Source: Devosia sp. 1566 (GTDB lineage Bacteria > Pseudomonadota > Alphaproteobacteria > Rhizobiales > Devosiaceae). From it: 64,000 bases of DNA. Below are positions 1-64,000 of this stretch, in pieces. The notes beneath the pieces are model-generated. The model searched no databases. It worked only from the letters and a program-made list of their open reading frames with translations, and had not been told where the DNA came from. A program made the position numbers and the translations under genes. Position 1 is the stretch's first letter. Every line of letters starts with the position of its first letter. Location of the stretch: positions 248,001-312,000 of the forward strand of contig NZ_CP034767.1 of assembly GCF_004005995.1 (NCBI RefSeq). The letters run 5' to 3'.

Positions 1-14
1 CGATGGTGCGGGAG

Positions 15-47
15 AATGGACCGCAGCACTTGCGCCTGCGGTCCATT
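15..47 (-). terminator. Stem-loop after the tctC-like gene
   Basis: A perfect 12-bp inverted repeat (AATGGACCGCAG at 15-26, CTGCGGTCCATT at 36-47) has a 9-nt loop and lies a few bases beyond the stop codon of the binding-protein gene. It is well placed to end that transcript or protect its 3' end. The T-tract after it on the minus strand is short, so intrinsic termination is likely but not certain. Confidence 0.6.
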
Positions 48-50
48 GGG

Positions 51-1004
51 TCAGAGCAGACCGAGTTCCTTGAACAGCAGTTCCACACGGGCCTCTTCGG
101 TCTTGAGGAATTCTGCGAACTCTTCGGGCGGCATGTAGATATCCTGCCAGCCACGCTGATCGAGGGCCGCTTGCCATTCAGGAGTTGTCACCATCTTGGC
201 GACTGCAGCCTCAAGGGCAGCGCGTTCTTCGCCCCTGGGATCCTTGTTGGAAACGACGGCGCGCCAGTTGACCAACTGCACGTCATATCCCTGCTCAACA
301 AAAGTCGGGATATCAATGCCTTCGATCGGCTCGGGTGCACCGATAGCAAGCGCACGCAACTCGCCGCTCTCGATTTGGGATGCCAGTTCGCTGTAGCCGC
401 CGGTGCCGACTGTCACGTGGCCGCCCATTACTCCCGACAGCATTTCGCCGCCTGAGGTTAGCACGATATAGTTGATCTGCTTGGGATCCATGCCGGCCGC
501 CTTGGCCAGCAGGCCATACATCAAGTGATCCGAGCCTCCGGGGCCCGAGCCACCCCAGGAGATCGAACCCGGATCGGCCTTGAACTGGGCAATCAGGTCA
601 TCCAGCGTTTTGAAGGGGGAGTCCGCCTTGACCACGATAGGCTGATATTCGCCGCTCAGCATTGCTAGCGGATAGGTGTCGTCCAGGGTGACCTGAGACT
701 TGTTGGTCAGTACGGCACCGACAAGCGAGAGGCCGATCATCAGAATGCTTGGATTGCGCTTGTTGCCGTTGACGTAGTTGGCCAGACCAATCGTGCCGCC
801 CGCGCCGGGCTGGTTTTCGACCTGAATACGGGTGGCAAGCTCGTATTGCTGGAAAATAGACTGGGTGATGCGGGCGTTCTGGTCATAACCGCCGCCAGCG
901 CCGGCCGGGGCGATAATTTCCAACCGTTCGAGCTGGGCAAAAACGGGGCTCGCGGAGAGCGCGAGAGCGCCCGCGGTTAGCATGGCAACGAAAAGTCTCT
1001 TCAT
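51..1004 (-). CDS. tctC: TctC/Bug-family substrate-binding protein of a tripartite tricarboxylate-type transporter
   Basis: This 317-aa protein starts with a clear signal peptide (MKRLFVAMLTAGALALSASPVFA, residues 1-23, cut before QLERL). It then has the family's opening strand followed by a glycine-rich ligand loop (APAGAGGGYDQNAR) and ENQPGAGGTIG. Such periplasmic receptors bind small carboxylates and deliver them to a TctA-TctB permease. It lies 64 bp downstream of a pdxA-like gene on the same strand, so the two probably share a transcript, and a stem-loop follows it. No tctA/tctB lies beside it. The permease could be left of the window, or the unrelated TctAB set at 56.6-58.6 kb could serve it. 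The substrate is not deducible from sequence; a hydroxy acid linked to the PdxA-like enzyme is an inference. Confidence 0.9.
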   Translation of the reverse strand: MKRLFVAMLTAGALALSASPVFAQLERLEIIAPAGAGGGYDQNARITQSIFQQYELATRIQVENQPGAGGTIGLANYVNGNKRNPSILMIGLSLVGAVLTNKSQVTLDDTYPLAMLSGEYQPIVVKADSPFKTLDDLIAQFKADPGSISWGGSGPGGSDHLMYGLLAKAAGMDPKQINYIVLTSGGEMLSGVMGGHVTVGTGGYSELASQIESGELRALAIGAPEPIEGIDIPTFVEQGYDVQLVNWRAVVSNKDPRGEERAALEAAVAKMVTTPEWQAALDQRGWQDIYMPPEEFAEFLKTEEARVELLFKELGLL

Positions 1005-1068
1005 TATTTTTCCTCCGGTTTAGATAGGCTTCGGACGGCGGCGGTCCTCCCCGCAGCCGTCAGTGGGA

Positions 1069-2091
1069 TCAAGCGAGGGCTGCCATACGGGTCTTTTCCT
1101 CGGCCAGCTTTGCAGCCAGCAGGACGGCACTTGCAAGCGCACCCGGCCGGGCAACGCCTTGTCCGACAATATCGAAGGCAGTGCCGTGCGAGGGCGTTGT
1201 GAACACCGTCTCCAGCCCTGCCGTCACGGTGACCCCGCGATTAAAGCCTTTCAGCTTCGTCGCGATCTGGCCCTGGTCATGATACATCGCCACGACGCTG
1301 TCGAATTCGCCAGCGAAGGCGCGCACGTAAACTGTGTCGGCGGGGAATGGCCCCGAGGCGTTGATGCCGCCCGCCTTCACCTTTTCGACGGTAGGGCGGA
1401 TCAATTCGATCTCGTCGCGCCCGAATAGACCGTTCTCGCCCGCATGTGGGTTCAGTGCAGCTACGGCGATGCGAGGGCTAGCAAAGCCTGCGCGGCGCAG
1501 CATGGTGTCGACCAGGGTAATGGCGTCGGTGATGCTCTCTTCATTGATCTGGTCCAGCGCTTCGCGCAGCGAGGAATGACCCGTTACCCGGCTCATCCAC
1601 TGGTTGTCCAGCACGTTCATCTCGGAAAAATACGTGGTGTGGCCAAGCAGGTGTGCAAACATCTTGTGCTCGTCGGCAAACTTCCAGCCGCCATCGAACA
1701 TGGCGCGTTTGTTGAGCGGCGCGAAGGTGATGCCATCGACCTTGCCTGCCTTTGCCAACTCGATGGCGGCAGCCAGCGTATCACCAGTCAGCTTGCCGCT
1801 GAGCGGGCTCGCAATACCGGGGGGCAGTTGTGCAGGATCGGTATTACCGAGATCGATCAACGGCACTGCAGCCTTTGACCAATCGGCTTCCGCTAAGTCG
1901 GCTATCTTGACGAGGGGGAAGCTGACACCAGCTTGCGTCATACCCAACTCGATGACGCGGGCATCGCCGACGAGAACAATGCGAGCAACCTGTTGAATGG
2001 CGCCTTCTGCCAGCACTTTGGCTGTGATTTCAGGGCCAATGCCAGTGCAGTCGCCGGCAACCAGAGCAATGATAGGGAGAGTATTTGGCAC
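1069..2091 (-). CDS. pdxA: PdxA-family 4-phospho-hydroxyacid dehydrogenase (PdxA2-like)
   Basis: This 340-aa protein begins at a GTG preceded by GGAGG. It has the PdxA hallmarks: GDCTGIGPE near residue 13, and three histidines in the expected metal-binding contexts (H172 in TGHSS, H216 in NPHAGE, H271 in MYHDQG), plus TPSHGTAFDI. PdxA oxidises 4-phospho-hydroxy-L-threonine in PLP synthesis. Many paralogues instead act on 4-phospho-D-threonate or D-erythronate in catabolism. The location beside a TctC receptor and opposite a LysR regulator, with no other pyridoxine genes, favours the catabolic paralogue. The DUF1537 kinase that usually makes its substrate is not in the window. The family is secure; the substrate is inference. 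Confidence 0.88.
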   Translation of the reverse strand: MPNTLPIIALVAGDCTGIGPEITAKVLAEGAIQQVARIVLVGDARVIELGMTQAGVSFPLVKIADLAEADWSKAAVPLIDLGNTDPAQLPPGIASPLSGKLTGDTLAAAIELAKAGKVDGITFAPLNKRAMFDGGWKFADEHKMFAHLLGHTTYFSEMNVLDNQWMSRVTGHSSLREALDQINEESITDAITLVDTMLRRAGFASPRIAVAALNPHAGENGLFGRDEIELIRPTVEKVKAGGINASGPFPADTVYVRAFAGEFDSVVAMYHDQGQIATKLKGFNRGVTVTAGLETVFTTPSHGTAFDIVGQGVARPGALASAVLLAAKLAEEKTRMAALA

Positions 2092-2233
2092 GTGGTGGTC
2101 CTCCAGTACTGGCGCTGCGAAGGTGTCCGCTGCACCTCTGGCGGAGGGTCAAAGCGCGTTCCTTTGCCGTTTTATAGACGGGCGCTTGGAGTCGTGAGAC
2201 ACTGTTCTCCTCATAAGGTGATGCAATTTCGGT

Positions 2234-3184
2234 ATGAACGTACAAATCAGCTGGCTGATGGACTTCATTGCGGTCATGGAGTTCGGCGGTTTCTCTAGGG
2301 CCGCTGAACGGCGCCACGTCACCCAGCCGGCGATTAGCAGGCACATCCTCGCACTGGAAACTTGGATCGGCACAAAGCTGTTTGAGCGCAGCACCCATTC
2401 AGTCACCCCGACCCCTGCCGGCCTCGCGTTCAAACCAGTTGCCGAAGACATCCTGCAGCGGATCGAGATGGGCCGCCAAGTTGCGCTCGACACTGCCTTC
2501 TCAACGACTGAATCGGTCCAGTTTGCCAGCACGCACGCGTTGTCGCAGACGTTCTTTCCCAAATGGATCAAGCGAGTTCAGTCAGAGGAAGAAGGGATCG
2601 TGGTGCAGTTGTTTGCCGCGAACCTGGCAATTTGCGAGCGCATGCTGGTGGATGGGGGCGCGCATTTTCTTCTGGCCTATAGCCACCCCGGCATGGCCGA
2701 GCGGACCCTGACCAACCGATTCCAGTCCCTCACTTTGGGGTACGAGGTGGTTGTACCGGTCAGTGCCCCGGTTGAGCTTGGAGCGAGGCAGCCGCGGCAC
2801 CAACTCCCGGGCTCGACTGAGACCCCTGTGGCCCACCTAACCTATCACCCCGGATCTGGTCTCGGCCGGATTGAGAGTCATCACCTTGCGACCTTGCCCG
2901 AGCCCCCTCAACTAACTCAGGCTTTTGTCGGCCCAGCGACGCTGCTGGTTGAGATGGCACGGGACGGGCTTGGCATGACTTGGGCGCCGATGGTGCTGGT
3001 AGAGCATGACCTTGATGCGGGCCGCCTTGTTCGCGCTGGCGATAGCCGTTTCGATATCCCGATCGAGATAAAGCTGTTCCGGCCTAAGGCCAGGCTACGC
3101 TCGAGCGCGGAACGGTTCTGGGCACTTGCGAAGCGGCAGTTGACGGGGCCAAAGCTCCCTGATCTCAAATCGGGAAAATTCTAG
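2234..3184 (+). CDS. LysR-family transcriptional regulator (probable regulator of pdxA-tctC)
   Basis: This 316-aa protein has an N-terminal winged helix-turn-helix of LysR type (residues about 3-62: FSRAAERRHVTQPAISRHILALE and LFERSTHSVTPTPAG). A LysR-substrate domain follows, of the CynR/HypT-like type in which FPKWI replaces the usual start. It is divergent from the pdxA-like gene across 142 bp, the usual LysR arrangement for controlling a neighbouring catabolic operon and itself. The ATG at 2234 lacks a strong Shine-Dalgarno sequence, but the homologous domain begins within a few residues of it. Confidence 0.88.
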   Translation: MNVQISWLMDFIAVMEFGGFSRAAERRHVTQPAISRHILALETWIGTKLFERSTHSVTPTPAGLAFKPVAEDILQRIEMGRQVALDTAFSTTESVQFASTHALSQTFFPKWIKRVQSEEEGIVVQLFAANLAICERMLVDGGAHFLLAYSHPGMAERTLTNRFQSLTLGYEVVVPVSAPVELGARQPRHQLPGSTETPVAHLTYHPGSGLGRIESHHLATLPEPPQLTQAFVGPATLLVEMARDGLGMTWAPMVLVEHDLDAGRLVRAGDSRFDIPIEIKLFRPKARLRSSAERFWALAKRQLTGPKLPDLKSGKF

Positions 3185-3333
3185 CGCATTGCAGCGGATA
3201 AAGCTCCTGTCACCCCGTTATGGTGCGCCGCCGGCCGATATATCGTCGATGGTGGCAGTTGCTGCCGCCTTTGGTCTGCAGGAAAAGGTTAGGCCTCTGT
3301 ACTTGCCGTGAATAAACAGAACCACACCGCCGC

Positions 3334-4473
3334 TTACGGCGTGACGGCTACCTTGAGAACGCCGTCGCGCTGATGGCTGAAGAGGTCGTAGGCCTCCACG
3401 ATGTCATCGAGCCGGAAGCGGTGGGTGACGAGTGGCGTGAGGTCGGCGCGCTTGAAGGCGATGACATCCATGAGCCTGGCCATCCGCTCCTTGCCGCCGG
3501 GGCAAAGCGTAGTGACGATGCTTTGATTGCCGAGCCCAGCCGCAAAGGCATCGAGCGGTATGGTCAGATCGGTGGAATAAACCCCGAGCGAAGACAAGGT
3601 CCCGCCGGGGCGCAGGCTGCGCAGCGCCCCTTCGAAGGTTTGCTGCCGACCCAGCGCCTCGATCGCGACATCGACCCCGCGGCCATCGGTGAGCCGCATG
3701 ATTTCTTCGGCGGGATTGACCTTGCTGAAGTCGACGATGTCGTCGGCACCAAGCTGGCGGGCAATCTCCTGCCGTGCCGGCACACTTTCCACCGCGATGA
3801 TGCGGGTTGCTCCCATCAGCTTGGCCCCGACAGTTGCACAAAGACCGATCGGCCCCTGGGCAAAAACGGCGACGGTGTCACCGATACGCACTTTGCCGCT
3901 TTCGGCGCCGGAAAAGCCCGTTGACATGATGTCGGGGCACATCAGCACCTGTTCGTCGCTGAGATGATCGGGAATGGGCGCCAGGTTGACCATGGCGTCG
4001 GGCACCAGCAGATATTCGGCCTGGGCGCCATCGATCGTATTGCCGAAGCGCCACCCGCCCATCGCCTTGAAACCGTGCTTGGTGTCGGGCCCATCTTGCG
4101 AAAGGCAGCCGCAAAGACAGGCCATGGAGTGGCCCGAAGGGGTGATGGCACCGGCAATCACGCGCTGGCCCTCACTGAAACCCTGCACGGCCGAACCGAG
4201 CTTTTCGATGATGCCGACCGGCTCATGGCCGATGGTCAGCCCTTTGGCGACGGGATATTCACCCTTGAGGATGTGCACGTCCGTGCCGCAGATGGTGGTC
4301 ATGGTGATGCGGATCAGGGCGTCGAGCGGGCCCACATCTGGAACGGGTTTGGACTCGAGCTCGATCCGTCCCGGCTCAACGAACACCGCCGCCGTCATTT
4401 GGGGGACCTGCGTCTTGCGCGACGGCGCGGCGACCGTGGATGGGCTTGAGCTGGCAGCGACATCATCGTCCAT
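3334..4473 (-). CDS. Zinc-dependent secondary-alcohol dehydrogenase (MDR family)
   Basis: A medium-chain dehydrogenase/reductase of 379 aa when started at the ATG at 4473, which has GGGGAG 7 bp upstream. An upstream in-frame extension to 4569 looks non-coding. Catalytic zinc ligands are visible as Cys in CGTDVH, His in GHEPVG and Asp in CPDIMSTGFSGAE. This Cys-His-Asp set is that of bacterial isopropanol-type alcohol dehydrogenases. The usual four-cysteine structural zinc loop is absent, although a cysteine pair (ACLCGC) lies nearby. The Rossmann domain (FAQGPIGLCA, then VESVPAR) binds NAD(P)H. The first 25 residues form an Ala/Ser-rich tail. It appears monocistronic, convergent with the LysR gene. 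The physiological alcohol is unknown. Confidence 0.87.
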   Translation of the reverse strand: MDDDVAASSSPSTVAAPSRKTQVPQMTAAVFVEPGRIELESKPVPDVGPLDALIRITMTTICGTDVHILKGEYPVAKGLTIGHEPVGIIEKLGSAVQGFSEGQRVIAGAITPSGHSMACLCGCLSQDGPDTKHGFKAMGGWRFGNTIDGAQAEYLLVPDAMVNLAPIPDHLSDEQVLMCPDIMSTGFSGAESGKVRIGDTVAVFAQGPIGLCATVGAKLMGATRIIAVESVPARQEIARQLGADDIVDFSKVNPAEEIMRLTDGRGVDVAIEALGRQQTFEGALRSLRPGGTLSSLGVYSTDLTIPLDAFAAGLGNQSIVTTLCPGGKERMARLMDVIAFKRADLTPLVTHRFRLDDIVEAYDLFSHQRDGVLKVAVTP

Positions 4474-4762
4474 GGCACTTCTCCCCTTGTGGTCTGCCAA
4501 AATAGCGTGGACGGGGGGTAGGAGCTTGATCGCCGTCAATTTTGGCGAAGGTTTCCCAGGAGCGGCCATGGATCAAGGGGCGTGCGGTAAGGACATCACC
4601 CTCATGGGGCACATTGCTTGTGGGCAGTGTTTCGGCACCCAAACGGATGTTCGAGGCGCCGCTGGTTCTGCTTATCTCCGTAGAACGCAAGAAACAGACA
4701 GTCGCTACTCAAGCCCGCAAGCGCTCGACTGATGAAGTGAACTTGACCCAAACCGGATGCGG
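4474..4762. other. Intergenic region without a recognised gene
   Basis: Between the alcohol dehydrogenase start and the end of the PRC-barrel gene I see only short open frames with arginine/serine-rich, unlikely translations. It must hold the alcohol dehydrogenase promoter (minus strand), but no clear -35/-10 pair or operator was recognised. Confidence 0.5.
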
Positions 4763-5461
4763 TCACTGGGCGACATAGTCCGGCAACTGGAGCAGATCGT
4801 CCTCTGCAAGGTCGGCGGTCAGGTTCGCTCCGGAGATGGATATGGTTCTCCACTCCACGGTGAACTGCCGGTCGGTGCCTGCACCCTGTCGATCTACGAC
4901 AAGGGCTTGCACCCGACCGTCAGCGGTTATCAGCACATTGGAAATGTCGCCGAGCGCCTGGCCGGATTTGCCGAGCAATGGCCTGCCGATGAGCAGATCG
5001 GCCTCCGCCGTCAGGTCCGTTACGCGCAAGACCAGCTCGTGCATGTTGGACGCGGCTGCCTGCCGATCGGTATCCAACAGCAGGCGAGCGGTATCGACCT
5101 GCTTGGACAGACTGGTCGCCAGCTCCAGCGGAACATAGCCGGGTAATGACTGGTCCAGCTGCTCGAGGCTGACGTCGAACTCCTCGAGGGCGTTCCTGGC
5201 GGACCGGAGCGCGTCCTCAGGCCCGGTTTCGTCCTCGAGGTCCAGCTTGTGGGCCGCGCGCTCGAGTTGGATCCGGGCCTCCTTCATCAGCTGCTGGGCT
5301 TGACCGCCTTGTTCGGGCGGCTGCGTTTCGGTACGGGCCTCCTCCGGCAGGGTTACCCCGTGTACTTTGGCTGAACCCACGGGCTGCGGTGCTTGCGCCC
5401 AAACGGATGAGGGCAGGCCGCAAAGCATCACGGCGAGTAGGACGGCTTGGTATTTGCGCAA
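4763..5461 (-). CDS. Exported PRC-barrel domain protein
   Basis: The conserved part begins with a signal peptide (YQAVLLAVMLCGLPSSVWA, cut before QAPQP). A roughly 110-residue charged helical region rich in Glu, Leu and Ala follows, then a C-terminal PRC-barrel (LLIGRPLLGKSGQALGDISN, then VQALVVDRQG). PRC-barrels are small beta domains; exported versions are common envelope proteins of rhizobia with no fixed function. The start is uncertain: TTG at 5461 fits the signal peptide and gives 232 aa. The upstream open frame to 5653 contains an 11-bp hairpin and reads like non-coding DNA. It is divergent from an SH3-domain envelope gene, which suggests both are envelope or stress proteins. Confidence 0.72.
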   Translation of the reverse strand: MRKYQAVLLAVMLCGLPSSVWAQAPQPVGSAKVHGVTLPEEARTETQPPEQGGQAQQLMKEARIQLERAAHKLDLEDETGPEDALRSARNALEEFDVSLEQLDQSLPGYVPLELATSLSKQVDTARLLLDTDRQAAASNMHELVLRVTDLTAEADLLIGRPLLGKSGQALGDISNVLITADGRVQALVVDRQGAGTDRQFTVEWRTISISGANLTADLAEDDLLQLPDYVAQ

Positions 5462-5487
5462 GTGTGGGCCGATCTGCGTGTTAGCAT

Positions 5488-5514
5488 GCGGTCCGGCGCC
5501 GAGCGCCGGACCGC
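5488..5514. repeat. Perfect 11-bp inverted repeat upstream of the PRC-barrel gene
   Basis: The arms GCGGTCCGGCG (5488-5498) and CGCCGGACCGC (5504-5514) flank the 5-nt loop CCGAG. It lies 27 bp before the proposed TTG start of the PRC-barrel gene, between two divergent genes. It could be a leader hairpin, an operator or a dispersed GC-rich hairpin element. Confidence 0.6.
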
Positions 5515-5715
5515 GGCAGGCAAGGCCTGCACGGGATGACCGCAACGCTTGATGCCGGTGATCGTTGCCAGCCGAGTGATACCCGATGAATAACGGGCAA
5601 AGGCCACTCGCTCCCGTGAGTTCAAGCAGCGCAGGCTTGCGGCGTTCATACAATCTTCAGGAACGAGGGCGCTCTTGGCGCTTAGGGCGTTATCGTCCGC
5701 GAACTAGGAATATAG

Positions 5716-6297
5716 ATGCGAATTACTCAACCCATTCTCGGTGCCGTGCTGGCTGGCGCAATCCTTTTTGGAACGGCAGCTGCGGCGCTCGCCGCACCGG
5801 CAGTAGCGACGACAAACGTCAACGTCAGAACAGGCCCCGGCACCGGCTACGCAGTTGCCGCCACGCTCAAGCGCGGCGAACGCGTCAATGTTGAAGGTTG
5901 TCGCGCCGGCTGGTGCTATGTCAGCAAAAGAGGGCCGGCTGGCTGGGTCTCCTGGCAATACCTGGCAGAGTCGAGCCGCCCGACACGTCCTTCGCCGACG
6001 TTTAAATCCGACTTCGGCAGCCCGCCCCGATTTGAGGCGCCCCGCCGCCATGACCCGGTCCGGCCAGGCGCAAGCCGTCCTGGTCCCCACAGGCCCGGCG
6101 ACGATGGTCCCGGCCGTCCCGGTAGCAACAACGGTCCTGGGAATGCAGGCCCGGGTAAAGATGGGCCCGCAGGACATGGCAACAACGATGGCCGCGGCAA
6201 CAGCAGGCCCGGACCGAACAGTGGCCCCGGCCCTGGCACATCCAACGGGCAAAAGCCCTGTGCGATAGGTGCCCCGGGCTTCCCTTTCTGTCGTTAG
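5716..6297 (+). CDS. Secreted SH3-domain protein with Pro/Gly/Arg-rich tail
   Basis: This 193-aa protein has a signal peptide (residues 1-26, ending ALAAP). One bacterial SH3 domain follows (about 30-85: NVNVRTGPGTGYAVAATLKRGERV, then GWCYVSKRGPAGWVSWQYL), a fold that often binds cell wall or protein peptides. From about residue 88 the chain is a low-complexity Pro/Gly/Arg/Asn tail ending in a short Cys-containing segment (KPCAIGAPGFPFCR). The tail is probably disordered and basic, and might contact peptidoglycan or the outer membrane. AGGAAT precedes the ATG, and an intrinsic terminator follows directly, so the gene is monocistronic. Confidence 0.83.
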   Translation: MRITQPILGAVLAGAILFGTAAAALAAPAVATTNVNVRTGPGTGYAVAATLKRGERVNVEGCRAGWCYVSKRGPAGWVSWQYLAESSRPTRPSPTFKSDFGSPPRFEAPRRHDPVRPGASRPGPHRPGDDGPGRPGSNNGPGNAGPGKDGPAGHGNNDGRGNSRPGPNSGPGPGTSNGQKPCAIGAPGFPFCR

Positions 6298-6310
6298 ACA
6301 CCACTGCTTG

Positions 6311-6335
6311 AAGGTCCGCCACGGCGGACCTTTTC
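6311..6335 (+). terminator. Rho-independent terminator after the SH3-domain gene
   Basis: AAGGTCCGCC followed by a short loop and GCGGACCTT, running directly into TTTT, forms a strong GC stem with a U-tract 13 bp after the stop codon. Confidence 0.85.
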
Positions 6336-6425
6336 CGTGGCGAGAGTGGAAAGGTCCTGGGGCCAATTGAGACCGGAGTAGGAGCGTAGGCAGGCCCCGC
6401 TAGAAGCCCACATACTCCTGAGCAA

Positions 6426-7043
6426 TCAAGCTGCCGCAGAGCGCTTCATTTCGGGAACCACGGCGTCAACGAACTTGTCCATCGTTGCTTCTCCAAGATC
6501 CACGGCCTTTGCGCCTTCGCCATGAATGATCGTCACGTCCGTGATGCCGAGAACGTTGAGTATGGACTCAAGATATCGCGGCGCAAAATTGAGGTGCTCG
6601 ATTGGTGAGGCGGCTCCATAGATTCCGCCGGACGCGATGATCACAGTGGCCTTTTTGCCGGTCAGCAGACCCTTGCCATCAAATCCGAGCGTCAACCCCT
6701 TGCGCACGATATGGTCGATCCAGGCCTTGAGACTGGCGGGGATATTGTAATTGTAGACTGGCGTGGCAATGACCAACTCGTCGGCCGCAAGCAGTTCCTC
6801 AACCAAAGCATCTGAGAGACGAAGCTGCGCTGCCATGTCCGGCGTATGAGTATTCGGTGGGGTGAAATAAGCCGATAGCCACGGCATGGTAACATGGGGC
6901 AGGGCAGCTACTGCCAAGTCGCGCGTTACCACTTCCCCATCCTGGTTCAAGAGCCGCCAGTTAGAGACAACGCGCTTCGTAAGCTGGCGGGAAATCGACG
7001 CCTCACCGCGCGGGCTGGTTTCGACAACGAGAATTTTGGGCAT
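6426..7043 (-). CDS. azoR: FMN-dependent NADH-azoreductase (flavodoxin-like)
   Basis: With the ATG at 7043 (GAGGACC upstream) the protein is 205 aa, the normal AzoR length. It begins MPKILVVETSPRGEASISRQL, the FMN-phosphate loop of the AzoR/NQO family, and keeps the ATPVYNYNIPASLKAWIDHI segment that forms the flavin pocket. These homodimers reduce quinones and azo compounds by two electrons, and protect against electrophiles. It is divergent from a LysR gene with a shared 119-bp promoter region; LysR-azoR pairs commonly respond to quinones or aromatic stress. A longer open frame to 7163 is not supported. Confidence 0.92.
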   Translation of the reverse strand: MPKILVVETSPRGEASISRQLTKRVVSNWRLLNQDGEVVTRDLAVAALPHVTMPWLSAYFTPPNTHTPDMAAQLRLSDALVEELLAADELVIATPVYNYNIPASLKAWIDHIVRKGLTLGFDGKGLLTGKKATVIIASGGIYGAASPIEHLNFAPRYLESILNVLGITDVTIIHGEGAKAVDLGEATMDKFVDAVVPEMKRSAAA

Positions 7044-7162
7044 TGAAGTTGGTCCTCGAGTTTGGCTGAGACAGCCGGAAATTCGAGGCAGGTTTAGTGC
7101 CCTTGCCTTCACAGCAGGAGCGATAATAAACTGATAAAAACCATCGGCTGGAGAGATGGACA

Positions 7163-8062
7163 TTGATCGGCAATCTCAGTCTCGACCAGCTACGTATCCT
7201 GGTTACCATCGCGGATGCCGGCAGCTTTTCCGCCGCTGGGCGGCAATTAAGCCGTGCGCAATCGGCAATTAGCCAATCTGTGGCGACTTTGGAAGCGGCG
7301 CAGGGCGTATTGCTATTTGACCGCAGCGGCCATCGCCCGCGCTTGACGGAAACCGGCCGGGTGTTGGTCAGTCAGGCGAGGACGGTGTTGTCGAGCGCAG
7401 CACGCTTTGAAGCCGTAGCCGCTGGCGCCCGAGGCGGGATCGAGCCCGAGCTGGCTCTGGCTATCGACCCACTTGTGCCCACTGGCCCGCTCATCGAAAG
7501 TTTGCGCGCCCTACATCAGGCCTATCCGCATCTCCCCATCAGTTTCTCCACCGAAGGCCTTGGCGGGGCCCTGCGCCGTTTGCGCAACGGCGACGTTGCG
7601 CTGGCGTTTTGCCTTTTGCTGCCGGTTGTGCCCCCTGACGTGGTGGCTTCATCATTGTTTCGCGTCGCGCTTACGCCGGTCGTCGGGGCCGAGCATCCCT
7701 TAGCCAGGCTCGATCGGCCCGCAACTTGTGCCGACCTGGAAAGCCACATCCAGCTCGTCCTTTCCGATCCGGTTGAGCGCGATGCAAACAACTACGGCCT
7801 GACGGGCGCTACACCCTGGCGTTTCGTCGATCTGGGGCGCAGGCTGGACTTCCTCCTGGCCGGGTTCGGCTGGTGCCGAATGCCCGAACATCTGATTGCC
7901 GACCATGTCGCAGCAGGAGATTTGGTTCGCCTGGATCTGGCCGAAGATGCCCAGGCGCCCGGAGACGCGTTGACCATCTATGCCGCGCGGATGGTGGACA
8001 AAGTGCCCGGCCCGGCCGGGCAGTGGCTACTCAAGGATTTGCAGGCTCGACTGTCGCTCTGA
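7163..8062 (+). CDS. LysR-family regulator divergent from azoR
   Basis: A LysR protein of 299 aa with HTH residues 5-63 (LRILVTIADAGSFSAAGRQLSRAQSAISQSVATLE) and an effector domain starting near residue 90. The start is TTG at 7163, with GGAGAG 7 bp upstream; no in-frame ATG fits the HTH. The arrangement points to control of azoR and itself. The inducer is unknown, probably an aromatic or quinone compound. Confidence 0.88.
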   Translation: MIGNLSLDQLRILVTIADAGSFSAAGRQLSRAQSAISQSVATLEAAQGVLLFDRSGHRPRLTETGRVLVSQARTVLSSAARFEAVAAGARGGIEPELALAIDPLVPTGPLIESLRALHQAYPHLPISFSTEGLGGALRRLRNGDVALAFCLLLPVVPPDVVASSLFRVALTPVVGAEHPLARLDRPATCADLESHIQLVLSDPVERDANNYGLTGATPWRFVDLGRRLDFLLAGFGWCRMPEHLIADHVAAGDLVRLDLAEDAQAPGDALTIYAARMVDKVPGPAGQWLLKDLQARLSL

Positions 8063-8112
8063 TGCTGTCGGGCAAGCCGTGGCTCCATTGCGGTTCAAGC
8101 TTGGAGGTGCTG

Positions 8113-9057
8113 CTATCGCCGATGCAGGCAGCTAAGATCCCCGTCGGTTTGCGGGGGCCACTCTTTAATCCGCAGATCACGAATGTGATCGAGAAGCGCC
8201 CGCAATTTTGGAGAGACCGTGCGTCTGCTAGGGAAGTAGATGAAGAAACCTGCGAAGGGCGGCAGCCAATCGTCCAGCACCGAAACCAACTCCCCTCTCT
8301 CCAAGTAGGGTTGGAAGGTTTCTTCGATGCCGAAGGTGATGCCGCCGCCCGCCAACGCCGTGCGAACCATCAACAACATGTCATTGGTCGTCACCTGAGG
8401 TTGCACGGCAACGTCGAAGGCCTGACCGTCCCGCTCGAATTCCCACCGATAGGGCGCAGATTGTGGATGCGGCCTCCAGCCGACGCATCGATGATTGGTG
8501 AGTTCTTTGGGATGCTGGGGCCAACCGTATTTCTCGAAATACTTCGGCGATGCTACGGCCACTTGCCGTTGCTGTCCGGTCACTGGAATGGCGACCATGT
8601 CCTTTTCGATCACCTCACCGAGACGGACACCAGCGTCGTATCCTGCGGCAACGATGTCGAATTCATCGTCCGAGACCGTCACGTCCAACGTGATGTTCGG
8701 ATAAGCTTCCGCGAATGAAGCGATGAGAGGGCCCGAGAGGAACCGCTCGGCGATGGAGGTGGCGGTGATCCGCAAAAGGCCCTTGGGCGCTCCAACCGCG
8801 TCCATCGCAGTCTCTAGGGTGGCTGTGATCTCGGCCAGGTGAGGGGCAACTCCCTCAAGCAGCTTTTCTCCAAATTCCGTCAAGCGGACGCTTCGTGTCG
8901 AACGCTGAAACAAGGGCTGAGACAAGATGTCTTCGAGCCGCTGAATGCCCTGGCTCACGGCAGAGCGCGTGACGCCGAGCCGGTCGGCAGCGGCCCGGAA
9001 CGTGCCGCCCTCGGCGACGGCCACAAAGACACGCAAAAGGTTCAGATCAATGGCCAT
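8113..9057 (-). CDS. LysR-family regulator divergent from an SDR gene
   Basis: This 314-aa protein has an N-terminal HTH (LLRVFVAVAEGGTFRAAADRLGVTRSAVSQGIQRLE) and a substrate-binding domain of the subgroup near residues 95-295 (RFLSGPLIASFAEAYPNITLDV, then DAGVRLGE). It converges on the previous LysR gene and is divergent from a short-chain dehydrogenase gene. A perfect palindrome lies immediately before its start codon, consistent with autoregulation. Confidence 0.9.
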   Translation of the reverse strand: MAIDLNLLRVFVAVAEGGTFRAAADRLGVTRSAVSQGIQRLEDILSQPLFQRSTRSVRLTEFGEKLLEGVAPHLAEITATLETAMDAVGAPKGLLRITATSIAERFLSGPLIASFAEAYPNITLDVTVSDDEFDIVAAGYDAGVRLGEVIEKDMVAIPVTGQQRQVAVASPKYFEKYGWPQHPKELTNHRCVGWRPHPQSAPYRWEFERDGQAFDVAVQPQVTTNDMLLMVRTALAGGGITFGIEETFQPYLERGELVSVLDDWLPPFAGFFIYFPSRRTVSPKLRALLDHIRDLRIKEWPPQTDGDLSCLHRR

Positions 9058-9058
9058 T

Positions 9059-9075
9059 GGTTAGCAAGGCTAACC
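9059..9075. promoter_or_regulatory. Perfect palindrome at the LysR start (candidate operator)
   Basis: GGTTAGC-AAG-GCTAACC is a 7-bp perfect dyad 2 bp upstream of the LysR ATG at 9057 and 126 bp upstream of the SDR start. Part of it doubles as the ribosome-binding region of the LysR message. It may be the regulator's own operator or a translation-limiting hairpin. Confidence 0.55.
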
Positions 9076-9200
9076 TCAGCATAGGGCAGAAGGCAAATTG
9101 TGTTTGCGGACTAAATTGCCATTCTTCAGGCCGACGGCAGCGTGGACAGACCGATCGGGGACTCGCCGTTGCCACCACAAGCGGGAAGAAGGAGAACACC

Positions 9201-9932
9201 ATGGGTCGCGAAGGCAAAGTCATTCTGATCACCGGGGCCAGCAGTGGCATCGGCGCCGGTATCGCCCGAGAACTGGGAGCAAGTGGGGCCAAGCTTATGC
9301 TCGGCGCCCGCCGAACGGACCGGCTCAAGGCCTTAGCAGAGGAAGTCAGGGCGAATGGCGGTCAAGCCGAGTTCGCTGAACTCGACGTCACCGACCGCGA
9401 GGGCATGGCGCACTTTGCCCAGACTGCGCTGGGCAAGTGGGGGCGTATCGATGTGCTCGTCAATAATGCTGGCGTAATGCCCCTTTCACCGCTCGATGCT
9501 CTCAAGGTCGATGAGTGGGAGCGCATGATCGACGTCAACATCAAAGGTGTGCTTTGGGGTATTGCGGCGGTGCTGCCCGCGATGAAGGCGCAAGCATCGG
9601 GTCAGATCATCAATGTCGGCTCAATAGGCGCGCTCGCCGTCACTCCGACCGCTGCGGTTTATTGCGCAACCAAGTTCGCGGTACGCGCCATCTCGGATGG
9701 TCTCAGGCAGGAGAGCGACACAATCCGGGTGACCTGCGTCAATCCTGGAGTCGTGGAATCCGAACTTGCATCCTCGATAACCGACCCAGCCACGGCAGAA
9801 GCGATGACCGAATGGCGGAGGATCAGCCTCCAGCCAGAGGCCATCGCCCGGGCGGTCCGGCACATCATCGAAGCGCCGGACAATGTCGACACCAATGAGA
9901 TCACCATTCGGCCCACTGCGGCGGCGCACTGA
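9201..9932 (+). CDS. Short-chain dehydrogenase/reductase
   Basis: A classical SDR of 243 aa from the ATG at 9201 (AAGGAG 7 bp upstream). It has the cofactor motif TGASSGIG (about 11-18), NNAG (about 88-91), the catalytic Ser in VGSIGAL and the YCATK active site. Arginines after the second strand (GARRTDR) suggest NADP preference. It belongs to the broad YdfG-like group; the substrate cannot be named. It is followed 14 bp later by an Atu4866-family gene, so the two probably form an operon controlled by the divergent LysR. Confidence 0.92.
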   Translation: MGREGKVILITGASSGIGAGIARELGASGAKLMLGARRTDRLKALAEEVRANGGQAEFAELDVTDREGMAHFAQTALGKWGRIDVLVNNAGVMPLSPLDALKVDEWERMIDVNIKGVLWGIAAVLPAMKAQASGQIINVGSIGALAVTPTAAVYCATKFAVRAISDGLRQESDTIRVTCVNPGVVESELASSITDPATAEAMTEWRRISLQPEAIARAVRHIIEAPDNVDTNEITIRPTAAAH

Positions 9933-9946
9933 GGAAGGCGAGGATC

Positions 9947-10273
9947 ATGAGATTGGCGCCAACTTGCCTGGCTATGACTCTCGTCCTGGCCAGTACCCCG
10001 ACATTTCCTCAAGACGGAGCAGACGCTATGCAGGCTCACCCCTATGTCGGCATGTGGGTTACGAAAGATGGATATGTCCGTCACCAACTGCTGCCTGATG
10101 GCCGATATGACGAAGCCCGGGGAAATCGCGAAAGTGCCTATCAGGGTCGCTATGAGATCGAGGGCGATCATATCGAGTATTGGGACGATACCGGTTTCAC
10201 CGCCGATGGCGATTTCCTCGATGGTGTTCTCCATCATGGCGGAATGGTGCTTTACCGCCGCTCCGAGAACTGA
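9947..10273 (+). CDS. Exported Atu4866-family protein
   Basis: This 108-aa protein has an N-terminal signal-like segment (MRLAPTCLAMTLVLASTPTF). The compact conserved domain of the Agrobacterium Atu4866 family follows (HPYVGMWVTKDGYVRHQLLPDG, then GRYEIEGDHIEYWDDTGFTADGDF). The family is a small beta-barrel-like fold of unknown function, found repeatedly beside SDR and other oxidoreductase genes. It is probably co-transcribed with the preceding SDR. Confidence 0.82.
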   Translation: MRLAPTCLAMTLVLASTPTFPQDGADAMQAHPYVGMWVTKDGYVRHQLLPDGRYDEARGNRESAYQGRYEIEGDHIEYWDDTGFTADGDFLDGVLHHGGMVLYRRSEN

Positions 10274-10387
10274 GCCAGGTACGGCCGCCTCTGGGAGCCG
10301 CATCCGGCGCAGCAATCACCCATGTGTGGCTTTGGACTAGGGAGGTGATGCGGTAGGAGTGGCTCACCTCGAACGAGGAGCACGGCC

Positions 10388-11761
10388 TTGCCCGCGACCG
10401 ACCGGCCTATCCTGCCGCCCCATGTTGAGCCCCATCGCAAGCCCTTATCTATCCTCCAGTCGGTGCGGGCTGCACGCCGCAACGTGCTCGAGATCATTCC
10501 CGCCATTGCTTATCAGCAACCTATAGTGTCGGGGCGAATGGGCGCGGCGCGCTGGCACATGGTGCAGGATCCGGCGTCCCTGCGGCGGATCTATCTCGAC
10601 AATGCGGCCAACTACCCTAAGTCCGAAGTCATGCTGCGCATGCTTCGCCCAGCCATCGGCAATAGTCTATTCACCGCCGAAGGCGCCGACTGGCGTTGGC
10701 AACGCCGCGCCGTCGCGCCGGTTTTTGCGCAGCGCAATGTTACAGCACTCGCGCCAGTGATGACGGCAACCGCGGAACGCGCCGCACAGCGGCTGCACAC
10801 GGCAGGGCCGCATGCCGAAATGCTGGGAGAAATGCTGACCGCTACCTTCGACGTCATCTGCGAGGTCGCCTTGTCGGGCCGTGAGCATTTCGATGCACGA
10901 GCCTATGGCGCGGCCATCATTCGGTATTTCGAGACCGCCGGACGGGCATCGCTTCTGGACTTTCTGCGCGTCCCCAGCTGGTTTCCGCGCCCAGGAGAAC
11001 TGCTGGGGTATAGCGCCGTCCACACCATGCACGACATGGTCGCCAAAGCCATCGAGGCTCGCCGCGAGCAAGCCACCGGTCAGGCTGATGATCTACTCGA
11101 TTTCATGCTCAAGGCCAATGATCCGGAAACCGGGCGCACAATGTCGCCTCAGGATGTGCTGCACAACATGCAGTTCTTCATCGTCGCGGGCCACGAAACC
11201 ACCGCGCTCGCGCTCAGCTGGGCCTTGCAGCTCCTGGCCATCTCCCCTCAGATCCAAGAAGAAGCCAGCGCGGAGGCACGGAGCGTTCTTGGCGATCAGC
11301 CTGCAAGGCTTGATCATCTTGAAGCCATGCCGCTCGGCCGCCGCATTCTTGAGGAATCCATGCGGCTTTATCCACCAGTGGGGTTGCTGGCCCGCGAAGT
11401 GCTCGCCAGCGACCGTTTGGCGGGCCGCGATATTTACGCCAATGACGTGATTTTCCTGCCGCTCTATGCGCTGCATCGCCATGCCATGCTGTGGGAAAAT
11501 CCTAACGTTTTCAACCCGGACCGCTTCCTGCCCGAACAGGTCAAGGCCCGTGATCGCTATGCCTATCTACCCTTTGGTGCAGGCCCGCGCGTTTGTGTCG
11601 GCGCCAATTTTGCCATGATGCAAGCGCAGATTATTTTGGGGACCCTACTGTCTCGTTTCCACTTCGGCCCGGGCCCGCGTGCGCTGCCTTCCCCGACCAT
11701 GCTGATGACCGTTCGTCCCGACACGGGGATCAACCTGCGTGTGACACCGCGGCATGCATGA
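10388..11761 (+). CDS. Cytochrome P450
   Basis: This 457-aa protein starts at a TTG with GAGGAG 7 bp upstream. All core motifs are present: I-helix AGHETT (267-272), ExxR (E323-R326, EESMR), and the haem loop FGAGPRVCVG with the thiolate ligand Cys403. It resembles soluble bacterial CYP102/CYP4-like monooxygenases, which hydroxylate fatty acids or other lipids. It has no fused reductase, and no ferredoxin or ferredoxin reductase gene is adjacent, so it needs redox partners from elsewhere. A 114-bp gap separates it from the Atu4866 gene. Its substrate is unknown. Confidence 0.93.
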   Translation: MPATDRPILPPHVEPHRKPLSILQSVRAARRNVLEIIPAIAYQQPIVSGRMGAARWHMVQDPASLRRIYLDNAANYPKSEVMLRMLRPAIGNSLFTAEGADWRWQRRAVAPVFAQRNVTALAPVMTATAERAAQRLHTAGPHAEMLGEMLTATFDVICEVALSGREHFDARAYGAAIIRYFETAGRASLLDFLRVPSWFPRPGELLGYSAVHTMHDMVAKAIEARREQATGQADDLLDFMLKANDPETGRTMSPQDVLHNMQFFIVAGHETTALALSWALQLLAISPQIQEEASAEARSVLGDQPARLDHLEAMPLGRRILEESMRLYPPVGLLAREVLASDRLAGRDIYANDVIFLPLYALHRHAMLWENPNVFNPDRFLPEQVKARDRYAYLPFGAGPRVCVGANFAMMQAQIILGTLLSRFHFGPGPRALPSPTMLMTVRPDTGINLRVTPRHA

Positions 11762-11798
11762 GGCACGGACTAGCCGCCCTTTGCATAGCAGAACACCA

Positions 11799-12053
11799 AT
11801 GTCACGACGCACGCCGACCACGTTTATCGCAGCCGCAATCTGTACCGCGCTCTTGTGGGCAGGGCCTGCTCAGGCGGCTGGCGAAGCCGCGCCTGACTTC
11901 GAGCTGTGCAAGTCGCAGCTGGAGCTCTTAATCTCAGGTGGGAAGTTGACGTCGGACGAGGCTGAGGCCTTCAAGGCGCAGTGCGACTGCCTCGCCGAAA
12001 AGGTGCACGAGCAGGTGAGCAAGGACGAGCTTTCCTGCGTGCGCGACTGGTAA
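11799..12053 (+). CDS. Small secreted four-cysteine protein, unknown function
   Basis: From the ATG at 11799 the product is 84 aa. It has a signal peptide (MSRRTPTTFIAAAICTALLWAGPAQA) and a short helical mature part with four cysteines (ELCKSQ, QCDCLAEK, LSCVRDW), which could form two disulfides or bind metal. The spacing is reminiscent of small helical disulfide proteins, but I recognise no family. It begins 37 bp after the P450 stop and is probably co-transcribed with it. Confidence 0.65.
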   Translation: MSRRTPTTFIAAAICTALLWAGPAQAAGEAAPDFELCKSQLELLISGGKLTSDEAEAFKAQCDCLAEKVHEQVSKDELSCVRDW

Positions 12054-12448
12054 AGCGCTGGCGTTGGCACCCGCGGCAGCATGGAAATTCGCTCTCCGAC
12101 AGGCTCGAGCCTGTCCAGGCGCTGGCGGAATGGCTGGTCGGACTGGCGTGGCGGCTGCATATCTGGCACGACCTGCCTTATTGTCTGGCTGCGGCCCATG
12201 CAGATCCCTCCGGTTCGTTGAACGACTCTTGTCGGCCAATTATCGAGGAAACCGGGCGCTTGTTGCAGGCCGCCCGGGCGGAGCACCGAGCGGTCGCCGA
12301 TGTTGCCGCCGACGAGGTGTTCGAATTGGTTCTCGCCTTGTCCTGGGCGATTGATCGCTATGGGGATACCGAGGAAATGGCGCGTCGTCGGGTGCAGTTG
12401 GGGACCGCCGGCGTCTTTGTGCAACCCGACCTGCAGGGCGAGCGCTAA
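11981..12448 (+). CDS. Hypothetical protein, start unclear (possible frameshift)
   Basis: From about 12090 the frame has strongly biased GC third positions and a protein-like sequence (EWLVGLAWRLHIWHDLPYC, then DEVFELVLALSWAIDRYGD, ending LQGER), so it looks translated. The only in-frame ATG upstream is at 11981, which would overlap the preceding gene by 73 bp and gives an odd Arg-rich N-terminus. No ATG, GTG or TTG lies in frame near 12054. Either the protein starts at a rare codon, or a frameshift (biological or sequencing) has removed its true start. I recognise no domain. Confidence 0.45.
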   Translation: MRLPRRKGARAGEQGRAFLRARLVKRWRWHPRQHGNSLSDRLEPVQALAEWLVGLAWRLHIWHDLPYCLAAAHADPSGSLNDSCRPIIEETGRLLQAARAEHRAVADVAADEVFELVLALSWAIDRYGDTEEMARRRVQLGTAGVFVQPDLQGER

Positions 12449-12546
12449 CAGCCTGCCTTGGCGACATCGAGCACTGCCCGAACAGGTCGGCAACACCGCC
12501 GATTTGCGCTAAGTCGTTGTTCGGCAGACTAGTCGCGAGTGAGAAT

Positions 12547-13863
12547 ATGACCATGCAGCAGACTGTAGAAAGCGCCTTGGAGCGTGCGGGTGCGGGTCGC
12601 TTTCAGTGGCACCTGCTCGGCATTTTTGGGCTGGTCTGGGCGGCCGATGCCATGCAGGTCCTCGCTGTCGGGTTCACCAGCGCGTCCATCGCCGCGACCT
12701 TCGGCGTGTCCGTACCCGAAGCGCTACAGACCGGAACGCTATTTTTCCTGGGCATGCTGATTGGCGCAAGCCTGTTCGGACGGCTCGCCGACCGCTTCGG
12801 CCGCCGCCGGGTGCTGCTGGTCACGGTGATCTGCGATGCCGTGTTTGGCCTTCTGTCGGTATTCGCACCCAACCTTGCCGTGCTGTTCCTGCTGCGGTTC
12901 CTGACCGGCGTGGCCGTGGGTGGAACGCTGCCGGTGGACTATGCCATGATGGCCGAGTTCCTGCCGGCCAAGAACCGTGGTCGCTGGCTGGTGATGCTGG
13001 AAGGGTTTTGGGCCGTGGGGATCGTCGCGGTGGCGGTGGCGGCCTGGGCCGCCAGCATCTTTGTGACGAGCGATGCCTGGCGCTGGATTTTTGCCGCCAC
13101 CGCAGTTCCTGCGCTGATCGGTATCTTCCTGCGCTTTTGGGTGCCCGAATCCCCGCTGCACCTGCAACGCACCGGCCAGGATGCGCAATTGCGCCGGACC
13201 CTCAACCGCGTGCTGCGCACCAATGGCAAGCCGGAGCTGAGGCAAGACCAGACCTTGGCGCCCCATGTGGTGGCGACCGGCGGCAGTTTGTTCTCGCCCA
13301 CGCTGCGCCGACGCACATTGGCCATTCTGAGCGTCTGGTTTCTGGTGTCGATCTCGTATTATGGCGTGTTCACCTGGCTCCCCGGTCGCCTTGCCGAAGA
13401 GGGCTTTGGCTATGTGCGCGGCTATGGTTTCCTGGTCATCGTCGCCTTGGCGCAGTTGCCCGGCTATGCCTTGGCCGCCTATGGCGTGGAAGCGATCGGC
13501 CGCAAGCCGACGCTGATCGGCTTCCTCCTGCTCAGCGCCGCGGGCTGCGCCTTGTTCTTCCTTGCCGGCAGCCCGGTGCTGATCGGGGGCGCCATCCTGC
13601 TCATGAGCTTTGCGCTACTGGGCACCTGGGGCGCGCTTTATGCCTTCACGCCCGAGCTGTTTCCCACGGCGCTGCGCGGCACGGGCATGGGGGCCGCGGG
13701 GTCGGTTGCGCGGTTTGGCGGCTTGCTAGCACCATCGGCCCTGGCTGTTGTGATCGCGCAGGATTTCTCCCTGGCAGTAGCGCTGTTCGCGGGCCTCCTC
13801 ATGCTTGGCGCCGTTGCCGCCTTGTTCGTTGATGCCGAAACCCGCGACGCGGTTCTCACCTAA
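12547..13863 (+). CDS. MFS transporter of the sugar/aromatic-acid porter type (SV2/NiaP-like)
   Basis: An inner-membrane protein of about 438 aa with 12 predicted membrane segments. It has the MFS loop 2-3 signature (GRLADRFGRRRVLLV) and the related GRWLVMLEG and IGRKPTLIG loops, as in the SV2/NiaP and aromatic-acid:proton symporter branch (DAMQVLAVGF in TM1). It probably imports an organic acid or nicotinate-like solute with protons. The start is likely the ATG at 12547, since the preceding ten codons are less credible. It is in line with the P450 group, but separation by the unclear gene leaves operon membership open. Confidence 0.85.
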   Translation: MTMQQTVESALERAGAGRFQWHLLGIFGLVWAADAMQVLAVGFTSASIAATFGVSVPEALQTGTLFFLGMLIGASLFGRLADRFGRRRVLLVTVICDAVFGLLSVFAPNLAVLFLLRFLTGVAVGGTLPVDYAMMAEFLPAKNRGRWLVMLEGFWAVGIVAVAVAAWAASIFVTSDAWRWIFAATAVPALIGIFLRFWVPESPLHLQRTGQDAQLRRTLNRVLRTNGKPELRQDQTLAPHVVATGGSLFSPTLRRRTLAILSVWFLVSISYYGVFTWLPGRLAEEGFGYVRGYGFLVIVALAQLPGYALAAYGVEAIGRKPTLIGFLLLSAAGCALFFLAGSPVLIGGAILLMSFALLGTWGALYAFTPELFPTALRGTGMGAAGSVARFGGLLAPSALAVVIAQDFSLAVALFAGLLMLGAVAALFVDAETRDAVLT

Positions 13864-13966
13864 ACTTGTCCACTGCAAAGTGCTGGAGAGTGCCCAGCAT
13901 TAGCGTTTTGTTAACCATGAAATCCCTTGATGCCGGGGAAGCTCAACCCCGAATTGGAGTCGACGA

Positions 13967-14803
13967 ATGGCCGAGGGCGGCGCGCACATCATTGCGGTTG
14001 GGAATGAAAAGGGTGGCTCGGGCAAATCGACCACGGCGCTGCACTTGGCTGTTTACCTGCTGCATCAGGGCCATCGCGTCGCGACCATCGATGTGGATAG
14101 CCGCCAGCAAACGCTGACGCGCTATATGCGCAACCGGCGCAACACGGCTGACACCAGCGGCCGTGACATCCTCATGCCCAAGCATGTCCATCTTCCCACC
14201 GCTTGGGGCGATTCCGTGAGCGAGAACCAGCGGGTGGAGCTAGACATCTTCAACCGGGCCATGGATGGACTGCGCGGTGAGGTCGATTTCGTGGTTATCG
14301 ACACGCCCGGATTTGACGGCAATCTCGCGCGCCTTGCCCATGGCGCCGCAGACACGCTGGTGACGCCCATCAATGACAGCATGATCGATCTCGACGTTCT
14401 CGCCCGCATCGATCCCAAAACGGGCGAGCCGCTCGAGGCGAGCCCTTATTCGCGCAATGTGCAAAAAGCGCGGGCGGAGCGCCAGCAACGCTCGGGCCGA
14501 AGCATAGACTGGGTTTTGGTGCGCAACCGCGTCTCCAATCTAAGTTCACACAATGCCAGCCGGGTGCAGGACACAGTGGAGCGCCTGGCGCAGGGTCTGG
14601 GCTGCCGCGTCGCCGATGGCATTGCCGAGCGGGTTATTTTCCGTTCGCTGTTTTTAAGCGGCATGACGGTGTTCGATCCGCTCGATGCAGGCCTCCTCGG
14701 CGGGGCACCGTCGATATCGCATGTCAATGCTCGCCACGAATACCGCGCGCTGGTTGCTGCCCTCCAGCTACCTGAACGCCGCTCACTGCAGCTTTCTGCA
14801 TAA
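13967..14803 (+). CDS. mipZ: Division-plane positioning ATPase MipZ
   Basis: This 278-aa ParA/MinD-type ATPase has a deviant Walker A (VGNEKGGSGKST, residues 12-22), a Walker B region (FVVIDTPG) and the extended alphaproteobacterial MipZ C-terminal half. MipZ dimers form bipolar gradients from ParB at the origins and block FtsZ polymerisation away from midcell. It is a marker of Alphaproteobacteria and is normally chromosomal. About 100 bp separate it from the MFS gene, so it probably has its own promoter. Confidence 0.92.
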   Translation: MAEGGAHIIAVGNEKGGSGKSTTALHLAVYLLHQGHRVATIDVDSRQQTLTRYMRNRRNTADTSGRDILMPKHVHLPTAWGDSVSENQRVELDIFNRAMDGLRGEVDFVVIDTPGFDGNLARLAHGAADTLVTPINDSMIDLDVLARIDPKTGEPLEASPYSRNVQKARAERQQRSGRSIDWVLVRNRVSNLSSHNASRVQDTVERLAQGLGCRVADGIAERVIFRSLFLSGMTVFDPLDAGLLGGAPSISHVNARHEYRALVAALQLPERRSLQLSA

Positions 14804-14832
14804 AGCGGCACGGTCCGGTCCCTGCTGCCTGG

Positions 14833-16266
14833 TTAAAGCGCCAGTACCCTCTCCACTTCAAGCGATTGGCGAAGCCCCATCGCCGCGCCGATCGCGATGA
14901 TGATAGGCTGGCTCAGATCCAGCTGCGCCATGTCCGAAGGGGCGTCGGCAAGGGACGAGTGCACGATGACTTGCCCCGGTCGGCTGATATTGCTCGCCAG
15001 GACCATGGGCGTTTGCGCCGGCATGCCGTGGCGCAGCAAGCCATCGACGAGTGTCGAGCAGGTGCGTCCGGCCATGTAGTAGATATGGGTGGTCGATGAA
15101 TCCGAGAGTGCCGGCCAGTCAAAGTTCTCCGGCAGCTGCCCATTGCGGGCATGGCCAGTGACGAAGCGTACGGATTGGGCGCAATCGCGGTGCGTGAGCG
15201 AGAGCTTGAGTTCGGACGCAAGCGCCAGCGCGGTGGTGATGCCAGGAACCACGTTCACGGCTACGCCCGCAGCCTCAAGCTCGGCGATCTCTTCGCCAGC
15301 CCGACCGAAGATCATCGGGTCGCCTGACTTGAGCCGCACCACGTGACGCCCTGCCTTGGCGAGGGCAATCATGGTGCGGTTGATGTCTTCCTGCCGGCAG
15401 CTTTCCCGGCCACCGCGCTTGCCCACCAGGATGCGCTTGGCTTCCCGGCGGGCCAGTTCCAGCACCTCGTCGGAAACGAGATCATCAAAAAGGATGACAT
15501 CGGCCGCCTGGAGCGCCCGCAAGGCTTTGATTGTGAGAAATTCGGCATCGCCCGGGCCCGCCCCGACCAACGTCACGCCCCCGCCTTGTGCGCCCCGAGC
15601 CTGGTTGATCCAGTCGTCGATCTTGGCGTGTTCCGGGCTCGTGCGGAAAGCCTCGTCGGCCAAACGCTGCCAGAACCTGCGCCGTTCGGCTCCGGGCTGG
15701 AGCAGGTCGGTGGCGCGTTGGCGCACCCGCCGAGCCAGCCCCGCCCACTCGCTCAGCGTGGCCGGCAGCATGGTTTCGATGCGCTGACGCACTGCCTGAC
15801 CGAGGATCGGGGCAGCACCGCTCGTCGAGATACCGACCACCAGCGGTGAGCGATTGACCACGGACCCAAACTGGAAGTCGCAGAAATCGGGTTTGTCGAT
15901 GACATTGACCGGCACGCCCAGGCGGCGTGCCGCAGCGGCGAAAGCGGCGGCTTCCGCCTCGTCCTCGCAATCGCCCACGGCCATGGCGTAGTCCTGCCAA
16001 TCGGCGGCGCTCCAATGGCCTGGGACAAGTCTGACCTGACCGGTTTCGGCCAGAGCGGTCATTTCCTCGCAGAGTTCGGCTGGCCGTGCATGGACTTCCA
16101 CCTTGGCCCCGGTTGCGGCCAGGAGCTCGGCTTTCCAGGCGGCCGCCTCCGAACCACCGGCAAGCAGGACGCGCTTGCCGGCGAGACGGTAAAAGACCGG
16201 GAGAACGGCCAGTGGAGCCAGTCGCGGCCGGGGAGCAGGGCTGGGTTGGCGTGGAACGATGTGCAT
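14833..16266 (-). CDS. cysG: Siroheme synthase CysG
   Basis: A 477-aa trifunctional enzyme from the ATG at 16266 (GGGGAGG 5 bp upstream). The N-terminal half is the precorrin-2 dehydrogenase/ferrochelatase (KRVLLAGGSEAAAWKAELL, then SPLVVGISTSGAAPILGQAVRQ). The C-terminal half is uroporphyrinogen-III C-methyltransferase (VTLVGAGPGDAEFLTIKALRAL, then LVGKRGG and RLKSGDP). It makes siroheme, the prosthetic group of NirB. It is the last gene of the nitrite assimilation operon, 13 bp after nirC, so cofactor supply is coupled to enzyme synthesis. Confidence 0.95.
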   Translation of the reverse strand: MHIVPRQPSPAPRPRLAPLAVLPVFYRLAGKRVLLAGGSEAAAWKAELLAATGAKVEVHARPAELCEEMTALAETGQVRLVPGHWSAADWQDYAMAVGDCEDEAEAAAFAAAARRLGVPVNVIDKPDFCDFQFGSVVNRSPLVVGISTSGAAPILGQAVRQRIETMLPATLSEWAGLARRVRQRATDLLQPGAERRRFWQRLADEAFRTSPEHAKIDDWINQARGAQGGGVTLVGAGPGDAEFLTIKALRALQAADVILFDDLVSDEVLELARREAKRILVGKRGGRESCRQEDINRTMIALAKAGRHVVRLKSGDPMIFGRAGEEIAELEAAGVAVNVVPGITTALALASELKLSLTHRDCAQSVRFVTGHARNGQLPENFDWPALSDSSTTHIYYMAGRTCSTLVDGLLRHGMPAQTPMVLASNISRPGQVIVHSSLADAPSDMAQLDLSQPIIIAIGAAMGLRQSLEVERVLAL

Positions 16267-16279
16267 CTGCGCCTCCCCT

Positions 16280-17137
16280 TTACTCGGCCGCGATGGCATT
16301 GACGTCGATCTCGCGCAGCAATGCTTCGGGCTGCTTGCGCGACGGGGCGGTGCGGCTATGGGTGGCGTAAAGGGTAAGGCCCACAAAGGTCAGCCCGCCC
16401 ACCAGATTGCCGACAACGGTGGGGATCTCGTTCCAGACCATGTAATCCCAAAAGGAGAACTGGCCGCCCAGAAGAATGCCCGAAGGGAACAGGAACATGT
16501 TCACGATGGAATGCTCAAAGCCCATATAAAAGAACAGCATGATGGGCATCCACATGCCGAGCACCTTGCCGGTCACCGAGTTGGACATCATGGCCGCAAC
16601 GACGCCTGTTGAAACCATCCAGTTGCAAAGAACGCCGCGGATGAAAAGCGTCAGCATGCCCGCAGCGCCGTGTTCGGCATAGCCAAGGGTGCGGCCTTCC
16701 CCGATATGGCCGATGCGTTCGCCCACCGCATCGGGTGCCTGGGAAAAGCCGAAGGTGACGACCACCGCCATCATCAGCGCCACGGTGAGAGCGCCCGCAA
16801 AATTGCCGGTGAACACCAGCCCCCAATTGCGCAACACGCCGCGCATTGTCACCCCGGCGCGCTTATCGATCAGGGCCAGCGGCACCAGCGTGAACACGCC
16901 GGTCAGAAGATCAAAACCCATGAGGTAAAGCAGGCAAAAGCCGACGGGGAAGAGAATGGCACCGGCTAGCGGCTGGCCGGTCTGCACGGTGATGGTGATG
17001 GCAAAGGACGCGGCAAGCGCCAGAATGGCGCCGGCCATGAAGGCGCGGATCAGCGTGTCGCGCGTCGACATGAACACCTTCATCTCGCCGGCGTCGATCA
17101 TCTTCTTGATGAAGTCTTTGGGGGCAACATAGTCCAT
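16280..17137 (-). CDS. nirC: Formate/nitrite-family channel, probable nitrite transporter NirC
   Basis: This 285-aa member of the FNT pentameric channels starts at the ATG at 17137 (AGGAG upstream), with six membrane segments. The family signatures are N-terminal (VAPKDFIKKMIDAGEMKVFM) and central (FTGNFAGALTVALMMAVV; LCNWMVSTGVV). Position between nirD and cysG indicates nitrite uptake or export in step with cytoplasmic nitrite reductase. Substrate assignment to nitrite rests on context. Confidence 0.92.
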   Translation of the reverse strand: MDYVAPKDFIKKMIDAGEMKVFMSTRDTLIRAFMAGAILALAASFAITITVQTGQPLAGAILFPVGFCLLYLMGFDLLTGVFTLVPLALIDKRAGVTMRGVLRNWGLVFTGNFAGALTVALMMAVVVTFGFSQAPDAVGERIGHIGEGRTLGYAEHGAAGMLTLFIRGVLCNWMVSTGVVAAMMSNSVTGKVLGMWMPIMLFFYMGFEHSIVNMFLFPSGILLGGQFSFWDYMVWNEIPTVVGNLVGGLTFVGLTLYATHSRTAPSRKQPEALLREIDVNAIAAE

Positions 17138-17175
17138 GATGTTCTCCTGAAGGGTGCGGGTGAGATTGGCGGCGG

Positions 17176-17520
17176 TCAGGCTGCGGTGGTGGCGCGCAAA
17201 CAATGCGCGTCAATAAGGATGCGGCCGTTGTGGAGGCGCAGTGGATAGGTGCGGACGGCGCCCGCGTCGGCGCCCTGGGCTATGCCGGTTTCGAGCGAAA
17301 AAACCCAATTGTGCAGCGGACAGGTGACCTGCGCGCCGTGGACGATGCCCTGGCTCAGCGGTCCGCCCTTGTGCGGGCACTGGTCATCAATGGCGAAGAC
17401 CTCGTTTTCGGCGGTGCGGAAAACGGCGATCTTGCCCAAGGCGGTCTTGAGGCAACGGGCGCCCCGCGCGGGAATGTCGCCGAGGCCGCCAATATCGATC
17501 CAGTCGGTCATGGCGCTCAC
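17176..17520 (-). CDS. nirD: Nitrite reductase small subunit NirD
   Basis: A 114-aa Rieske-fold protein. Unlike many NirD proteins it keeps all four [2Fe-2S] ligands (C48-P-H50 and C67-P-L-H70). It partners NirB in NAD(P)H-dependent reduction of nitrite to ammonium in the cytoplasm. Its ATG overlaps the nirB stop codon in an ATGA arrangement, indicating translational coupling. nirC follows 38 bp after its stop codon. Confidence 0.95.
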   Translation of the reverse strand: MSAMTDWIDIGGLGDIPARGARCLKTALGKIAVFRTAENEVFAIDDQCPHKGGPLSQGIVHGAQVTCPLHNWVFSLETGIAQGADAGAVRTYPLRLHNGRILIDAHCLRATTAA

Positions 17521-19964
17521 TCCGCCGCCTGCAGCATCTGGAAATCGGCCAATGCTGCAAATTCATGGGCATCCTTGCCGTTGACCCGCTCTTCCCAAGG
17601 ATCGATCTGGGCGAATTTTTGGGAATAAACGAAGCGCTCGAACAGCTGCCGCCGCCTGGAAAGGTCCTCCACCACATGGGCCTTGATGGAAGCAGAGCCG
17701 ACGCGCTTGGCCCATTTGTAGATGCGCTCGAGATAGCGGCCCTGCTCGCGATAAAGCTGGGTCAGGGCGGCGATGATTTCGACGGTCTCGTCTTCGGTCT
17801 TGGCGTGGCAGAGGATTTCGGTGCCCTTGATGTCGAGACCTGCGGCGCCGCCAAAATGGATCTCGTAGCCGGAGTCCACGCAGATGACGCCGATGTCCTT
17901 GCAAGTGGCCTCGGCGCAGTTGCGCGGACAGCCCGAGACCGCCAGCTTGAGCTTGGCCGGGGTCCAGGAGCCCCACATGAACTTTTCGATTCTGACGCCA
18001 AGGCCGGTGGAATCCTGGGTGCCAAAGCGGCACCAGTCCGAGCCGACACAGGTCTTGACCGTCCGCAGCCCCTTGGCATAAGCGGCGCCGGACACCATGC
18101 CGGCCTTGTTGAGATCCGCCCAGACGGCGGGCAGGTCCTCCTTCTTGATGCCGAGCAGATCGATGCGCTGGCCGCCGGTAACCTTGACCGTGGGCACGTT
18201 GAACTTGTCGGCCACGTCGGCAATGGCGCGCAGTTCGGCCGCGTTGGTGATGCCTCCGAACATGCGGGGCACCACCGAATAGGTGCCGTCCTTCTGGATG
18301 TTGGCATGCACGCGCTCGTTGATGAAGCGCGACTGGGCATCGTCCTCGTATTCCCCGGGCCAGTTGGCCACGAGATAGTAGTTGAGGGCGGGACGGCATT
18401 TGGCGCAGCCGCAGGAGGTTTTCCAGCCCAATTCCTGCATCACCGCGGGGATGGATTTGAGTTCTTGCGCGACGATCAAGCGGCGCACTTCGTCATGGCC
18501 CAGATCGGTGCAGGGGCACATGGGTGGGATCGCCGCCGGATTGTAGCGGTCGCCCAAGGTCGACATCAGCAGCTTTTCCACCAGCCCCGTGCAGGAGCCA
18601 CAGGAGGCGGAGGCCTTGGTGTGGGCGCGGACCTCATCGAGCGAGGTCAGGCCCCGGGCGGCGATGGCACCGGTGATGGCGCCCTTGCACACGCCGTTGC
18701 AGCCGCAGATTTCGGCGTCAGCAGGGAGGCTCGCAACCGCAGCCAAGGGATCGACGGCAGCGCCGCCACCATAGCTTTGGCCATAGATCAGCGTATCGCG
18801 CATCGGGGCGATATCGGTGCCGCGCTTGAGAAGGTCGAAGAACCAATTGCCATCGGCCGTATCGCCGTAAAGCACCGCGCCCAGCACCCGATTGTCCCTG
18901 AGCACCACCCGTTTGTAGACGCCGGCCGCAGCATCGCGCAGCACGATCTCCTGGCGGTCGTCGGCCTCGGCGAAGTCGCCGGCCGAATAAAGGTTCACCC
19001 CGGTTACCTTGAGCTGCGTGGCGGTTTTGACCGGGCTGAACCGGGCCGGCACGCCGAGGAGAGAACTGGCCGCGACTCTGGCCATTTCATAAAGCGGCGC
19101 GACCAGGCCGTAGACTGTCTGCTGGTGCTCAACGCATTCGCCCACAGCGAGAATGTCCGGGTCGGAAGTGGCCATTGCATCGTTGACGACAATGCCCCGG
19201 GCGACCTCGATGCCCGCATCGGTCGCCAGCCGGGTTTCGGGTCGAATGCCGGCCGCCATGACCACAAGGTCTGCCGGGTAAACCGTGCCGTCCTCCAGCA
19301 ACACGGCTTCCGCCCGGCCATTGCCCAGAATGGCCTTGGTTTGCGCCTTGCAGTGGACCTTGATGCCGCGTCCTTGCAGCTCGCGCTGCAAAAGATAGCC
19401 GGCGGCTGCATCGAGCTGCCGGTCCATGAGATGGGCCGCCAGGTGCAGCACCACCACATCCATGCCGCGCCCGCGCAATGCCGCCGCCGCTTCAAGCCCT
19501 AGCAGGCCCCCACCGATGACCACGGCCTTGGCGCCGGGTTGCCCGGCGATCGCCACCATGGCGTCTACATCATCGAGGTCGCGGAAGGCGCGGACGCCCG
19601 GCAGGTCTCGGCCCGCAATGGGAAGGATGAAGGGGGCTGAGCCCGTGGCGATAACCAAACGGTCGTAGCGGGTTTCGACGCCTTCGGCCCACACGGTCCT
19701 GGCTTGGCGGTCGATCCTGGTGACCGCCTGGCCGAAGCGGCATTGGACGCTATGGCTGGCGTACCAGTCTGGAGCGTGGGTCACGATATCTTCATAGCGC
19801 TTCTCACCGGCCAGCACCGGCGAAAGCATGATGCGATTGTAATTGCCCCGCGGCTCGGCGCCGAACAGGGTGACATCGAACCGGTCAGGCGCCGCCTCGA
19901 ACAAATGTTCCAGCATCCGGCCAGAGGCCATGCCGGCGCCTATGATGACGAGTTTTTCGGCCAT
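17517..19964 (-). CDS. nirB: NAD(P)H-dependent assimilatory nitrite reductase large subunit NirB
   Basis: An 815-aa enzyme from the ATG at 19964 (GGGAAG upstream). The FAD/NAD(P)H reductase module comes first (IIGAGMASGRML; AVVIGGGLLGLEAA). The BFD-like [2Fe-2S] domain follows (CGCNGVCKG, then CGSCTG) and a second Cys cluster (CGCAKCRP). The C-terminal sulfite/nitrite reductase domain has the siroheme/[4Fe-4S] cysteines in TCVGSDWCRFG (about 638-648) and SGCPRNCAEATC (about 675-687). It makes ammonium from nitrite. The 313-bp leader upstream carries an attenuator, so expression depends on NasT antitermination. Confidence 0.96.
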   Translation of the reverse strand: MAEKLVIIGAGMASGRMLEHLFEAAPDRFDVTLFGAEPRGNYNRIMLSPVLAGEKRYEDIVTHAPDWYASHSVQCRFGQAVTRIDRQARTVWAEGVETRYDRLVIATGSAPFILPIAGRDLPGVRAFRDLDDVDAMVAIAGQPGAKAVVIGGGLLGLEAAAALRGRGMDVVVLHLAAHLMDRQLDAAAGYLLQRELQGRGIKVHCKAQTKAILGNGRAEAVLLEDGTVYPADLVVMAAGIRPETRLATDAGIEVARGIVVNDAMATSDPDILAVGECVEHQQTVYGLVAPLYEMARVAASSLLGVPARFSPVKTATQLKVTGVNLYSAGDFAEADDRQEIVLRDAAAGVYKRVVLRDNRVLGAVLYGDTADGNWFFDLLKRGTDIAPMRDTLIYGQSYGGGAAVDPLAAVASLPADAEICGCNGVCKGAITGAIAARGLTSLDEVRAHTKASASCGSCTGLVEKLLMSTLGDRYNPAAIPPMCPCTDLGHDEVRRLIVAQELKSIPAVMQELGWKTSCGCAKCRPALNYYLVANWPGEYEDDAQSRFINERVHANIQKDGTYSVVPRMFGGITNAAELRAIADVADKFNVPTVKVTGGQRIDLLGIKKEDLPAVWADLNKAGMVSGAAYAKGLRTVKTCVGSDWCRFGTQDSTGLGVRIEKFMWGSWTPAKLKLAVSGCPRNCAEATCKDIGVICVDSGYEIHFGGAAGLDIKGTEILCHAKTEDETVEIIAALTQLYREQGRYLERIYKWAKRVGSASIKAHVVEDLSRRRQLFERFVYSQKFAQIDPWEERVNGKDAHEFAALADFQMLQAAE

Positions 19965-20005
19965 GTTCTTCCCATCGAGCTTGGGTCGTGATCGGACCCG
20001 GAAAC

Positions 20006-20075
20006 CAAAAACGAAAACGCCGCCAACCAGCAGGACCCCCGTCGCAAGACGAGGCTTCTGAAGGTTGGCGGCGTT
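20006..20075 (-). terminator. Intrinsic terminator (attenuator) in the nirB leader
   Basis: On the minus strand a perfect 13-bp inverted repeat (arms 20063-20075 and 20016-20028, AACGCCGCCAACC/GGTTGGCGGCGTT) is followed at once by TTTTCGTTTTT. The 34-nt interval contains a smaller stem (CCTCGTC-TTGC-GACGGGG, one U-G pair). Lying 42-111 nt upstream of nirB and downstream of an ANTAR hexaloop, it is the expected target of NasT antitermination. Confidence 0.82.
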
Positions 20076-20086
20076 GCCAAAGATGT

Positions 20087-20106
20087 GGCGCCCTTCATTG
20101 GACGCC
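20087..20106 (-). promoter_or_regulatory. ANTAR-type hexaloop hairpin (NasT binding site)
   Basis: On the minus strand GGCGTCC-AATGAA-GGGCGCC forms a 7-bp stem (one U-G pair) with a hexaloop having A at position 1 and G at position 4. These are the two bases required by ANTAR antiterminators. It lies 11 nt before the terminator. A second hexaloop expected upstream (P1) is not evident; only a GCGC-TCCG-GCGC tetraloop stem is seen there. Confidence 0.7.
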
Positions 20107-20140
20107 GAAGTCAATGCGCCGGAGCGCTCGCAAATGGTAG

Positions 20141-20156
20141 TGCAGGAAACGTGCCA
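20141..20156 (-). promoter_or_regulatory. Sigma-54-type promoter for the nirB leader
   Basis: On the minus strand TGGCACGTTTCCTGCA matches the -24/-12 consensus (TGGCACG-N4-TTGCA) with one mismatch and exact GG-N10-GC spacing. Transcription would start near 20130, giving a leader of about 165 nt that includes the hexaloop and terminator. NtrC control under nitrogen limitation is the expected partner; no NtrC site was identified. Confidence 0.72.
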
Positions 20157-20277
20157 AACAGTCGGGCGGCACAAGACGAACGCTGGATCAGGTGCTTAGC
20201 TGAACTGCGCCGGTTTGCGATAATCCAAGCACAGCCGCGCCTTTGCCCGGCAGTTCAGCCAGCTGCATCTTTCTTGG

Positions 20278-21498
20278 TCAACTTTGTTGGGCGGCAATGT
20301 AATCGTCCAGCCGGTCCGGATCGAACTGCGCCGCATCGAAAAACATATCTGGACCCAGCGTCAGGCGACCGCCGATCGCGCCCATTTCGGTCGGCTCGGC
20401 GAGGGCGCCTTCGATCTTGCTGCTCGCGCCAGGCACGGGCATGTTTATACCCGAAAGCGCGGCCCGGTAGAGGTCGGGCCGGTAGCTCGCTGCGGCACGC
20501 GCCGCATGCTCTGGCTTATGGGCGACCTGACCCCAACGCACCATCTGCGAGTAGAACCACAGAGCGTGGCTGACCCAGGGGAAGTTGGCCGCGCGGGAAT
20601 AGGGCACGAAGAATTCGGACATTGCATGTTCCTTGCCCGCTTCGAATTCGAGCCGGCCCGTGATGGCCCGCAACAGCAGGTCCCCCTCCACACCCAGCCG
20701 GTCATCGCGCGCCAGCATGCCCGCCAGCGCCGAGTGGTTGGTCGGATCTTCGCACCAGCGTGCCGCTCGCGTCGCGGCGCGCAGCAATGCGGCGAGCTGT
20801 TCGGGGTAGCGCTGCGCCCATTGCAGCCTTGTGCCCAGAACCTTGTCGGGGCTCATTTGCCAGATCTGCCCCTTGGTGGTGACAATGCGCCCGACCCCGC
20901 GCGCGACAGCCATCGAGCCATAGGGCTCCCCGACGCAAAAACCATCGGTGCGCTTGGCTGCGAGGGCATCAGCCTGGAGGGGCGGGGGCACGATGACAAT
21001 GTCGACCTGACGATCGGGGTCGATACCTGAAGCGGCCAGCCAGTAGCGCAGCGCATAATTGTGGGCGCTTTCCGGATGCACCACCGCCAGGCGCAAGCGC
21101 GGCTCGCCCGCGCGGTGCCGCCGCAAGACAACTTCGCGCAGTGCCGCGCCGACGGGCCCCGGCGAGCCATCTTCGGGCGCGCCAGCCTCGGCCATGGCGG
21201 CCCACACCGCCATGGACATGGTGATTGCGGCGCCGCCCAAGCCCAGCGCCATGGGTGCAATCACGGCGGCATCGAGTGGCGTTAGCCCCAGATTGGCGCT
21301 GATCGGCATCGGCCCCAGCATATGGGCGACGTCCAAATGTCCGATGGCGACGCGATCGCGGATATTGGCCCAGGAGGTTTCGCGCACCAGATGCAGGTGC
21401 AGCCCTTCGCTTTCGGCAAAGCCGAATTCTTCCGCGGCCAGCAGCACGGCGCTGTCGAGCAGCGGCACATAGCCGGCAACAATTTGGGTCAGGCCCAT
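20278..21498 (-). CDS. nasS: NasS-type cytosolic nitrate/nitrite sensor
   Basis: This 406-aa protein is homologous to the NrtA nitrate-binding proteins (IVAGYVPLLDSAVLLAAEEFGF, then HLDVAHMLGPMPISANLG, and DGFCVGEPYG). It has no signal peptide or lipobox, which is the hallmark of the cytoplasmic sensor NasS. In characterised alphaproteobacteria NasS holds NasT inactive until nitrate or nitrite binds. It begins 13 bp after nasT and precedes the nirB leader, matching the known nasTS arrangement. Confidence 0.88.
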   Translation of the reverse strand: MGLTQIVAGYVPLLDSAVLLAAEEFGFAESEGLHLHLVRETSWANIRDRVAIGHLDVAHMLGPMPISANLGLTPLDAAVIAPMALGLGGAAITMSMAVWAAMAEAGAPEDGSPGPVGAALREVVLRRHRAGEPRLRLAVVHPESAHNYALRYWLAASGIDPDRQVDIVIVPPPLQADALAAKRTDGFCVGEPYGSMAVARGVGRIVTTKGQIWQMSPDKVLGTRLQWAQRYPEQLAALLRAATRAARWCEDPTNHSALAGMLARDDRLGVEGDLLLRAITGRLEFEAGKEHAMSEFFVPYSRAANFPWVSHALWFYSQMVRWGQVAHKPEHAARAAASYRPDLYRAALSGINMPVPGASSKIEGALAEPTEMGAIGGRLTLGPDMFFDAAQFDPDRLDDYIAAQQS

Positions 21499-21511
21499 GC
21501 TGTGTCCCTCT

Positions 21512-22135
21512 TCATGGTCCCAGGAGCTCGGAAGCCGTCACCAGCGCCTGCGCGATCTCGAGGATCTTGCGGTTCTGGTTCATGGCGGTGGAGCGCAGCA
21601 GCGCATAGGCCTCTTCTTCGGAAAAGCCACGCGTCCGCATCAGGATACCCTTGGCGCGCTCGATTATCTTTCGCCCCTGAAGTTCTGAACGGGCGGCTTC
21701 GAGTTCGTTGCGCAACCGGGAATAGGCACGGAACCGCACAATGGCCATGTCGAGGATCGGCTTGATGCGCTCCTTGCGCAATCCATCAACCACATAGGCC
21801 GAAACCCCGGCCTCCACAGCAGCCTCGATTTCGGCGGGGTCGGATTTGTCGACGAACATGGCGATGGGCCGCTCGATCGTGCGGCTGAGGGCAAAGAAAT
21901 GCTCGAGCACATCGCGATTGGGATTTTCGAGATCGACAATGACGACATCGGGCGCAAACGCGCGAATTCGGCCAGCCACATCTTCCATGTCGGTGACGAT
22001 CTGCACCGTTGCGTGTCCCGCTTCGCGCAAACCGGCCTCGATGATCGAGGCCCGAATGGCGTTGTCGTCAATCAACAGAATGGAGAGCGACTCAGCCATG
22101 GCCTCTGAGGTCAGTTGTGGCAGCACCAAATTCAT
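21512..22135 (-). CDS. nasT: ANTAR-domain response regulator NasT (antiterminator)
   Basis: A protein of 207 aa: a receiver-like domain (ILLIDDNAIRASIIEAGLREAGH, about 18-130) is followed by a C-terminal ANTAR RNA-binding domain (about 148-204: GRKIIERAKGILMRTRGFSEEEAYALLRSTAM). NasT binds hexaloop hairpins in nas/nir leaders to prevent termination, and is released by NasS when nitrate or nitrite is present. Start choice is open: ATG 22135 (AAGGA 10 nt upstream) or ATG 22099, which gives 195 aa. A hairpin enclosing the first ATG could limit translation. Confidence 0.92.
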   Translation of the reverse strand: MNLVLPQLTSEAMAESLSILLIDDNAIRASIIEAGLREAGHATVQIVTDMEDVAGRIRAFAPDVVIVDLENPNRDVLEHFFALSRTIERPIAMFVDKSDPAEIEAAVEAGVSAYVVDGLRKERIKPILDMAIVRFRAYSRLRNELEAARSELQGRKIIERAKGILMRTRGFSEEEAYALLRSTAMNQNRKILEIAQALVTASELLGP

Positions 22136-22143
22136 GTGCTGCC
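22119..22143 (-). repeat. Hairpin enclosing the first nasT start codon
   Basis: GGCAGCAC and GTGCTGCC form a perfect 8-bp stem around a 9-nt loop. In the mRNA the loop reads AUGAAUUUG, so the start codon at 22135 sits in it. It may damp nasT translation, or may mean translation starts at 22099. Confidence 0.5.
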
Positions 22144-22201
22144 GATCCTTGGATGTCTACACCCCGCAGCCAGGTTTGCGCGCGTGGTGTCGGCTCGATG
22201 A

Positions 22202-22840
22202 TCAGCTTGGCACGGGAGGAAGCTCGGGGGCAGTGGTTCCCGCGAAGGGATCTCGCCATGCCTCGATGGCCTCCATCCGCCGGTACCAGCGGCTCACGGC
22301 CGGGTAATCCTTGATGGGCAGTCGCGCGATATCGTTGAAGGGCAGGAATGTGCCCATGCGGAAATCGGCGTAAGACACAGCGTCCCCGACGAGCCAGGTG
22401 CGATCCGCCAGCTCAGCCTCGAGCAGCTGCGCTGCGGTGTGAAACCGCTCGAGCCCCTCCGCAACTGCAGCGGCATCGTAGGGCCCGAGGCCGTAACGGA
22501 GCTTGGTGCCGCGCTCCCAATGTACGGTGTCACAAGCTTTGACGAAGTTGTCCTTGCCCCAGCTGATCCAGCGGATCATCTCGGGTTCGTCGGCATCGGT
22601 GCGCCAAAACTGCGATCCGACCTGTCGCGACAAAAAGCAGGCAACTGCATCCGTTTCCCAAATCGGCCTCGGGGAAACCTCGAGAATGGGCAAAAGCAAG
22701 TTCGGGTTGAGGTGCAGATAGTCCCCGGCTCGGCTTGGATCCCGGGGTGCAGCGAAGTGGAACTCGATATCCGCGCCCAGATATTTGGCGACGGCCACTG
22801 CCAGCCTCGGATTGGGGTTGCGACTAAAATGCAGTTTCAT
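22202..22840 (-). CDS. Glutathione S-transferase family protein
   Basis: This 212-aa protein has an N-terminal thioredoxin-like domain (MKLHFSRNPNPRLAVAVAKYLG, with NLLLPILEV giving the cis-proline, and an ETDAVACFLS substitute for the ESxAI glutathione site). The all-helical C-terminal domain includes the conserved SYADFRMGTFLPF capping motif. The substrate is unknown. It ends 66 bp before nasT on the same strand and is not obviously related to nitrogen metabolism. Confidence 0.88.
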   Translation of the reverse strand: MKLHFSRNPNPRLAVAVAKYLGADIEFHFAAPRDPSRAGDYLHLNPNLLLPILEVSPRPIWETDAVACFLSRQVGSQFWRTDADEPEMIRWISWGKDNFVKACDTVHWERGTKLRYGLGPYDAAAVAEGLERFHTAAQLLEAELADRTWLVGDAVSYADFRMGTFLPFNDIARLPIKDYPAVSRWYRRMEAIEAWRDPFAGTTAPELPPVPS

Positions 22841-23056
22841 CAGAACCGGTTCTCCTTTGCCGCTCGGTCCTAGGACGGATCACCGTCGAGCTCTTCGACA
22901 GCGGGAGAAAAAAGGCCGCCGCCGCTCCCCTGGTGAGGCCGCTGACATCACCGCCAATAGCGGGCGGCAAGCGAGGCGCAGAAGGGGCCGGCAGCGGCGG
23001 CGAGGGCCGGCCAAGGGAACGCCGGGCGGGCCACGGAGAACCGTGCTCGGTGCTCG
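22841..23056. other. GC-rich intergenic region without a credible gene
   Basis: A purine- and GGC-rich stretch separates the GST and RidA genes. Open frames through it are Arg/Gly-rich and have no recognisable start or ribosome-binding site. It may carry the GST promoter (minus strand), but I see no defined element. Confidence 0.5.
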
Positions 23057-23458
23057 CTAGGCGGCCGCGGCCGGGATGCGGGCGATGACCTTGATTTCGA
23101 AATCAAAGCCGGCCAACCAGTTCACCCCAACGGCAGTCCAGTTGGGGTAGGGGGTGGTGGTGAAATTTCGTTGCTTCACCGCCATGACGGTGGGGAACTG
23201 CTGTTCCGGATCGGTGTGGAACGTCGTCACGTCAACGATATCGTCCAAACCGCCACCCGCGGCTGCAAGGATCGCCTTGAGATTGTCAAAGGCGAGTTGG
23301 ACCTGACGCTCGAAGTCCGGCTCCGGGCTGCCGTCTGGCCGGCTGCCCACTTGTCCCGACACAAACAGCAGGTCACCCGAGCGGATTGCTGCGGAATAGC
23401 CATGCTGCTCGTAAAGGGCGTGCCGGCTGGCCGGGAAAATAGCTTGGCGTTCAGTCAT
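23057..23458 (-). CDS. RidA-family (YjgF/YER057c) protein
   Basis: From the ATG at 23458 (AGGAAAGAGAG upstream) the product is 133 aa. It has the RidA trimeric fold signatures (LLFVSGQVGSRPDGS, AFDNLKAILAAAGGGLDDIVDVTTFHTD). A typical RidA catalytic Arg is not in the usual R-x-C context; the C-terminus reads WLAGFDFEIKVIARI. It thus belongs to the non-archetypal RidA subgroups, whose roles range from enamine deamination to unknown. Regulation by the divergent TetR is strongly suggested by the operators between them. Confidence 0.87.
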   Translation of the reverse strand: MTERQAIFPASRHALYEQHGYSAAIRSGDLLFVSGQVGSRPDGSPEPDFERQVQLAFDNLKAILAAAGGGLDDIVDVTTFHTDPEQQFPTVMAVKQRNFTTTPYPNWTAVGVNWLAGFDFEIKVIARIPAAAA

Positions 23459-23531
23459 CTCGATCTCTCTTTCCTGTGGGGCGTCCGGCACTTGGCGCGG
23501 CAACAGCGCTTTCGCCGGATGCTGATTTGAT

Positions 23532-23595
23532 ATACGGTGCGTATGCGCTGATATCCCACATACGTTCCGTATGTCAAACAATACACGCCTCGTAT
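23532..23595. promoter_or_regulatory. Three ATAC(G)...(C)GTAT dyads: TetR operators
   Basis: Two perfect dyads, ATACG-GTG-CGTAT (23532-23544) and CATACG-TTC-CGTATG (23559-23573), and a looser third, ATACACGCCTCGTAT (23581-23595), fill the divergent promoter region between ridA-like and tetR genes. The last site ends 20 bp before the tetR ATG. The spacing suggests cooperative repression of both promoters. Confidence 0.8.
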
Positions 23596-23615
23596 GCAAA
23601 AAGAGATGACGAGAA

Positions 23616-24209
23616 ATGGCGAAAACCCGCGCTGTTGCGATGGAAGAAACGCGCAGCAAGCTTGTTGCCGCAGCCCGCAAGGCCTTTGCGCACAAGGGCT
23701 ATAGCGCTGCCTCCATGGATGATCTGACCGCCGATGCTGGCCTGACACGGGGCGCGCTCTACCATAATTTCGGCGACAAGCGGGGCCTGCTGGCGGCCGT
23801 GGTCGACCAGATCGACAGCGAGATGGCCGGGAAGGCACAAGCCATCGGCGCGCGCGCGGGTGACGAATGGTCGGCCCTGCTGGCGGAGGGGGAAGCCTAT
23901 ATCGAGATGGCGCTCGACCCAGAGGTTCAGCGCATTGTGTTGCTTGACGGCCCGGCCGTGCTGGGGGATCCCTCGCAATGGCCCAGCCAGAACAACTGCA
24001 TGCAGGTAACCAAGCGCGCCGTGGAAAACCTCATGGCCGCCGGGGTTCTCAAGCCCGTTGATCCCGAAGCGGCCGCCCGGCTATTGAGTGGCGCTGCCCT
24101 CAATGCGGCGCTCTGGATCGCCGCCTCCGACAATCCTCAGCATGTCCTGCCCAAGGCCGTCGATGCGTTCCGCTCCCTGGCCTCGGGTCTGCTGCTGCGG
24201 CCAGACTGA
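23616..24209 (+). CDS. TetR/AcrR-family repressor
   Basis: This 197-aa protein has an N-terminal TetR HTH (KLVAAARKAFAHKGYSAASMDDLTADAGLTRGALYHNFGDKRGLL, about 15-60) and a C-terminal ligand domain of the TetR_C_33-like group (LALDPEVQRIVLLDGPAVLG type). It is divergent from the RidA gene with three operator-like dyads between them, so it probably represses both. The ligand is unknown. Confidence 0.9.
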   Translation: MAKTRAVAMEETRSKLVAAARKAFAHKGYSAASMDDLTADAGLTRGALYHNFGDKRGLLAAVVDQIDSEMAGKAQAIGARAGDEWSALLAEGEAYIEMALDPEVQRIVLLDGPAVLGDPSQWPSQNNCMQVTKRAVENLMAAGVLKPVDPEAAARLLSGAALNAALWIAASDNPQHVLPKAVDAFRSLASGLLLRPD

Positions 24210-24227
24210 ACTGTGCGTCGCCCGTCC

Positions 24228-24974
24228 TCAGGGTTCCTCCGAATAATCCTGGAAGGCTGTGATGCCGATATGCAGGTGTGATTGCAGCGCATATTGGTAG
24301 CGAATCCGGTCCCGCTGCTCCAAGGCGTCCACCACCGCCGCGTGCTGCTCGAAGGTTTCGCCGGTGAAGTTATGCAATTGCTTGGCGCGCTCCATGATGC
24401 GGATGATGATCGGCTTCATGATGCGATAAACGTCGGTGACCGCACGATTGGTGAGGATCGACACCAGGCGCAGGTGAAAGCGAAAATCCAGCTCGGACGC
24501 TTCCACGATCGAGCCGGCGGCGCGAAGTTGGTCGTTGACCTTGCGCATCTCGAGGATGTCCTCGGGCTGCATCTGATCGAAGATGGTGTCCACCGAGCCC
24601 ACTTCGATGAGCCGGCGGAAGCCCTGGATGTCGTTGAAGGTGCGCCGCGAGATGTCGAGCGTGTTGAACGAGAACAGATCGAGTGCCCGCTCCATCCGGT
24701 CATCGACAATGGTGGCGCCGACCTTGGGACGCACCGAGACTACCCCATAGGCCTTGAGGATACGCATGGCTTCGCGCACCGTGTTGCGGCTGGCCTGGAA
24801 GCGTTCGCACAACTCCCGCTCGGTCGGCAGGCTGTCGCCCACGCCCAATCCGCCATCGGAGATGAGGCCGCGGATCTTGAGGACCATGCCGTCCACCGCG
24901 GAGGGGATGGAGCTGCGCACCACCGAGGCGTTCAGCGCTCCAATTGCCCCTCCGACCCGCGATGCGTCGTTCAC
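24228..24974 (-). CDS. GntR/FadR-family regulator of the adjacent ABC transporter
   Basis: A 248-aa protein with a winged helix (about 25-95: GVGDSLPTERELCERFQASRNTVREAMRILKAYGVVSVRPKVGATI) and an FCD-type all-helical ligand domain containing probable metal-site histidines (FRFHLRLV; EQHAAVVDALEQRD; LQSHLHIG). Its ATG overlaps the stop of the fused permease (ATGA), so it is the last gene of the binding protein-permease operon and is translationally coupled to it. The likely targets are the paired GTGTnnACAC sites upstream of the divergent ATPase. Confidence 0.88.
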   Translation of the reverse strand: MNDASRVGGAIGALNASVVRSSIPSAVDGMVLKIRGLISDGGLGVGDSLPTERELCERFQASRNTVREAMRILKAYGVVSVRPKVGATIVDDRMERALDLFSFNTLDISRRTFNDIQGFRRLIEVGSVDTIFDQMQPEDILEMRKVNDQLRAAGSIVEASELDFRFHLRLVSILTNRAVTDVYRIMKPIIIRIMERAKQLHNFTGETFEQHAAVVDALEQRDRIRYQYALQSHLHIGITAFQDYSEEP

Positions 24975-26932
24975 CCCTTTACCGCCCCCACTGTCAGGCC
25001 CTCCGACAGGAAGCGCTGCGCATAGATATAAAGCACGGCAACAGGAATGGCGGTCAGGAGCGAGGCTGCCATCAGCTTGCCCCAGGGCAGAATATCGCCA
25101 ACCACCATGGATTGCAGGCCGATAGGCAGCGTGCGCAGCGACTCGCTGGTGATGAACACAAAGGCAAACAGGAACTCGTTCCAGGCATTGGTGAAGGCAA
25201 AGAGCGTCACCGACAGGATTGCCGGCGCCGCCAAAGGCAGGGTGATGCGCCAGAAGATATAAAGTCGGCTGGCGCCATCGATCCGGGCCGCTTCTTCTAG
25301 TTCCACCGGAATGGAGCGGAAATAACCCATCAGCACCCAGGTGGCGAAGGGCAACAGGAAGGTCGGATAGGTGATGATCAGGGCGGCGTGGCTGTTGATG
25401 ACGCCAAGATTGGTCAGGGTCTGGTAGAGGGGAATAAACAGCAGCGTGCCCGGCAGCAGATAGGTGATGAGCAGCAGCGTTGTCAGCAAGCCCGCGCCAC
25501 GAAAACGCAGCCGCGTCAGCGCATAAGCCGCCAGCGACGCCAGGGCAACGGACACCAGCGTGCTAAGGGCGGCGACAAAGGCCGAGTTCATCAGCCAGGT
25601 CAGAAACGGCGTATCCTGCAGCAGCGAGGAATATTGCTCCAGCGTGGGTGGATCGGGCCAGAAGATCGAGCGACGCTCACTGATCTGCGGCGTGGATTTG
25701 AGCGAGGTCGTGATGATCCAGTAGAAGGGGAAGATCACGAAGGCGAGGAACGGCACCAGGACCAGCAAGCGGGTGAGCGGGCCGGCATTGGACCGTGCGG
25801 TGCGCCGGAGGATCGGCTGGGCGGCAGGGCGCCCGGTGGCAACGCGAATGCGGCGGACCATCCATTCGAGCCCGGCGAAGATCAGCTCGATGGGGAGGAA
25901 AACCAGATCAAGGATGATGTTGACGAGCCGCGCCGCGCCCGCCAGCAGCCGGTCGGTCAAGCCGGGGCCCCGCTCGGCACTGCCGTCACGCCGGTCGTCC
26001 TGGCGCATAAAGCGAGCCAGGAGCCAGATCAGGATCGCCATGAGCGGCGCGACGCTGAAGGCGACGGCAATGCCAGGACCGTATTGCAGCGAGCCCAGCG
26101 CCTTTTCATAGGCGAGAATGGAATAAAGCTTGGTCGCCCCGCTCGGACCACCGCCGGTCATCAGGAAGGGCAGGCCGAACTGGTTGAAGGTGGAAATGAA
26201 CGACAGCAGCAGGGTGACGACGATCACATAGCGCAGGCTGGGCAGGGTCACATTGCGGAAGCGCTGCACCGCATTGGCGCCATCGACCTGCGCCGCTTCG
26301 ATCTGTTCGCGATCGACGGCCTTGAGGCCCGCCAGCAGCAGCAGGACGAAAAACGGAATGCCTTTCCACACATTGACCGAGATGACGCTGCCCATCGCCA
26401 TATTGGGATCGGACAGCCAGCCCAGCGGCCGGTCGATGACACCAACGCCCTGCAGGATCGGATTGAGCCCGCCAAACAAGGGATCGTAGATGCTCTTCCA
26501 GGCCAGAGCCGTAACGATTTCCGGGACGATCCAGGGCAGGAGCATGATGCCGCTGAGCAGGCTCCGGAACGGCAGGCGGCTATTGAGGATCAGCGCCACG
26601 GTCATGCCGATAACGAATTTTAGGCTCAGCGACCAGAAGGTGAATTGGATGGTGTTCTGCATGGCCTGCAGGAAGTCGCTGCTGGCCCAAAGCCGCTGGT
26701 AATTGCGCAGACCGACATTGGTGGTTTCACCGGTGAGGAAATTGAGCGAGGTCATGCTGATGAAGATGGCACTGACAAAGGGCCAAAAGATCAGCAGCGC
26801 CATGATCAGCACCATGGGCAGAACAAAGAGATAGCCGACCTTCCAGTCCATCCCCAGGATGCCATCGAGCCGCTTCCGCAGGCCGAGCCGGCGGGAAACG
26901 GGGGCCATCGTTACACTCATGCGGTCGTCCAT
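24971..26932 (-). CDS. Fused two-domain ABC sugar-type permease (MalF-MalG in one chain)
   Basis: From the ATG at 26932 (GGAGG 5 nt upstream) the protein is 653 aa, about twice the normal permease size. The N-terminal half is a MalF/UgpA-like permease, with an EAA loop at about 212 (EAAQVDGANAVQRFRNVTLPSL). A linker of roughly 80 residues includes a hydrophobic stretch (VNIILDLVFLPIELIFAGLEWM). The C-terminal half is a MalG/UgpE-like permease, with an EAA loop at about 547 (EAARIDGASRLYIFWRITLPL). Both halves are complete, so this is a functional fusion, not a truncated pair. The binding protein is upstream, the GntR gene downstream, and the ATPase divergent. The substrate is unknown, probably a carbohydrate. 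Confidence 0.93.
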   Translation of the reverse strand: MDDRMSVTMAPVSRRLGLRKRLDGILGMDWKVGYLFVLPMVLIMALLIFWPFVSAIFISMTSLNFLTGETTNVGLRNYQRLWASSDFLQAMQNTIQFTFWSLSLKFVIGMTVALILNSRLPFRSLLSGIMLLPWIVPEIVTALAWKSIYDPLFGGLNPILQGVGVIDRPLGWLSDPNMAMGSVISVNVWKGIPFFVLLLLAGLKAVDREQIEAAQVDGANAVQRFRNVTLPSLRYVIVVTLLLSFISTFNQFGLPFLMTGGGPSGATKLYSILAYEKALGSLQYGPGIAVAFSVAPLMAILIWLLARFMRQDDRRDGSAERGPGLTDRLLAGAARLVNIILDLVFLPIELIFAGLEWMVRRIRVATGRPAAQPILRRTARSNAGPLTRLLVLVPFLAFVIFPFYWIITTSLKSTPQISERRSIFWPDPPTLEQYSSLLQDTPFLTWLMNSAFVAALSTLVSVALASLAAYALTRLRFRGAGLLTTLLLITYLLPGTLLFIPLYQTLTNLGVINSHAALIITYPTFLLPFATWVLMGYFRSIPVELEEAARIDGASRLYIFWRITLPLAAPAILSVTLFAFTNAWNEFLFAFVFITSESLRTLPIGLQSMVVGDILPWGKLMAASLLTAIPVAVLYIYAQRFLSEGLTVGAVKG

Positions 26933-27011
26933 GCGCACCTCCATCAAGCCGGACGCTCCCACCTGCGGGTGGCCGCCGATGTCCGGAATGTCCAGCATTG
27001 GTAGCGTTGGT

Positions 27012-27039
27012 GCGACGGGCAGTGTTGGACACCCGTCGC
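27012..27039 (-). repeat. Stem-loop between binding-protein and permease genes
   Basis: GCGACGGG (27012-27019) and CCCGTCGC (27032-27039) form a perfect 8-bp stem with a 12-nt loop holding a small inner TGT/ACA pairing. Such hairpins after a binding-protein gene typically protect its mRNA or partly terminate transcription, so that receptor is made in excess over permease. No U-tract follows. Confidence 0.6.
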
Positions 27040-27049
27040 CGGTGGCCGG

Positions 27050-28447
27050 CTAGAGAATGCCGCCTTCTTCGAAGATCTGGACGATCTTGTTGTGCGCGTC
27101 GGTCACTGCTTCCTGCGAGGTCATGCGGCCCGAGATCACATTGCCCATGGATTGCTCCAGCACGCCCTGAGCGCGAATGGCGTCGATCTGGGCGGCCGGT
27201 GGTGCTGGCCAGGAGGCCCCGATAAAGGGATCCTGGGTGTCCACCTGCTCCTTGATGATCGCGTAGTTAGGATCGGCGGCGAGGAGTTCCTCGGTCCACA
27301 GGCTTTGATAGGCTGGCATGAAGAGCCCGCCAGCGACCGTGGACATGGGCGTGAAGTTGACGGGATCGAGCAGTTCGAGCGCCAGTTTCTTGGACAGCTC
27401 CACATTGGGAGCGCCCTTGAAGATGGTGAGCCAACCGCCCACGGCGCCACCATTGCGGTGATCGCCATTATTGGCGGTGGGCTGTGGCAGCATGACCGTG
27501 TTGGCAAAGACCGGGTTGTTGTCGCGCTTGGCTGCCGCGTAAAGCGAGTATTGATTGTGGGTATAGCCGGTGCTGCCAGCGAGCCAGGCTTCGTTGTTGG
27601 AGATATCACCCCAGCTTTCCACGCCGGGCGGCAGCATGGCGGCGTATTTGCCGTTGCGATCATAGGTTTCGCGGACGAACTCAAAGGCTGCCACGGTTTC
27701 GGGCGAGTCGAACTTAACCTTGATCCCGGTTTCGTCAGTAAAGTGGCCGCCAAAAGCATTGAGGATCGAGGTTGCCACGCCCCAGCCATCGCCGGACTGG
27801 TTGACCGTCAGGCCCCAGCCGTAAAAGCCGTTGGCGGGATCGGAGATGGCCAGAGCGGCCTCACGGCGCTGCTCCCAGGTCTGCAAGGTTGCCGGGTCGA
27901 TACCCTTTTCGGCCAGCTTGTCCTTGCGGAAGAAGGCGCCCGTGGTGTTGGCTATAAAGGGAACCGCAACCCAGCGACCATCGATCTTCCCAATACTTTC
28001 GGCATTGATGCCCTGCATGACATTGCCATAGCGGCTGATGGCGTCCTCGACCACGTCATTGACGTCTTCGAGCAGGCCCAGCAGGTGCATCTGGGGAATG
28101 GAAACGGTGCTGGTATAGGCCAGATCGGGCGGATTGCCGGCCCGCACGGCTGCCGACATCTTGCCCAGGAAATCGCCAAAGGCCTCGGGATTGGTGGTGG
28201 AGATATCGAGTTGGGCGTTGTTGGCGGCAGCGAACTTGGCCACGGCATCGCGGAACAGGTTCTGTGCCGCCTCGAAATATTCGGTGCGATGGATCACCGT
28301 CAGCTTGCCGGCGCTTCCCTGGGGCAGCTCGGCCTCTGGCTTTTCCTGGGCAAAAACCGGCAGGCCCTGGCTTGCGGCCCAAAGGCCAACGCCAGCCGCG
28401 CCGCCCCTTCTCAATATGTCACGGCGATTGAACTTGTCCGACGTCAT
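27050..28447 (-). CDS. Tat-exported sugar-type ABC substrate-binding protein
   Basis: A 465-aa protein from the ATG at 28447 (AGGAGG upstream). The N-terminus (NRRDILRRGGAAGVGLWAASQGLPVFA) has the twin-arginine motif and hydrophobic stretch of a Tat signal. The mature part is an SBP_bac_1 (MalE-like) protein (FRDAVAKFAAANNAQLDISTT; GRWVAVPFIANTTGAFFRKDKLAEKGIDP). It heads the minus-strand operon that continues with the fused permease and the GntR regulator. Confidence 0.92.
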   Translation of the reverse strand: MTSDKFNRRDILRRGGAAGVGLWAASQGLPVFAQEKPEAELPQGSAGKLTVIHRTEYFEAAQNLFRDAVAKFAAANNAQLDISTTNPEAFGDFLGKMSAAVRAGNPPDLAYTSTVSIPQMHLLGLLEDVNDVVEDAISRYGNVMQGINAESIGKIDGRWVAVPFIANTTGAFFRKDKLAEKGIDPATLQTWEQRREAALAISDPANGFYGWGLTVNQSGDGWGVATSILNAFGGHFTDETGIKVKFDSPETVAAFEFVRETYDRNGKYAAMLPPGVESWGDISNNEAWLAGSTGYTHNQYSLYAAAKRDNNPVFANTVMLPQPTANNGDHRNGGAVGGWLTIFKGAPNVELSKKLALELLDPVNFTPMSTVAGGLFMPAYQSLWTEELLAADPNYAIIKEQVDTQDPFIGASWPAPPAAQIDAIRAQGVLEQSMGNVISGRMTSQEAVTDAHNKIVQIFEEGGIL

Positions 28448-28824
28448 GTTTCCGTTTCCTCCTGTTGGAACATGGCCAAGCGCTCGCGAAGCAAGCCTAT
28501 GGGTCAGCAATCATCGCAAGCTGTATTATCCTCCTTGGGGCTGAGCTCTTTGGCTCTAGCTCCCATCACAGTCAAAGCAGGCTTTTGTCCCATCATTGAC
28601 AGCGAATACTCTAGAGTTAGGACAGATATTGCGGAAGAGTCAATCTTTTGTCCCACAATATACTTGAACCGGTTGCCCCCTGGTTCTAGACAGGATTGCA
28701 GGCAAGGCGTGTAGACACTGTTTCGTCGAGGAGGGCGGAACGCGTGTCCACACGCGCCAGCCCCTGGCCAGCTGTCTTGAAACTGCTGGCTCGTGACCGT
28801 TGACCATCGATCTGGGAGGAACAG
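28448..28824. promoter_or_regulatory. Divergent control region of the ABC transporter
   Basis: No gene lies in this 377-bp interval between the binding-protein and ATPase starts. Two identical 11-bp direct repeats CTTTTGTCCCA (28582-28592 and 28645-28655) are 63 bp apart, about six helical turns. Nearer the ATPase, two dyads share GTGT-nn-ACAC (28709-28718 and 28744-28753) with centres 35 bp apart; the second extends to CGCGTGT-CC-ACACGCG. These dyads are good candidates for the GntR operator. No confident -35/-10 pair was assigned. Confidence 0.6.
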
Positions 28825-29883
28825 ATGGGCGCCGTGACGATCCGGGACGTTCGCAAAAACTATGGCAGCCTCGAAGTGCTCCATGGCGTCAACATCGACA
28901 TCAATGACGGAGAGTTCGTAATTCTCGTCGGCCCGTCGGGATGCGGGAAATCCACCCTGTTGCGCATGATTGCCGGGCTCGAGGACATCACCGGGGGCGA
29001 GATCGCCATTGCCGGCAATGTGGTCAATGACCTGGCGCCCAAGGACCGCGACATCGCTATGGTCTTCCAGTCCTATGCGCTTTACCCGCATATGACCGTC
29101 GAGGAGAACATGGCCTTCTCGCTCAAGCTGGGCCGTGTTCCGAGGGACGAGATCAAGCAGCGGGTAGCCAGTGCTGCAACCGTGCTCGGCCTCGAGCCCT
29201 ACCTGCAACGCTATCCCCGCCATCTATCGGGCGGGCAGCGGCAGCGCGTGGCGATGGGGCGCGCCATTGTGCGCAGTCCCCAGCTTTTCCTGTTCGATGA
29301 GCCCTTGAGCAATCTTGATGCCAAGCTGCGCGTGCAGATGCGCAGCGAGATCAAGCTGAACCATCAACGTCTCAAGACGACGACCGTTTATGTCACCCAT
29401 GACCAGATCGAAGCCATGACCATGGCCGATCGCATCGTGGTCATGCATGCCGGCAATATCGAACAGATCGGCACGCCGCTGGAGCTCTATGATTATCCCG
29501 CCAATCTGTTCGTCGCCGGCTTTATTGGCTCTCCGGCAATGAACATCATCGCCGGCTCGCTTGCCGGCTCCGCCTTTCGCTTCCCCGATGGAACGACTAT
29601 CGACTTGGGAGCGCTACCGGCGGGGGTAGAGGATGGCCCGATGACCCTTGGCGTGCGTCCCGAGCATTTGCGTCTCGATCCGGCTGGAACCATGGCGGAG
29701 GTGGTCGTGGTCGAACCGACCGGCTCGGAAACCCAGGTGACGCTTAACCTGGGCGGGCACGATCTCGTTGGCGTGTTCCGCGAGCGGATCCGCGCACAAC
29801 CCGGCGAACGGATCGGCATTGCCTTTGACAGCAGCCTTCTGCACCTGTTTGACGGCGGTACGGGAAGTCGCATCATCCGGTAA
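28825..29883 (+). CDS. ABC transporter ATP-binding protein (MalK/UgpC type)
   Basis: This 352-aa ATPase has Walker A GPSGCGKS (36-43), signature LSGGQRQRV from residue 134, Walker B LFLFDEP (D158, E159) and the CUT1-type C-terminal regulatory OB domain ([13 protein letters not shown], then [15 protein letters not shown]). It should energise the fused permease encoded divergently. Separation of the ATPase onto the opposite strand from its permease is unusual; CUT1 ATPases are also sometimes shared between systems. Confidence 0.94.
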
Positions 29884-29934
29884 CCGCCCGAACGGGTTCC
29901 CGGTTGGCGCGGCAAGGGCGAGCAGTCGCCGCCG

Positions 29935-30492
29935 CTAGAAAACCTCGAAAAGGTAGCGCTGCAATGTAGCGCCAATGGCTGCGACCGCTTGCGCCGGGTC
30001 GAGCTGATCATCGCCCAGGTTCAGCACGTAACGGCAATAAGCCAAGCCGAGGATTTGTGTAGCGATGAGGCTGGCGCGGTGCTGCGCGCCCTTTTCGCCG
30101 GCAAGCCGCTCCACCAGAGGCAGGATCTGGCCGTGCAGTATGGCAAGGATCTTTTCTGCGGCCCTGCTATTGGTAGCAGCGGTTCGGACCAGCACGCGGA
30201 GCAGGTCGTCCGCCTCTCGCCCTTCCCAGCGCTTGAAGAAGTGTTCGATCAAGTGCCGGCCGATCTCGGCCTTTGGCACCCCGCTGAGGTCAGGCAGTGC
30301 AAGATCGATAGCGACGGCTCGGGCGAACAACTCGTCCTTGCCGCCAAAATAGCGGCTGATCAGCGCCACGTTCACTCCCGCTTCGGCTGCGATATCCCTG
30401 ACCGTGGTCCGTTCGAAGCCGTTCACCGCAAAGTGCCGCCTTGCTGCATCGAGCAGCCGCTCCTGAGTGGCTTCAGAATTCCTGACCATCAT
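29935..30492 (-). CDS. TetR-family repressor of the FAD monooxygenase
   Basis: This 185-aa protein has a TetR HTH (RLLDAARRHFAVNGFERTTVRDIAAEAGVNVALISRYFGGKDELF, about 12-58) and a TetR_C_17-like helical C-terminus. Tandem ATGs open the frame; AGAAGG is better spaced for the second (30489). It is divergent from the monooxygenase gene with two 20-bp palindromes between them. The ligand is probably the monooxygenase substrate or another aromatic compound (inference). Confidence 0.9.
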   Translation of the reverse strand: MMVRNSEATQERLLDAARRHFAVNGFERTTVRDIAAEAGVNVALISRYFGGKDELFARAVAIDLALPDLSGVPKAEIGRHLIEHFFKRWEGREADDLLRVLVRTAATNSRAAEKILAILHGQILPLVERLAGEKGAQHRASLIATQILGLAYCRYVLNLGDDQLDPAQAVAAIGATLQRYLFEVF

Positions 30493-30500
30493 GCCTTCTC

Positions 30501-30554
30501 ATGTAAACAAGTGTTGACATAGCGTGTGATCCATATGTAAGCAAGCGTTTACAT
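30501..30554. promoter_or_regulatory. Twin 20-bp TetR operators
   Basis: ATGTAAACAAGTGTTGACAT (30501-30520) and ATGTAAGCAAGCGTTTACAT (30535-30554) are near-perfect palindromes (one mismatched pair each) with shared ATGTaarCAAG half-sites, centres 34 bp apart. They lie 9 bp from the TetR start and 14 bp from the monooxygenase start, so bound repressor would block both promoters. Confidence 0.88.
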
Positions 30555-30568
30555 ACGGGAGAAATGCT

Positions 30569-31708
30569 ATGAGCACAGCAATAAACACCCTGATCGTCGG
30601 CGCCGGCCCGGCGGGCCTCGCCACTGCCATCAGCCTGGCGCAAGCCGGCGTGGAGTTCCGTATTGTCGATGCCTTGCCGCAGGCGCAAAACACCTCCAGG
30701 GCCGCGGTTATCCACGCCGCAACGCTGGAAACCCTGGGGCGGCTCGGGGTGGCCGAACCGCTGATTGCCCAGGGCATCAAGGCGCCCCAATTCAAGGTTC
30801 GCGACCGCGACAAGGTGCTGCTCGAGGCCGAGTTCTCGGTGCTGGACAGCCCGACGCCCTTTGCGCTGATGATCCCGCAGGACGAAACCGAAGCGATCCT
30901 GACCGCGCGGCTCGAACAATTGGGCCACCGCGTGCGCCGACCGGCGGAGGTCACCCAGTTGGTGCGTGATGGGGACAGGGTCCTCGCCACCTTCAACGAT
31001 AAAGCCGGCCAGGCGGACGTTTTGGCGCGGTTCGTCGTCGGGGCCGATGGCGAGAAAAGCCTCGTCCGCGCAGCGGCGGGCATTGGATTTCCGGGGGAGA
31101 CCTATGGTTCGTTCCTGCTGGCCGATGTCCACATGGACTGGCCCATCGCGACGAGCGAAGTCAGCTTGTTTTTTGCCCAAGGCGGCACGCTGGTTGTTGC
31201 CCCCATGTCCCGGTCCCGCTTCCGGGTGGTCGCGCAACTGGCAAACGCGCCGTCCCAGCCAAGCATCGCGGATGTGACGCGTGTGCTCGAGCTGCGCGGT
31301 CCCAGCAGTGGCGTCAAGGTTCATGAGGTGATCTGGGGCTCGCGCTTCCAGGTCCACCACAAGCTCGCCGATCGTTTCCACGCCGGCCCGTTCCTCCTGG
31401 TTGGCGATGCCGCCCATGTCCATAGCCCGGCCGGCGGGCAGGGCATGAACTTGGGACTTCGCGATGCCGAAGCGCTGGCCTCCGCCTTGGCCGGTTTCCT
31501 GCATCAGGGCGGCACCGGGCTTGACGATTTTGCCCGGCAACGACGGGCAATGGCACAACAGGTCCTGAACCGCACGGGTCGGTTGACGAAGCTGGCGACC
31601 CTGCAAGCGCCAGCCCCGCGATGGCTGCGCGATCGCCTCCTTGCCGTAGCGGGCCAATCGCCATGGATCCGCAGACGCATCGCGCAAATGCTCGCCGGCT
31701 ACGCCTAG
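30569..31708 (+). CDS. FAD-dependent aromatic-ring-type monooxygenase
   Basis: A 379-aa flavoprotein of the PheA/TfdB/UbiH class. It has the dinucleotide fold VGAGPAGLATAISLAQAG near residue 10, the conserved DG-type motif VVGADGEKSLVR, and the second FAD motif GDAAHVHSPAGGQGMNLGLRDA. These enzymes hydroxylate phenols or similar substrates, or modify antibiotics. The C-terminal thioredoxin-like domain of full-length phenol hydroxylases is absent. It is controlled by the divergent TetR and has no pathway partners nearby, so detoxification is as likely as catabolism. Confidence 0.9.
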   Translation: MSTAINTLIVGAGPAGLATAISLAQAGVEFRIVDALPQAQNTSRAAVIHAATLETLGRLGVAEPLIAQGIKAPQFKVRDRDKVLLEAEFSVLDSPTPFALMIPQDETEAILTARLEQLGHRVRRPAEVTQLVRDGDRVLATFNDKAGQADVLARFVVGADGEKSLVRAAAGIGFPGETYGSFLLADVHMDWPIATSEVSLFFAQGGTLVVAPMSRSRFRVVAQLANAPSQPSIADVTRVLELRGPSSGVKVHEVIWGSRFQVHHKLADRFHAGPFLLVGDAAHVHSPAGGQGMNLGLRDAEALASALAGFLHQGGTGLDDFARQRRAMAQQVLNRTGRLTKLATLQAPAPRWLRDRLLAVAGQSPWIRRRIAQMLAGYA

Positions 31709-31763
31709 GCAGCGTCTGGCGCAGCAGCGCTAGGGGAGCGGCATCCTCCTCGATGCTTGTGTG

Positions 31764-32864
31764 CTAAGCCAAGCGACCCTCGGCGAGCGAAGTGCTGATC
31801 GGTGCCGGTCGCTCCACGCTGGTGGTCATTTCCACATGCCGGCCGGTCTCCATGGAAGTGCCGAAGGCTTCCATCATTTCGAGCACATGCAGGGCCAATT
31901 CGCCGCTGGCGCGATGCGGCCGATTGCTGCGCAGTGCATGCGCCATGTCAGCCAAGCCAATGGAGCGGTAATTGGTGCCCTCGCCATAGGGAAGGGACGT
32001 CTCCACATTTTCCCATTCCCCGCCCTTGCGCAACAGCTCGACCTGGCCGCCGAAATGATTGGGATCGGGCACCAGCAGGGTGGCATTGGTGCCATAAAGC
32101 TCGAGCGGCACATGGCGGTGGCCAGCCACGTCAAAGCTCATGGTGATCTGCACCACCGCCCCGTTTTGGAAGATCAGCGTGCCGCTCACATGGGTGGGCA
32201 CATGCACGGGGATCACCTCGCCGGCGCGCTCCTTGGCGGTGATGGTGCGGGTGCTGACCGGGGTGGCGGTAGCGCCGGCAACGCGCGCTACCGGGCCGAG
32301 GAGATTGACCAGATCGGTGATGTAGTAAGGCCCCATATCGAGCATGGGGCCGCCGCCAACCTCATAATAAAAGGCCGGGTTAGGGTGCCAGCGCTCATGG
32401 CCCGGGCACATGAAATATGCGGTGCCGCCTACTGGCGTGCCGAGCACGCCTTGGTCCACCAGGGCGCGGGCGGTCTGGTGTGAACCACCAAGGAAGGTGT
32501 CGGGGGCGCAGCCAAGGCGCAGATTGTTGGAGCGGGCGGCGGCAACCAGCTGCTGGCCCTCAGTAAAGGAAATGCCAAGGGGCTTTTCCGAATACACATG
32601 CTTGCCCGCGCCCAGCGCCCGCAAGCCCACTTCCAGATGGGCTTTGGGGATGGTGAGGTTGAGGATGATGTCGACCGCGGGGTCGGTGAAAATGGCATCG
32701 AGCGTCGTGGCCCGCAGCCCATATTCATCCGCCTTGGCCTGGGCCACCGCGGGATTGAGGTCGGCCACTGCGGCGATCTCGAGGATGGGGAAGTGCTTGC
32801 TGGCCTCGATATAGGCCGAGGAAATCTTGCCCGTGCCAATGATGCCGATGCCGACGCGTTCCAT
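31764..32864 (-). CDS. Gfo/Idh/MocA-family NAD(P)-dependent oxidoreductase
   Basis: This 366-aa protein starts at the ATG at 32864 (a TTG two codons earlier is less likely). It has the Rossmann motif GIIGTGKIS (about 8-16), the EKPLG catalytic loop (93-97) and the C-terminal dimer domain (GGGPMLDMGPYYITDLVNLLGPV). Members oxidise or reduce sugars and inositols. The substrate is unknown. It is monocistronic and convergent with the FAD monooxygenase. Confidence 0.9.
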   Translation of the reverse strand: MERVGIGIIGTGKISSAYIEASKHFPILEIAAVADLNPAVAQAKADEYGLRATTLDAIFTDPAVDIILNLTIPKAHLEVGLRALGAGKHVYSEKPLGISFTEGQQLVAAARSNNLRLGCAPDTFLGGSHQTARALVDQGVLGTPVGGTAYFMCPGHERWHPNPAFYYEVGGGPMLDMGPYYITDLVNLLGPVARVAGATATPVSTRTITAKERAGEVIPVHVPTHVSGTLIFQNGAVVQITMSFDVAGHRHVPLELYGTNATLLVPDPNHFGGQVELLRKGGEWENVETSLPYGEGTNYRSIGLADMAHALRSNRPHRASGELALHVLEMMEAFGTSMETGRHVEMTTSVERPAPISTSLAEGRLA

Positions 32865-32916
32865 GATCAATGCTCTTCTTGGGTGCTGAGGGGAAGTGTC
32901 CGGCGGTTCAAGTCAG

Positions 32917-32954
32917 CAGTCGCAGGCTGCATGCAGATCTTCTCCCTGCGACTG
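32917..32954. repeat. 10-bp inverted repeat upstream of the Gfo/Idh gene
   Basis: CAGTCGCAGG (32917-32926) and CCTGCGACTG (32945-32954) are perfect arms around an 18-nt spacer that contains CTGCATGCAG. It lies 53 bp before the oxidoreductase start and 84 bp beyond the DUF808 stop. It may be a terminator for the latter (no U-tract seen) or an operator for the former. Confidence 0.45.
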
Positions 32955-33038
32955 AAATGCTGAATAGACAGACGGCGTTGCTTCCTTTCCTAGCACATGA
33001 GGAGTGTGCCGCAAGCAGGTGCAAGTAATCCGCGTGAA

Positions 33039-34019
33039 CTAGGCTCGCACGGCCCTGGCGCCGGGGAGCAGCTTCTTGATCTGGGTCCAGAGCGGGGAAA
33101 TCACATAGCCCACGACGGGGATCGCGACTGCACCCACAACCAGGCCGGCAATGGCATAGCCAAGTGTTTCGACCACCCAGCCGACCACGCCGCCAAGGGA
33201 CGCGGCCGCGGCCACCGCTGCGTCGTGGATCAGGTCGCCCACCCCGTGCAGCCCGAAATCGTGCACCCCATGCACGATGATGCTGCCGCCCACCCAGATC
33301 ATGGCAGCGGTGCCGACAACGGTCAGGCCGGTCATGAAATAGGGCATGCCCTTGACGATTGCGCGCCCGACAGCCCGAGTGAAGCTGCTGCCGCGCTGGG
33401 CCATCCAGAGGCCAGCATCGTCGGCTTTCACGATCAGCGCGACCGCACCATAAACGGCAGCCGTGATCCCGACTGCAACCAGGAAAAGCACGATGGCCTG
33501 GGTTACAAAGCTTTCGCCTGGCAGTTCGGCCAGGGCAATCGCCATGATCTCAGCGGACAAGATGAAATCGGTCTTGATGGCGCTGCCGACCTTGGTGTCT
33601 TCCATTGTGGTGGGGCTAAGGGCAACCGGTTCCAGCCCGGTTTCGTGGGCATGGGCGGCTTTGGGCGCCATCAGATGCCAGATTTTTTCGGCCCCCTCAT
33701 AGCAAAGATAGGCGCCGCCCAACATCAGCAGGGGCGTGATGGCCCAGGGCAGGAAGGTCCCCAGGATCAGGGCCGCCGGCAGCAGGAAGATCAGCTTGTT
33801 CTTGATCGAGCCGCCCGCGATCTTGCCCACGATCGGCAATTCGCGATCCGCGGTAAACCCGGTTAGGTATTTGGGAGTGACTGCCGCATCGTCGATCACG
33901 GCGCCGCTGGCCTTGAGTCCGGCCTTCATCGCCATGCCCGCGACATCATCGAGTGACGCCGCCGCCACTTTGGCGATGCCGGCGATATCGTCGAGCAGAC
34001 CGATTAAACCAACGCTCAT
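33039..34019 (-). CDS. DUF808 (YedI-like) inner-membrane protein
   Basis: This 326-aa protein starts at the ATG at 34019 (AAGGAG upstream). It has the family's opening (GLIGLLDDIAGIAKVAAASLDDVAGMAMKAG), the middle motif (ELPIVGKIAGGSIKNKLIFLLPAALIL) and about eight membrane segments, ending in a glycine-rich hydrophobic C-terminus. Function is unknown; DUF808 proteins are widespread and conserved. It is divergent from the peptide-type ABC operon but not obviously related to it. Confidence 0.9.
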   Translation of the reverse strand: MSVGLIGLLDDIAGIAKVAAASLDDVAGMAMKAGLKASGAVIDDAAVTPKYLTGFTADRELPIVGKIAGGSIKNKLIFLLPAALILGTFLPWAITPLLMLGGAYLCYEGAEKIWHLMAPKAAHAHETGLEPVALSPTTMEDTKVGSAIKTDFILSAEIMAIALAELPGESFVTQAIVLFLVAVGITAAVYGAVALIVKADDAGLWMAQRGSSFTRAVGRAIVKGMPYFMTGLTVVGTAAMIWVGGSIIVHGVHDFGLHGVGDLIHDAAVAAAASLGGVVGWVVETLGYAIAGLVVGAVAIPVVGYVISPLWTQIKKLLPGARAVRA

Positions 34020-34245
34020 TGCATTCGGCTCCTTTGCTAGTGGCTTGATGCCATCTCTTGCTGGCCAACTACAAAGCTCAACCGCGCGATACGTTGCCAC
34101 CCGCGGCGCTTAGCAGCAGGCCCTCGGACCGAGCAAGGCAAGAACGCAGCCTTGGTCCACCCCCTAGGAGCGGCCCAGCCTCTTTTTGCGCGGACGCTTG
34201 ACCAAATTAGCTCGAAGTGAAACCATCAGTCCGTAAGAACAACAT

Positions 34246-34267
34246 ATGTTCCGCTGTTGTGGAACAT
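34246..34267. promoter_or_regulatory. IclR-type operator before the peptide-type ABC operon
   Basis: ATGTTCC and GGAACAT are perfect arms flanking GCTGTTGT, giving the TTCCGC...GYGGAA shape typical of IclR-family operators. It ends 12 bp before the binding-protein ATG at 34280. The IclR gene at the end of this ten-gene unit is the obvious ligand-responsive regulator. Confidence 0.72.
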
Positions 34268-34279
34268 GGAGGGATTGGA

Positions 34280-35815
34280 ATGAGGCATTTTGCTCTAGCA
34301 TTGGCGACCAGCCTGGTTGCCCTGTGTTCCGCCAACGGTCTGGCCTATGCCCAGACGGCTGGCGGGATCGTGGATGTGGCAACCATCGGGGAGCCGCCAA
34401 CGCTCGATCCGATGGCTTCGACAGCCGACTTGGTCGGCATTGTCAGCCAGCATATGTTCGAAACGCTCTACACCTTCGATGCCCAGTGGGGCACCACCCC
34501 ATTGCTCGCCGCAGCAATGCCCGAAATTTCGGAAGACGGCACCGTTTATACCATCCCCCTACGCACCGGCATCAAGTTCCACGACGACAGCGTCATGACC
34601 TCGGCCGATGTGGTCGCATCGCTTGAGCGCTGGATGAAGATTGCCACCCGCGGCAAGCAGGCGGCCGAAGTCATCACCGACATCGCCGCAACCGACGACG
34701 CCACGGTTACTATCACGCTAAGCAAGCCTTACGCTCCACTGCTGCCGCTCCTTGCGTTCAACAACGCGGCCGCAATCATCATTCCGGCGGCCAATGCCAG
34801 CCAGGACCCGCTCGAAAGCTTCATCGGCACCGGCCCCTACAAGCTCGAGCAGCGCGTTCCTGACCAGTATATCCAGCTCGTGCGCTTCGACGGCTACCAA
34901 TCGCTTGAAGGCGAGGGCAATGGCTATGGCGGTGCGCGGCACCAGTATCTCGACGAAATCCGCTTCGTGCCGGTCCCTGATCCCAACACGCGCATCGGCG
35001 CGGCAGTGGCTGGCCAGTACGACTATGTCGATCAGCTGCCGGTCGAGGCTTTCGACCAGATCAGCGGTGGCGCCACCGAGCCGGTCGTTTTTGCGCCATT
35101 CGGCTGGCCCGTGTTCATGATGAACCATTCTGAAGGCCTCGCCTCCGACATCCGGGTGCGCAAGGCAATCCAGGCGGCCCTCGCGCCCGAGGACATGTTG
35201 TTTGCCGCCTTTGGTTCGGACGAGTTCTTCACCGCCGAGGGCGCCTGGTATCCTGAAGGCTATGCCTGGCATTCCGATGTTGGCACCGAAGCCTACAAGC
35301 CCATGGGCGACACCGAAACAGCCAAGGCCCTGCTGGCGGAAGCCGGCTATGATGGCTCCAAGCCGCTGCGCATCCTGACCAGCCGCCAGTATGAGTTCCA
35401 CTACAAGATGGCACTGGTTGCCCAGTCTTACCTGGAAGCTGCCGGCTTCAAGGTGCAAATGGACGTGGTCGAGTGGGCGACGCTCACCACCAATCGCGCC
35501 GATCCGGCCCTTTGGGATGTCTACATCACCCACAGCCCGTTCCTGCCCGAGCCTTCGCTGATGGGCATCATGTCCGATACCGGCCCTGGCTGGTGGGTGA
35601 GCGATGCCAAGCACAAGGTTCTGGAAGCCTTCAATGCCGAAAGCGATCCGGCCAAGCGCGCCGAGTTGTTCGTCGAGGTCCAGAAGGTCATCTATGACGA
35701 AGTACCTGGCTACAAGGTCGGCAACTTCAATGCCCTGGCCGCACAGAACCCGGCTCTCGACGGCGTAACACCCGCCCCATGGCCCTATTTCTGGAATGCC
35801 TATCTGACCGAATAG
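34280..35815 (+). CDS. Peptide/nickel-type (DppA-like) ABC substrate-binding protein
   Basis: A 511-aa SBP_bac_5 protein from the ATG at 34280 (GGAGGG upstream). It has a signal peptide (MRHFALALATSLVALCSANGLAYA) and the family signatures (GEPPTLDPMASTADLVGIVSQHMFETLYTFD; LRTGIKFHDDSVMTSADVVASLERW). The family binds peptides, glycosides, opines and related solutes. Together with the amidohydrolase and PLP enzyme downstream, an N-acylated or D-amino-acid-like ligand is plausible (inference). Confidence 0.93.
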   Translation: MRHFALALATSLVALCSANGLAYAQTAGGIVDVATIGEPPTLDPMASTADLVGIVSQHMFETLYTFDAQWGTTPLLAAAMPEISEDGTVYTIPLRTGIKFHDDSVMTSADVVASLERWMKIATRGKQAAEVITDIAATDDATVTITLSKPYAPLLPLLAFNNAAAIIIPAANASQDPLESFIGTGPYKLEQRVPDQYIQLVRFDGYQSLEGEGNGYGGARHQYLDEIRFVPVPDPNTRIGAAVAGQYDYVDQLPVEAFDQISGGATEPVVFAPFGWPVFMMNHSEGLASDIRVRKAIQAALAPEDMLFAAFGSDEFFTAEGAWYPEGYAWHSDVGTEAYKPMGDTETAKALLAEAGYDGSKPLRILTSRQYEFHYKMALVAQSYLEAAGFKVQMDVVEWATLTTNRADPALWDVYITHSPFLPEPSLMGIMSDTGPGWWVSDAKHKVLEAFNAESDPAKRAELFVEVQKVIYDEVPGYKVGNFNALAAQNPALDGVTPAPWPYFWNAYLTE

Positions 35816-35904
35816 GTCCCCATCCGGCTTCGTGCCGCCTGTCGCGTCTTCGGTCGCGGCAGGCCTTTTGTCCATCAGCTTCGACGGGGATTTTCCAGAG
35901 CATC

Positions 35905-36846
35905 ATGATCCGCTCCGCACTCAATCGCATATTCGGCATGTTGGTCGTAATGGCGCTGGTGGTTACCATCGTGTTTGTCATTGTGCGCGTGACGCCCGGC
36001 GATCCCGCAGCCGTCATGCTCGGCCCCGACGCAACGGCAGCCGATATTGCCAGCTTGCGCCAGCGCCTTGGCCTTGATGCTTCCATTCCGCAGCAATTCA
36101 TCAGCTATGTCGGGGGCGTACTGCGCGGCGATTTCGGACAGTCCATCTTCCTCAACATGCCGGTGACCACAGCACTGATGCAGCGCGCGGAACCGACCTT
36201 TTTCCTGACGATATTTGCCCTGCTGATCGCGACCCTGATCGCCTTGCCCGTTGGCGTGCTGTCGGCCTATTGGCGCGGCTCGGCGTTTGACCAGGCAGCA
36301 ACCGCCCTTGCCATGTTTGCGGCCTCGGTCCCCAGCTTCTGGCTCGGGTTGATCTTCATGCAGGTTTTTGCCGTACAGCTTGGGTGGTTCGATACCTCCG
36401 GCTATGGCGGCCCTGGCGCCAGCTTTGGCGAACGAATGCATCACCTGGTGTTGCCCGCGACGACCCTTGGCCTGATCAGCTCGGCGCTGATCACCCGGTT
36501 CACCCGCGCCTCGATGCTCGATGTCCTAAACGATGATTATGTGCGCACCGCCCGCTCCAAGGGCATGAGCGAGTGGCGTGTCGTGGTCAAGCATGCGCTC
36601 AAGAACGCCCTGATCCCGATCCTAACCGTGATTGGCCTGACCGCAGCCCTGCTGATCTCGGGCGCTATCGTTACTGAAACCGTGTTCGGCCTGCCCGGCG
36701 TGGGCAGCCTCATTGTTTCAGCCGTGCTGCGCCGCGACTATCCCTTGATCCAGGGTGCCCTGCTGGTGGTGGCCGGGCTTTATGTCCTCGTCAATTTCAT
36801 CATCGACATGCTCTACCTCCTCGTCGACCCTCGGGTGCGTTACTGA
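35905..36846 (+). CDS. DppB-type ABC permease
   Basis: This 313-aa protein starts at the ATG at 35905. It has the first transmembrane segment (RIFGMLVVMALVVTIVFVIVRVTPGDPA) and the EAA-type loop (DDYVRTARSKGMSEWRVVVKHALKNALIPILT), ending LLVDPRVRY, all typical of DppB/OppB. It overlaps the next permease start by one base (TGATG). A 90-bp gap after the binding-protein gene may allow differential expression. Confidence 0.93.
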   Translation: MIRSALNRIFGMLVVMALVVTIVFVIVRVTPGDPAAVMLGPDATAADIASLRQRLGLDASIPQQFISYVGGVLRGDFGQSIFLNMPVTTALMQRAEPTFFLTIFALLIATLIALPVGVLSAYWRGSAFDQAATALAMFAASVPSFWLGLIFMQVFAVQLGWFDTSGYGGPGASFGERMHHLVLPATTLGLISSALITRFTRASMLDVLNDDYVRTARSKGMSEWRVVVKHALKNALIPILTVIGLTAALLISGAIVTETVFGLPGVGSLIVSAVLRRDYPLIQGALLVVAGLYVLVNFIIDMLYLLVDPRVRY

Positions 36847-37709
36847 TGGCTGCTGTTGCACAAAGCGGGTTTCGCGAACCCAATCTGCTGATGAAGATTG
36901 CCAGCCGCCCCACGGCGTTGGCGGGTCTGGTGATTATCGTCGCCATGATCCTGCTGGCTTTGCTGGCGCCGGTTATTTCGCCCTATGACCCCGCGCAATT
37001 GTCAGTGCGCAACCGGCTGCAGCCACCGAGCTGGCTGCACCTGTTCGGCACCGACGATCTGGGTCGCGACATCCTTACCCGCGTGCTGTATTCGGGTCGC
37101 ACCTCGATCGCGGTTGGCTTTGCCGTGGTGATTTTCGCCTCGGTGATCGGGGTGTTCCTGGGGCTGATGTCGGGCTTTTTCCGCAGGCTCGATACGCCAG
37201 TATCGCGCCTGATCGACGCTATGATGGCCTTTCCCGACATCCTGCTCGCCATTGCCCTGGTGGCGGCGCTGGGGGCGTCGGCGACCAATGTGGTGATCGC
37301 GCTTGGCGTGGTTTATGCCCCCCGGCTTGCTCGCGTCGTGCGTGCCTCGACTCTCGTGATCCGCGAACTGCCCTATGTGGAAGCGGCGCGGGCACTTGGC
37401 GTGCCAACGCATGTTACCCTCGTGCGCCACGTCCTGCGCAACGTCACCTCGCCCCTGCTGGTGCAAGCCACCTTCATCTTTGCCAATGCGATCCTTGCCG
37501 AAGCCGGGCTGTCGTTCCTGGGCGTCGGTATTTCACCCGATATCCCCACCTGGGGCACGATGATCTCCGTGGGCCGCCAATATCTGGAACAGGCCCCCTG
37601 GATCATGTGGTTCCCGGGCGGCGCCATCATCCTCACCGTACTTTCACTGCAACTCGTGGGCGACGGTCTGCGCGATTTTCTTGATCCGCGCCTCGCCAAG
37701 GATGTCTGA
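36846..37709 (+). CDS. DppC-type ABC permease
   Basis: This 287-aa inner-membrane protein has the OppC N-terminal region (HLFGTDDLGRDILTRVLYSGRTSI) and EAA loop (YVEAARALGVPTHVTLVRHVLRNVTSPLLV). It is translationally coupled on both sides: its start overlaps the DppB-type stop, and its stop overlaps the amidohydrolase ATG. Confidence 0.94.
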   Translation: MAAVAQSGFREPNLLMKIASRPTALAGLVIIVAMILLALLAPVISPYDPAQLSVRNRLQPPSWLHLFGTDDLGRDILTRVLYSGRTSIAVGFAVVIFASVIGVFLGLMSGFFRRLDTPVSRLIDAMMAFPDILLAIALVAALGASATNVVIALGVVYAPRLARVVRASTLVIRELPYVEAARALGVPTHVTLVRHVLRNVTSPLLVQATFIFANAILAEAGLSFLGVGISPDIPTWGTMISVGRQYLEQAPWIMWFPGGAIILTVLSLQLVGDGLRDFLDPRLAKDV

Positions 37710-38925
37710 TGTTCGATAACCGTTTCAAACCGCAAGCACAGAACCTCTTGATCAAGGGCGCCAAGCCCGTCGGCTTCGCCCAGCCGGAGCTGCCGCCGGT
37801 GCTCGATGTGCTGGTTGGCGCCGATGGGGCCATTCTCGATATCAGCGCGAGCCTGACCGCCGACAACGCCAAGACCGTTGCCGCGAACGGCGCCTTCATT
37901 TCGCCTGGCTGGACCGATCTGCATGCCCATGTCTGGTATGGCGGCACCGATATCTCCATTCGCCCCGAACAGGGCGGCGCGGCGCGTGGCGTCACCACCA
38001 TCGTCGATGCGGGATCGGCCGGCGAAGCCAATTTCCATGGCCTTCGCGAATTCATCATCGAGCCGGCGCGCGAGAACATCTACGCCTTTCTCAATCTCGG
38101 CTCGATCGGCCTCGTCGCCTGCAACCGCGTGACCGAGCTGCAGGACATGCGCTCGATCGATCTCGATCGCACCATCGCCGTGATCCGGGAAAACCGTGAC
38201 GTCATCATTGGCATCAAGGTTCGCGCCAGCGCGGTGATCTCTGGCGGCTGGGACCTGGTACCGCTCAAGCTGGCCAAAAAACTGAGCCGCGTGCTTGATC
38301 TGCCGGTAATGGTGCATGTCGGCGAGCCCCCTCCGCTTTATGATGACGTGCTGGGCCTGTTGAGCGAGGGCGACATCGTCACCCACTGCTTCAACGGCAA
38401 GCAGGGCGGCTCGATCATCGAGGACGATGATCTGTTCCGGCTGGCCGAAGACGCCGCCAAGCGCGGCATCATCCTCGATGTCGGCCATGGCGGCGCGTCG
38501 TTCTCGTTTGATGTCGGCAAGGCCGCGCTCGAGCGGGGTCTGCTGCCCAACACCATTTCCACGGATCTGCACAATCGCTCGCTCGACACTTCGGTATGGG
38601 ATCTCGCCACCACGATGAGCAAGCTACTCTCGCTGGGCATGGGCATGGAGGATGTGGTCATCGCCTCGTCCACGGCCCCCAAGCGCGCGATCCGCAAGCC
38701 GGCCGACAATCTGCTGGCCAAGGGCAAGCCGGCCGAGTTCACCTTGTTCGACCTCGTCGATGGCGATCTGGTGGTGACCGATAGCCAGGGCGCCACGAGC
38801 ACGCTGCACCAGACCTTTGAGCCACGCTACGCCATTCTGGGCGCCGAGGCCGTGGTTGCACATCGTCACCACCCGATTCCCGCCGGGGCGCCGGGCCACA
38901 AATGCCCCAGCTGCGGGTGGACTGC

Positions 38926-38929
<4 letters not shown>
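37709..38929 (+). CDS. Amidohydrolase/deacetylase-family metallohydrolase (cog3964-like)
   Basis: A 406-aa amidohydrolase-superfamily TIM barrel. Metal ligands are visible as H72-x-H74 (DLHAHVW), probable carboxylated K170 (GIKVRAS), H203 (MVHVGE), H226 (THCFNG) and D286 (STDLHN). The group is often mislabelled dihydroorotase. Studied members hydrolyse alpha-acetoxy or N-acetyl carboxylates such as acetyl-mandelate or N-acetyl-D-amino-acid derivatives. The C-terminus ends in a short HRHHPIPAG...C399-P-S-C402 tail that looks like an added metal-binding knuckle. It sits inside the ABC operon with overlapping start and stop codons, so it probably acts on the imported solute. Confidence 0.87.
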
Positions 38930-40913
<1,984 letters not shown>

Positions 40914-40933
40914 TATTTGTTGGAGTTCCATTT

Positions 40934-41425
40934 ATGAGCATTTCCGAGCTGGCCACGCGCCCGGATGCGTCCCCCTATGAGCGGCTCAAGGCGCTGGGGA
41001 TCGTCTTGCCCGCAGCGCCCTCGCCGATCGCCAATTTTGTGACCCATGTGATCGATGGCAAGCTGTTGTTCCTGTCAGGGCAGGGGCCGACCGAGACCGA
41101 CGGCACGCTCCACACCGGCAAGGTGGGCGCCGATGTTTCGGTTGATGCGGCCTATGCCCATGCCCGCCTTACCGGCATCAATCTGATTGCCGTGATGCAG
41201 GCGGCCTTGGGCGATCTGGGGCGCGTGCGCCGCATCGTCAAGCTGCTCGGCATGGTCAATGCGACGCCCGATTTCGAGGCCCATCCCGCTGTCATCAATG
41301 GCTGCTCGGATCTGATGATCGAAGTGTTCGGCGAGCAAGGGGTGCATGCGCGCTCCGCCGTGGGCTTTGGCTCGCTGCCCAACCAGATCACCGTGGAAAT
41401 CGAAGCCATCGTCGCCTTTGACTGA
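40934..41425 (+). CDS. RidA-family protein of the ABC/PLP cluster
   Basis: A 163-aa protein from the ATG at 40934. It belongs to the longer RidA subgroup (LGIVLPAAPSPIANFVTHVIDGKLLFLSGQGP, then VNATPDFEAHPAVINGCSDLMIEVFGEQGVHARSAVGFGSLP). The residues ARSAVG hold the conserved Arg found in catalytically competent RidA. It may hydrolyse 2-aminoacrylate or another enamine released by the PLP enzyme encoded next, a pairing also seen in amino-acid catabolic operons. Confidence 0.88.
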   Translation: MSISELATRPDASPYERLKALGIVLPAAPSPIANFVTHVIDGKLLFLSGQGPTETDGTLHTGKVGADVSVDAAYAHARLTGINLIAVMQAALGDLGRVRRIVKLLGMVNATPDFEAHPAVINGCSDLMIEVFGEQGVHARSAVGFGSLPNQITVEIEAIVAFD

Positions 41426-41491
41426 GCCGATCCGGCCCAACCCAATCGCTGCCGCATCAACCGGGCAGCCCATCAATCGAGAGTTATTTGC

Positions 41492-42688
41492 ATGACACAG
41501 GATATTCGCAGCCAGCTGGGACTTCGTCCGGTGATCAACGTTTCGGGCACCATGACCTCCCTGGGCGCCTCGATCGTCGTTCCCCAAGCCGTGGATGCCA
41601 TTACGCGCGTCCTCACCGAGTTCGTGGAAATGGGCGCCCTGCATCGGCGCGCCAGCGACGCTATCGCCGATCTGACGGGTGCCGAGGCCGGCTTTGTCAC
41701 CGCTTCATGCTCGGCCGCGATCAGTCTCGCTGTGGCGGCCGCGATTACGGGCGACAATCTCTGGGCGATCGAGCAGCTTCCCGATGCGGGCAGCCTCAAG
41801 AATGAAGTCCTGATCCAGACCGGCCATATGGTCAGCTATGGCGCGCCGGTGGAACAGGCCATTCGCATTGCCGGCGGCAAGGTGATGCCGGTCGGCCAGG
41901 CCACCAGCGCCCACGGCTATCAGCTTGAAGGCGCCATCACCGAGCGGACTGTTGCTGCGGTGTTTGTTGTGTCGCACCACGTCGTCGATTACGCGCAGAT
42001 CCCGCTCAAGACCTTCGCCGAGATTTGCCATGCCCGCGGCGTCAAGGTGATCGTCGACGCCGCATCCGAATACGACCTGCGCAAGTTCCTGGCCGATGGC
42101 GCCGATGTGGTGCTGTACTCGGGCCACAAGTTCCTGGGTGGGCCGACCTCGGGTATTTGCGCCGGCGACAAGGAATTCATCCGCAACATCTATCTGCAGA
42201 ACCGCGGCATCGGCCGGGGCATGAAGGTGGGCAAGGAAGGCATTGCCGGCGTCATCGCGGCTCTGGAAGCCTGGAAAGTGCGCGACCACGACGGCATCCG
42301 CGCGCGCGAACAGGCCGCACTCGATCTCTGGCTTGAAACCCTGGCCGACAAGGCCGGCGTAACCGCCACCATTGTGCCCGATCCCACCGACAATCCGCTG
42401 GATCGACTTAAGGTGACGATCAATCCAGAACTGGCACGCATCACGGCCTGGGACCTTGCCCGCGCCCTCGCAACCGGGCCGCGCCCCATCATCGTGCGCG
42501 ACCACGAAGCCGAGCATGGGCATTTCTTCCTCGACCCGTGCAATCTGCACCCCAATGAAGAAACGGTCGTGGCCGAACGGCTGGTCGAAGAGCTCGAAGC
42601 GGCCCGCGGCTCCAATGAAATCATTGCCACGCCAATCCATGAACATTGGCGTGCGCAAGAGGCTGCTATATTGAAGTGGCTCGACTAA
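41492..42688 (+). CDS. SelA-like PLP-dependent enzyme (DgaE-type ammonia-lyase/aminotransferase)
   Basis: This 398-aa fold-type I PLP protein is related to L-seryl-tRNA(Sec) selenium transferase. Asp189 (VIVDAASEYD) and the Schiff-base lysine K213 (YSGHKFLGGPTSG) are in place. No selenocysteine genes are nearby. SelA-like paralogues such as D-glucosaminate-6-phosphate ammonia-lyase (DgaE) eliminate ammonia from D-amino compounds. In combination with the amidohydrolase and RidA, deacylation followed by deamination of an imported D-amino-acid derivative is a coherent inference. The exact reaction is unknown. Confidence 0.85.
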   Translation: MTQDIRSQLGLRPVINVSGTMTSLGASIVVPQAVDAITRVLTEFVEMGALHRRASDAIADLTGAEAGFVTASCSAAISLAVAAAITGDNLWAIEQLPDAGSLKNEVLIQTGHMVSYGAPVEQAIRIAGGKVMPVGQATSAHGYQLEGAITERTVAAVFVVSHHVVDYAQIPLKTFAEICHARGVKVIVDAASEYDLRKFLADGADVVLYSGHKFLGGPTSGICAGDKEFIRNIYLQNRGIGRGMKVGKEGIAGVIAALEAWKVRDHDGIRAREQAALDLWLETLADKAGVTATIVPDPTDNPLDRLKVTINPELARITAWDLARALATGPRPIIVRDHEAEHGHFFLDPCNLHPNEETVVAERLVEELEAARGSNEIIATPIHEHWRAQEAAILKWLD

Positions 42689-42732
42689 ACGCCTAGACGG
42701 GCGGCACAGCGGTTGAACGACGGGACAGTGTA

Positions 42733-43521
42733 GTGAGCGACATCCTTAGTGCAACTGAGCCGGTTCGTCGGACGCGCACCAGCGGCATCGATCGGGCGCT
42801 GCAGATCTTTGATCATCTGCAGCAGCTCGAACGATCCGCCACTGCCTACGAAATTGCGAGAGCGGTCGGTGCGCCGCTCTCGACCATTTATGCAATCATC
42901 GACGATCTCGTCGACAAGGATCTGCTGGACCGCGACAGCAACGGGCTGATCTGGTTTGGCCCGCGGATGTATCATTATGGCTTGAGCTATGCGCGCAGCC
43001 TCGATTTGCTGAGCGCGGCGACCCAGGAGATGCACGAACTGGCGCGGCTGTCGGGCGAGACGGTGCAGATCTGCGGCCGCGACCAGGACATGATGGTGGT
43101 GCTGGCCATGGAAGATGGCACTGGCCAGTTCAATGTCAGCTCTCGAGTGGGCTCGCGCAGCCCGCTCAACTGGACTGCTTCGGGCAGGCTGCTGGTCGGC
43201 CACCTGCCACGCGAGGAACTGCTGGGCATCTTCGCGCGCTCCGCCCGCGTGTCCCCGACCGGCCGGGCCGAAACCGACCCTGCGGTGCTCGCCGACAATG
43301 CCCATGAGGCGCTGGCGCAGGGCCTCTCCATCCAGGCCGGCGAGTCGGATTATGCCGTAGCCTGCATCGCCGCGCCCGTATTGGATCGGAGCGGTCACTG
43401 TCACGCCACCATGTCCATCGTGGTGCCCGAACACAAAGTGCAGCAAAAAGACCCCGATCTCATCGCCCTGGTGCGCGACAGCGCTCGCCGGGTGGAAAGC
43501 CGGTTGGGCTGGCTGCGCTGA
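42733..43521 (+). CDS. IclR-family regulator of the ABC/amidohydrolase cluster
   Basis: A 262-aa protein from a GTG at 42733. It has an N-terminal winged HTH (SGIDRALQIFDHLQQLERSATAYEIARAVGAPLSTIYAIIDDLVDKDLL, about 16-66) and a GAF-like IclR effector domain (about 80-255). It is the last gene of the plus-strand unit that starts at 34280, 44 bp after the PLP gene. The TTCCGC-type dyad at 34246-34267 is its probable binding site. Confidence 0.88.
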   Translation: MSDILSATEPVRRTRTSGIDRALQIFDHLQQLERSATAYEIARAVGAPLSTIYAIIDDLVDKDLLDRDSNGLIWFGPRMYHYGLSYARSLDLLSAATQEMHELARLSGETVQICGRDQDMMVVLAMEDGTGQFNVSSRVGSRSPLNWTASGRLLVGHLPREELLGIFARSARVSPTGRAETDPAVLADNAHEALAQGLSIQAGESDYAVACIAAPVLDRSGHCHATMSIVVPEHKVQQKDPDLIALVRDSARRVESRLGWLR

Positions 43522-43596
43522 AATTGCCGGGTATGGCGTGGCGGCCTACCCGGATGGCAGTTTCATCAACTCCCTCCACAAAACTACCTTGCCACG

Positions 43597-43620
43597 ACAC
43601 ATAAGTCTGTGCTTATGTGT
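43597..43620. promoter_or_regulatory. ArsR operator (perfect 9-bp dyad)
   Basis: ACACATAAG (43597-43605) and CTTATGTGT (43612-43620) are perfect arms with a 6-bp spacer, ending 5 bp before the ArsR ATG. A possible alternative GTG start (43617) falls inside it. Its location over the start region indicates tight autorepression. Confidence 0.83.
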
Positions 43621-43625
43621 CGGAC

Positions 43626-43940
43626 ATGAGTGACGTGGATATCTTCAAGGTCCTGGCTGATCCGACCCGTCGCGGTGTGCTCGAGCGGCTTGCTGCCGCC
43701 GAGATGACGGCGACCGAACTGCGACAGGGCCTCGCGATATCCCAACCCGCCATGTCGCAGCACCTGGCAGTGCTGCGTCAGGCGGGTTTGATCAGCGAGC
43801 GGCGCGAAGGCCGTTTCGTCAACTACCGCGTTGAACCCGATGGTTTGGCGCCACTGCATCAATGGCTGGCTCGATATCGCGCCTTCTGGCCCGATCGCAT
43901 CGAGTCCCTCAAGGATGTGCTCAAGGAGATGGACCAGTGA
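43626..43940 (+). CDS. ArsR-family repressor
   Basis: This protein of about 104 aa is a single winged HTH (VLADPTRRGVLERLAAAEMTATELRQGLAISQPAMSQHLAVLRQAGLISERREGRFVNYRV). It has no metal-binding ELCVCD motif, so it is the non-metal subgroup that partners SRPBCC proteins. Its stop overlaps the next gene's GTG (GTGA). It presumably represses the two-gene unit. Confidence 0.9.
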   Translation: MSDVDIFKVLADPTRRGVLERLAAAEMTATELRQGLAISQPAMSQHLAVLRQAGLISERREGRFVNYRVEPDGLAPLHQWLARYRAFWPDRIESLKDVLKEMDQ

Positions 43941-44278
43941 AGATCGATGCAGATGCCTTGGTGTTCGAATGCGCTCTTGAAGCTGCTCCCGAAAAGGTCT
44001 GGCGGGCGCTGACCATCCCGGTGTTGCTGGAGCGGTGGCTGCGCCCTGCGCCGGGCCTGGAGCTTTCAGTGGTCAACGCCGAGGAAAACCATACTCTCAC
44101 CTATCGCTGGCGCGAGCAGGGGCAGGGGGCCGTCGTCGGGGCAGAGGAAAGCCTCGTGACCTTCGAGCTCACCCCAACCGATGAAGGGGGCACCTGGCTG
44201 ACGCTGACCCACGCACCGGCGCTTGCCCCAGCCAGCGCCAACGACAATCGGCGCGGCCCCCTGATGCTGGCCGCCTGA
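43937..44278 (+). CDS. SRPBCC/AHSA1-domain protein (short)
   Basis: A 113-aa protein starting at GTG, coupled to the ArsR stop. It has the START-like N-terminal pattern (FECALEAAPEKVWRALTIPVLLERWL) and central strands (LTYRWREQG, VTFELTPTDEGGTWLTLTH). It ends in the Ala-rich ANDNRRGPLMLAA tail seen in rhizobial proteins. It is shorter than normal AHSA1 proteins (about 140-160 aa) and lacks the long C-terminal helix that closes the ligand cavity. Function is unknown. Confidence 0.82.
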   Translation: MKIDADALVFECALEAAPEKVWRALTIPVLLERWLRPAPGLELSVVNAEENHTLTYRWREQGQGAVVGAEESLVTFELTPTDEGGTWLTLTHAPALAPASANDNRRGPLMLAA

Positions 44279-44314
44279 CCCAAGCCAAACAGCAGCTTTG
44301 AATGGAGATCGCCC

Positions 44315-44938
44315 ATGCGCGACATGATGCAGCTCGTCCCTATGGTCGTGGAACAATCAAGCCGGGGCGAAAGATCATTTGATATTTACTCGCGCCTGCT
44401 GCGCGAGCGGATCATCTTCGTCAATGGCGAAGTCGAGGACAACATGGCTTCGCTGGTCTGCGCGCAGCTGCTCTTTCTTGAGGCGGAAAACCCCAAAAAG
44501 GAGATCTACCTCTACATCAACTCGCCCGGTGGGGCGGTGACCTCGGCCATGGCGATGTATGACACGATGCAGTTCATCAAGGCGCCGGTGGGAACGCTTT
44601 GCATGGGCATGGCGATGTCCGCGGGATCGTTCCTCTTGATGGCGGGCGCGCCGGGCAGCCGCATCTGCCTGCCCAATGCGTCGATCATGCTGCACCAGCC
44701 GAGCGGCGGCTTTCAGGGCAAGGTCACCGACATTCTCCTGCATGCCGAGGAAAGCATGCGCCTTAAGCGGCGGATGCATAATCTTTATGCCAAGCATTGC
44801 GGCCGCACCTATGAGGAAGTGGAGAAGGCCCTCGAACGCGACAATTTCATGACCCCCGAACAAGCCCGCGACTGGGGACTGGTAGATCATGTTTACCATG
44901 ATCGCAGTGAAATCGAGGGCGGCGAAGCGCAGCCCTGA
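44315..44938 (+). CDS. clpP: ATP-dependent Clp protease proteolytic subunit (accessory ClpP)
   Basis: This 207-aa protein has a complete catalytic triad (Ser102 in GMAMSAGSF, His127 in MLHQPSGG, Asp176 in ERDNFMTPE) and the INSPGGAVT strand. The active-site strand MGMAMSAGS differs from the canonical GQAASMGA, which suggests an accessory paralogue. It has no clpX nearby; an hsp20 and a lon gene follow. It would form 14-mer barrels with a Clp ATPase encoded elsewhere. Confidence 0.94.
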
Positions 44939-45215
44939 ACCCAACATGTAGGGGGAACGCCCGGGGCCACCCCCTTGGGCACCCCTTCTTTCCTGCACTT
45001 TGGCGGGCCCGGCAGCGTGCTGCGCGGCGAGCGAGGATCGGAACCAGACCGGGCACGAGCGCATTGCCCGCAATAATGCCCGCCTACCCCAATGGGGTGG
45101 GCCCGCTCCGTCCGGTGTGACGGCGGCACGCCAAGAACCCGGCAAAGCCTTCCCGCCGCACCGACAGACATCAAGCCTAGATGTGCCGGCAAAGCCAAGC
45201 GCGTGGAGAGCACGA

Positions 45216-45623
45216 ATGGCAAGAACAGACTCTCCCAACTGGATGCTTTCCGAAGCGCTTGAGGCGCTGGCCCGCGCCGAACGCATCCAATCCCAGTTCT
45301 TTCGCATCTCGACAGCGACGGCCGCGCGCGAGCCGCGCTGGGAACCGCCCATCGATGTGCTGGAAACCGAGCGCGAAGTTCTGGTCTTTGTGGCCTTGCC
45401 GGGTGTCGATCCTGAACAGGTGGAAGCCGGTATCGAAGATGGATCGCTGGTAGTGGCAGGCCGCCGGACCTTGCCGCCCGAACTGCGTGCGGCGGTGATC
45501 CATCGGCTGGAACTGCCGCAAGGGCGCTTTGAACGGCGCATTGCGCTGCCGCCTGGGCGTTATTCCGTGCGCCGCTTTGCCACCAATGGCTGCGTCGTGT
45601 TCAGCCTGACCAAGCTCGGGTGA
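45216..45623 (+). CDS. Hsp20-type small heat-shock protein
   Basis: From the ATG at 45216 (GGAGAG upstream) the product is 135 aa. It is an alpha-crystallin domain protein (about 45-130: WEPPIDVLETEREVLVFVALPGVDPEQVEAGIEDGSLVVAGRR, then HRLELPQGRFERRIALPPGRYSV). The usual C-terminal IxI anchor is missing: the chain ends FSLTKLG. It is a holdase chaperone. It sits 12 bp before lon, so the two are co-transcribed. The 277-bp gap after clpP shows no gene. Confidence 0.9.
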   Translation: MARTDSPNWMLSEALEALARAERIQSQFFRISTATAAREPRWEPPIDVLETEREVLVFVALPGVDPEQVEAGIEDGSLVVAGRRTLPPELRAAVIHRLELPQGRFERRIALPPGRYSVRRFATNGCVVFSLTKLG

Positions 45624-45635
45624 GGAGATCGTGCC

Positions 45636-48026
<2,391 letters not shown>

Positions 48027-48188
48027 CGGTTCCGCTCTGGCGCCCTACCCGATTGGCAGGCTCGGTGGGACCGCCTGCCAGCGCCGTGATGTAAAACATC
48101 TTGGCGCAGCCATACTTGGCCGCTTGCCGAGATCGCGGCGACTCTCCGGCAAGTTTTAGGCTGTTTCTGCAGGCTTTAGTACATGAAT

Positions 48189-48209
48189 ACCCCTAAACCG
48201 ATTAGGGGT
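48189..48209. promoter_or_regulatory. Perfect 8-bp dyad upstream of the NarL-type regulator
   Basis: ACCCCTAA-ACCGA-TTAGGGGT lies 70 bp before the regulator's ATG. The left half is contained in TACCCCT, which fits the NarL heptamer (TACYYMT), although the spacing differs from the usual 7-2-7 pair. It may be an autoregulatory site. Confidence 0.5.
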
Positions 48210-48279
48210 GGCGCGGCGTATGGTTTGCTTTGATCAACAGGTTGTAGTGGGCATGGCATGTCGTCGGCGGAGATAGTCT

Positions 48280-48939
48280 ATGGACTGGCCTCTGATCAGA
48301 ATATTGGTGGCTGATGCATATCCGGTGGTCCGGAGTGGCCTGCATCGCTTCATCGGTGCCGAGCCTGGCCTTGAAGTGTGCGGCGAGGCAGGCAGCGGGC
48401 ACGATGCCGTACAGCTTGCCCTTCAGCTGCGCCCCGATCTCGTGCTGCTCGACCCCGCCATGCAGGATCTGGCGGGCACCGGGATCCTGGACCTGTTGCG
48501 CATCGACTGTCCCGAGTCCCAGGTTCTTATCTTCTCACTGCCAAGGGAGGAAAGCGAACTTCGTGAGCTGATCCTTGCCGGCGCCAAGGGGTGCGTGTTC
48601 AAGAACGACCCACCCGAGATCGTTATCAGCGCCATTCGTGCCCTCCATTTTGGCCGCCCATTTTTCTCGCCCGCGCTGGCCGAAGCGGACCTACAGGCCT
48701 GCCTGCAACTCGCGTTGTGCCGGGCTGATGGAGGTGGCGGCGATGCCATGACGCCGCGCCAGCTCGAGGTTGTGCGCCACCTCGCCGAAGGCCTCGGCAA
48801 TAAGGAGGTGGCCCAGCTGCTGGGCATCAGCATCAAAACCGTCGAGACCCACCGCGCCACCATCATGCGCAAGATCGGAGCACGCTCGGCGGTGGATTTG
48901 GTGCGCTACGCCATCCGCCATAACCTCAGCCCACTCTAG
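48280..48939 (+). CDS. NarL/FixJ-family response regulator
   Basis: A 219-aa protein: the receiver domain has phosphoacceptor D58 (LVLLDPAMQD) and conserved K108 (CVFKND). A LuxR-type HTH follows (about 155-212: MTPRQLEVVRHLAEGLGNKEVAQLLGISIKTVETHRATIMRKIG). No sensor kinase is encoded next to it, so it is an orphan here. It may control the porin-hydrolase pair downstream or the stress-protease unit upstream (inference). Confidence 0.92.
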   Translation: MDWPLIRILVADAYPVVRSGLHRFIGAEPGLEVCGEAGSGHDAVQLALQLRPDLVLLDPAMQDLAGTGILDLLRIDCPESQVLIFSLPREESELRELILAGAKGCVFKNDPPEIVISAIRALHFGRPFFSPALAEADLQACLQLALCRADGGGGDAMTPRQLEVVRHLAEGLGNKEVAQLLGISIKTVETHRATIMRKIGARSAVDLVRYAIRHNLSPL

Positions 48940-49062
48940 CTCCCCGCCAGCAACGCGAAGCTAAGTCTCTCAGGGAATCCCCGATTGTGGTTGGCTTGAG
49001 CCAGCCGAATACTGGCCGTGCCCGGCATCAAGCCGGAGTGTTACATCAGGTGGGTATCGGCT

Positions 49063-50553
49063 ATGCCTCATCTTTGCGCCCAAGGCGCCACCACGATCCT
49101 GTTCTGCGCCAGTCTCGTTTTTGTTCCGGCTGCCTTGGGCCAGGACCGATCCAGCCAGGATGAAGCTAGCCAGGAACAAATCACTCAAAGCCAGGGCGGC
49201 AAGGACCCACTGCTGCTGATCGACCAAAATGGCTTCATGCTGCGCGGACATCTGCAAGCCGGTGTGAACGGGGTCGTCGAGCACAATCTATTCTGGGATC
49301 TGGCCGATCTGGTTGCCCCCGGCGTCGATACCGACGCACAATGGCTGGAGGGCTATATCGAGCCGGGGCTGAGCTTTACCCTTGATCTCGACAATTCGGT
49401 GGTCCTTTACGGCAAGGTTTCCGCCATTGCCTCTGGCACCCTGGGCATTGACGCGTTCGATACCGGCAATACCGGGGCGATCACCCTCGAAGAAGGCTAT
49501 CTGGCGCTCCGCACCACCAACCAGAACGGCCCGACCATCGACCTGTCGCTGGGGCCGAGGGATTTCGTTGCCGGCAGTGGCATGCTCCTGGCCAATGGCG
49601 GCTCGAACGGCTTTGAGCGCGGGGCCCTCAAGCTCGGACCGCACAAGGCGTGGGGCATGGCAGCCCTGGGCACGATCGGGCTCGATGACGTCAAGGGCAC
49701 CGCCTTCTATCTTGAGCCCAACGAGCAGCGCGACAACGAAACCGGCACCAAGATCGTCGGCGTCGATCTGCGCTATGACAAGACGACGCAAACTTTTGTC
49801 GGCGGCACGCTTGGCCATGTGCCGGAGTCCACGTCGCCCTATCCCAAAGCGGCACCCGGCGGCATCGGCGCGCCCGAATTGATCCCGGATGGACGCAAGG
49901 GGCTCAGCTTTATCAACCTTTATGGTCGCGGCAACCCGTTCAATCCGGAGAACGAGAGCTTCTTCCTGTCTGGCGACATCGCCTATGAATGGAACCCACG
50001 GATCGACATGTCGGCCTGGGGCGGGCGAGCGCAGATCGGCTACACCTTTGCCGATGCGCCCTGGACACCATCTCTGTCCTACACCTTCCAGACCTTTTCG
50101 GGCGACGATCCCACGACCTCGCGCTTCGAACGCTTCGATCCGCTGTATTACGAAGGCAGTCCCGATGCCTGGGCCACCGGCTCCAAGTCATCCCTGGTCT
50201 TCAACAATTCCAATGTCAACGCGCACCAACTGGCGCTTTCAGTCAAGCCGACCCAGGTGGATACGATTACGCTGCGTTACGCCCATATTCGGGCCAATGA
50301 GTTGGGCAGCCCAATTCAGTTCGGCCAGGGCGCAAGAACCATCGAAGTTAGTGGCCAGCCCTATCAGATCGCTGGCGTCACCAACGCCCATCTGAGCGAC
50401 GATTTTTTCATCGAGTACAACCGCGTTCTGAGCCCCAATGCCTTTTTGACGGCCGGGTTCAGCGTGTCCATCCCGGGTGAAGGCATTCGCGAGATCACCC
50501 AGAAGGACACGATTTGGTCAGGAGGATTTGTCAATGTCGTGGTCAATTTCTAG
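49063..50553 (+). CDS. Outer-membrane channel of the alginate-export/porin type
   Basis: From the ATG at 49063 the product is 496 aa. It has a signal peptide (ending ALGQDRS) and a beta-barrel-like body with alternating strands (LEGYIEPGLSFTLDLDNSVVLYGKVSAIASG; ISMSAWGGRAQIGYTF-like; FFIEYNRVLSPNAFLTAGFSVSIPG). It ends in Phe (VNVVVNF), the outer-membrane sorting signal. Resemblance to AlgE/alginate_exp barrels is by pattern. Its 3' end overlaps the serine hydrolase gene by 20 bp, so they are one operon and may handle the same compound. Confidence 0.75.
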   Translation: MPHLCAQGATTILFCASLVFVPAALGQDRSSQDEASQEQITQSQGGKDPLLLIDQNGFMLRGHLQAGVNGVVEHNLFWDLADLVAPGVDTDAQWLEGYIEPGLSFTLDLDNSVVLYGKVSAIASGTLGIDAFDTGNTGAITLEEGYLALRTTNQNGPTIDLSLGPRDFVAGSGMLLANGGSNGFERGALKLGPHKAWGMAALGTIGLDDVKGTAFYLEPNEQRDNETGTKIVGVDLRYDKTTQTFVGGTLGHVPESTSPYPKAAPGGIGAPELIPDGRKGLSFINLYGRGNPFNPENESFFLSGDIAYEWNPRIDMSAWGGRAQIGYTFADAPWTPSLSYTFQTFSGDDPTTSRFERFDPLYYEGSPDAWATGSKSSLVFNNSNVNAHQLALSVKPTQVDTITLRYAHIRANELGSPIQFGQGARTIEVSGQPYQIAGVTNAHLSDDFFIEYNRVLSPNAFLTAGFSVSIPGEGIREITQKDTIWSGGFVNVVVNF

Positions 50554-51853
50554 GCTGAGCCTGAAGACGGGCCTGTTCTGCGCTCTGCTGGCGGTTCCGG
50601 CGCTGGCCCAGGATGCACCGGTGCTCAACGCCGCCGAATCTGACCCCAACAAGATGGGCTGGATGGTTGGGTCGCCGCCGCCTGAAGACAAGATCATCCG
50701 CGTCGATGATCCCGACGCCTATGCCTTTCCCAAACTGCGCTGGACGGTCTGCCATTTCCGCCAGCTGATGCCGACGGTCAATGTGAGCCGCGGGCTGGGC
50801 GATCCCGTTCCGCTCGAGGAAGTGCTCGATCCCGCCGTTGATGCGATCACCTTCACCCCCCTCGGGGGCGACACCACGATGACATGGGCGGAGTCGCTGC
50901 AGGCGAACTACTCGGACGGCGTCATCGTCATGCATGACGGTGTGGTGGTCTATAAGCGCTATTCCGGTTGCCTCACCGATCTGGGGCAGCATGCCCTGAT
51001 GTCGGTGACCAAGTCGGTTACGGGCCTCCTGGGTGAAACGCTGGTGGTGGAGGGCAAGCTCGACGAGAATGCGACCGTCGGCTCGATCATCCCGGAGCTG
51101 GAGAACAGCGGTTTTGGCGATGCCACGGTGCGGCAGGTGCTCGATATGACCACCGCGCTCGATTATTCCGAAGATTATAACGACCCCAACTCCGATATCT
51201 GGACCTATTCGGCGGCCGGCAATCCTCTGCCCAAGCCCGCTGACTACAAGGGGCCCCGGACCTATTTCCAGTATCTGGAAACCGTCAAGAAATCCGGAGA
51301 ACACGGGGAAGCCTTTGGCTATCGGACCATTAATTCCGACGTGATGGGGTGGATCATCTCCCGCGTCACCGGCAAGCCGATCAACGAGGTGCTTTCGGAA
51401 CGCATCTGGAGCCAGATGGGCGCGGATCAGTCCGGGTACTACACGGTGGACTCGATCGGCACGCCCTATGCAGGCGGTGGCCTGAATGCCGGGCTGACCG
51501 ATCTGGCCCGCATTGGCCAGTTGATGCTCGACAACGGCTCCATCAACGGCAAGCAACTGGTGCCCGAAGAAGCTATTACCAGTATCCGTGCCGGCGGCAG
51601 CCCGGAAGCCTTTGCCAAGGCCGGCTATGACCTGCTCAAGGGCTGGAGCTATCGGGCGATGTGGTGGATCACCAACAACCCCCATGGCGCCTTTATGGCC
51701 CGCGGCGTGCACGGCCAGTCCATCTATGTCGATCCCGAAGCCCGGATGGTGATCGCCCGGTTCAGCTCCCATCCGCAAGCGACCAACTCGGCCAATGATC
51801 CGACGAGCCTGCCGGCCTTCGAGGCGCTCGGCAACTATTTTGCGGCCAAGTAA
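50534..51853 (+). CDS. Exported serine hydrolase, class C beta-lactamase/NylB-like
   Basis: A 439-aa protein from the ATG at 50534 (AGGAGG upstream). It has a signal peptide (FCALLAVPALA, cut before QDAPV) and a penicillin-binding-fold hydrolase: the nucleophile S157-V-T-K160, Tyr263 in FGYRTINSD, and GVHGQSIYVDP replacing the KTG box. The YRTIN and HGQ boxes are those of 6-aminohexanoate-dimer hydrolases and related esterases rather than true beta-lactamases. It probably cleaves an ester or amide in the periplasm. It overlaps the upstream channel gene. Confidence 0.87.
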   Translation: MSWSISRLSLKTGLFCALLAVPALAQDAPVLNAAESDPNKMGWMVGSPPPEDKIIRVDDPDAYAFPKLRWTVCHFRQLMPTVNVSRGLGDPVPLEEVLDPAVDAITFTPLGGDTTMTWAESLQANYSDGVIVMHDGVVVYKRYSGCLTDLGQHALMSVTKSVTGLLGETLVVEGKLDENATVGSIIPELENSGFGDATVRQVLDMTTALDYSEDYNDPNSDIWTYSAAGNPLPKPADYKGPRTYFQYLETVKKSGEHGEAFGYRTINSDVMGWIISRVTGKPINEVLSERIWSQMGADQSGYYTVDSIGTPYAGGGLNAGLTDLARIGQLMLDNGSINGKQLVPEEAITSIRAGGSPEAFAKAGYDLLKGWSYRAMWWITNNPHGAFMARGVHGQSIYVDPEARMVIARFSSHPQATNSANDPTSLPAFEALGNYFAAK

Positions 51854-51913
51854 AGCTTAGGCCCGTCCTGGCTCCGGGTGGGGCGCATATTCCCACCCGG
51901 ACAAAGCGCTAGA

Positions 51914-52552
51914 TCAGCGCAGCGGACCATCCCGCTCGAACTCTTCCCAGCCAATCAGCTGCGGCCGGGCCTCGTCAGTGCTGATCTGTTGGGCAGGAGC
52001 AGCTGCGGTGCCACTCTGTTGCGCCCGCTTGACCTTGGCCTTCCAGGCCGCCTGCCGCCGGTTGTCGGCTCTCGTTGCCGCATCCTCTTCACGCCAGTTC
52101 ACCACCATGTCGCGATCAAGGATGTCCTCGACCTTGCGCGGATCGAACACGTGGAAGGTGATCTTCTTGGCACGGCCGGCCAGCTTGACTGTGCGGGTGC
52201 CAGCACTAGGCAGGCGACCATCCTTGAGCCAGCGGTGGCGCTCAGTGGTGGAGATCGTCAGGATATCCTCGATCTCGCGGGGGATCACCGGCAGGCTTTC
52301 AATACCTTCAAGGGCTTTGGCAACAATCGTCGATGCCGCCGTAAACTCAGCTGCAGCGGTGGGGGGCAGCTTCAGAACCAGCCGGCCGGCCTCGAGGTCG
52401 AGCGACTTTTTCACGGGTCCCGGCAGGCGCGCCCGGATTTCCAGCACAATCCCCTTGGCGCGCACAAAGGAGCCCAAAGTGGCGGCACTGGGCAGCGGCC
52501 ATTCCTGGCGCAGCCAGTTGTCAGTGTTCATCTCGGCTTTGGGCTTGGGCAT
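51914..52552 (-). CDS. Putative DNA-binding protein with excisionase/MerR-like HTH, unknown family
   Basis: This 212-aa soluble basic protein starts at the ATG at 52552 (AAGAAG upstream). A central region (IPREIEDILTISTTERHRWLKDGRLPSAGTRTVKL, about 90-125) looks like a helix-turn-helix with the wing pattern of excisionase/MerR-type proteins. FHVFDPRKVEDIL and a basic C-terminal helix (RADNRRQAAWKAKVKRAQQ) follow. The N-terminal part is unrecognised. No mobile element is nearby. It converges on the serine hydrolase gene. Confidence 0.62.
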   Translation of the reverse strand: MPKPKAEMNTDNWLRQEWPLPSAATLGSFVRAKGIVLEIRARLPGPVKKSLDLEAGRLVLKLPPTAAAEFTAASTIVAKALEGIESLPVIPREIEDILTISTTERHRWLKDGRLPSAGTRTVKLAGRAKKITFHVFDPRKVEDILDRDMVVNWREEDAATRADNRRQAAWKAKVKRAQQSGTAAAPAQQISTDEARPQLIGWEEFERDGPLR

Positions 52553-52632
52553 AACTTCTTATTAGGTGCTGCCGCAGCCAGCTTCAAGAACGGGCAGCCC
52601 CCGCCCGAGACGGGCAAGGGCTAGAAAGAACC

Positions 52633-53499
52633 TTAGTTGTCGAACATGCCCTTGGGCGCTTCACCTTGAAGAAAGGGCTCGATGAATGCATGGAGCAAGT
52701 TGGCCTGCCCGATCACCGCGGTGTGGGAGGTCCCGGGCAAAACCGCGAGCCGCGAGGCGGGCAGGGGATTGCCCAGATCGCCCATGGCCCCGCCACCGAG
52801 GAGGCGGAACATGGCCACCGAATGCTCAAGCGTCACCACATCTGCATCGCCCGTGATGATCAGCACCGGGTGCTTGAGTGCCTTCACATCCTCCTCCCAG
52901 GCCATGGGTTCATGCTCGAGCGCGATCAAGCGCTCGACAAAGGGGCGGAAGGCCTCGGGGTTAGGCGCGAGTTTTTTCCACTCGTCCTCCATCGGAGTGC
53001 CCACAAACATTTCGGGCGTCATCGTGGGGATCATGGCGTGGTATTCGGGCTGCGCGCCTGCCATGTCATAGGAAACCGATGCAGCAACCAGCTGGTCGAC
53101 CTTTTGCGGGTGACGAATGGCCAATTGCAGGGCCGCGGCCGAGCCCATGGAATAGCCGAACACATCGGCCTTTTCGAGCTCGACGGCGTCCATGAAGGCG
53201 GCGACATCGTCGGCCAGGTTGGGATAGGTGATCGGGCGATCGATGTCGTTGGTGCGCCCATGGCCCTGCAGCTCCACCGCATAAACCGTGTGGGTTTGAG
53301 CCAGCATGGGGATGATCTGCCCCATGGCGGGGATGTTCATGTAAGCGCCGTGCAGCACCACCAGCGGCTCGCCCTGGCCCGACACCTCGTAATACATGCG
53401 CATGCCGTTCACCTCGGCATAGTCGCCCTTGGGCGCTTCCTGGGCATGGGCCAGGGCACCCGTCAACAGCAAGGCTGCAGCTATGGTGGCTCGGATCAT
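52633..53499 (-). CDS. Exported alpha/beta hydrolase
   Basis: A 288-aa protein from the ATG at 53499 (GAGGAG upstream). It has a signal peptide (MIRATIAAALLLTGALAHA) and an alpha/beta-hydrolase core: oxyanion LHGAYM, nucleophile Ser117 in GYSMGS, acid in ITGDADVVT, and His259 in GTSHTAV. The fold covers esterases, C-C hydrolases and haloperoxidase-like enzymes. A periplasmic esterase is the most likely role; the substrate is unknown. Confidence 0.9.
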   Translation of the reverse strand: MIRATIAAALLLTGALAHAQEAPKGDYAEVNGMRMYYEVSGQGEPLVVLHGAYMNIPAMGQIIPMLAQTHTVYAVELQGHGRTNDIDRPITYPNLADDVAAFMDAVELEKADVFGYSMGSAAALQLAIRHPQKVDQLVAASVSYDMAGAQPEYHAMIPTMTPEMFVGTPMEDEWKKLAPNPEAFRPFVERLIALEHEPMAWEEDVKALKHPVLIITGDADVVTLEHSVAMFRLLGGGAMGDLGNPLPASRLAVLPGTSHTAVIGQANLLHAFIEPFLQGEAPKGMFDN

Positions 53500-53934
53500 C
53501 TTTGGACTCCTCAATATCGGTGGCGCGAGCATGGCTCACTCCAGCGACGATCTGGACGCCGAGGTTCCGACACGCTGCCAACAAAAGCGACAACAAACTG
53601 CATGCCCCGTGGGCGGGAATGCGTGGGCACCTCTGGAAGTCCGCAGGGCTTGAAGATAACCCCTGAGTTTCTCCTTGCGGAACGGTCCAACTTTGCTTGG
53701 GCTGACGCACGGCGACTGTAAGAGAATGTCCGTATTAGCTCACCGCAAGTCAGGGCAGGGACACTGATTTACGGCAAGCCCAAAAAGGGCCAGGACGGGT
53801 CGGCGCGAGGAATATGCAGCGCGAGCATGAGCGGCTATTCCGATATGCGAAATGCGGCCAAGGCATTTATCGGGCGCGGCAAGGTCATGGCAGAAACATG
53901 GACCTGAGCGCCAAAAGGGCCAACGGGAGGAAAC
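53500..53934. other. Divergent intergenic region before tctC
   Basis: No credible gene lies in these 435 bp between the alpha/beta hydrolase and the TctC-type receptor. It holds their promoters and one IclR-type dyad at 53837-53853. Nothing else structured was recognised. Confidence 0.5.
53837..53853. promoter_or_regulatory. IclR-type box upstream of tctC
   Basis: ATTCCG-ATATG-CGAAAT has the same 17-bp TTCCG-N5-CGRAA layout as two dyads flanking the iclR gene at 58.7-59.5 kb. It lies 81 bp before the tctC ATG. One arm position is mismatched. Confidence 0.55.
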
Positions 53935-54909
53935 ATGACAAAACAATCCAAGATCGCATGCAGCGCAGCACTGGCAGTGCTGCTGAGCGCCGCCACAACT
54001 GCCCCTGGCCTGACGCAGGAGGCTTATCCCGTCGACACCGTCACCATGGTGGTGCCCTATGCGGCCGGTGGCGCCGGGGATATTGTGGGGCGCATTGTCG
54101 CTGACGAACTCAGCCGGCGACTGGGCGTCAACTTCGTGGTGGAAAATGTTGGCGGCGCCAGCGGCACCATTGGAGCAGAACAGGTCTCGCGCGCAGCTGC
54201 CGACGGCTCCACGCTGTTGCTGGGCGGCAATGCCATTTTCACCACGGCGCCGCATATGGCCGAAGTGGGTTTTGACCCCTTTGACGATTTCACCCCGATC
54301 GCCAATGTCAGCGAAGCCGTGCGCATGCTGGTCTCGTCCAAGACCCTGCCTGTGGCCACGCTGGAAGAGTTCATCGCCTATGGCAAAGAACACCCAGGCG
54401 AGCTGAACTACGGCTCGGTCGGCGTTGGCTCGACCGGGCATGTGGCCACGGTCGATATGCTTGATGCAATGGGGATCGAGGCGACGCACATCCCCTATAC
54501 CGGTGCCGCCCAGGTGGTGCAGGCGGTGTTGGCGGGGGATGTTCAGTTCATGATGGATGCTGCCGCCATTCCCCAGGTCCGCCAGGACGCGCTGACCCCG
54601 CTAGCCGTTCCCGGTCCTGATCGCTTGGCCGAGTTCCCCGATGTGCCTGCCCTGGCAGAGCAGGGGATTGACAGCATCAGCGGCACGGGCTGGCAGATGG
54701 TGATGGGCCCGGCCAACATGCCAGCCGAAGTGGTTGCCATGATCGAGGACGCCCTCAAGGCCGCCAATGACACGCCCGAATTTGCCGACAAGCTGGTTAA
54801 GGCCGGCGTGTCGCCGCGCTTCATGCCCGGCTCGGAACTCGGTGCCGCATTGCAGGCTGAGTACAACCGGTTTGATGAAGTGCTGACCGAAATCGGCCTC
54901 GCAAAATAA
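53935..54909 (+). CDS. tctC: TctC-family substrate-binding protein of a tripartite tricarboxylate-type transporter
   Basis: This 324-aa protein has a signal peptide (ACSAALAVLLSAATTAPGLTQEA) and the receptor signatures (VTMVVPYAAGGAGDIVGRIVADELSRRLGVNFVVENVGGASGTIGAEQV; ELNYGSVGVGSTGHV). It should feed the TctA-TctB permease encoded convergently at 56.6-58.6 kb. A terminator-like hairpin follows, then an MmgE/PrpD-family gene. Confidence 0.93.
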   Translation: MTKQSKIACSAALAVLLSAATTAPGLTQEAYPVDTVTMVVPYAAGGAGDIVGRIVADELSRRLGVNFVVENVGGASGTIGAEQVSRAAADGSTLLLGGNAIFTTAPHMAEVGFDPFDDFTPIANVSEAVRMLVSSKTLPVATLEEFIAYGKEHPGELNYGSVGVGSTGHVATVDMLDAMGIEATHIPYTGAAQVVQAVLAGDVQFMMDAAAIPQVRQDALTPLAVPGPDRLAEFPDVPALAEQGIDSISGTGWQMVMGPANMPAEVVAMIEDALKAANDTPEFADKLVKAGVSPRFMPGSELGAALQAEYNRFDEVLTEIGLAK

Positions 54910-54922
54910 GCGAGACTCCCCG

Positions 54923-54955
54923 TAGCCGGCGGCAATCTGCTGCCGGCTATTTTTT
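54923..54955 (+). terminator. Terminator-like hairpin after tctC
   Basis: TAGCCGGC and GCCGGCTA enclose GGCAATCTGCT and run into TTTTTT. It would terminate or attenuate between the receptor gene and the MmgE/PrpD gene, raising receptor levels over the enzyme. Confidence 0.8.
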
Positions 54956-55034
54956 GGCCGCCAGGCGCGAGGCGGCTGCTCCGTACTTTTCAACGGCCTT
55001 GCGGCCATTTTTTCTTTGTGATCAAGGCTCACCC

Positions 55035-56417
55035 ATGCCGAATCTGAGTTCCCAACTGGCCGAGTGGACCGTTGGCTTTTCCCTCGATGATGCGCCCGCC
55101 GAGGTGGTTCACAACACCAAGCTGCGCATAGTTGACCTGGTTGGGGTGATGCTGGCCTCCCATCGGCTGCGCCCGGTGGAAGCAGCCCGCCGCGCCCAGC
55201 AGGATGCCGATGGGGGTGGCCGGGGCGCGCAGACCCTTGGCGATGCTACGGAAACCTCGCTGGCCGGCGCCGCCTTCATCAATGGCGTGGCTTCGGCGGT
55301 ACTCGAGTTCGACGACACCCATATCGCGAGCAATATCCATCCCACCGGCGTCATTCTGGCTGCGGCACTGGCCGAAGCGCACAAGACCCCGCAGACCGGC
55401 CGGCAGCTGCTTGAAGCGGTTCTGGTTGGCTCCGAAATTCTGTGCCGCCTGGGCCTGGTTTCCCCGGTGCGCATGCATGAAGTGGGTTTCCACCCGACCA
55501 GCGTTTATGGCGTTTTTGGCGCCGCTTATGCAGTAGCCCGGCTCCGTGGCCTTCTGGTCGGCGTCATGGCCGATGCGGTTGGAACAGCCGCCAGTCTGTC
55601 AGCGGGCTCGATCAGCGCCTTTCAGGACGGTGCCGACAGCAAAACCCTCCATGTCGGCTTTGCCGCCGCCGCAGGCATCCGCGCCGTTGCCCTTGCGCAG
55701 CAGGGTCTGACGGGGCCATCGGCCGTGTTCGAGGGTAATTTTGGCTGGTACAAAAGCCATGTTCAGTCCGATGTGCAATTCCGCTTTGACACCCTTGTTG
55801 AGGGGCTGGGTTCGCGCTGGGAAGTGCTCAATATCGCGCCCAAGCTATACCCATGCGCCTATACGATGATGCCCTTCATTACGGCCGCGCTTGAATTGCG
55901 GGCGCAGCACGACTTCGCCCTTGAGGACATCGCCGAAATCCGCTGCGAGATCATGCGGCGCTCCTTCCGCACCGTTTGCGAGCCGGTTGAGGACAAGCGG
56001 CGTCCGCGCACCTCCTGGCACGGCCGCATCAGCCTGCAGCATACGGTGGCGGAAGCGCTGGCTTTGGGGCGGTTCAACAAGTCTTCCTACAGCACGGAAA
56101 GCCTGGGCAATCCGGTCATCAATGCACTCGCCGACAAGGTTGTGCATGTGGCAGATCCACTGGCCGATGCCGACACTTCACGCTCGCGTGCAGTGGTGAC
56201 CCTGGTGATGGCCGATGGCAGGAGCCTCACCCATACGGTGGAGGACATGGTCGGCACACGCCGCAACCCTGCGCCTGACAGTGTTTACTTCGCCAAGTTC
56301 CACGCCAATGTCGATGACGTTATCGGCGCGGATCGGGCGAACGCCCTCCTGGCATCGCTGTTGCGGCTCGAGCGCGCCGACGACATCAACGACCTGTTTG
56401 CCAAGCTCAAAGCGTGA
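55035..56417 (+). CDS. MmgE/PrpD-family protein
   Basis: A 460-aa protein from the ATG at 55035. It has the family N-terminal helical domain (VVHNTKLRIVDLVGVMLASHRL; FINGVASAVLEFDDTHIASNIHPTGVILAAALAEA) and C-terminal lid domain (APKLYPCAYTMMPFITAALEL). Relatives include 2-methylcitrate dehydratase, cis-aconitate decarboxylase and epimerases such as 3-carboxymuconate or tartrate-type enzymes. Linkage to a TTT receptor suggests dehydration, isomerisation or decarboxylation of the imported carboxylate. Confidence 0.9.
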   Translation: MPNLSSQLAEWTVGFSLDDAPAEVVHNTKLRIVDLVGVMLASHRLRPVEAARRAQQDADGGGRGAQTLGDATETSLAGAAFINGVASAVLEFDDTHIASNIHPTGVILAAALAEAHKTPQTGRQLLEAVLVGSEILCRLGLVSPVRMHEVGFHPTSVYGVFGAAYAVARLRGLLVGVMADAVGTAASLSAGSISAFQDGADSKTLHVGFAAAAGIRAVALAQQGLTGPSAVFEGNFGWYKSHVQSDVQFRFDTLVEGLGSRWEVLNIAPKLYPCAYTMMPFITAALELRAQHDFALEDIAEIRCEIMRRSFRTVCEPVEDKRRPRTSWHGRISLQHTVAEALALGRFNKSSYSTESLGNPVINALADKVVHVADPLADADTSRSRAVVTLVMADGRSLTHTVEDMVGTRRNPAPDSVYFAKFHANVDDVIGADRANALLASLLRLERADDINDLFAKLKA

Positions 56418-56612
56418 TGACCGGTTCTCGTGCCCCAGGCGACTTCGCGGGGGCGCGAGAACTCGACCGGCCGGGCAACACATCCGGCAGGGCAGGCACC
56501 ACCGGGCCTGCCAGCCCCCAGCGATCCCAAGCCATGCACACCGATCCGGTAGCCGTCGCCTAGGCCGGCTTCCCGAAGCTCGGGCAACCGGCCGTTTGCT
56601 CGACCGTCCCCA

Positions 56613-58109
56613 TCACTCGGTGACCTCCGCCCGCCCACGCCGCACAAAGGAAGTCGTGGTCGCCAGCAGCACCGCAATGCCGATCAAGACGAAGGTCAGG
56701 CTGATCGGGCGCTCAAGGAACACCATTGGATCGCCGCGCGACAAGGTCATGGCGCGCCGGAAATTCTCCTCGAACATGGGCCCCAGAATGAAGCCGAGGA
56801 TGAAAAGGGCCGGGTTGCACCCTGCCGCCTTGAGCAGGTAGCCAAGGGCACCAAAGAACACGAGCGAATAGATGTCAAAGCTCGATGAGCCCATGGTGAA
56901 CACGCCCACGCAGGCAAAGGCGAGCACGAACACATAAAGCCAGTGATAGGGGACGCGTAGCAGCCGCACCCAGAGCCCGATCAGGGGCAGGTTGAGGATC
57001 ACGAGAAGCAGATTGCCGACCCACATCGAAACGATCAGCCCCCAGAACAGCTGGGGATGGTCACCCATCATGCGCGGGCCTGGCTGCACGCCATGGATCA
57101 TGAAGGCCCCCAGCATCAGCGCCATGGTCGGGCTGCCCGGAATGCCAAGCAGCAGCGTGGGAATAAAGGCAGTCTGGGAGGCCGCATTGTTGGCCGATTC
57201 GGGCCCGGCAACGCCCTCGACAGCGCCTTTGCCGAACTGCTCGGGATGCTTGGAAACACTGCGCTCGACCATATAGGCGGTGAACGAGCTCATGGCCAAG
57301 CCAGCCCCCGGCAGCACGCCCAGCAGCGCGCCCATGCCGGTGCCGCGCAGCGCCGCTGGCCAGGAACGCCGGAAGTCCTCACGGCTCGGCCAAAGCCGGC
57401 CAATATTCCGCGAGGACACTGCGTCGCCCTGCGGCGCGCCGATATTGCCGATGATCTCGGCAACGGCGAACAGTCCCACTGCCAGCACGGCGAAATCTAT
57501 GCCATCGCGCAGTTCGGGAATGCCAAAGGTGAACCGGAACATGCCGGTCGACACGTCCGAGCCAACCGAACCGAAGGCCATCCCCAGCAGGGCCACCCCG
57601 ACGCCCTTGACCACGCCACCCCGCGTCATCGCCGCGGTGCTGAGCAGGGCGACGAAAACCAGGGCTGCATATTCTGCGGCGCCAAAGCGCATAGCGATGA
57701 GGGCCAATGGCGGCCCGGCGAGCGCGATCAGCAAGGTGCCGATGGTGCCGGCAAAAAACGAGCCCAGCGCCGCTACCGCTAAAGCCGCCCCGGCACGGCC
57801 CTGTCGCGCCATCTGGTGGCCGTCGATGCAGGTCACCGCCGAAGACGCTTCCCCCGGCAAGTTAACGAGGATGGACGTGGTGGAGCCACCATAGGCCGCA
57901 CCATAAAAGATGCCCGCCAGCATGATGATCGAGGCTTCCGGCGTGAGCCCGAAGGTAAGCGGCAGCAGCAGCGAGATGGTGATGATCGGTCCAACGCCGG
58001 GCAGCACGCCGATAGCGGTTCCGAGGGTCACCCCCAGGAGGCAATACATCAGGTTGATCGGGGTTACGGCGACCTGGAGCCCCAGGGCCAGCGAAGCAAA
58101 GAGATCCAT
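56613..58109 (-). CDS. tctA: TctA large permease subunit
   Basis: A 498-aa membrane protein of the TctA family (about 12 segments). It has the conserved N-terminal GVLPGVGPIITISLLLPLTFGL and YGGSTTSILVNLPGEASSAVTCIDGHQMA repeat, and its partner repeat in the second half (GVLPGAGLAMSSF; AFIPTLLLGIPGSPTMALMLGAFMIHG). It transports the carboxylate with TctB. It begins 2 bp after the tctB stop. The 195-bp gap to the convergent MmgE gene holds no gene. Confidence 0.95.
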   Translation of the reverse strand: MDLFASLALGLQVAVTPINLMYCLLGVTLGTAIGVLPGVGPIITISLLLPLTFGLTPEASIIMLAGIFYGAAYGGSTTSILVNLPGEASSAVTCIDGHQMARQGRAGAALAVAALGSFFAGTIGTLLIALAGPPLALIAMRFGAAEYAALVFVALLSTAAMTRGGVVKGVGVALLGMAFGSVGSDVSTGMFRFTFGIPELRDGIDFAVLAVGLFAVAEIIGNIGAPQGDAVSSRNIGRLWPSREDFRRSWPAALRGTGMGALLGVLPGAGLAMSSFTAYMVERSVSKHPEQFGKGAVEGVAGPESANNAASQTAFIPTLLLGIPGSPTMALMLGAFMIHGVQPGPRMMGDHPQLFWGLIVSMWVGNLLLVILNLPLIGLWVRLLRVPYHWLYVFVLAFACVGVFTMGSSSFDIYSLVFFGALGYLLKAAGCNPALFILGFILGPMFEENFRRAMTLSRGDPMVFLERPISLTFVLIGIAVLLATTTSFVRRGRAEVTE

Positions 58110-58111
58110 GC

Positions 58112-58573
58112 TCAGAACCTCCAGGCCACAAGGCGGAACGGGATGCCAAGGCCATAATAGAAGATGGCGACAATCAGCACTGCCACGACAACCAGAACGG
58201 CGAGCATCTCAAGCCGCCGCCCGCCACTTTCGGCAAACCAGCTGATGCACACCAGCGCCGTGAGCGCGGGCAGCAATCCGAGGGGACCCACCAGCAGGCC
58301 AAAGGCCAACACTGCCGCCAGGATCACCAGCAGTGGGCGCATCTCGGAGCCTGGGAATGCGGAAACAAAGGCCTGTCCAGCCCGCCGTGCTGCCGCCGTT
58401 TGCACCAGTTGGGCCACCCCCATGATCAACAGGCCGCACCCGGCAAGCACCGGCATGGCGCCCGACCCCAGGGCCGAGAAGGTGCCAAAGCCATAGCCCC
58501 ATCCCACCACCGTGGCGATCGCGCCAAAGACCAGGAAGATCAGTGCGGCAAGAAGGTCGGCATGTATTGTCAT
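58112..58573 (-). CDS. tctB: TctB small permease subunit
   Basis: This 153-aa protein has four membrane segments of the TctB type (ALIFLVFGAIATVVGWGYGFG; MPVLAGCGLLIMGVAQLV; LLVILAAVLAFGLLVGPLGLLPALTAL; LAVLVVVAVLIVAIFYYGLG). It is poorly conserved in sequence, and context next to tctA makes the assignment firm. An IclR-type box lies 110 bp upstream. Confidence 0.9.
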   Translation of the reverse strand: MTIHADLLAALIFLVFGAIATVVGWGYGFGTFSALGSGAMPVLAGCGLLIMGVAQLVQTAAARRAGQAFVSAFPGSEMRPLLVILAAVLAFGLLVGPLGLLPALTALVCISWFAESGGRRLEMLAVLVVVAVLIVAIFYYGLGIPFRLVAWRF

Positions 58574-58683
58574 GGTGGGAAGTCCAAATGGCAGGAAAGT
58601 CAGAAACGGCGCGCGAGCACCGACCGAGTCAACGCAGCGACCCTTGCTAGAGCATGTCGATCGAACAATGCTGCCCCGCGCAG

Positions 58684-58700
58684 ATTCCGCTGCGCGGAAC
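58684..58700. promoter_or_regulatory. IclR-type box between iclR and tctB
   Basis: ATTCCGC-TGC-GCGGAAC contains the perfect dyad TTCCGC/GCGGAA, just past the iclR stop and 110 bp upstream of tctB. An overlapping second palindrome (CCGCGCAG-ATTCCG-CTGCGCGG) could act as a terminator stem for iclR. Confidence 0.65.
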
Positions 58701-58702
58701 GG

Positions 58703-59491
58703 TTAGCCACGATGCACGGTGAGCCGTTCCACCTCGGCGTTGATGCCTTCGGCAGCGCGCTTGAGCGCGGCGACGGAATCATCGCGTGAGCCAAATGCAT
58801 TGGTCGCTGTGCGGAAATAGGTCAGGCCGATGCTCGCCTGCACCCCACCCCGTCCCATGATTGGCACCGCCACCGTGTCGGAGGTGCGCGGTTCGGCCCC
58901 GGGATCGCGCATGGCATAGCCGCGATCACGGATGGTGCGAACCATGCGCCGAACCTTGTCGGGATCCCGATCCAAAGGGGTTTCCAACTCCGGCGCCGCA
59001 GATGTTTCGGTCAGCAGTTCCTCGATCCTGGCGTCGCTGCAAGCGGCGAGGAAAGCGCGGCCCAAGGCGCGGGTAAAGAGGCTCAGCCGCATATTGATGG
59101 TGGCGTGAAAGGGCGAGATCGGGCTGTCATGCACCGTCGAATAGCGCACGATCACGGCGTTGCGGTCAAACACCGCAATGGCAACCGGCCATTTGAAGCG
59201 CGCGCTGAGCTCCATTGCCCAGGCGCGCCCGGCTTCTACCACCAGCGGGTCGCCGTGAAAGCCGCTGCTGAGGGAGGTAACGAGGGAGGTGATCTGGTAG
59301 CCTGCCTGGCGCCGGTCATTGCTGACAAAGCCATTGCCCACAAGGGTCTTGAGCAGGCGCACCAAGGTTGGCTTCGGTAGCCCGGTGGTTTGATGCAGCG
59401 ACAGAATGGTGGAGTGCGGCTCCCGGTTCATGGCCTGCAGAATGGCCAGCACCCGGCTTGCCGCCCGCACCTCGTCGTCACGCTCCCGCAT
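58703..59491 (-). CDS. IclR-family regulator of the TTT system
   Basis: A 262-aa protein with an N-terminal winged HTH (ASRVLAILQAMNREPHSTILSLHQTTGLPKPTLVRLLKTLVGNGFV) and an IclR effector domain (about 80-255). GGAGGGG precedes the ATG. It heads the iclR-tctB-tctA strand. Similar boxes upstream of itself, tctB and tctC point to a local regulon. Confidence 0.88.
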   Translation of the reverse strand: MRERDDEVRAASRVLAILQAMNREPHSTILSLHQTTGLPKPTLVRLLKTLVGNGFVSNDRRQAGYQITSLVTSLSSGFHGDPLVVEAGRAWAMELSARFKWPVAIAVFDRNAVIVRYSTVHDSPISPFHATINMRLSLFTRALGRAFLAACSDARIEELLTETSAAPELETPLDRDPDKVRRMVRTIRDRGYAMRDPGAEPRTSDTVAVPIMGRGGVQASIGLTYFRTATNAFGSRDDSVAALKRAAEGINAEVERLTVHRG

Positions 59492-59501
59492 CCACCCCTC
59501 C

Positions 59502-59518
59502 GTTCCGCCTGCCGGAAC
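59502..59518. promoter_or_regulatory. IclR-type box at the iclR start (autoregulation)
   Basis: GTTCCG-CCTGC-CGGAAC, a perfect 6-bp dyad with 5-bp spacer, lies 10 bp before the iclR ATG and directly next to its Shine-Dalgarno sequence. It shares its layout with the boxes at 58684 and 53837. Confidence 0.68.
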
Positions 59519-59742
59519 TCACTCAAAGCGGATTTGTCGCTGCCGCGCAAGGGTGGATAGGTGGCCGCGATTAGTCGGATAACTGTCCACCGGCAACGAC
59601 AAAAAACCGTATACAAGCCGGCGGGGTCATTGCCGGCATCGGTCGGTCCCTTGATCAGTGCGGTTCGGCGGCGTTTTGCCCGGCGCTCCGCCATGAGCCC
59701 GCGGGCGGGTGATCCCTTCCACCAGTACAGGAGCAAGCCAGC

Positions 59743-60756
59743 TTGCGCATTGTTGAAATTACCCGTCCTGGCGGGCCCGAAGTGCTGCAGATCGTTGAAG
59801 GTCCGGTGCCGGTGCCTGGCCGGGGCGAAGTCCTGTTGCAGGTGCTTGCCGCGAGCGTCAACCGCCCCGACATCCAGCAGCGCCGTGGGCTTTATCCGCC
59901 GCCGCCGGGTGTCACCAATATTCCCGGCCTCGACGCTGCAGGTCGGATCGCGGCGGTGGGCGAGGGCGTCTCGGGCCTTGCGATTGGCGACGCAGTTTGC
60001 GCCCTCACCAATGGTGGGGCTTATGCCGATCAGGTTGTCGTGCCGGCTGTGCAATGTATGCCGGTTCCTGCGGGCTTCAGCTTCATCGAGGCGGCTTCGC
60101 TGCCCGAAGCTCTGTTCACCGCCTGGAACAACATCATCTGGTTGGGCCGGCTGGGCGAAGCAGAAACGCTGCTGGTTCAGGGCGGCTCCAGCGGCGTTGG
60201 GATGGCCGGTATTCAAATGGCCAAACTGCTGCGGCGGGCCAGGGTATTTGCAACCGCCAGCACCGCTGAAAAGCGGGATGCCTGCACCCAACTGGGGGCC
60301 GATGCCGTGTTCGACTATCGCGAGGATTGGGCCGGCGCCATTCGCCGCCATGCTGGCGAACATTGCGTCGATGTTGCGCTTGACGCTCAGGCCGGCCCCA
60401 ATGTGCAAGTGCAACTCGATCTCATGGCCCCTGACGGGCGGCTGGTCTTCATCGCCAGTCACCAGGGTCCCACCGCCGAGGTCAATATCCGCGATCTGGT
60501 GCGGCGTCGGCTGACGCTCACAGGATCCACCCTTCGCCCGCGCCCCCCAGCTTATAAGGGAAAGATCGCGCAGGCACTTGTCGCCCAGGTCTGGCCGCTT
60601 CTTGAAACCGGCCGTATGACCACCCGAATTCATTCGGTGTTCCCGCTCACCCAGGTCCAGCAGGCTCACGCGGTGCTGGATGCCAACGAGCAGTTGGGAA
60701 AGGTAGTTTTGTCCCTGGACGAGGAACAGGCCCGAGACGTTCCGGGGCGCGCCTAA
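59743..60756 (+). CDS. NADPH:quinone oxidoreductase-like (zeta-crystallin MDR)
   Basis: This 337-aa medium-chain reductase begins at a TTG (AGGAG 9 nt upstream). It has the quinone-reductase N-terminus (MRIVEITRPGGPEVLQIVEGPVPVPGRGEVLLQVLAASVNRPDIQQRRGLYP) and the Rossmann motif VQGGSSGVGMAGIQMAK, and no zinc ligands. It reduces quinones or enones with NADPH. It is convergent with pcaR and has no visible link to the beta-ketoadipate genes. Confidence 0.9.
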   Translation: MRIVEITRPGGPEVLQIVEGPVPVPGRGEVLLQVLAASVNRPDIQQRRGLYPPPPGVTNIPGLDAAGRIAAVGEGVSGLAIGDAVCALTNGGAYADQVVVPAVQCMPVPAGFSFIEAASLPEALFTAWNNIIWLGRLGEAETLLVQGGSSGVGMAGIQMAKLLRRARVFATASTAEKRDACTQLGADAVFDYREDWAGAIRRHAGEHCVDVALDAQAGPNVQVQLDLMAPDGRLVFIASHQGPTAEVNIRDLVRRRLTLTGSTLRPRPPAYKGKIAQALVAQVWPLLETGRMTTRIHSVFPLTQVQQAHAVLDANEQLGKVVLSLDEEQARDVPGRA

Positions 60757-60766
60757 GGGGAATAGG

Positions 60767-61504
60767 TCAGCGCAACATTGTCCTGAGCTCCGCCTGAACG
60801 GACTGCATGCCCGCGAGATAGAGCTCAGGCAGGGCCTCGATTGAAGCTTGGCTGGCCGAAACGCCCACATTGATGGCCGCCACTGTCTGCCCTCGCGAGG
60901 TAATCACCGGAACGGCGATCGAGCGCAAGCCGAGCTCAACCTCCTGGTCGATCAAGGCAAATCCCTGGGCCCGCACGCGGCCCAGTTCTGCCAGGATATC
61001 CTCGCTCCGGGTCCGCGTGTAACGCGTGCGCGGCGGCAGTGGTCCAGCCAAGCGGGCCGCCGCTTGGCTTTCCGGCAGGGCTGCGAGCATGACGCGGCCC
61101 ATTGAGGTGCAAAAGGCGGGTAAGCGGGAGCCCGGCATCAAGGCAATCGACATCACTTTCCGCTGCGCTGCCCGCGCCACGTAAACGATCTCGTCACCAT
61201 CAAGGATCGACGCCGAAGAGCTTTCCCCCAGTTGCTCGGACAGCTGGTCGAGCAGCGGCTGCACCAGCTGTGGCAGCGGCATTGTCGCGAGACAGGCCGT
61301 TCCCAGACGCAGCACCCGCGGGGTCAGGGTGAAGTATTTTCCATCGTAATCGGCATAGCCCAGCTGCGCCAGGGTCAGGAGGCATCGCCGCGCGGTGGCG
61401 CGATCGAGCCCCGAAGCGGCGGAGACCTCGGCAATGGACTGGCGGGGACGCTCGGCGGTGAAGGTTTCGATCGCGGCCAGCCCTTTGGCCAACCCGCCCA
61501 TCAT
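60767..61504 (-). CDS. pcaR: PcaR-type IclR-family regulator
   Basis: An IclR protein with HTH (GLAKGLAAIETFTAERPRQSIAEVSAASGLDRATARRCLLTLAQLGYA) and effector domain, most like PcaR/PobR activators of the beta-ketoadipate pathway. It is divergent from pcaIJF. The longest frame starts at GTG 61573, but that region contains a perfect operator-like dyad. The true start is therefore more likely at ATG 61504 (about 245 aa) or at GTG 61525 or 61531. Confidence 0.87.
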   Translation of the reverse strand: MMGGLAKGLAAIETFTAERPRQSIAEVSAASGLDRATARRCLLTLAQLGYADYDGKYFTLTPRVLRLGTACLATMPLPQLVQPLLDQLSEQLGESSSASILDGDEIVYVARAAQRKVMSIALMPGSRLPAFCTSMGRVMLAALPESQAAARLAGPLPPRTRYTRTRSEDILAELGRVRAQGFALIDQEVELGLRSIAVPVITSRGQTVAAINVGVSASQASIEALPELYLAGMQSVQAELRTMLR

Positions 61505-61540
61505 GTCGCGCTGCAATACAGCCACCGTCACCTGCCCGTT

Positions 61541-61573
61541 GTGCGATATGTCAACAAAGACCAGATATCGCAC
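61541..61573. promoter_or_regulatory. PcaR operator-like inverted repeat
   Basis: GTGCGATAT (61541-61549) and ATATCGCAC (61565-61573) are perfect 9-bp arms around a 15-bp spacer, midway between pcaR and pcaI. The location fits control of both divergent promoters. Confidence 0.78.
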
Positions 61574-61635
61574 AAGTCACATTGCCGGCCAACCCACCAT
61601 TTGGGTATCCCAGCGCAACAGCAAAGGGGTTGCTC

Positions 61636-62358
61636 ATGGACAAGACGGTCGCCGATCTGCCTGCTGCATTGGCAGGCATCCAATCGGGCATGACACTGAT
61701 GATCGGCGGTTTTGGTGGCTCGGGCGCTCCAATAGAGCTCATCCATGCGCTGATCGATCAGTTCGGGCAGACGGGTAGCCCGAACAACCTGACGGTGGTC
61801 AACAACAATGCGGGCAATGGCCGCATCGGCATCGCCGCAATGATCGACGCCGGCATGGTCGCCAAGATGGTGTGCTCGTTCCCCCGCTCCGCCGATCCGC
61901 GCGCCTTCACCGAGAAATACCTGGCCGGCGAGATCGAGCTGGAATTGGTGCCGCAAGGCACGCTGGCCGAGCGCATCCGAGCCGGCGGCGCTGGTATCCC
62001 GGCCTTTTACACCCCGACCAGTTTTGGCACCGACCTTGCCGCGGGCAAGCCGATCGGGGAGTTCGATGGCCGCAGTTATGTGCAGGAACGTTGGCTCAAG
62101 GCCGACGCAGCGCTGATCAAGGCGGAGCTGGCGGATCGCCACGGCAATCTGACCTACCGCAAAGCGGGGCGCAATTTCTCGCCGTTGATGGCCTCTGCCG
62201 CAGCACTCACCATCGTCCAGGCCAGGCGTGTGGTCGAGCCCGGTGAGATCGATCCGGAGCAGGTGATTACCCCGGGCCTCTTTGTCGACCGGGTCATTGA
62301 AATCGCAGATGCACAACAGGAAGAAGCGCTGATGCGCGCCGGAGTAGCCTACGCATGA
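61636..62358 (+). CDS. pcaI: 3-oxoadipate CoA-transferase subunit A
   Basis: A 240-aa protein from the ATG at 61636 (AAGGGG upstream). It has the alpha-subunit CoA-transferase signature (MTLMIGGFGGSGAPIELIHALIDQ) and the VPQGTLAERIRAGGAGIPAFYTPTSFGT loop. With PcaJ it transfers CoA from succinyl-CoA to 3-oxoadipate. The 3-oxoacid versus 3-oxoadipate choice rests on linkage with pcaR and pcaF. Its stop overlaps the pcaJ start (ATGA). Confidence 0.93.
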   Translation: MDKTVADLPAALAGIQSGMTLMIGGFGGSGAPIELIHALIDQFGQTGSPNNLTVVNNNAGNGRIGIAAMIDAGMVAKMVCSFPRSADPRAFTEKYLAGEIELELVPQGTLAERIRAGGAGIPAFYTPTSFGTDLAAGKPIGEFDGRSYVQERWLKADAALIKAELADRHGNLTYRKAGRNFSPLMASAAALTIVQARRVVEPGEIDPEQVITPGLFVDRVIEIADAQQEEALMRAGVAYA

Positions 62359-63032
62359 CCCCCAAGCTCTCCAACGCCCAGATCGCCTGGCGCGCCGCGC
62401 AGGACATCCAGGACGCCTCCTATGTCAATCTGGGTATCGGTTTTCCCGAAATGGTTGCCAAGTTCCAGCCACCGGGGCGGCAGGCCATCTTCCACACCGA
62501 GAACGGGATTTTGAGCTTCGGTGAGAGCCCCGCCGCGGGCGAAGAAGACTGGGACCTGATCAATGCCGGCAAGAAAGCTGTGACGCTCAAGCCCGGAGCC
62601 GCGTTTTTCCACCACGCCGACAGCTTCGCCATGGTGCGCGGCGGGCACTTGGATGTTGCGATCCTGGGCGCCTACGAAGTCGCCGAAAATGGCGATCTTG
62701 CCAACTGGAGCACCGGTCCCAAGGGCGTGCCGGCAGTGGGCGGGGCAATGGATCTGGTGCACGGCGCCAAACGGGTTGCGGTGATTACCGACCATGTCAC
62801 CCGGGATGGCCGTCCCAAGCTGGTCAAGCGCTGCAGCCTGCCGCTGACCGGGGTGGGCTGCGTTACCCGGGTCTACTCGAGCCTGGCCGTGATCGACATC
62901 GACGCGCGCGGCTTTGTGCTGCGCGAAAAGCTTGCCGGGGTAAGCCTTGAGGAACTGCAGGCGCTCACCGGGGCCGAACTGATCATCGAGGGCGACATCT
63001 CCGACCTCACCGCTCCGGAGGACCTGAAATGA
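62355..63032 (+). CDS. pcaJ: 3-oxoadipate CoA-transferase subunit B
   Basis: This 225-aa beta subunit has the catalytic glutamate E49 in HTENGILSFGE and the NLGIGFPEMVAKF opening. It partners PcaI in forming 3-oxoadipyl-CoA. Start and stop codons overlap those of pcaI and pcaF, showing tight translational coupling. Confidence 0.94.
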   Translation: MTPKLSNAQIAWRAAQDIQDASYVNLGIGFPEMVAKFQPPGRQAIFHTENGILSFGESPAAGEEDWDLINAGKKAVTLKPGAAFFHHADSFAMVRGGHLDVAILGAYEVAENGDLANWSTGPKGVPAVGGAMDLVHGAKRVAVITDHVTRDGRPKLVKRCSLPLTGVGCVTRVYSSLAVIDIDARGFVLREKLAGVSLEELQALTGAELIIEGDISDLTAPEDLK

Positions 63033-64000
63033 CCGACGCTTTCATCTGCGCCTATAAGCGCACCCCAATTGGACGCTTCGGCGGCGCCTTGTCGTCCGTA
63101 CGCCCGGACGATCTGGGAGCGGTGCCGCTCCGGGCATTCATGGCCCAATATTCGCAACTCGATTGGGAAGCGCTTGACGATGTGATCTTCGGCAATGCCA
63201 ACCAGGCCGGCGAAGACAATCGCAATGTGGCGCGCATGAGCCTCTTATTGGCCGGTCTGCCAGTGGGCATCACCGGCACGACCATCAACCGCTTGTGCGG
63301 CTCGGGGATGGATGCGTTGATCACCGCCGCCCGCGCTATCCGGGCGGGAGAGGCGGAGTTGCTGATCGCGGGCGGCACCGAATCGATGAGCCGCGCCCCT
63401 TTCGTCATGCCAAAGGCCGAGACCGCGTTTTCGCGTAATGCCGAGATCCACGACACCACGATCGGCTGGCGCTTCGTCAACCCCGAGATGGAAGCGCTTT
63501 ATGGGGTCGATTCCATGCCCCAGACCGGCGAGAATGTCGCGCGTGACTATGCTATCACGCGCGAGGCGCAGGACGCCTTTGCCTTGCGCAGCCAGGAAAA
63601 CGCTCTGCGCGCCCAGGCCAATGGCCGCCTGGCGCTCGAAATTGTACCAGTCGCCATCGCGCAGAAAAAGGGGGAGCCCCTCAGCGTTGGCACTGACGAG
63701 CATCCCCGCGCCGGCTCCAGCCTCGAAACGCTGGGCAAGCTGCGCCCGCTGTTTGCCGGCGGCACCGTGACGGCTGGCAATGCCTCGGGCGTTAATGACG
63801 GCGCCGCGGCGCTGATCATCGCCAGCGAAGCGGCCGCCGCTCGGCACGGCTTGACCCCGATTGCGCGGATTTTGGGTGGAGCGACGGCCGGCGTGCCACC
63901 CCGCATCATGGGCATGGGTCCGGTGCCGGCGACCCAAAAGCTCTGCGCCCGCTTGGGACTGGCCCCCGCCGATTTCGACCATATCGAGCTCAACGAAGCC
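63029..64000 (+). CDS. pcaF: 3-oxoadipyl-CoA thiolase, N-terminal part (cut by window end)
   Basis: 324 codons of a thiolase are present, starting at ATG 63029, which overlaps the pcaJ stop (ATGA). The nucleophile Cys90 (NRLCGSGMDAL), TESMSRAPFVMPKA, GENVARDYAITREAQDAFALRSQ and GNASGVNDGAAAL motifs are visible. The last residues (HIELNEA) reach the beginning of the conserved C-terminal region, so roughly 75-80 residues lie beyond the window. It cleaves 3-oxoadipyl-CoA to succinyl-CoA and acetyl-CoA. Confidence 0.95.
   Translation, partial: MTDAFICAYKRTPIGRFGGALSSVRPDDLGAVPLRAFMAQYSQLDWEALDDVIFGNANQAGEDNRNVARMSLLLAGLPVGITGTTINRLCGSGMDALITAARAIRAGEAELLIAGGTESMSRAPFVMPKAETAFSRNAEIHDTTIGWRFVNPEMEALYGVDSMPQTGENVARDYAITREAQDAFALRSQENALRAQANGRLALEIVPVAIAQKKGEPLSVGTDEHPRAGSSLETLGKLRPLFAGGTVTAGNASGVNDGAAALIIASEAAAARHGLTPIARILGGATAGVPPRIMGMGPVPATQKLCARLGLAPADFDHIELNEA

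Follow-up and report, generated by a model that had tools for sequence, protein, structure and literature searches.

A conserved importer, amidohydrolase and PLP-enzyme operon of Devosia sp. 1566, with N-acetyl-D-glucosaminate as its possible substrate

Nine plus-strand genes of Devosia sp. 1566, recognized by reading of open reading frames and by domain profiles, occupy positions 34280-43521 of the window analyzed here, a 64,000-nucleotide stretch of contig NZ_CP034767.1, and form a conserved, jointly controlled unit. The unit may serve to catabolize an N-acyl 2-amino-2-deoxy-aldonate, of which N-acetyl-D-glucosaminate (GlcNAc1A) is the leading candidate; the chance that this is so is judged to fall a little short of even. 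The genes encode, in order, a binding protein, two permeases, an amidohydrolase, two ATPases, a RidA protein, a SelA-like enzyme and an IclR regulator, as follows.

34246..34267, strand (.): IclR-type operator ATGTTCCGC-TGTT-GTGGAACAT (sequence reading and recurrence in related loci)
34280..35815, +: family-5 (Dpp/Opp-type) solute-binding protein, 511 aa (PF00496, SBP_bac_5, 237 bits)
35905..36846, +: ABC permease 1, DppB/OppB-like (PF00528, BPD_transp_1, and PF19300)
36846..37709, +: ABC permease 2, DppC/OppC-like (PF00528, BPD_transp_1, and PF12911)
37709..38929, +: cog3964/EF_0837-type amidohydrolase, predicted N-deacylase (PRK09237, 405 bits; PDB 2ogj match)
38926..39945, +: ABC ATPase 1, DppD/OppD-like (PF00005, ABC_tran; PF08352, oligo_HPY)
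39942..40913, +: ABC ATPase 2, DppF/OppF-like (PF00005, ABC_tran; PF08352, oligo_HPY)
40934..41425, +: RidA-family protein (YjgF_endoribonc), predicted imine/enamine deaminase (PF14588, 82 bits)
41492..42688, +: SelA/DgaE-like PLP enzyme, predicted 2-amino-aldonate (or beta-hydroxy-D-amino-acid) ammonia-lyase (TIGR01437, 315 bits; NF047797, 298 bits)
42733..43521, +: IclR-family regulator, predicted ligand-responsive operon repressor (PF01614 and PF09339, above cut-off)

An initial annotation had described ten genes beginning at 34246, six of them overlapping and ending in the IclR gene, and this observation is confirmed in part. Profiles bear out the Dpp-type ABC importer, cog3964 amidohydrolase, RidA, SelA-like and IclR families, and an inverted repeat does lie 12 bp ahead of the first gene, but the genes number nine and position 34246 belongs to the operator rather than to a gene. 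Four stop/start overlaps, of 1, 1, 4 and 4 nt, chain five genes (permease, permease, amidohydrolase, ATPase, ATPase); the binding-protein gene lies 89 bp upstream of this chain, and gaps of 20, 66 and 44 bp precede the RidA, SelA-like and IclR genes, all of these distances depending on the start codons chosen in the analysis.

The inverted repeat, ATGTTCC-N8-GGAACAT, precedes the ATG at 34280 and is the sole exact copy in the 4.17-Mb genome, where five other sites carry two mismatches. Related sites stand ahead of binding-protein orthologue genes in 21 of 45 loci, a test that is partly circular, since the consensus was made after the sites had been inspected and the shuffles were mononucleotide; the remaining 24 upstream regions fell under an operator score of 11/14, and the near relative L002 scored 9. 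The operator accompanies orthologues of the IclR gene in other genera as well, and it was found in all four loci in which a porin and a GntP permease replace the importer and amidohydrolase. Both an IclR_C and an HTH_IclR domain are present in the regulator, and the operator is palindromic.

Conservation of the neighbourhood, on which the initial annotation had staked its reading, was examined and is evident. All nine genes occur inside 15 kb in 11 of 16 loci of one set and in 26 of 55 of a second set that shares some strains with the first. Close clades of the amidohydrolase and the PLP enzyme co-occur (18/20 versus 12/277 genomes by hand count; Fisher p 5e-19, with kinship ignored). The grouping of the genes exceeds chance, as shown by the conserved neighbourhood, the co-occurrence of the clades and the recurrence of the operator in other genera.

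The amidohydrolase passes the cut-off for cog3964/PRK09237 membership (405.4 bits versus 371 for PRK09237/NF006689) and falls slightly below that of Pfam PF22647 (26.7 versus 27 bits). It is 60% identical (503 bits) to PDB 2ogj, which we take to be Atu3266 (Ornelas et al. 2013, Biochemistry 52:228), and a 98% identical homologue of 2ogj (G548) sits in the same kind of cluster. Residues H72, H74, K170, H203 and H226 are kept in 55 of 55 rows of its clade and D286 in 54; comparison across the superfamily suggests that these six are metal ligands. From such sequence features the enzyme is predicted to be an N-deacylase. The best substrate of Atu3266 is reportedly acetyl-(R)-mandelate, which is not a sugar acid; the enzyme is also said to prefer (R) substrates and to be very poor on N-acetyl-D-serine.

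For the PLP enzyme, scores were 315 bits with TIGR01437 (below cut-off) and 297.9 bits with NF047797 (cut-off 600, hence failed), and DGL is the closest solved relative (246 bits). Selenocysteine synthase SelA was rejected, the TIGR00474 score being 64.1 bits against a cut-off of 267.9. According to excerpts of PMC9529869, the key residues of DGL are a PLP Lys (217 in its text), His162, His163 and a docked phosphate cluster of arginines. The Devosia enzyme retains the Lys and both histidines; among 83 relatives (75 once rows 95% alike are taken out) the Lys is present in all and the His pair in 71. R301 is kept in 83/83 and R332 in 82/83, but Cys takes the place of R346 in 78 (70 of the 75 non-redundant rows) and likewise in the Devosia enzyme, as Cys350. 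This replacement fits an unphosphorylated substrate delivered by an ABC importer. In the RidA family, Arg140 is present in all 71 relatives compared. Proteins closely related to the PLP enzyme occur on 195 records of plasmids, of which 136 belong to Rhizobium, as well as in many soil and root-associated bacteria. More distant relatives adjoin proline racemase, PALP, Asp/Glu racemase, SDR and amidase genes, and no consistent substrate emerged from the neighbours of these distant relatives.

In the binding protein, the motif HSPFLPEP places a Phe at the position of the DppA Asp that is presumably the ligand of the alpha-ammonium group. As this Phe is found in 47 of 47 orthologues, a peptide with a free amine is hardly the ligand, and import of free peptides was rejected. 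Among solved structures, AgaA, which we take to bind an opine, ranks second in similarity to the binding protein.

Taken together, a pathway of the following kind may be proposed. The Dpp-type importer would bring in an N-blocked compound, and the cog3964 enzyme would strip the acyl group to yield a free 2-amino-aldonate (D-glucosaminate). Elimination of the 3-hydroxyl by the SelA/DgaE-like enzyme would release an imine, to be hydrolyzed by RidA to 2-keto-3-deoxygluconate and ammonia, and a kinase and KDPG aldolase encoded outside the operon would complete the breakdown. IclR, bound at the operator ahead of the first gene, would probably repress the unit until its ligand is present. The initial interpretation is upheld in part by these results: conservation, active-site residues and the operator support its uptake, deacylation, PLP elimination and RidA elements and control of the first gene by IclR, but the ring opening that it had allowed for, of dihydroorotase or hydantoinase type, was rejected with a pyrC score of just 24 bits.

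Related loci with other transporters bear on the substrate. In Paraburkholderia (L145, L188), Caballeronia (L183) and L184, the IclR (58-61% identity), Rid (63-67%) and lyase (59-62%) genes adjoin a porin and a GntP permease. In the two loci where permease models were scored, L188 and L184, the gluconate:H+ symporter subfamily cut-off of 293 bits was passed with 480 and 489 bits; of the equivalog models, none above cut-off, those for gluconate gave 397-405, 334-339 and 303-306 bits and that for DsdX, a D-serine transporter also in the GntP family, 318-320. PAAT amino-acid importers turn up in loci that lack the Dpp importer and amidohydrolase, as if a free amino acid were imported there. A PAAT-like importer nevertheless adjoins the Dpp importer and amidohydrolase as a second transporter in L010 and L011, so the two kinds are not strict alternatives.

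In favour of GlcNAc1A are counted the Cys at the R346 position among the lyase relatives, the gluconate-subfamily match beside relatives of IclR, Rid and lyase, the Phe of the binding protein, the PAAT importers of loci that lack the Dpp system, the KDPG aldolase of this genome with a PfkB kinase nearby, its DgoK/DgoA-type pair, and the D configuration at C2 of D-glucosaminate, which fits the (R) preference ascribed to Atu3266. Against it count the acetyl-(R)-mandelate preference, the mixed equivalog ranking in a family that holds DsdX, the dual importers of L010 and L011, and the Devosia-genus locus L102, in which the rest of the cluster is present with no amidohydrolase at 44% or more. The operon also holds no KDG kinase or aldolase, unlike the ong and dga clusters. 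A profile search found no LPMO_10 (PF03067) in the genome, so chitin-derived GlcNAc1A would need to come from others. Counted for the same substrate is the ong pathway, which as described in excerpts of PMC9537276 has comparable steps.

The same loci lend something to a different, rather unlikely reading, in which the operon handles N-acyl forms of small beta-hydroxy D-amino acids (D-serine, D-threonine, D-allo-threonine) and the lyase is a D-serine/D-threonine dehydratase. PAAT importers lie beside the lyase, joined in L098 and L099 by a DAO-family gene; the DsdX model (318 and 320 bits) outscores one gluconate model (306 and 303); and the ong deaminase OngC also acts on D-serine and D-threonine. 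The top GntP models are nevertheless those for gluconate, two of the three distal arginines are retained in the lyase, needless for a three-carbon substrate, and Atu3266 is said to be very poor on N-acetyl-D-serine. Those two arginines, the R301 and R332 equivalents beside the Cys at R346, might instead bind a carboxylate if the N-acyl D-amino acid bears another acidic group (of beta-hydroxy-D-aspartate/glutamate type, or an opine), for which the kinship with AgaA also speaks. This reading is improbable: GntP-type import is unsuited to dicarboxylic amino acids, and IclR is but weakly like BhcR (108 bits, cut-off 350).

It is more improbable still that the amidohydrolase acts as an esterase on O-acyl (R)-2-hydroxy acids and the PLP enzyme works on an unrelated compound. 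The identity with 2ogj and its reported mandelate substrate would suit such an esterase, but the two enzymes co-occur in 18/20 and share an operator-controlled unit, an ammonia-lyase cannot use a hydroxy acid, and enzymes often hydrolyze an activated ester more rapidly than their natural amide. A phosphorylated substrate, as in a true D-glucosaminate-6-phosphate pathway, is scarcely credible: DGL is indeed the solved structure most similar to the PLP enzyme, but the nine genes include no PTS and no kinase, the phosphate-cluster Arg is lost to Cys in most relatives, and NF047797 is far from its cut-off.

A GlcNAc1A pathway is known from Pseudoalteromonas prydzensis, where the ong genes supply a deacetylase together with a PLP deaminase and a RidA protein (PMC9537276, PMC12017989, both in excerpt); the complete pathway is reported there from Gammaproteobacteria and one Betaproteobacterium. 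The RidA protein, OngD, is essential, its role being left open in the portion of PMC9537276 consulted. As regards enzyme families, the literature searched bears out the initial claim that no characterized pathway has this exact set, but the order of steps is already known from ong. As far as those excerpts describe it, ong shares with the pathway proposed here an import step, removal of the N-acetyl group ahead of any phosphorylation, deamination by a PLP enzyme, a RidA protein (here 40934-41425) and a dedicated repressor. Its parts differ: OngB is a mononuclear enzyme of the D-aminoacylase type with a Cys/His/His site, OngC belongs to fold type III, transport is by SSS and TBDR systems, the regulator is RpiR, and KdgK and hexosaminidase lie in the cluster. 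Profiles found no KdgK, hexosaminidase, SSS transporter or RpiR regulator in the nine genes. PRK09237/EF_0837 was the best match of the Devosia deacylase, with no D-aminoacylase among the 11 models listed. The lyase matches SelA, TIGR01437 and NF047797, families that we take to be of a fold type other than III.

With the dga/DGL pathway, the unit shares a PLP-dependent ammonia-lyase family with conserved Lys and His-His; as described in excerpts of PMC9529869, that pathway has PTS uptake, a phosphorylated substrate, a DgaF aldolase and the phosphate Arg346, and no deacylase or RidA. The EF_0837-type cluster, an example of which is on a Bartonella sp. HY761 plasmid (L144), likewise sets a metallohydrolase of the amidohydrolase/deacetylase family beside a lyase related to DgaE, in L144 one that keeps Arg346, but has a KDGP aldolase, a BglG regulator and DUF4310-4312 in place of the ABC importer, RidA and IclR. 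The literature searched contained no mention of Atu3266 or of glucosaminate dehydratase, and no gene named in the excerpted R. leguminosarum literature could be placed in the cluster.

It is conceivable, if somewhat doubtful, that rhizobia, Devosia and their relatives possess a second, independently built GlcNAc1A pathway, in which the Atu3266 family would have GlcNAc1A as its physiological substrate, while those SelA-like enzymes that carry Cys at the position of DGL Arg346 would be ammonia-lyases for unphosphorylated D-glucosaminate. If so, these soil bacteria would consume oxidized chitin made by others, raising the question of who uses oxidized chitin in soil. Knowledge of the substrate would correct many annotations, the proteins now being named selenium transferase, aminotransferase and, for 2ogj, dihydroorotase, and would give that structural-genomics enzyme a biological role. 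The cluster also offers a setting for testing the role of RidA, left open for OngD.

The genome that holds the window is a single contig of 4.17 Mb, and nine of the window's genes very likely constitute a real catabolic unit that is conserved and co-regulated. The arrangement of the region is as follows:

33039-34022, opposite strand: DUF808 gene (upstream flank)
34246-34267: inverted repeat ATGTTCC-N8-GGAACAT, with the first ATG 12 bp further on
34280-43521, forward strand: nine-gene cluster, in the order family-5 binding protein, two permeases, cog3964 amidohydrolase, two ATPases, RidA-family protein, SelA-like PLP enzyme, IclR
43617-44938: ArsR and AHSA1-domain pair, with ClpP next (downstream flank)

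Five cluster genes are linked by four stop/start overlaps, and gaps of 20, 66 and 44 bp precede the last three (RidA, PLP enzyme and IclR, respectively); the start codons are the analysts' choice, and four of the genes also open as longer ORFs. Both flanks look unrelated.

Among named genomes, the closest relatives of the PLP enzyme occur in Devosia species. A scan of named genomes with the enzyme yielded 22 loci, 16 of which were close (L002–L017; 58–89% identity). For 11 of the close loci the full nine-gene set fits inside 15 kb, and it is complete in 26 of a further 55 loci examined (51 with the PLP enzyme at ≥44% identity), although such counts are neither random nor independent, since loci were picked for carrying the PLP enzyme or the amidohydrolase and the two sets share some strains. 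Among the 16, incomplete sets are interrupted by contig ends in L005, L007 and L012 and by the end of the retrieved stretch in L010, while an Elioraea locus (L009) holds RidA, PLP enzyme and IclR alone at ≥44%. For loci on plasmid records, all nine genes are present in five of ten. The distribution is patchy, as the PLP enzyme was found at E ≤ 1e-40 in 15 of 75 genomes of the genus; in a sample of the phylum it reached E ≤ 1e-70 in merely 10 of 398. One locus of the same genus (L102, genome G306) possesses the other eight genes, with no match to the amidohydrolase at ≥44% identity. Three genomes from a single family (L073, L075 and L076) encode a double-cupin protein of ~300–330 aa next to the cluster (Pfam basis for L076 alone).

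Co-occurrence of the two enzymes was examined in an order sample of 297 genomes, with close clades counted by hand at >300 bits for the amidohydrolase and >360 bits for the PLP enzyme (plus G296, where the latter is in two fragments). The amidohydrolase was present in 20 genomes, the PLP enzyme in 30, and both in 18 (Fisher p = 5e-19, uncorrected for kinship). The genes are ≤10 kb apart in 15 of the 18; they are separated by ~52 kb in G281 and ~30 kb in G023, and occupy separate short contigs in G296. The PLP enzyme was likewise found in 29 of 29 amidohydrolase-bearing genomes checked (taken from 40), and was not found in a thirtieth from another listing, G202, which has the amidohydrolase. 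In R. johnstonii pRL11 (L143) and R. etli CIAT 652 pA (L138), the amidohydrolase and IclR genes lie ~34 kb and ~25 kb, respectively, from the importer, RidA and lyase genes.

An operator consensus, ATATTCC-N8-GGAATAT, was scored over 14 positions in a non-redundant set of 45 regions preceding the binding-protein gene, with 200 shuffles each. Scores of ≥11/14 were obtained in 21 of the 45, every one at p ≤ 0.01 against the shuffles, values that overstate because the consensus was defined after the sites had been inspected. Stretches preceding the amidohydrolase gene, which is mostly internal, scored as high in 2 of 35, namely L143 (R. johnstonii 3841, with the amidohydrolase ~34 kb from importer genes) and L155, where the site is the same. 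Ahead of lone amidohydrolase genes, the operator-like site scores 11/14 in L143 and just 9/14 in L138. Upstream of the PLP enzyme and of IclR, ≥11/14 was reached in 5 of 72 and 6 of 54 stretches. In loci with a GntP transporter, the interval between IclR and the PLP enzyme holds a 12/14 site in four of four (L145 and L188 near-identical), whereas five PAAT-importer loci with a distant IclR (29–38%) attain a maximum of 8/14 (L083 and L186 near-identical). The operator therefore seems to track orthologues of the window's IclR regulator.

The amidohydrolase is 60% identical across 381 residues to PDB 2ogj, taken here to be Atu3266 of Agrobacterium, which reportedly prefers acetyl-(R)-mandelate and uses N-acetyl-D-serine poorly. 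Genome G548 encodes a protein 98% identical to 2ogj in a locus (L158) where the binding protein and two permeases come first, followed by the amidohydrolase, RidA, an IclR gene on the opposite strand, the PLP enzyme and the two ATPases; close kin of the solved enzyme thus belong to this cluster. Within the amidohydrolase clade, H72, H74, K170, H203 and H226 are kept in 55 of 55 rows and D286 in 54. In the RidA protein, Arg140, taken to match the catalytic arginine of the E. coli protein (Arg105), is kept in 71 of 71 relatives. The binding protein has Phe at the position of DppA Asp408 in 47 of 47 cases (motif HSPFLPEP), where the role of that aspartate and the 28-residue signal peptide offset used in numbering are assumed.

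The PLP enzyme shares 38.5% identity over 366 residues with DGL, a PLP ammonia-lyase of phosphorylated substrates. In the published account of DGL, protonation of the enamine by His163 leads to release of an imine, and a substrate docked by hand has its phosphate at R301/R332/R346 and its carboxylate at R226 (PMC9529869). Across 83 relatives of the window's enzyme, the PLP lysine and R301 are kept in all, R332 in 82 and both histidines in 71. The R346 position is Cys in 78 (exceptions: Arg in L144, Met in L018 and L019, Ser in L065, Val in L097), and the R226 position is variable: 37 have Arg, and the window's enzyme has Asp. In a quick tree of 65 rows, rooted at the midpoint, DGL, L144 and L018 separate from the other 62 (SH-aLRT 87, several long branches).

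Several relatives have settings of their own. L144, on a 56 kb plasmid of Bartonella sp. HY761, carries an EF_0837-type amidohydrolase, DgaE, KDGP aldolase and DUF4310-4312; type VI secretion genes are found on the same plasmid. Remote relatives in Latescibacterota (L018 and L019; 31–32%) have a conserved neighbourhood, which in L018 includes creatininase, Amidohydro_2 and polysaccharide-deacetylase-like genes. L098 (8779-11237) and L099, from G323 and G320 of the same genus, encode tandem SelA-like pairs (68% and 56% to the window's enzyme) in which the second copy has His-Ser in place of His-His; these may perhaps form a hetero-oligomer, and their neighbours are genes for RidA, a PAAT importer and a DAO-family protein. 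In S. meliloti (L142), too, the cluster is preceded by a DAO-family gene. Relatives at 48–50% in L094 (G231) and L095 (G071) possibly serve another pathway, the former having as neighbours a sugar-type ABC importer together with amidase, FemAB/GNAT and ATP-grasp-like genes, while that of L041 (G259 C57:6714-7811), with a single in-frame TAA, is possibly a decaying gene.

The PLP-enzyme clade occurs with three importer types: Dpp ABC, PAAT ABC, and a porin with GntP. The amidohydrolase is almost always present in Dpp loci and mostly missing from PAAT loci (L082, assigned by Pfam; L079, L083, L098, L099 and L186, by similarity); porin-GntP loci (L145, L183, L184 and L188) lack it. L010 and L011 have a PAAT-like importer next to the Dpp set. 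On the simplest view, the amidohydrolase would generate intracellularly what PAAT or GntP systems import directly. The GntP proteins of L188 and L184 exceed the gluconate:H+ symporter subfamily cut-off (480 and 489 vs. 293 bits) and pass no equivalog cut-off among the gluconate models NF011560 (397/405), NF007781 (334/339) and NF007459 (306/303) or DsdX (318/320). Together with kinship to DGL, these scores point to a 2-amino-aldonate as the predicted substrate, with which D-serine would compete as a compatible candidate.

A comparable route is the ong pathway, in which, by published accounts, N-acetyl-D-glucosaminate is deacetylated, deaminated to 2-keto-3-deoxygluconate (KDG) and then phosphorylated (PMC9537276, PMC12017989). 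OngD is a RidA protein described there as essential, its role unknown to its authors (PMC9537276). The proposed order of deacetylation and deamination, with a RidA protein, is thus shared with the cluster, but OngB and OngC, as described, belong to families other than the cluster's deacylase and lyase. In the same accounts, the complete pathway is reported from Gammaproteobacteria and one Betaproteobacterium (PMC9537276, PMC12017989). The window's genome encodes a KDPG aldolase (227 bits) with a PfkB kinase ~0.65 kb away, which no model names as a KDG kinase, and a DgoK/DgoA-type pair; LPMO_10 was not found in it. No published description of the cluster was found in the literature searched, which excludes most subscription journals. 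The cluster is likely to carry out N-deacylation and then PLP-dependent elimination on a β-hydroxy (D-)amino acid. Its specific substrate can be named more tentatively, as N-acetyl-D-glucosaminate or an epimer, an assignment that is plausible, though slightly less likely than not.
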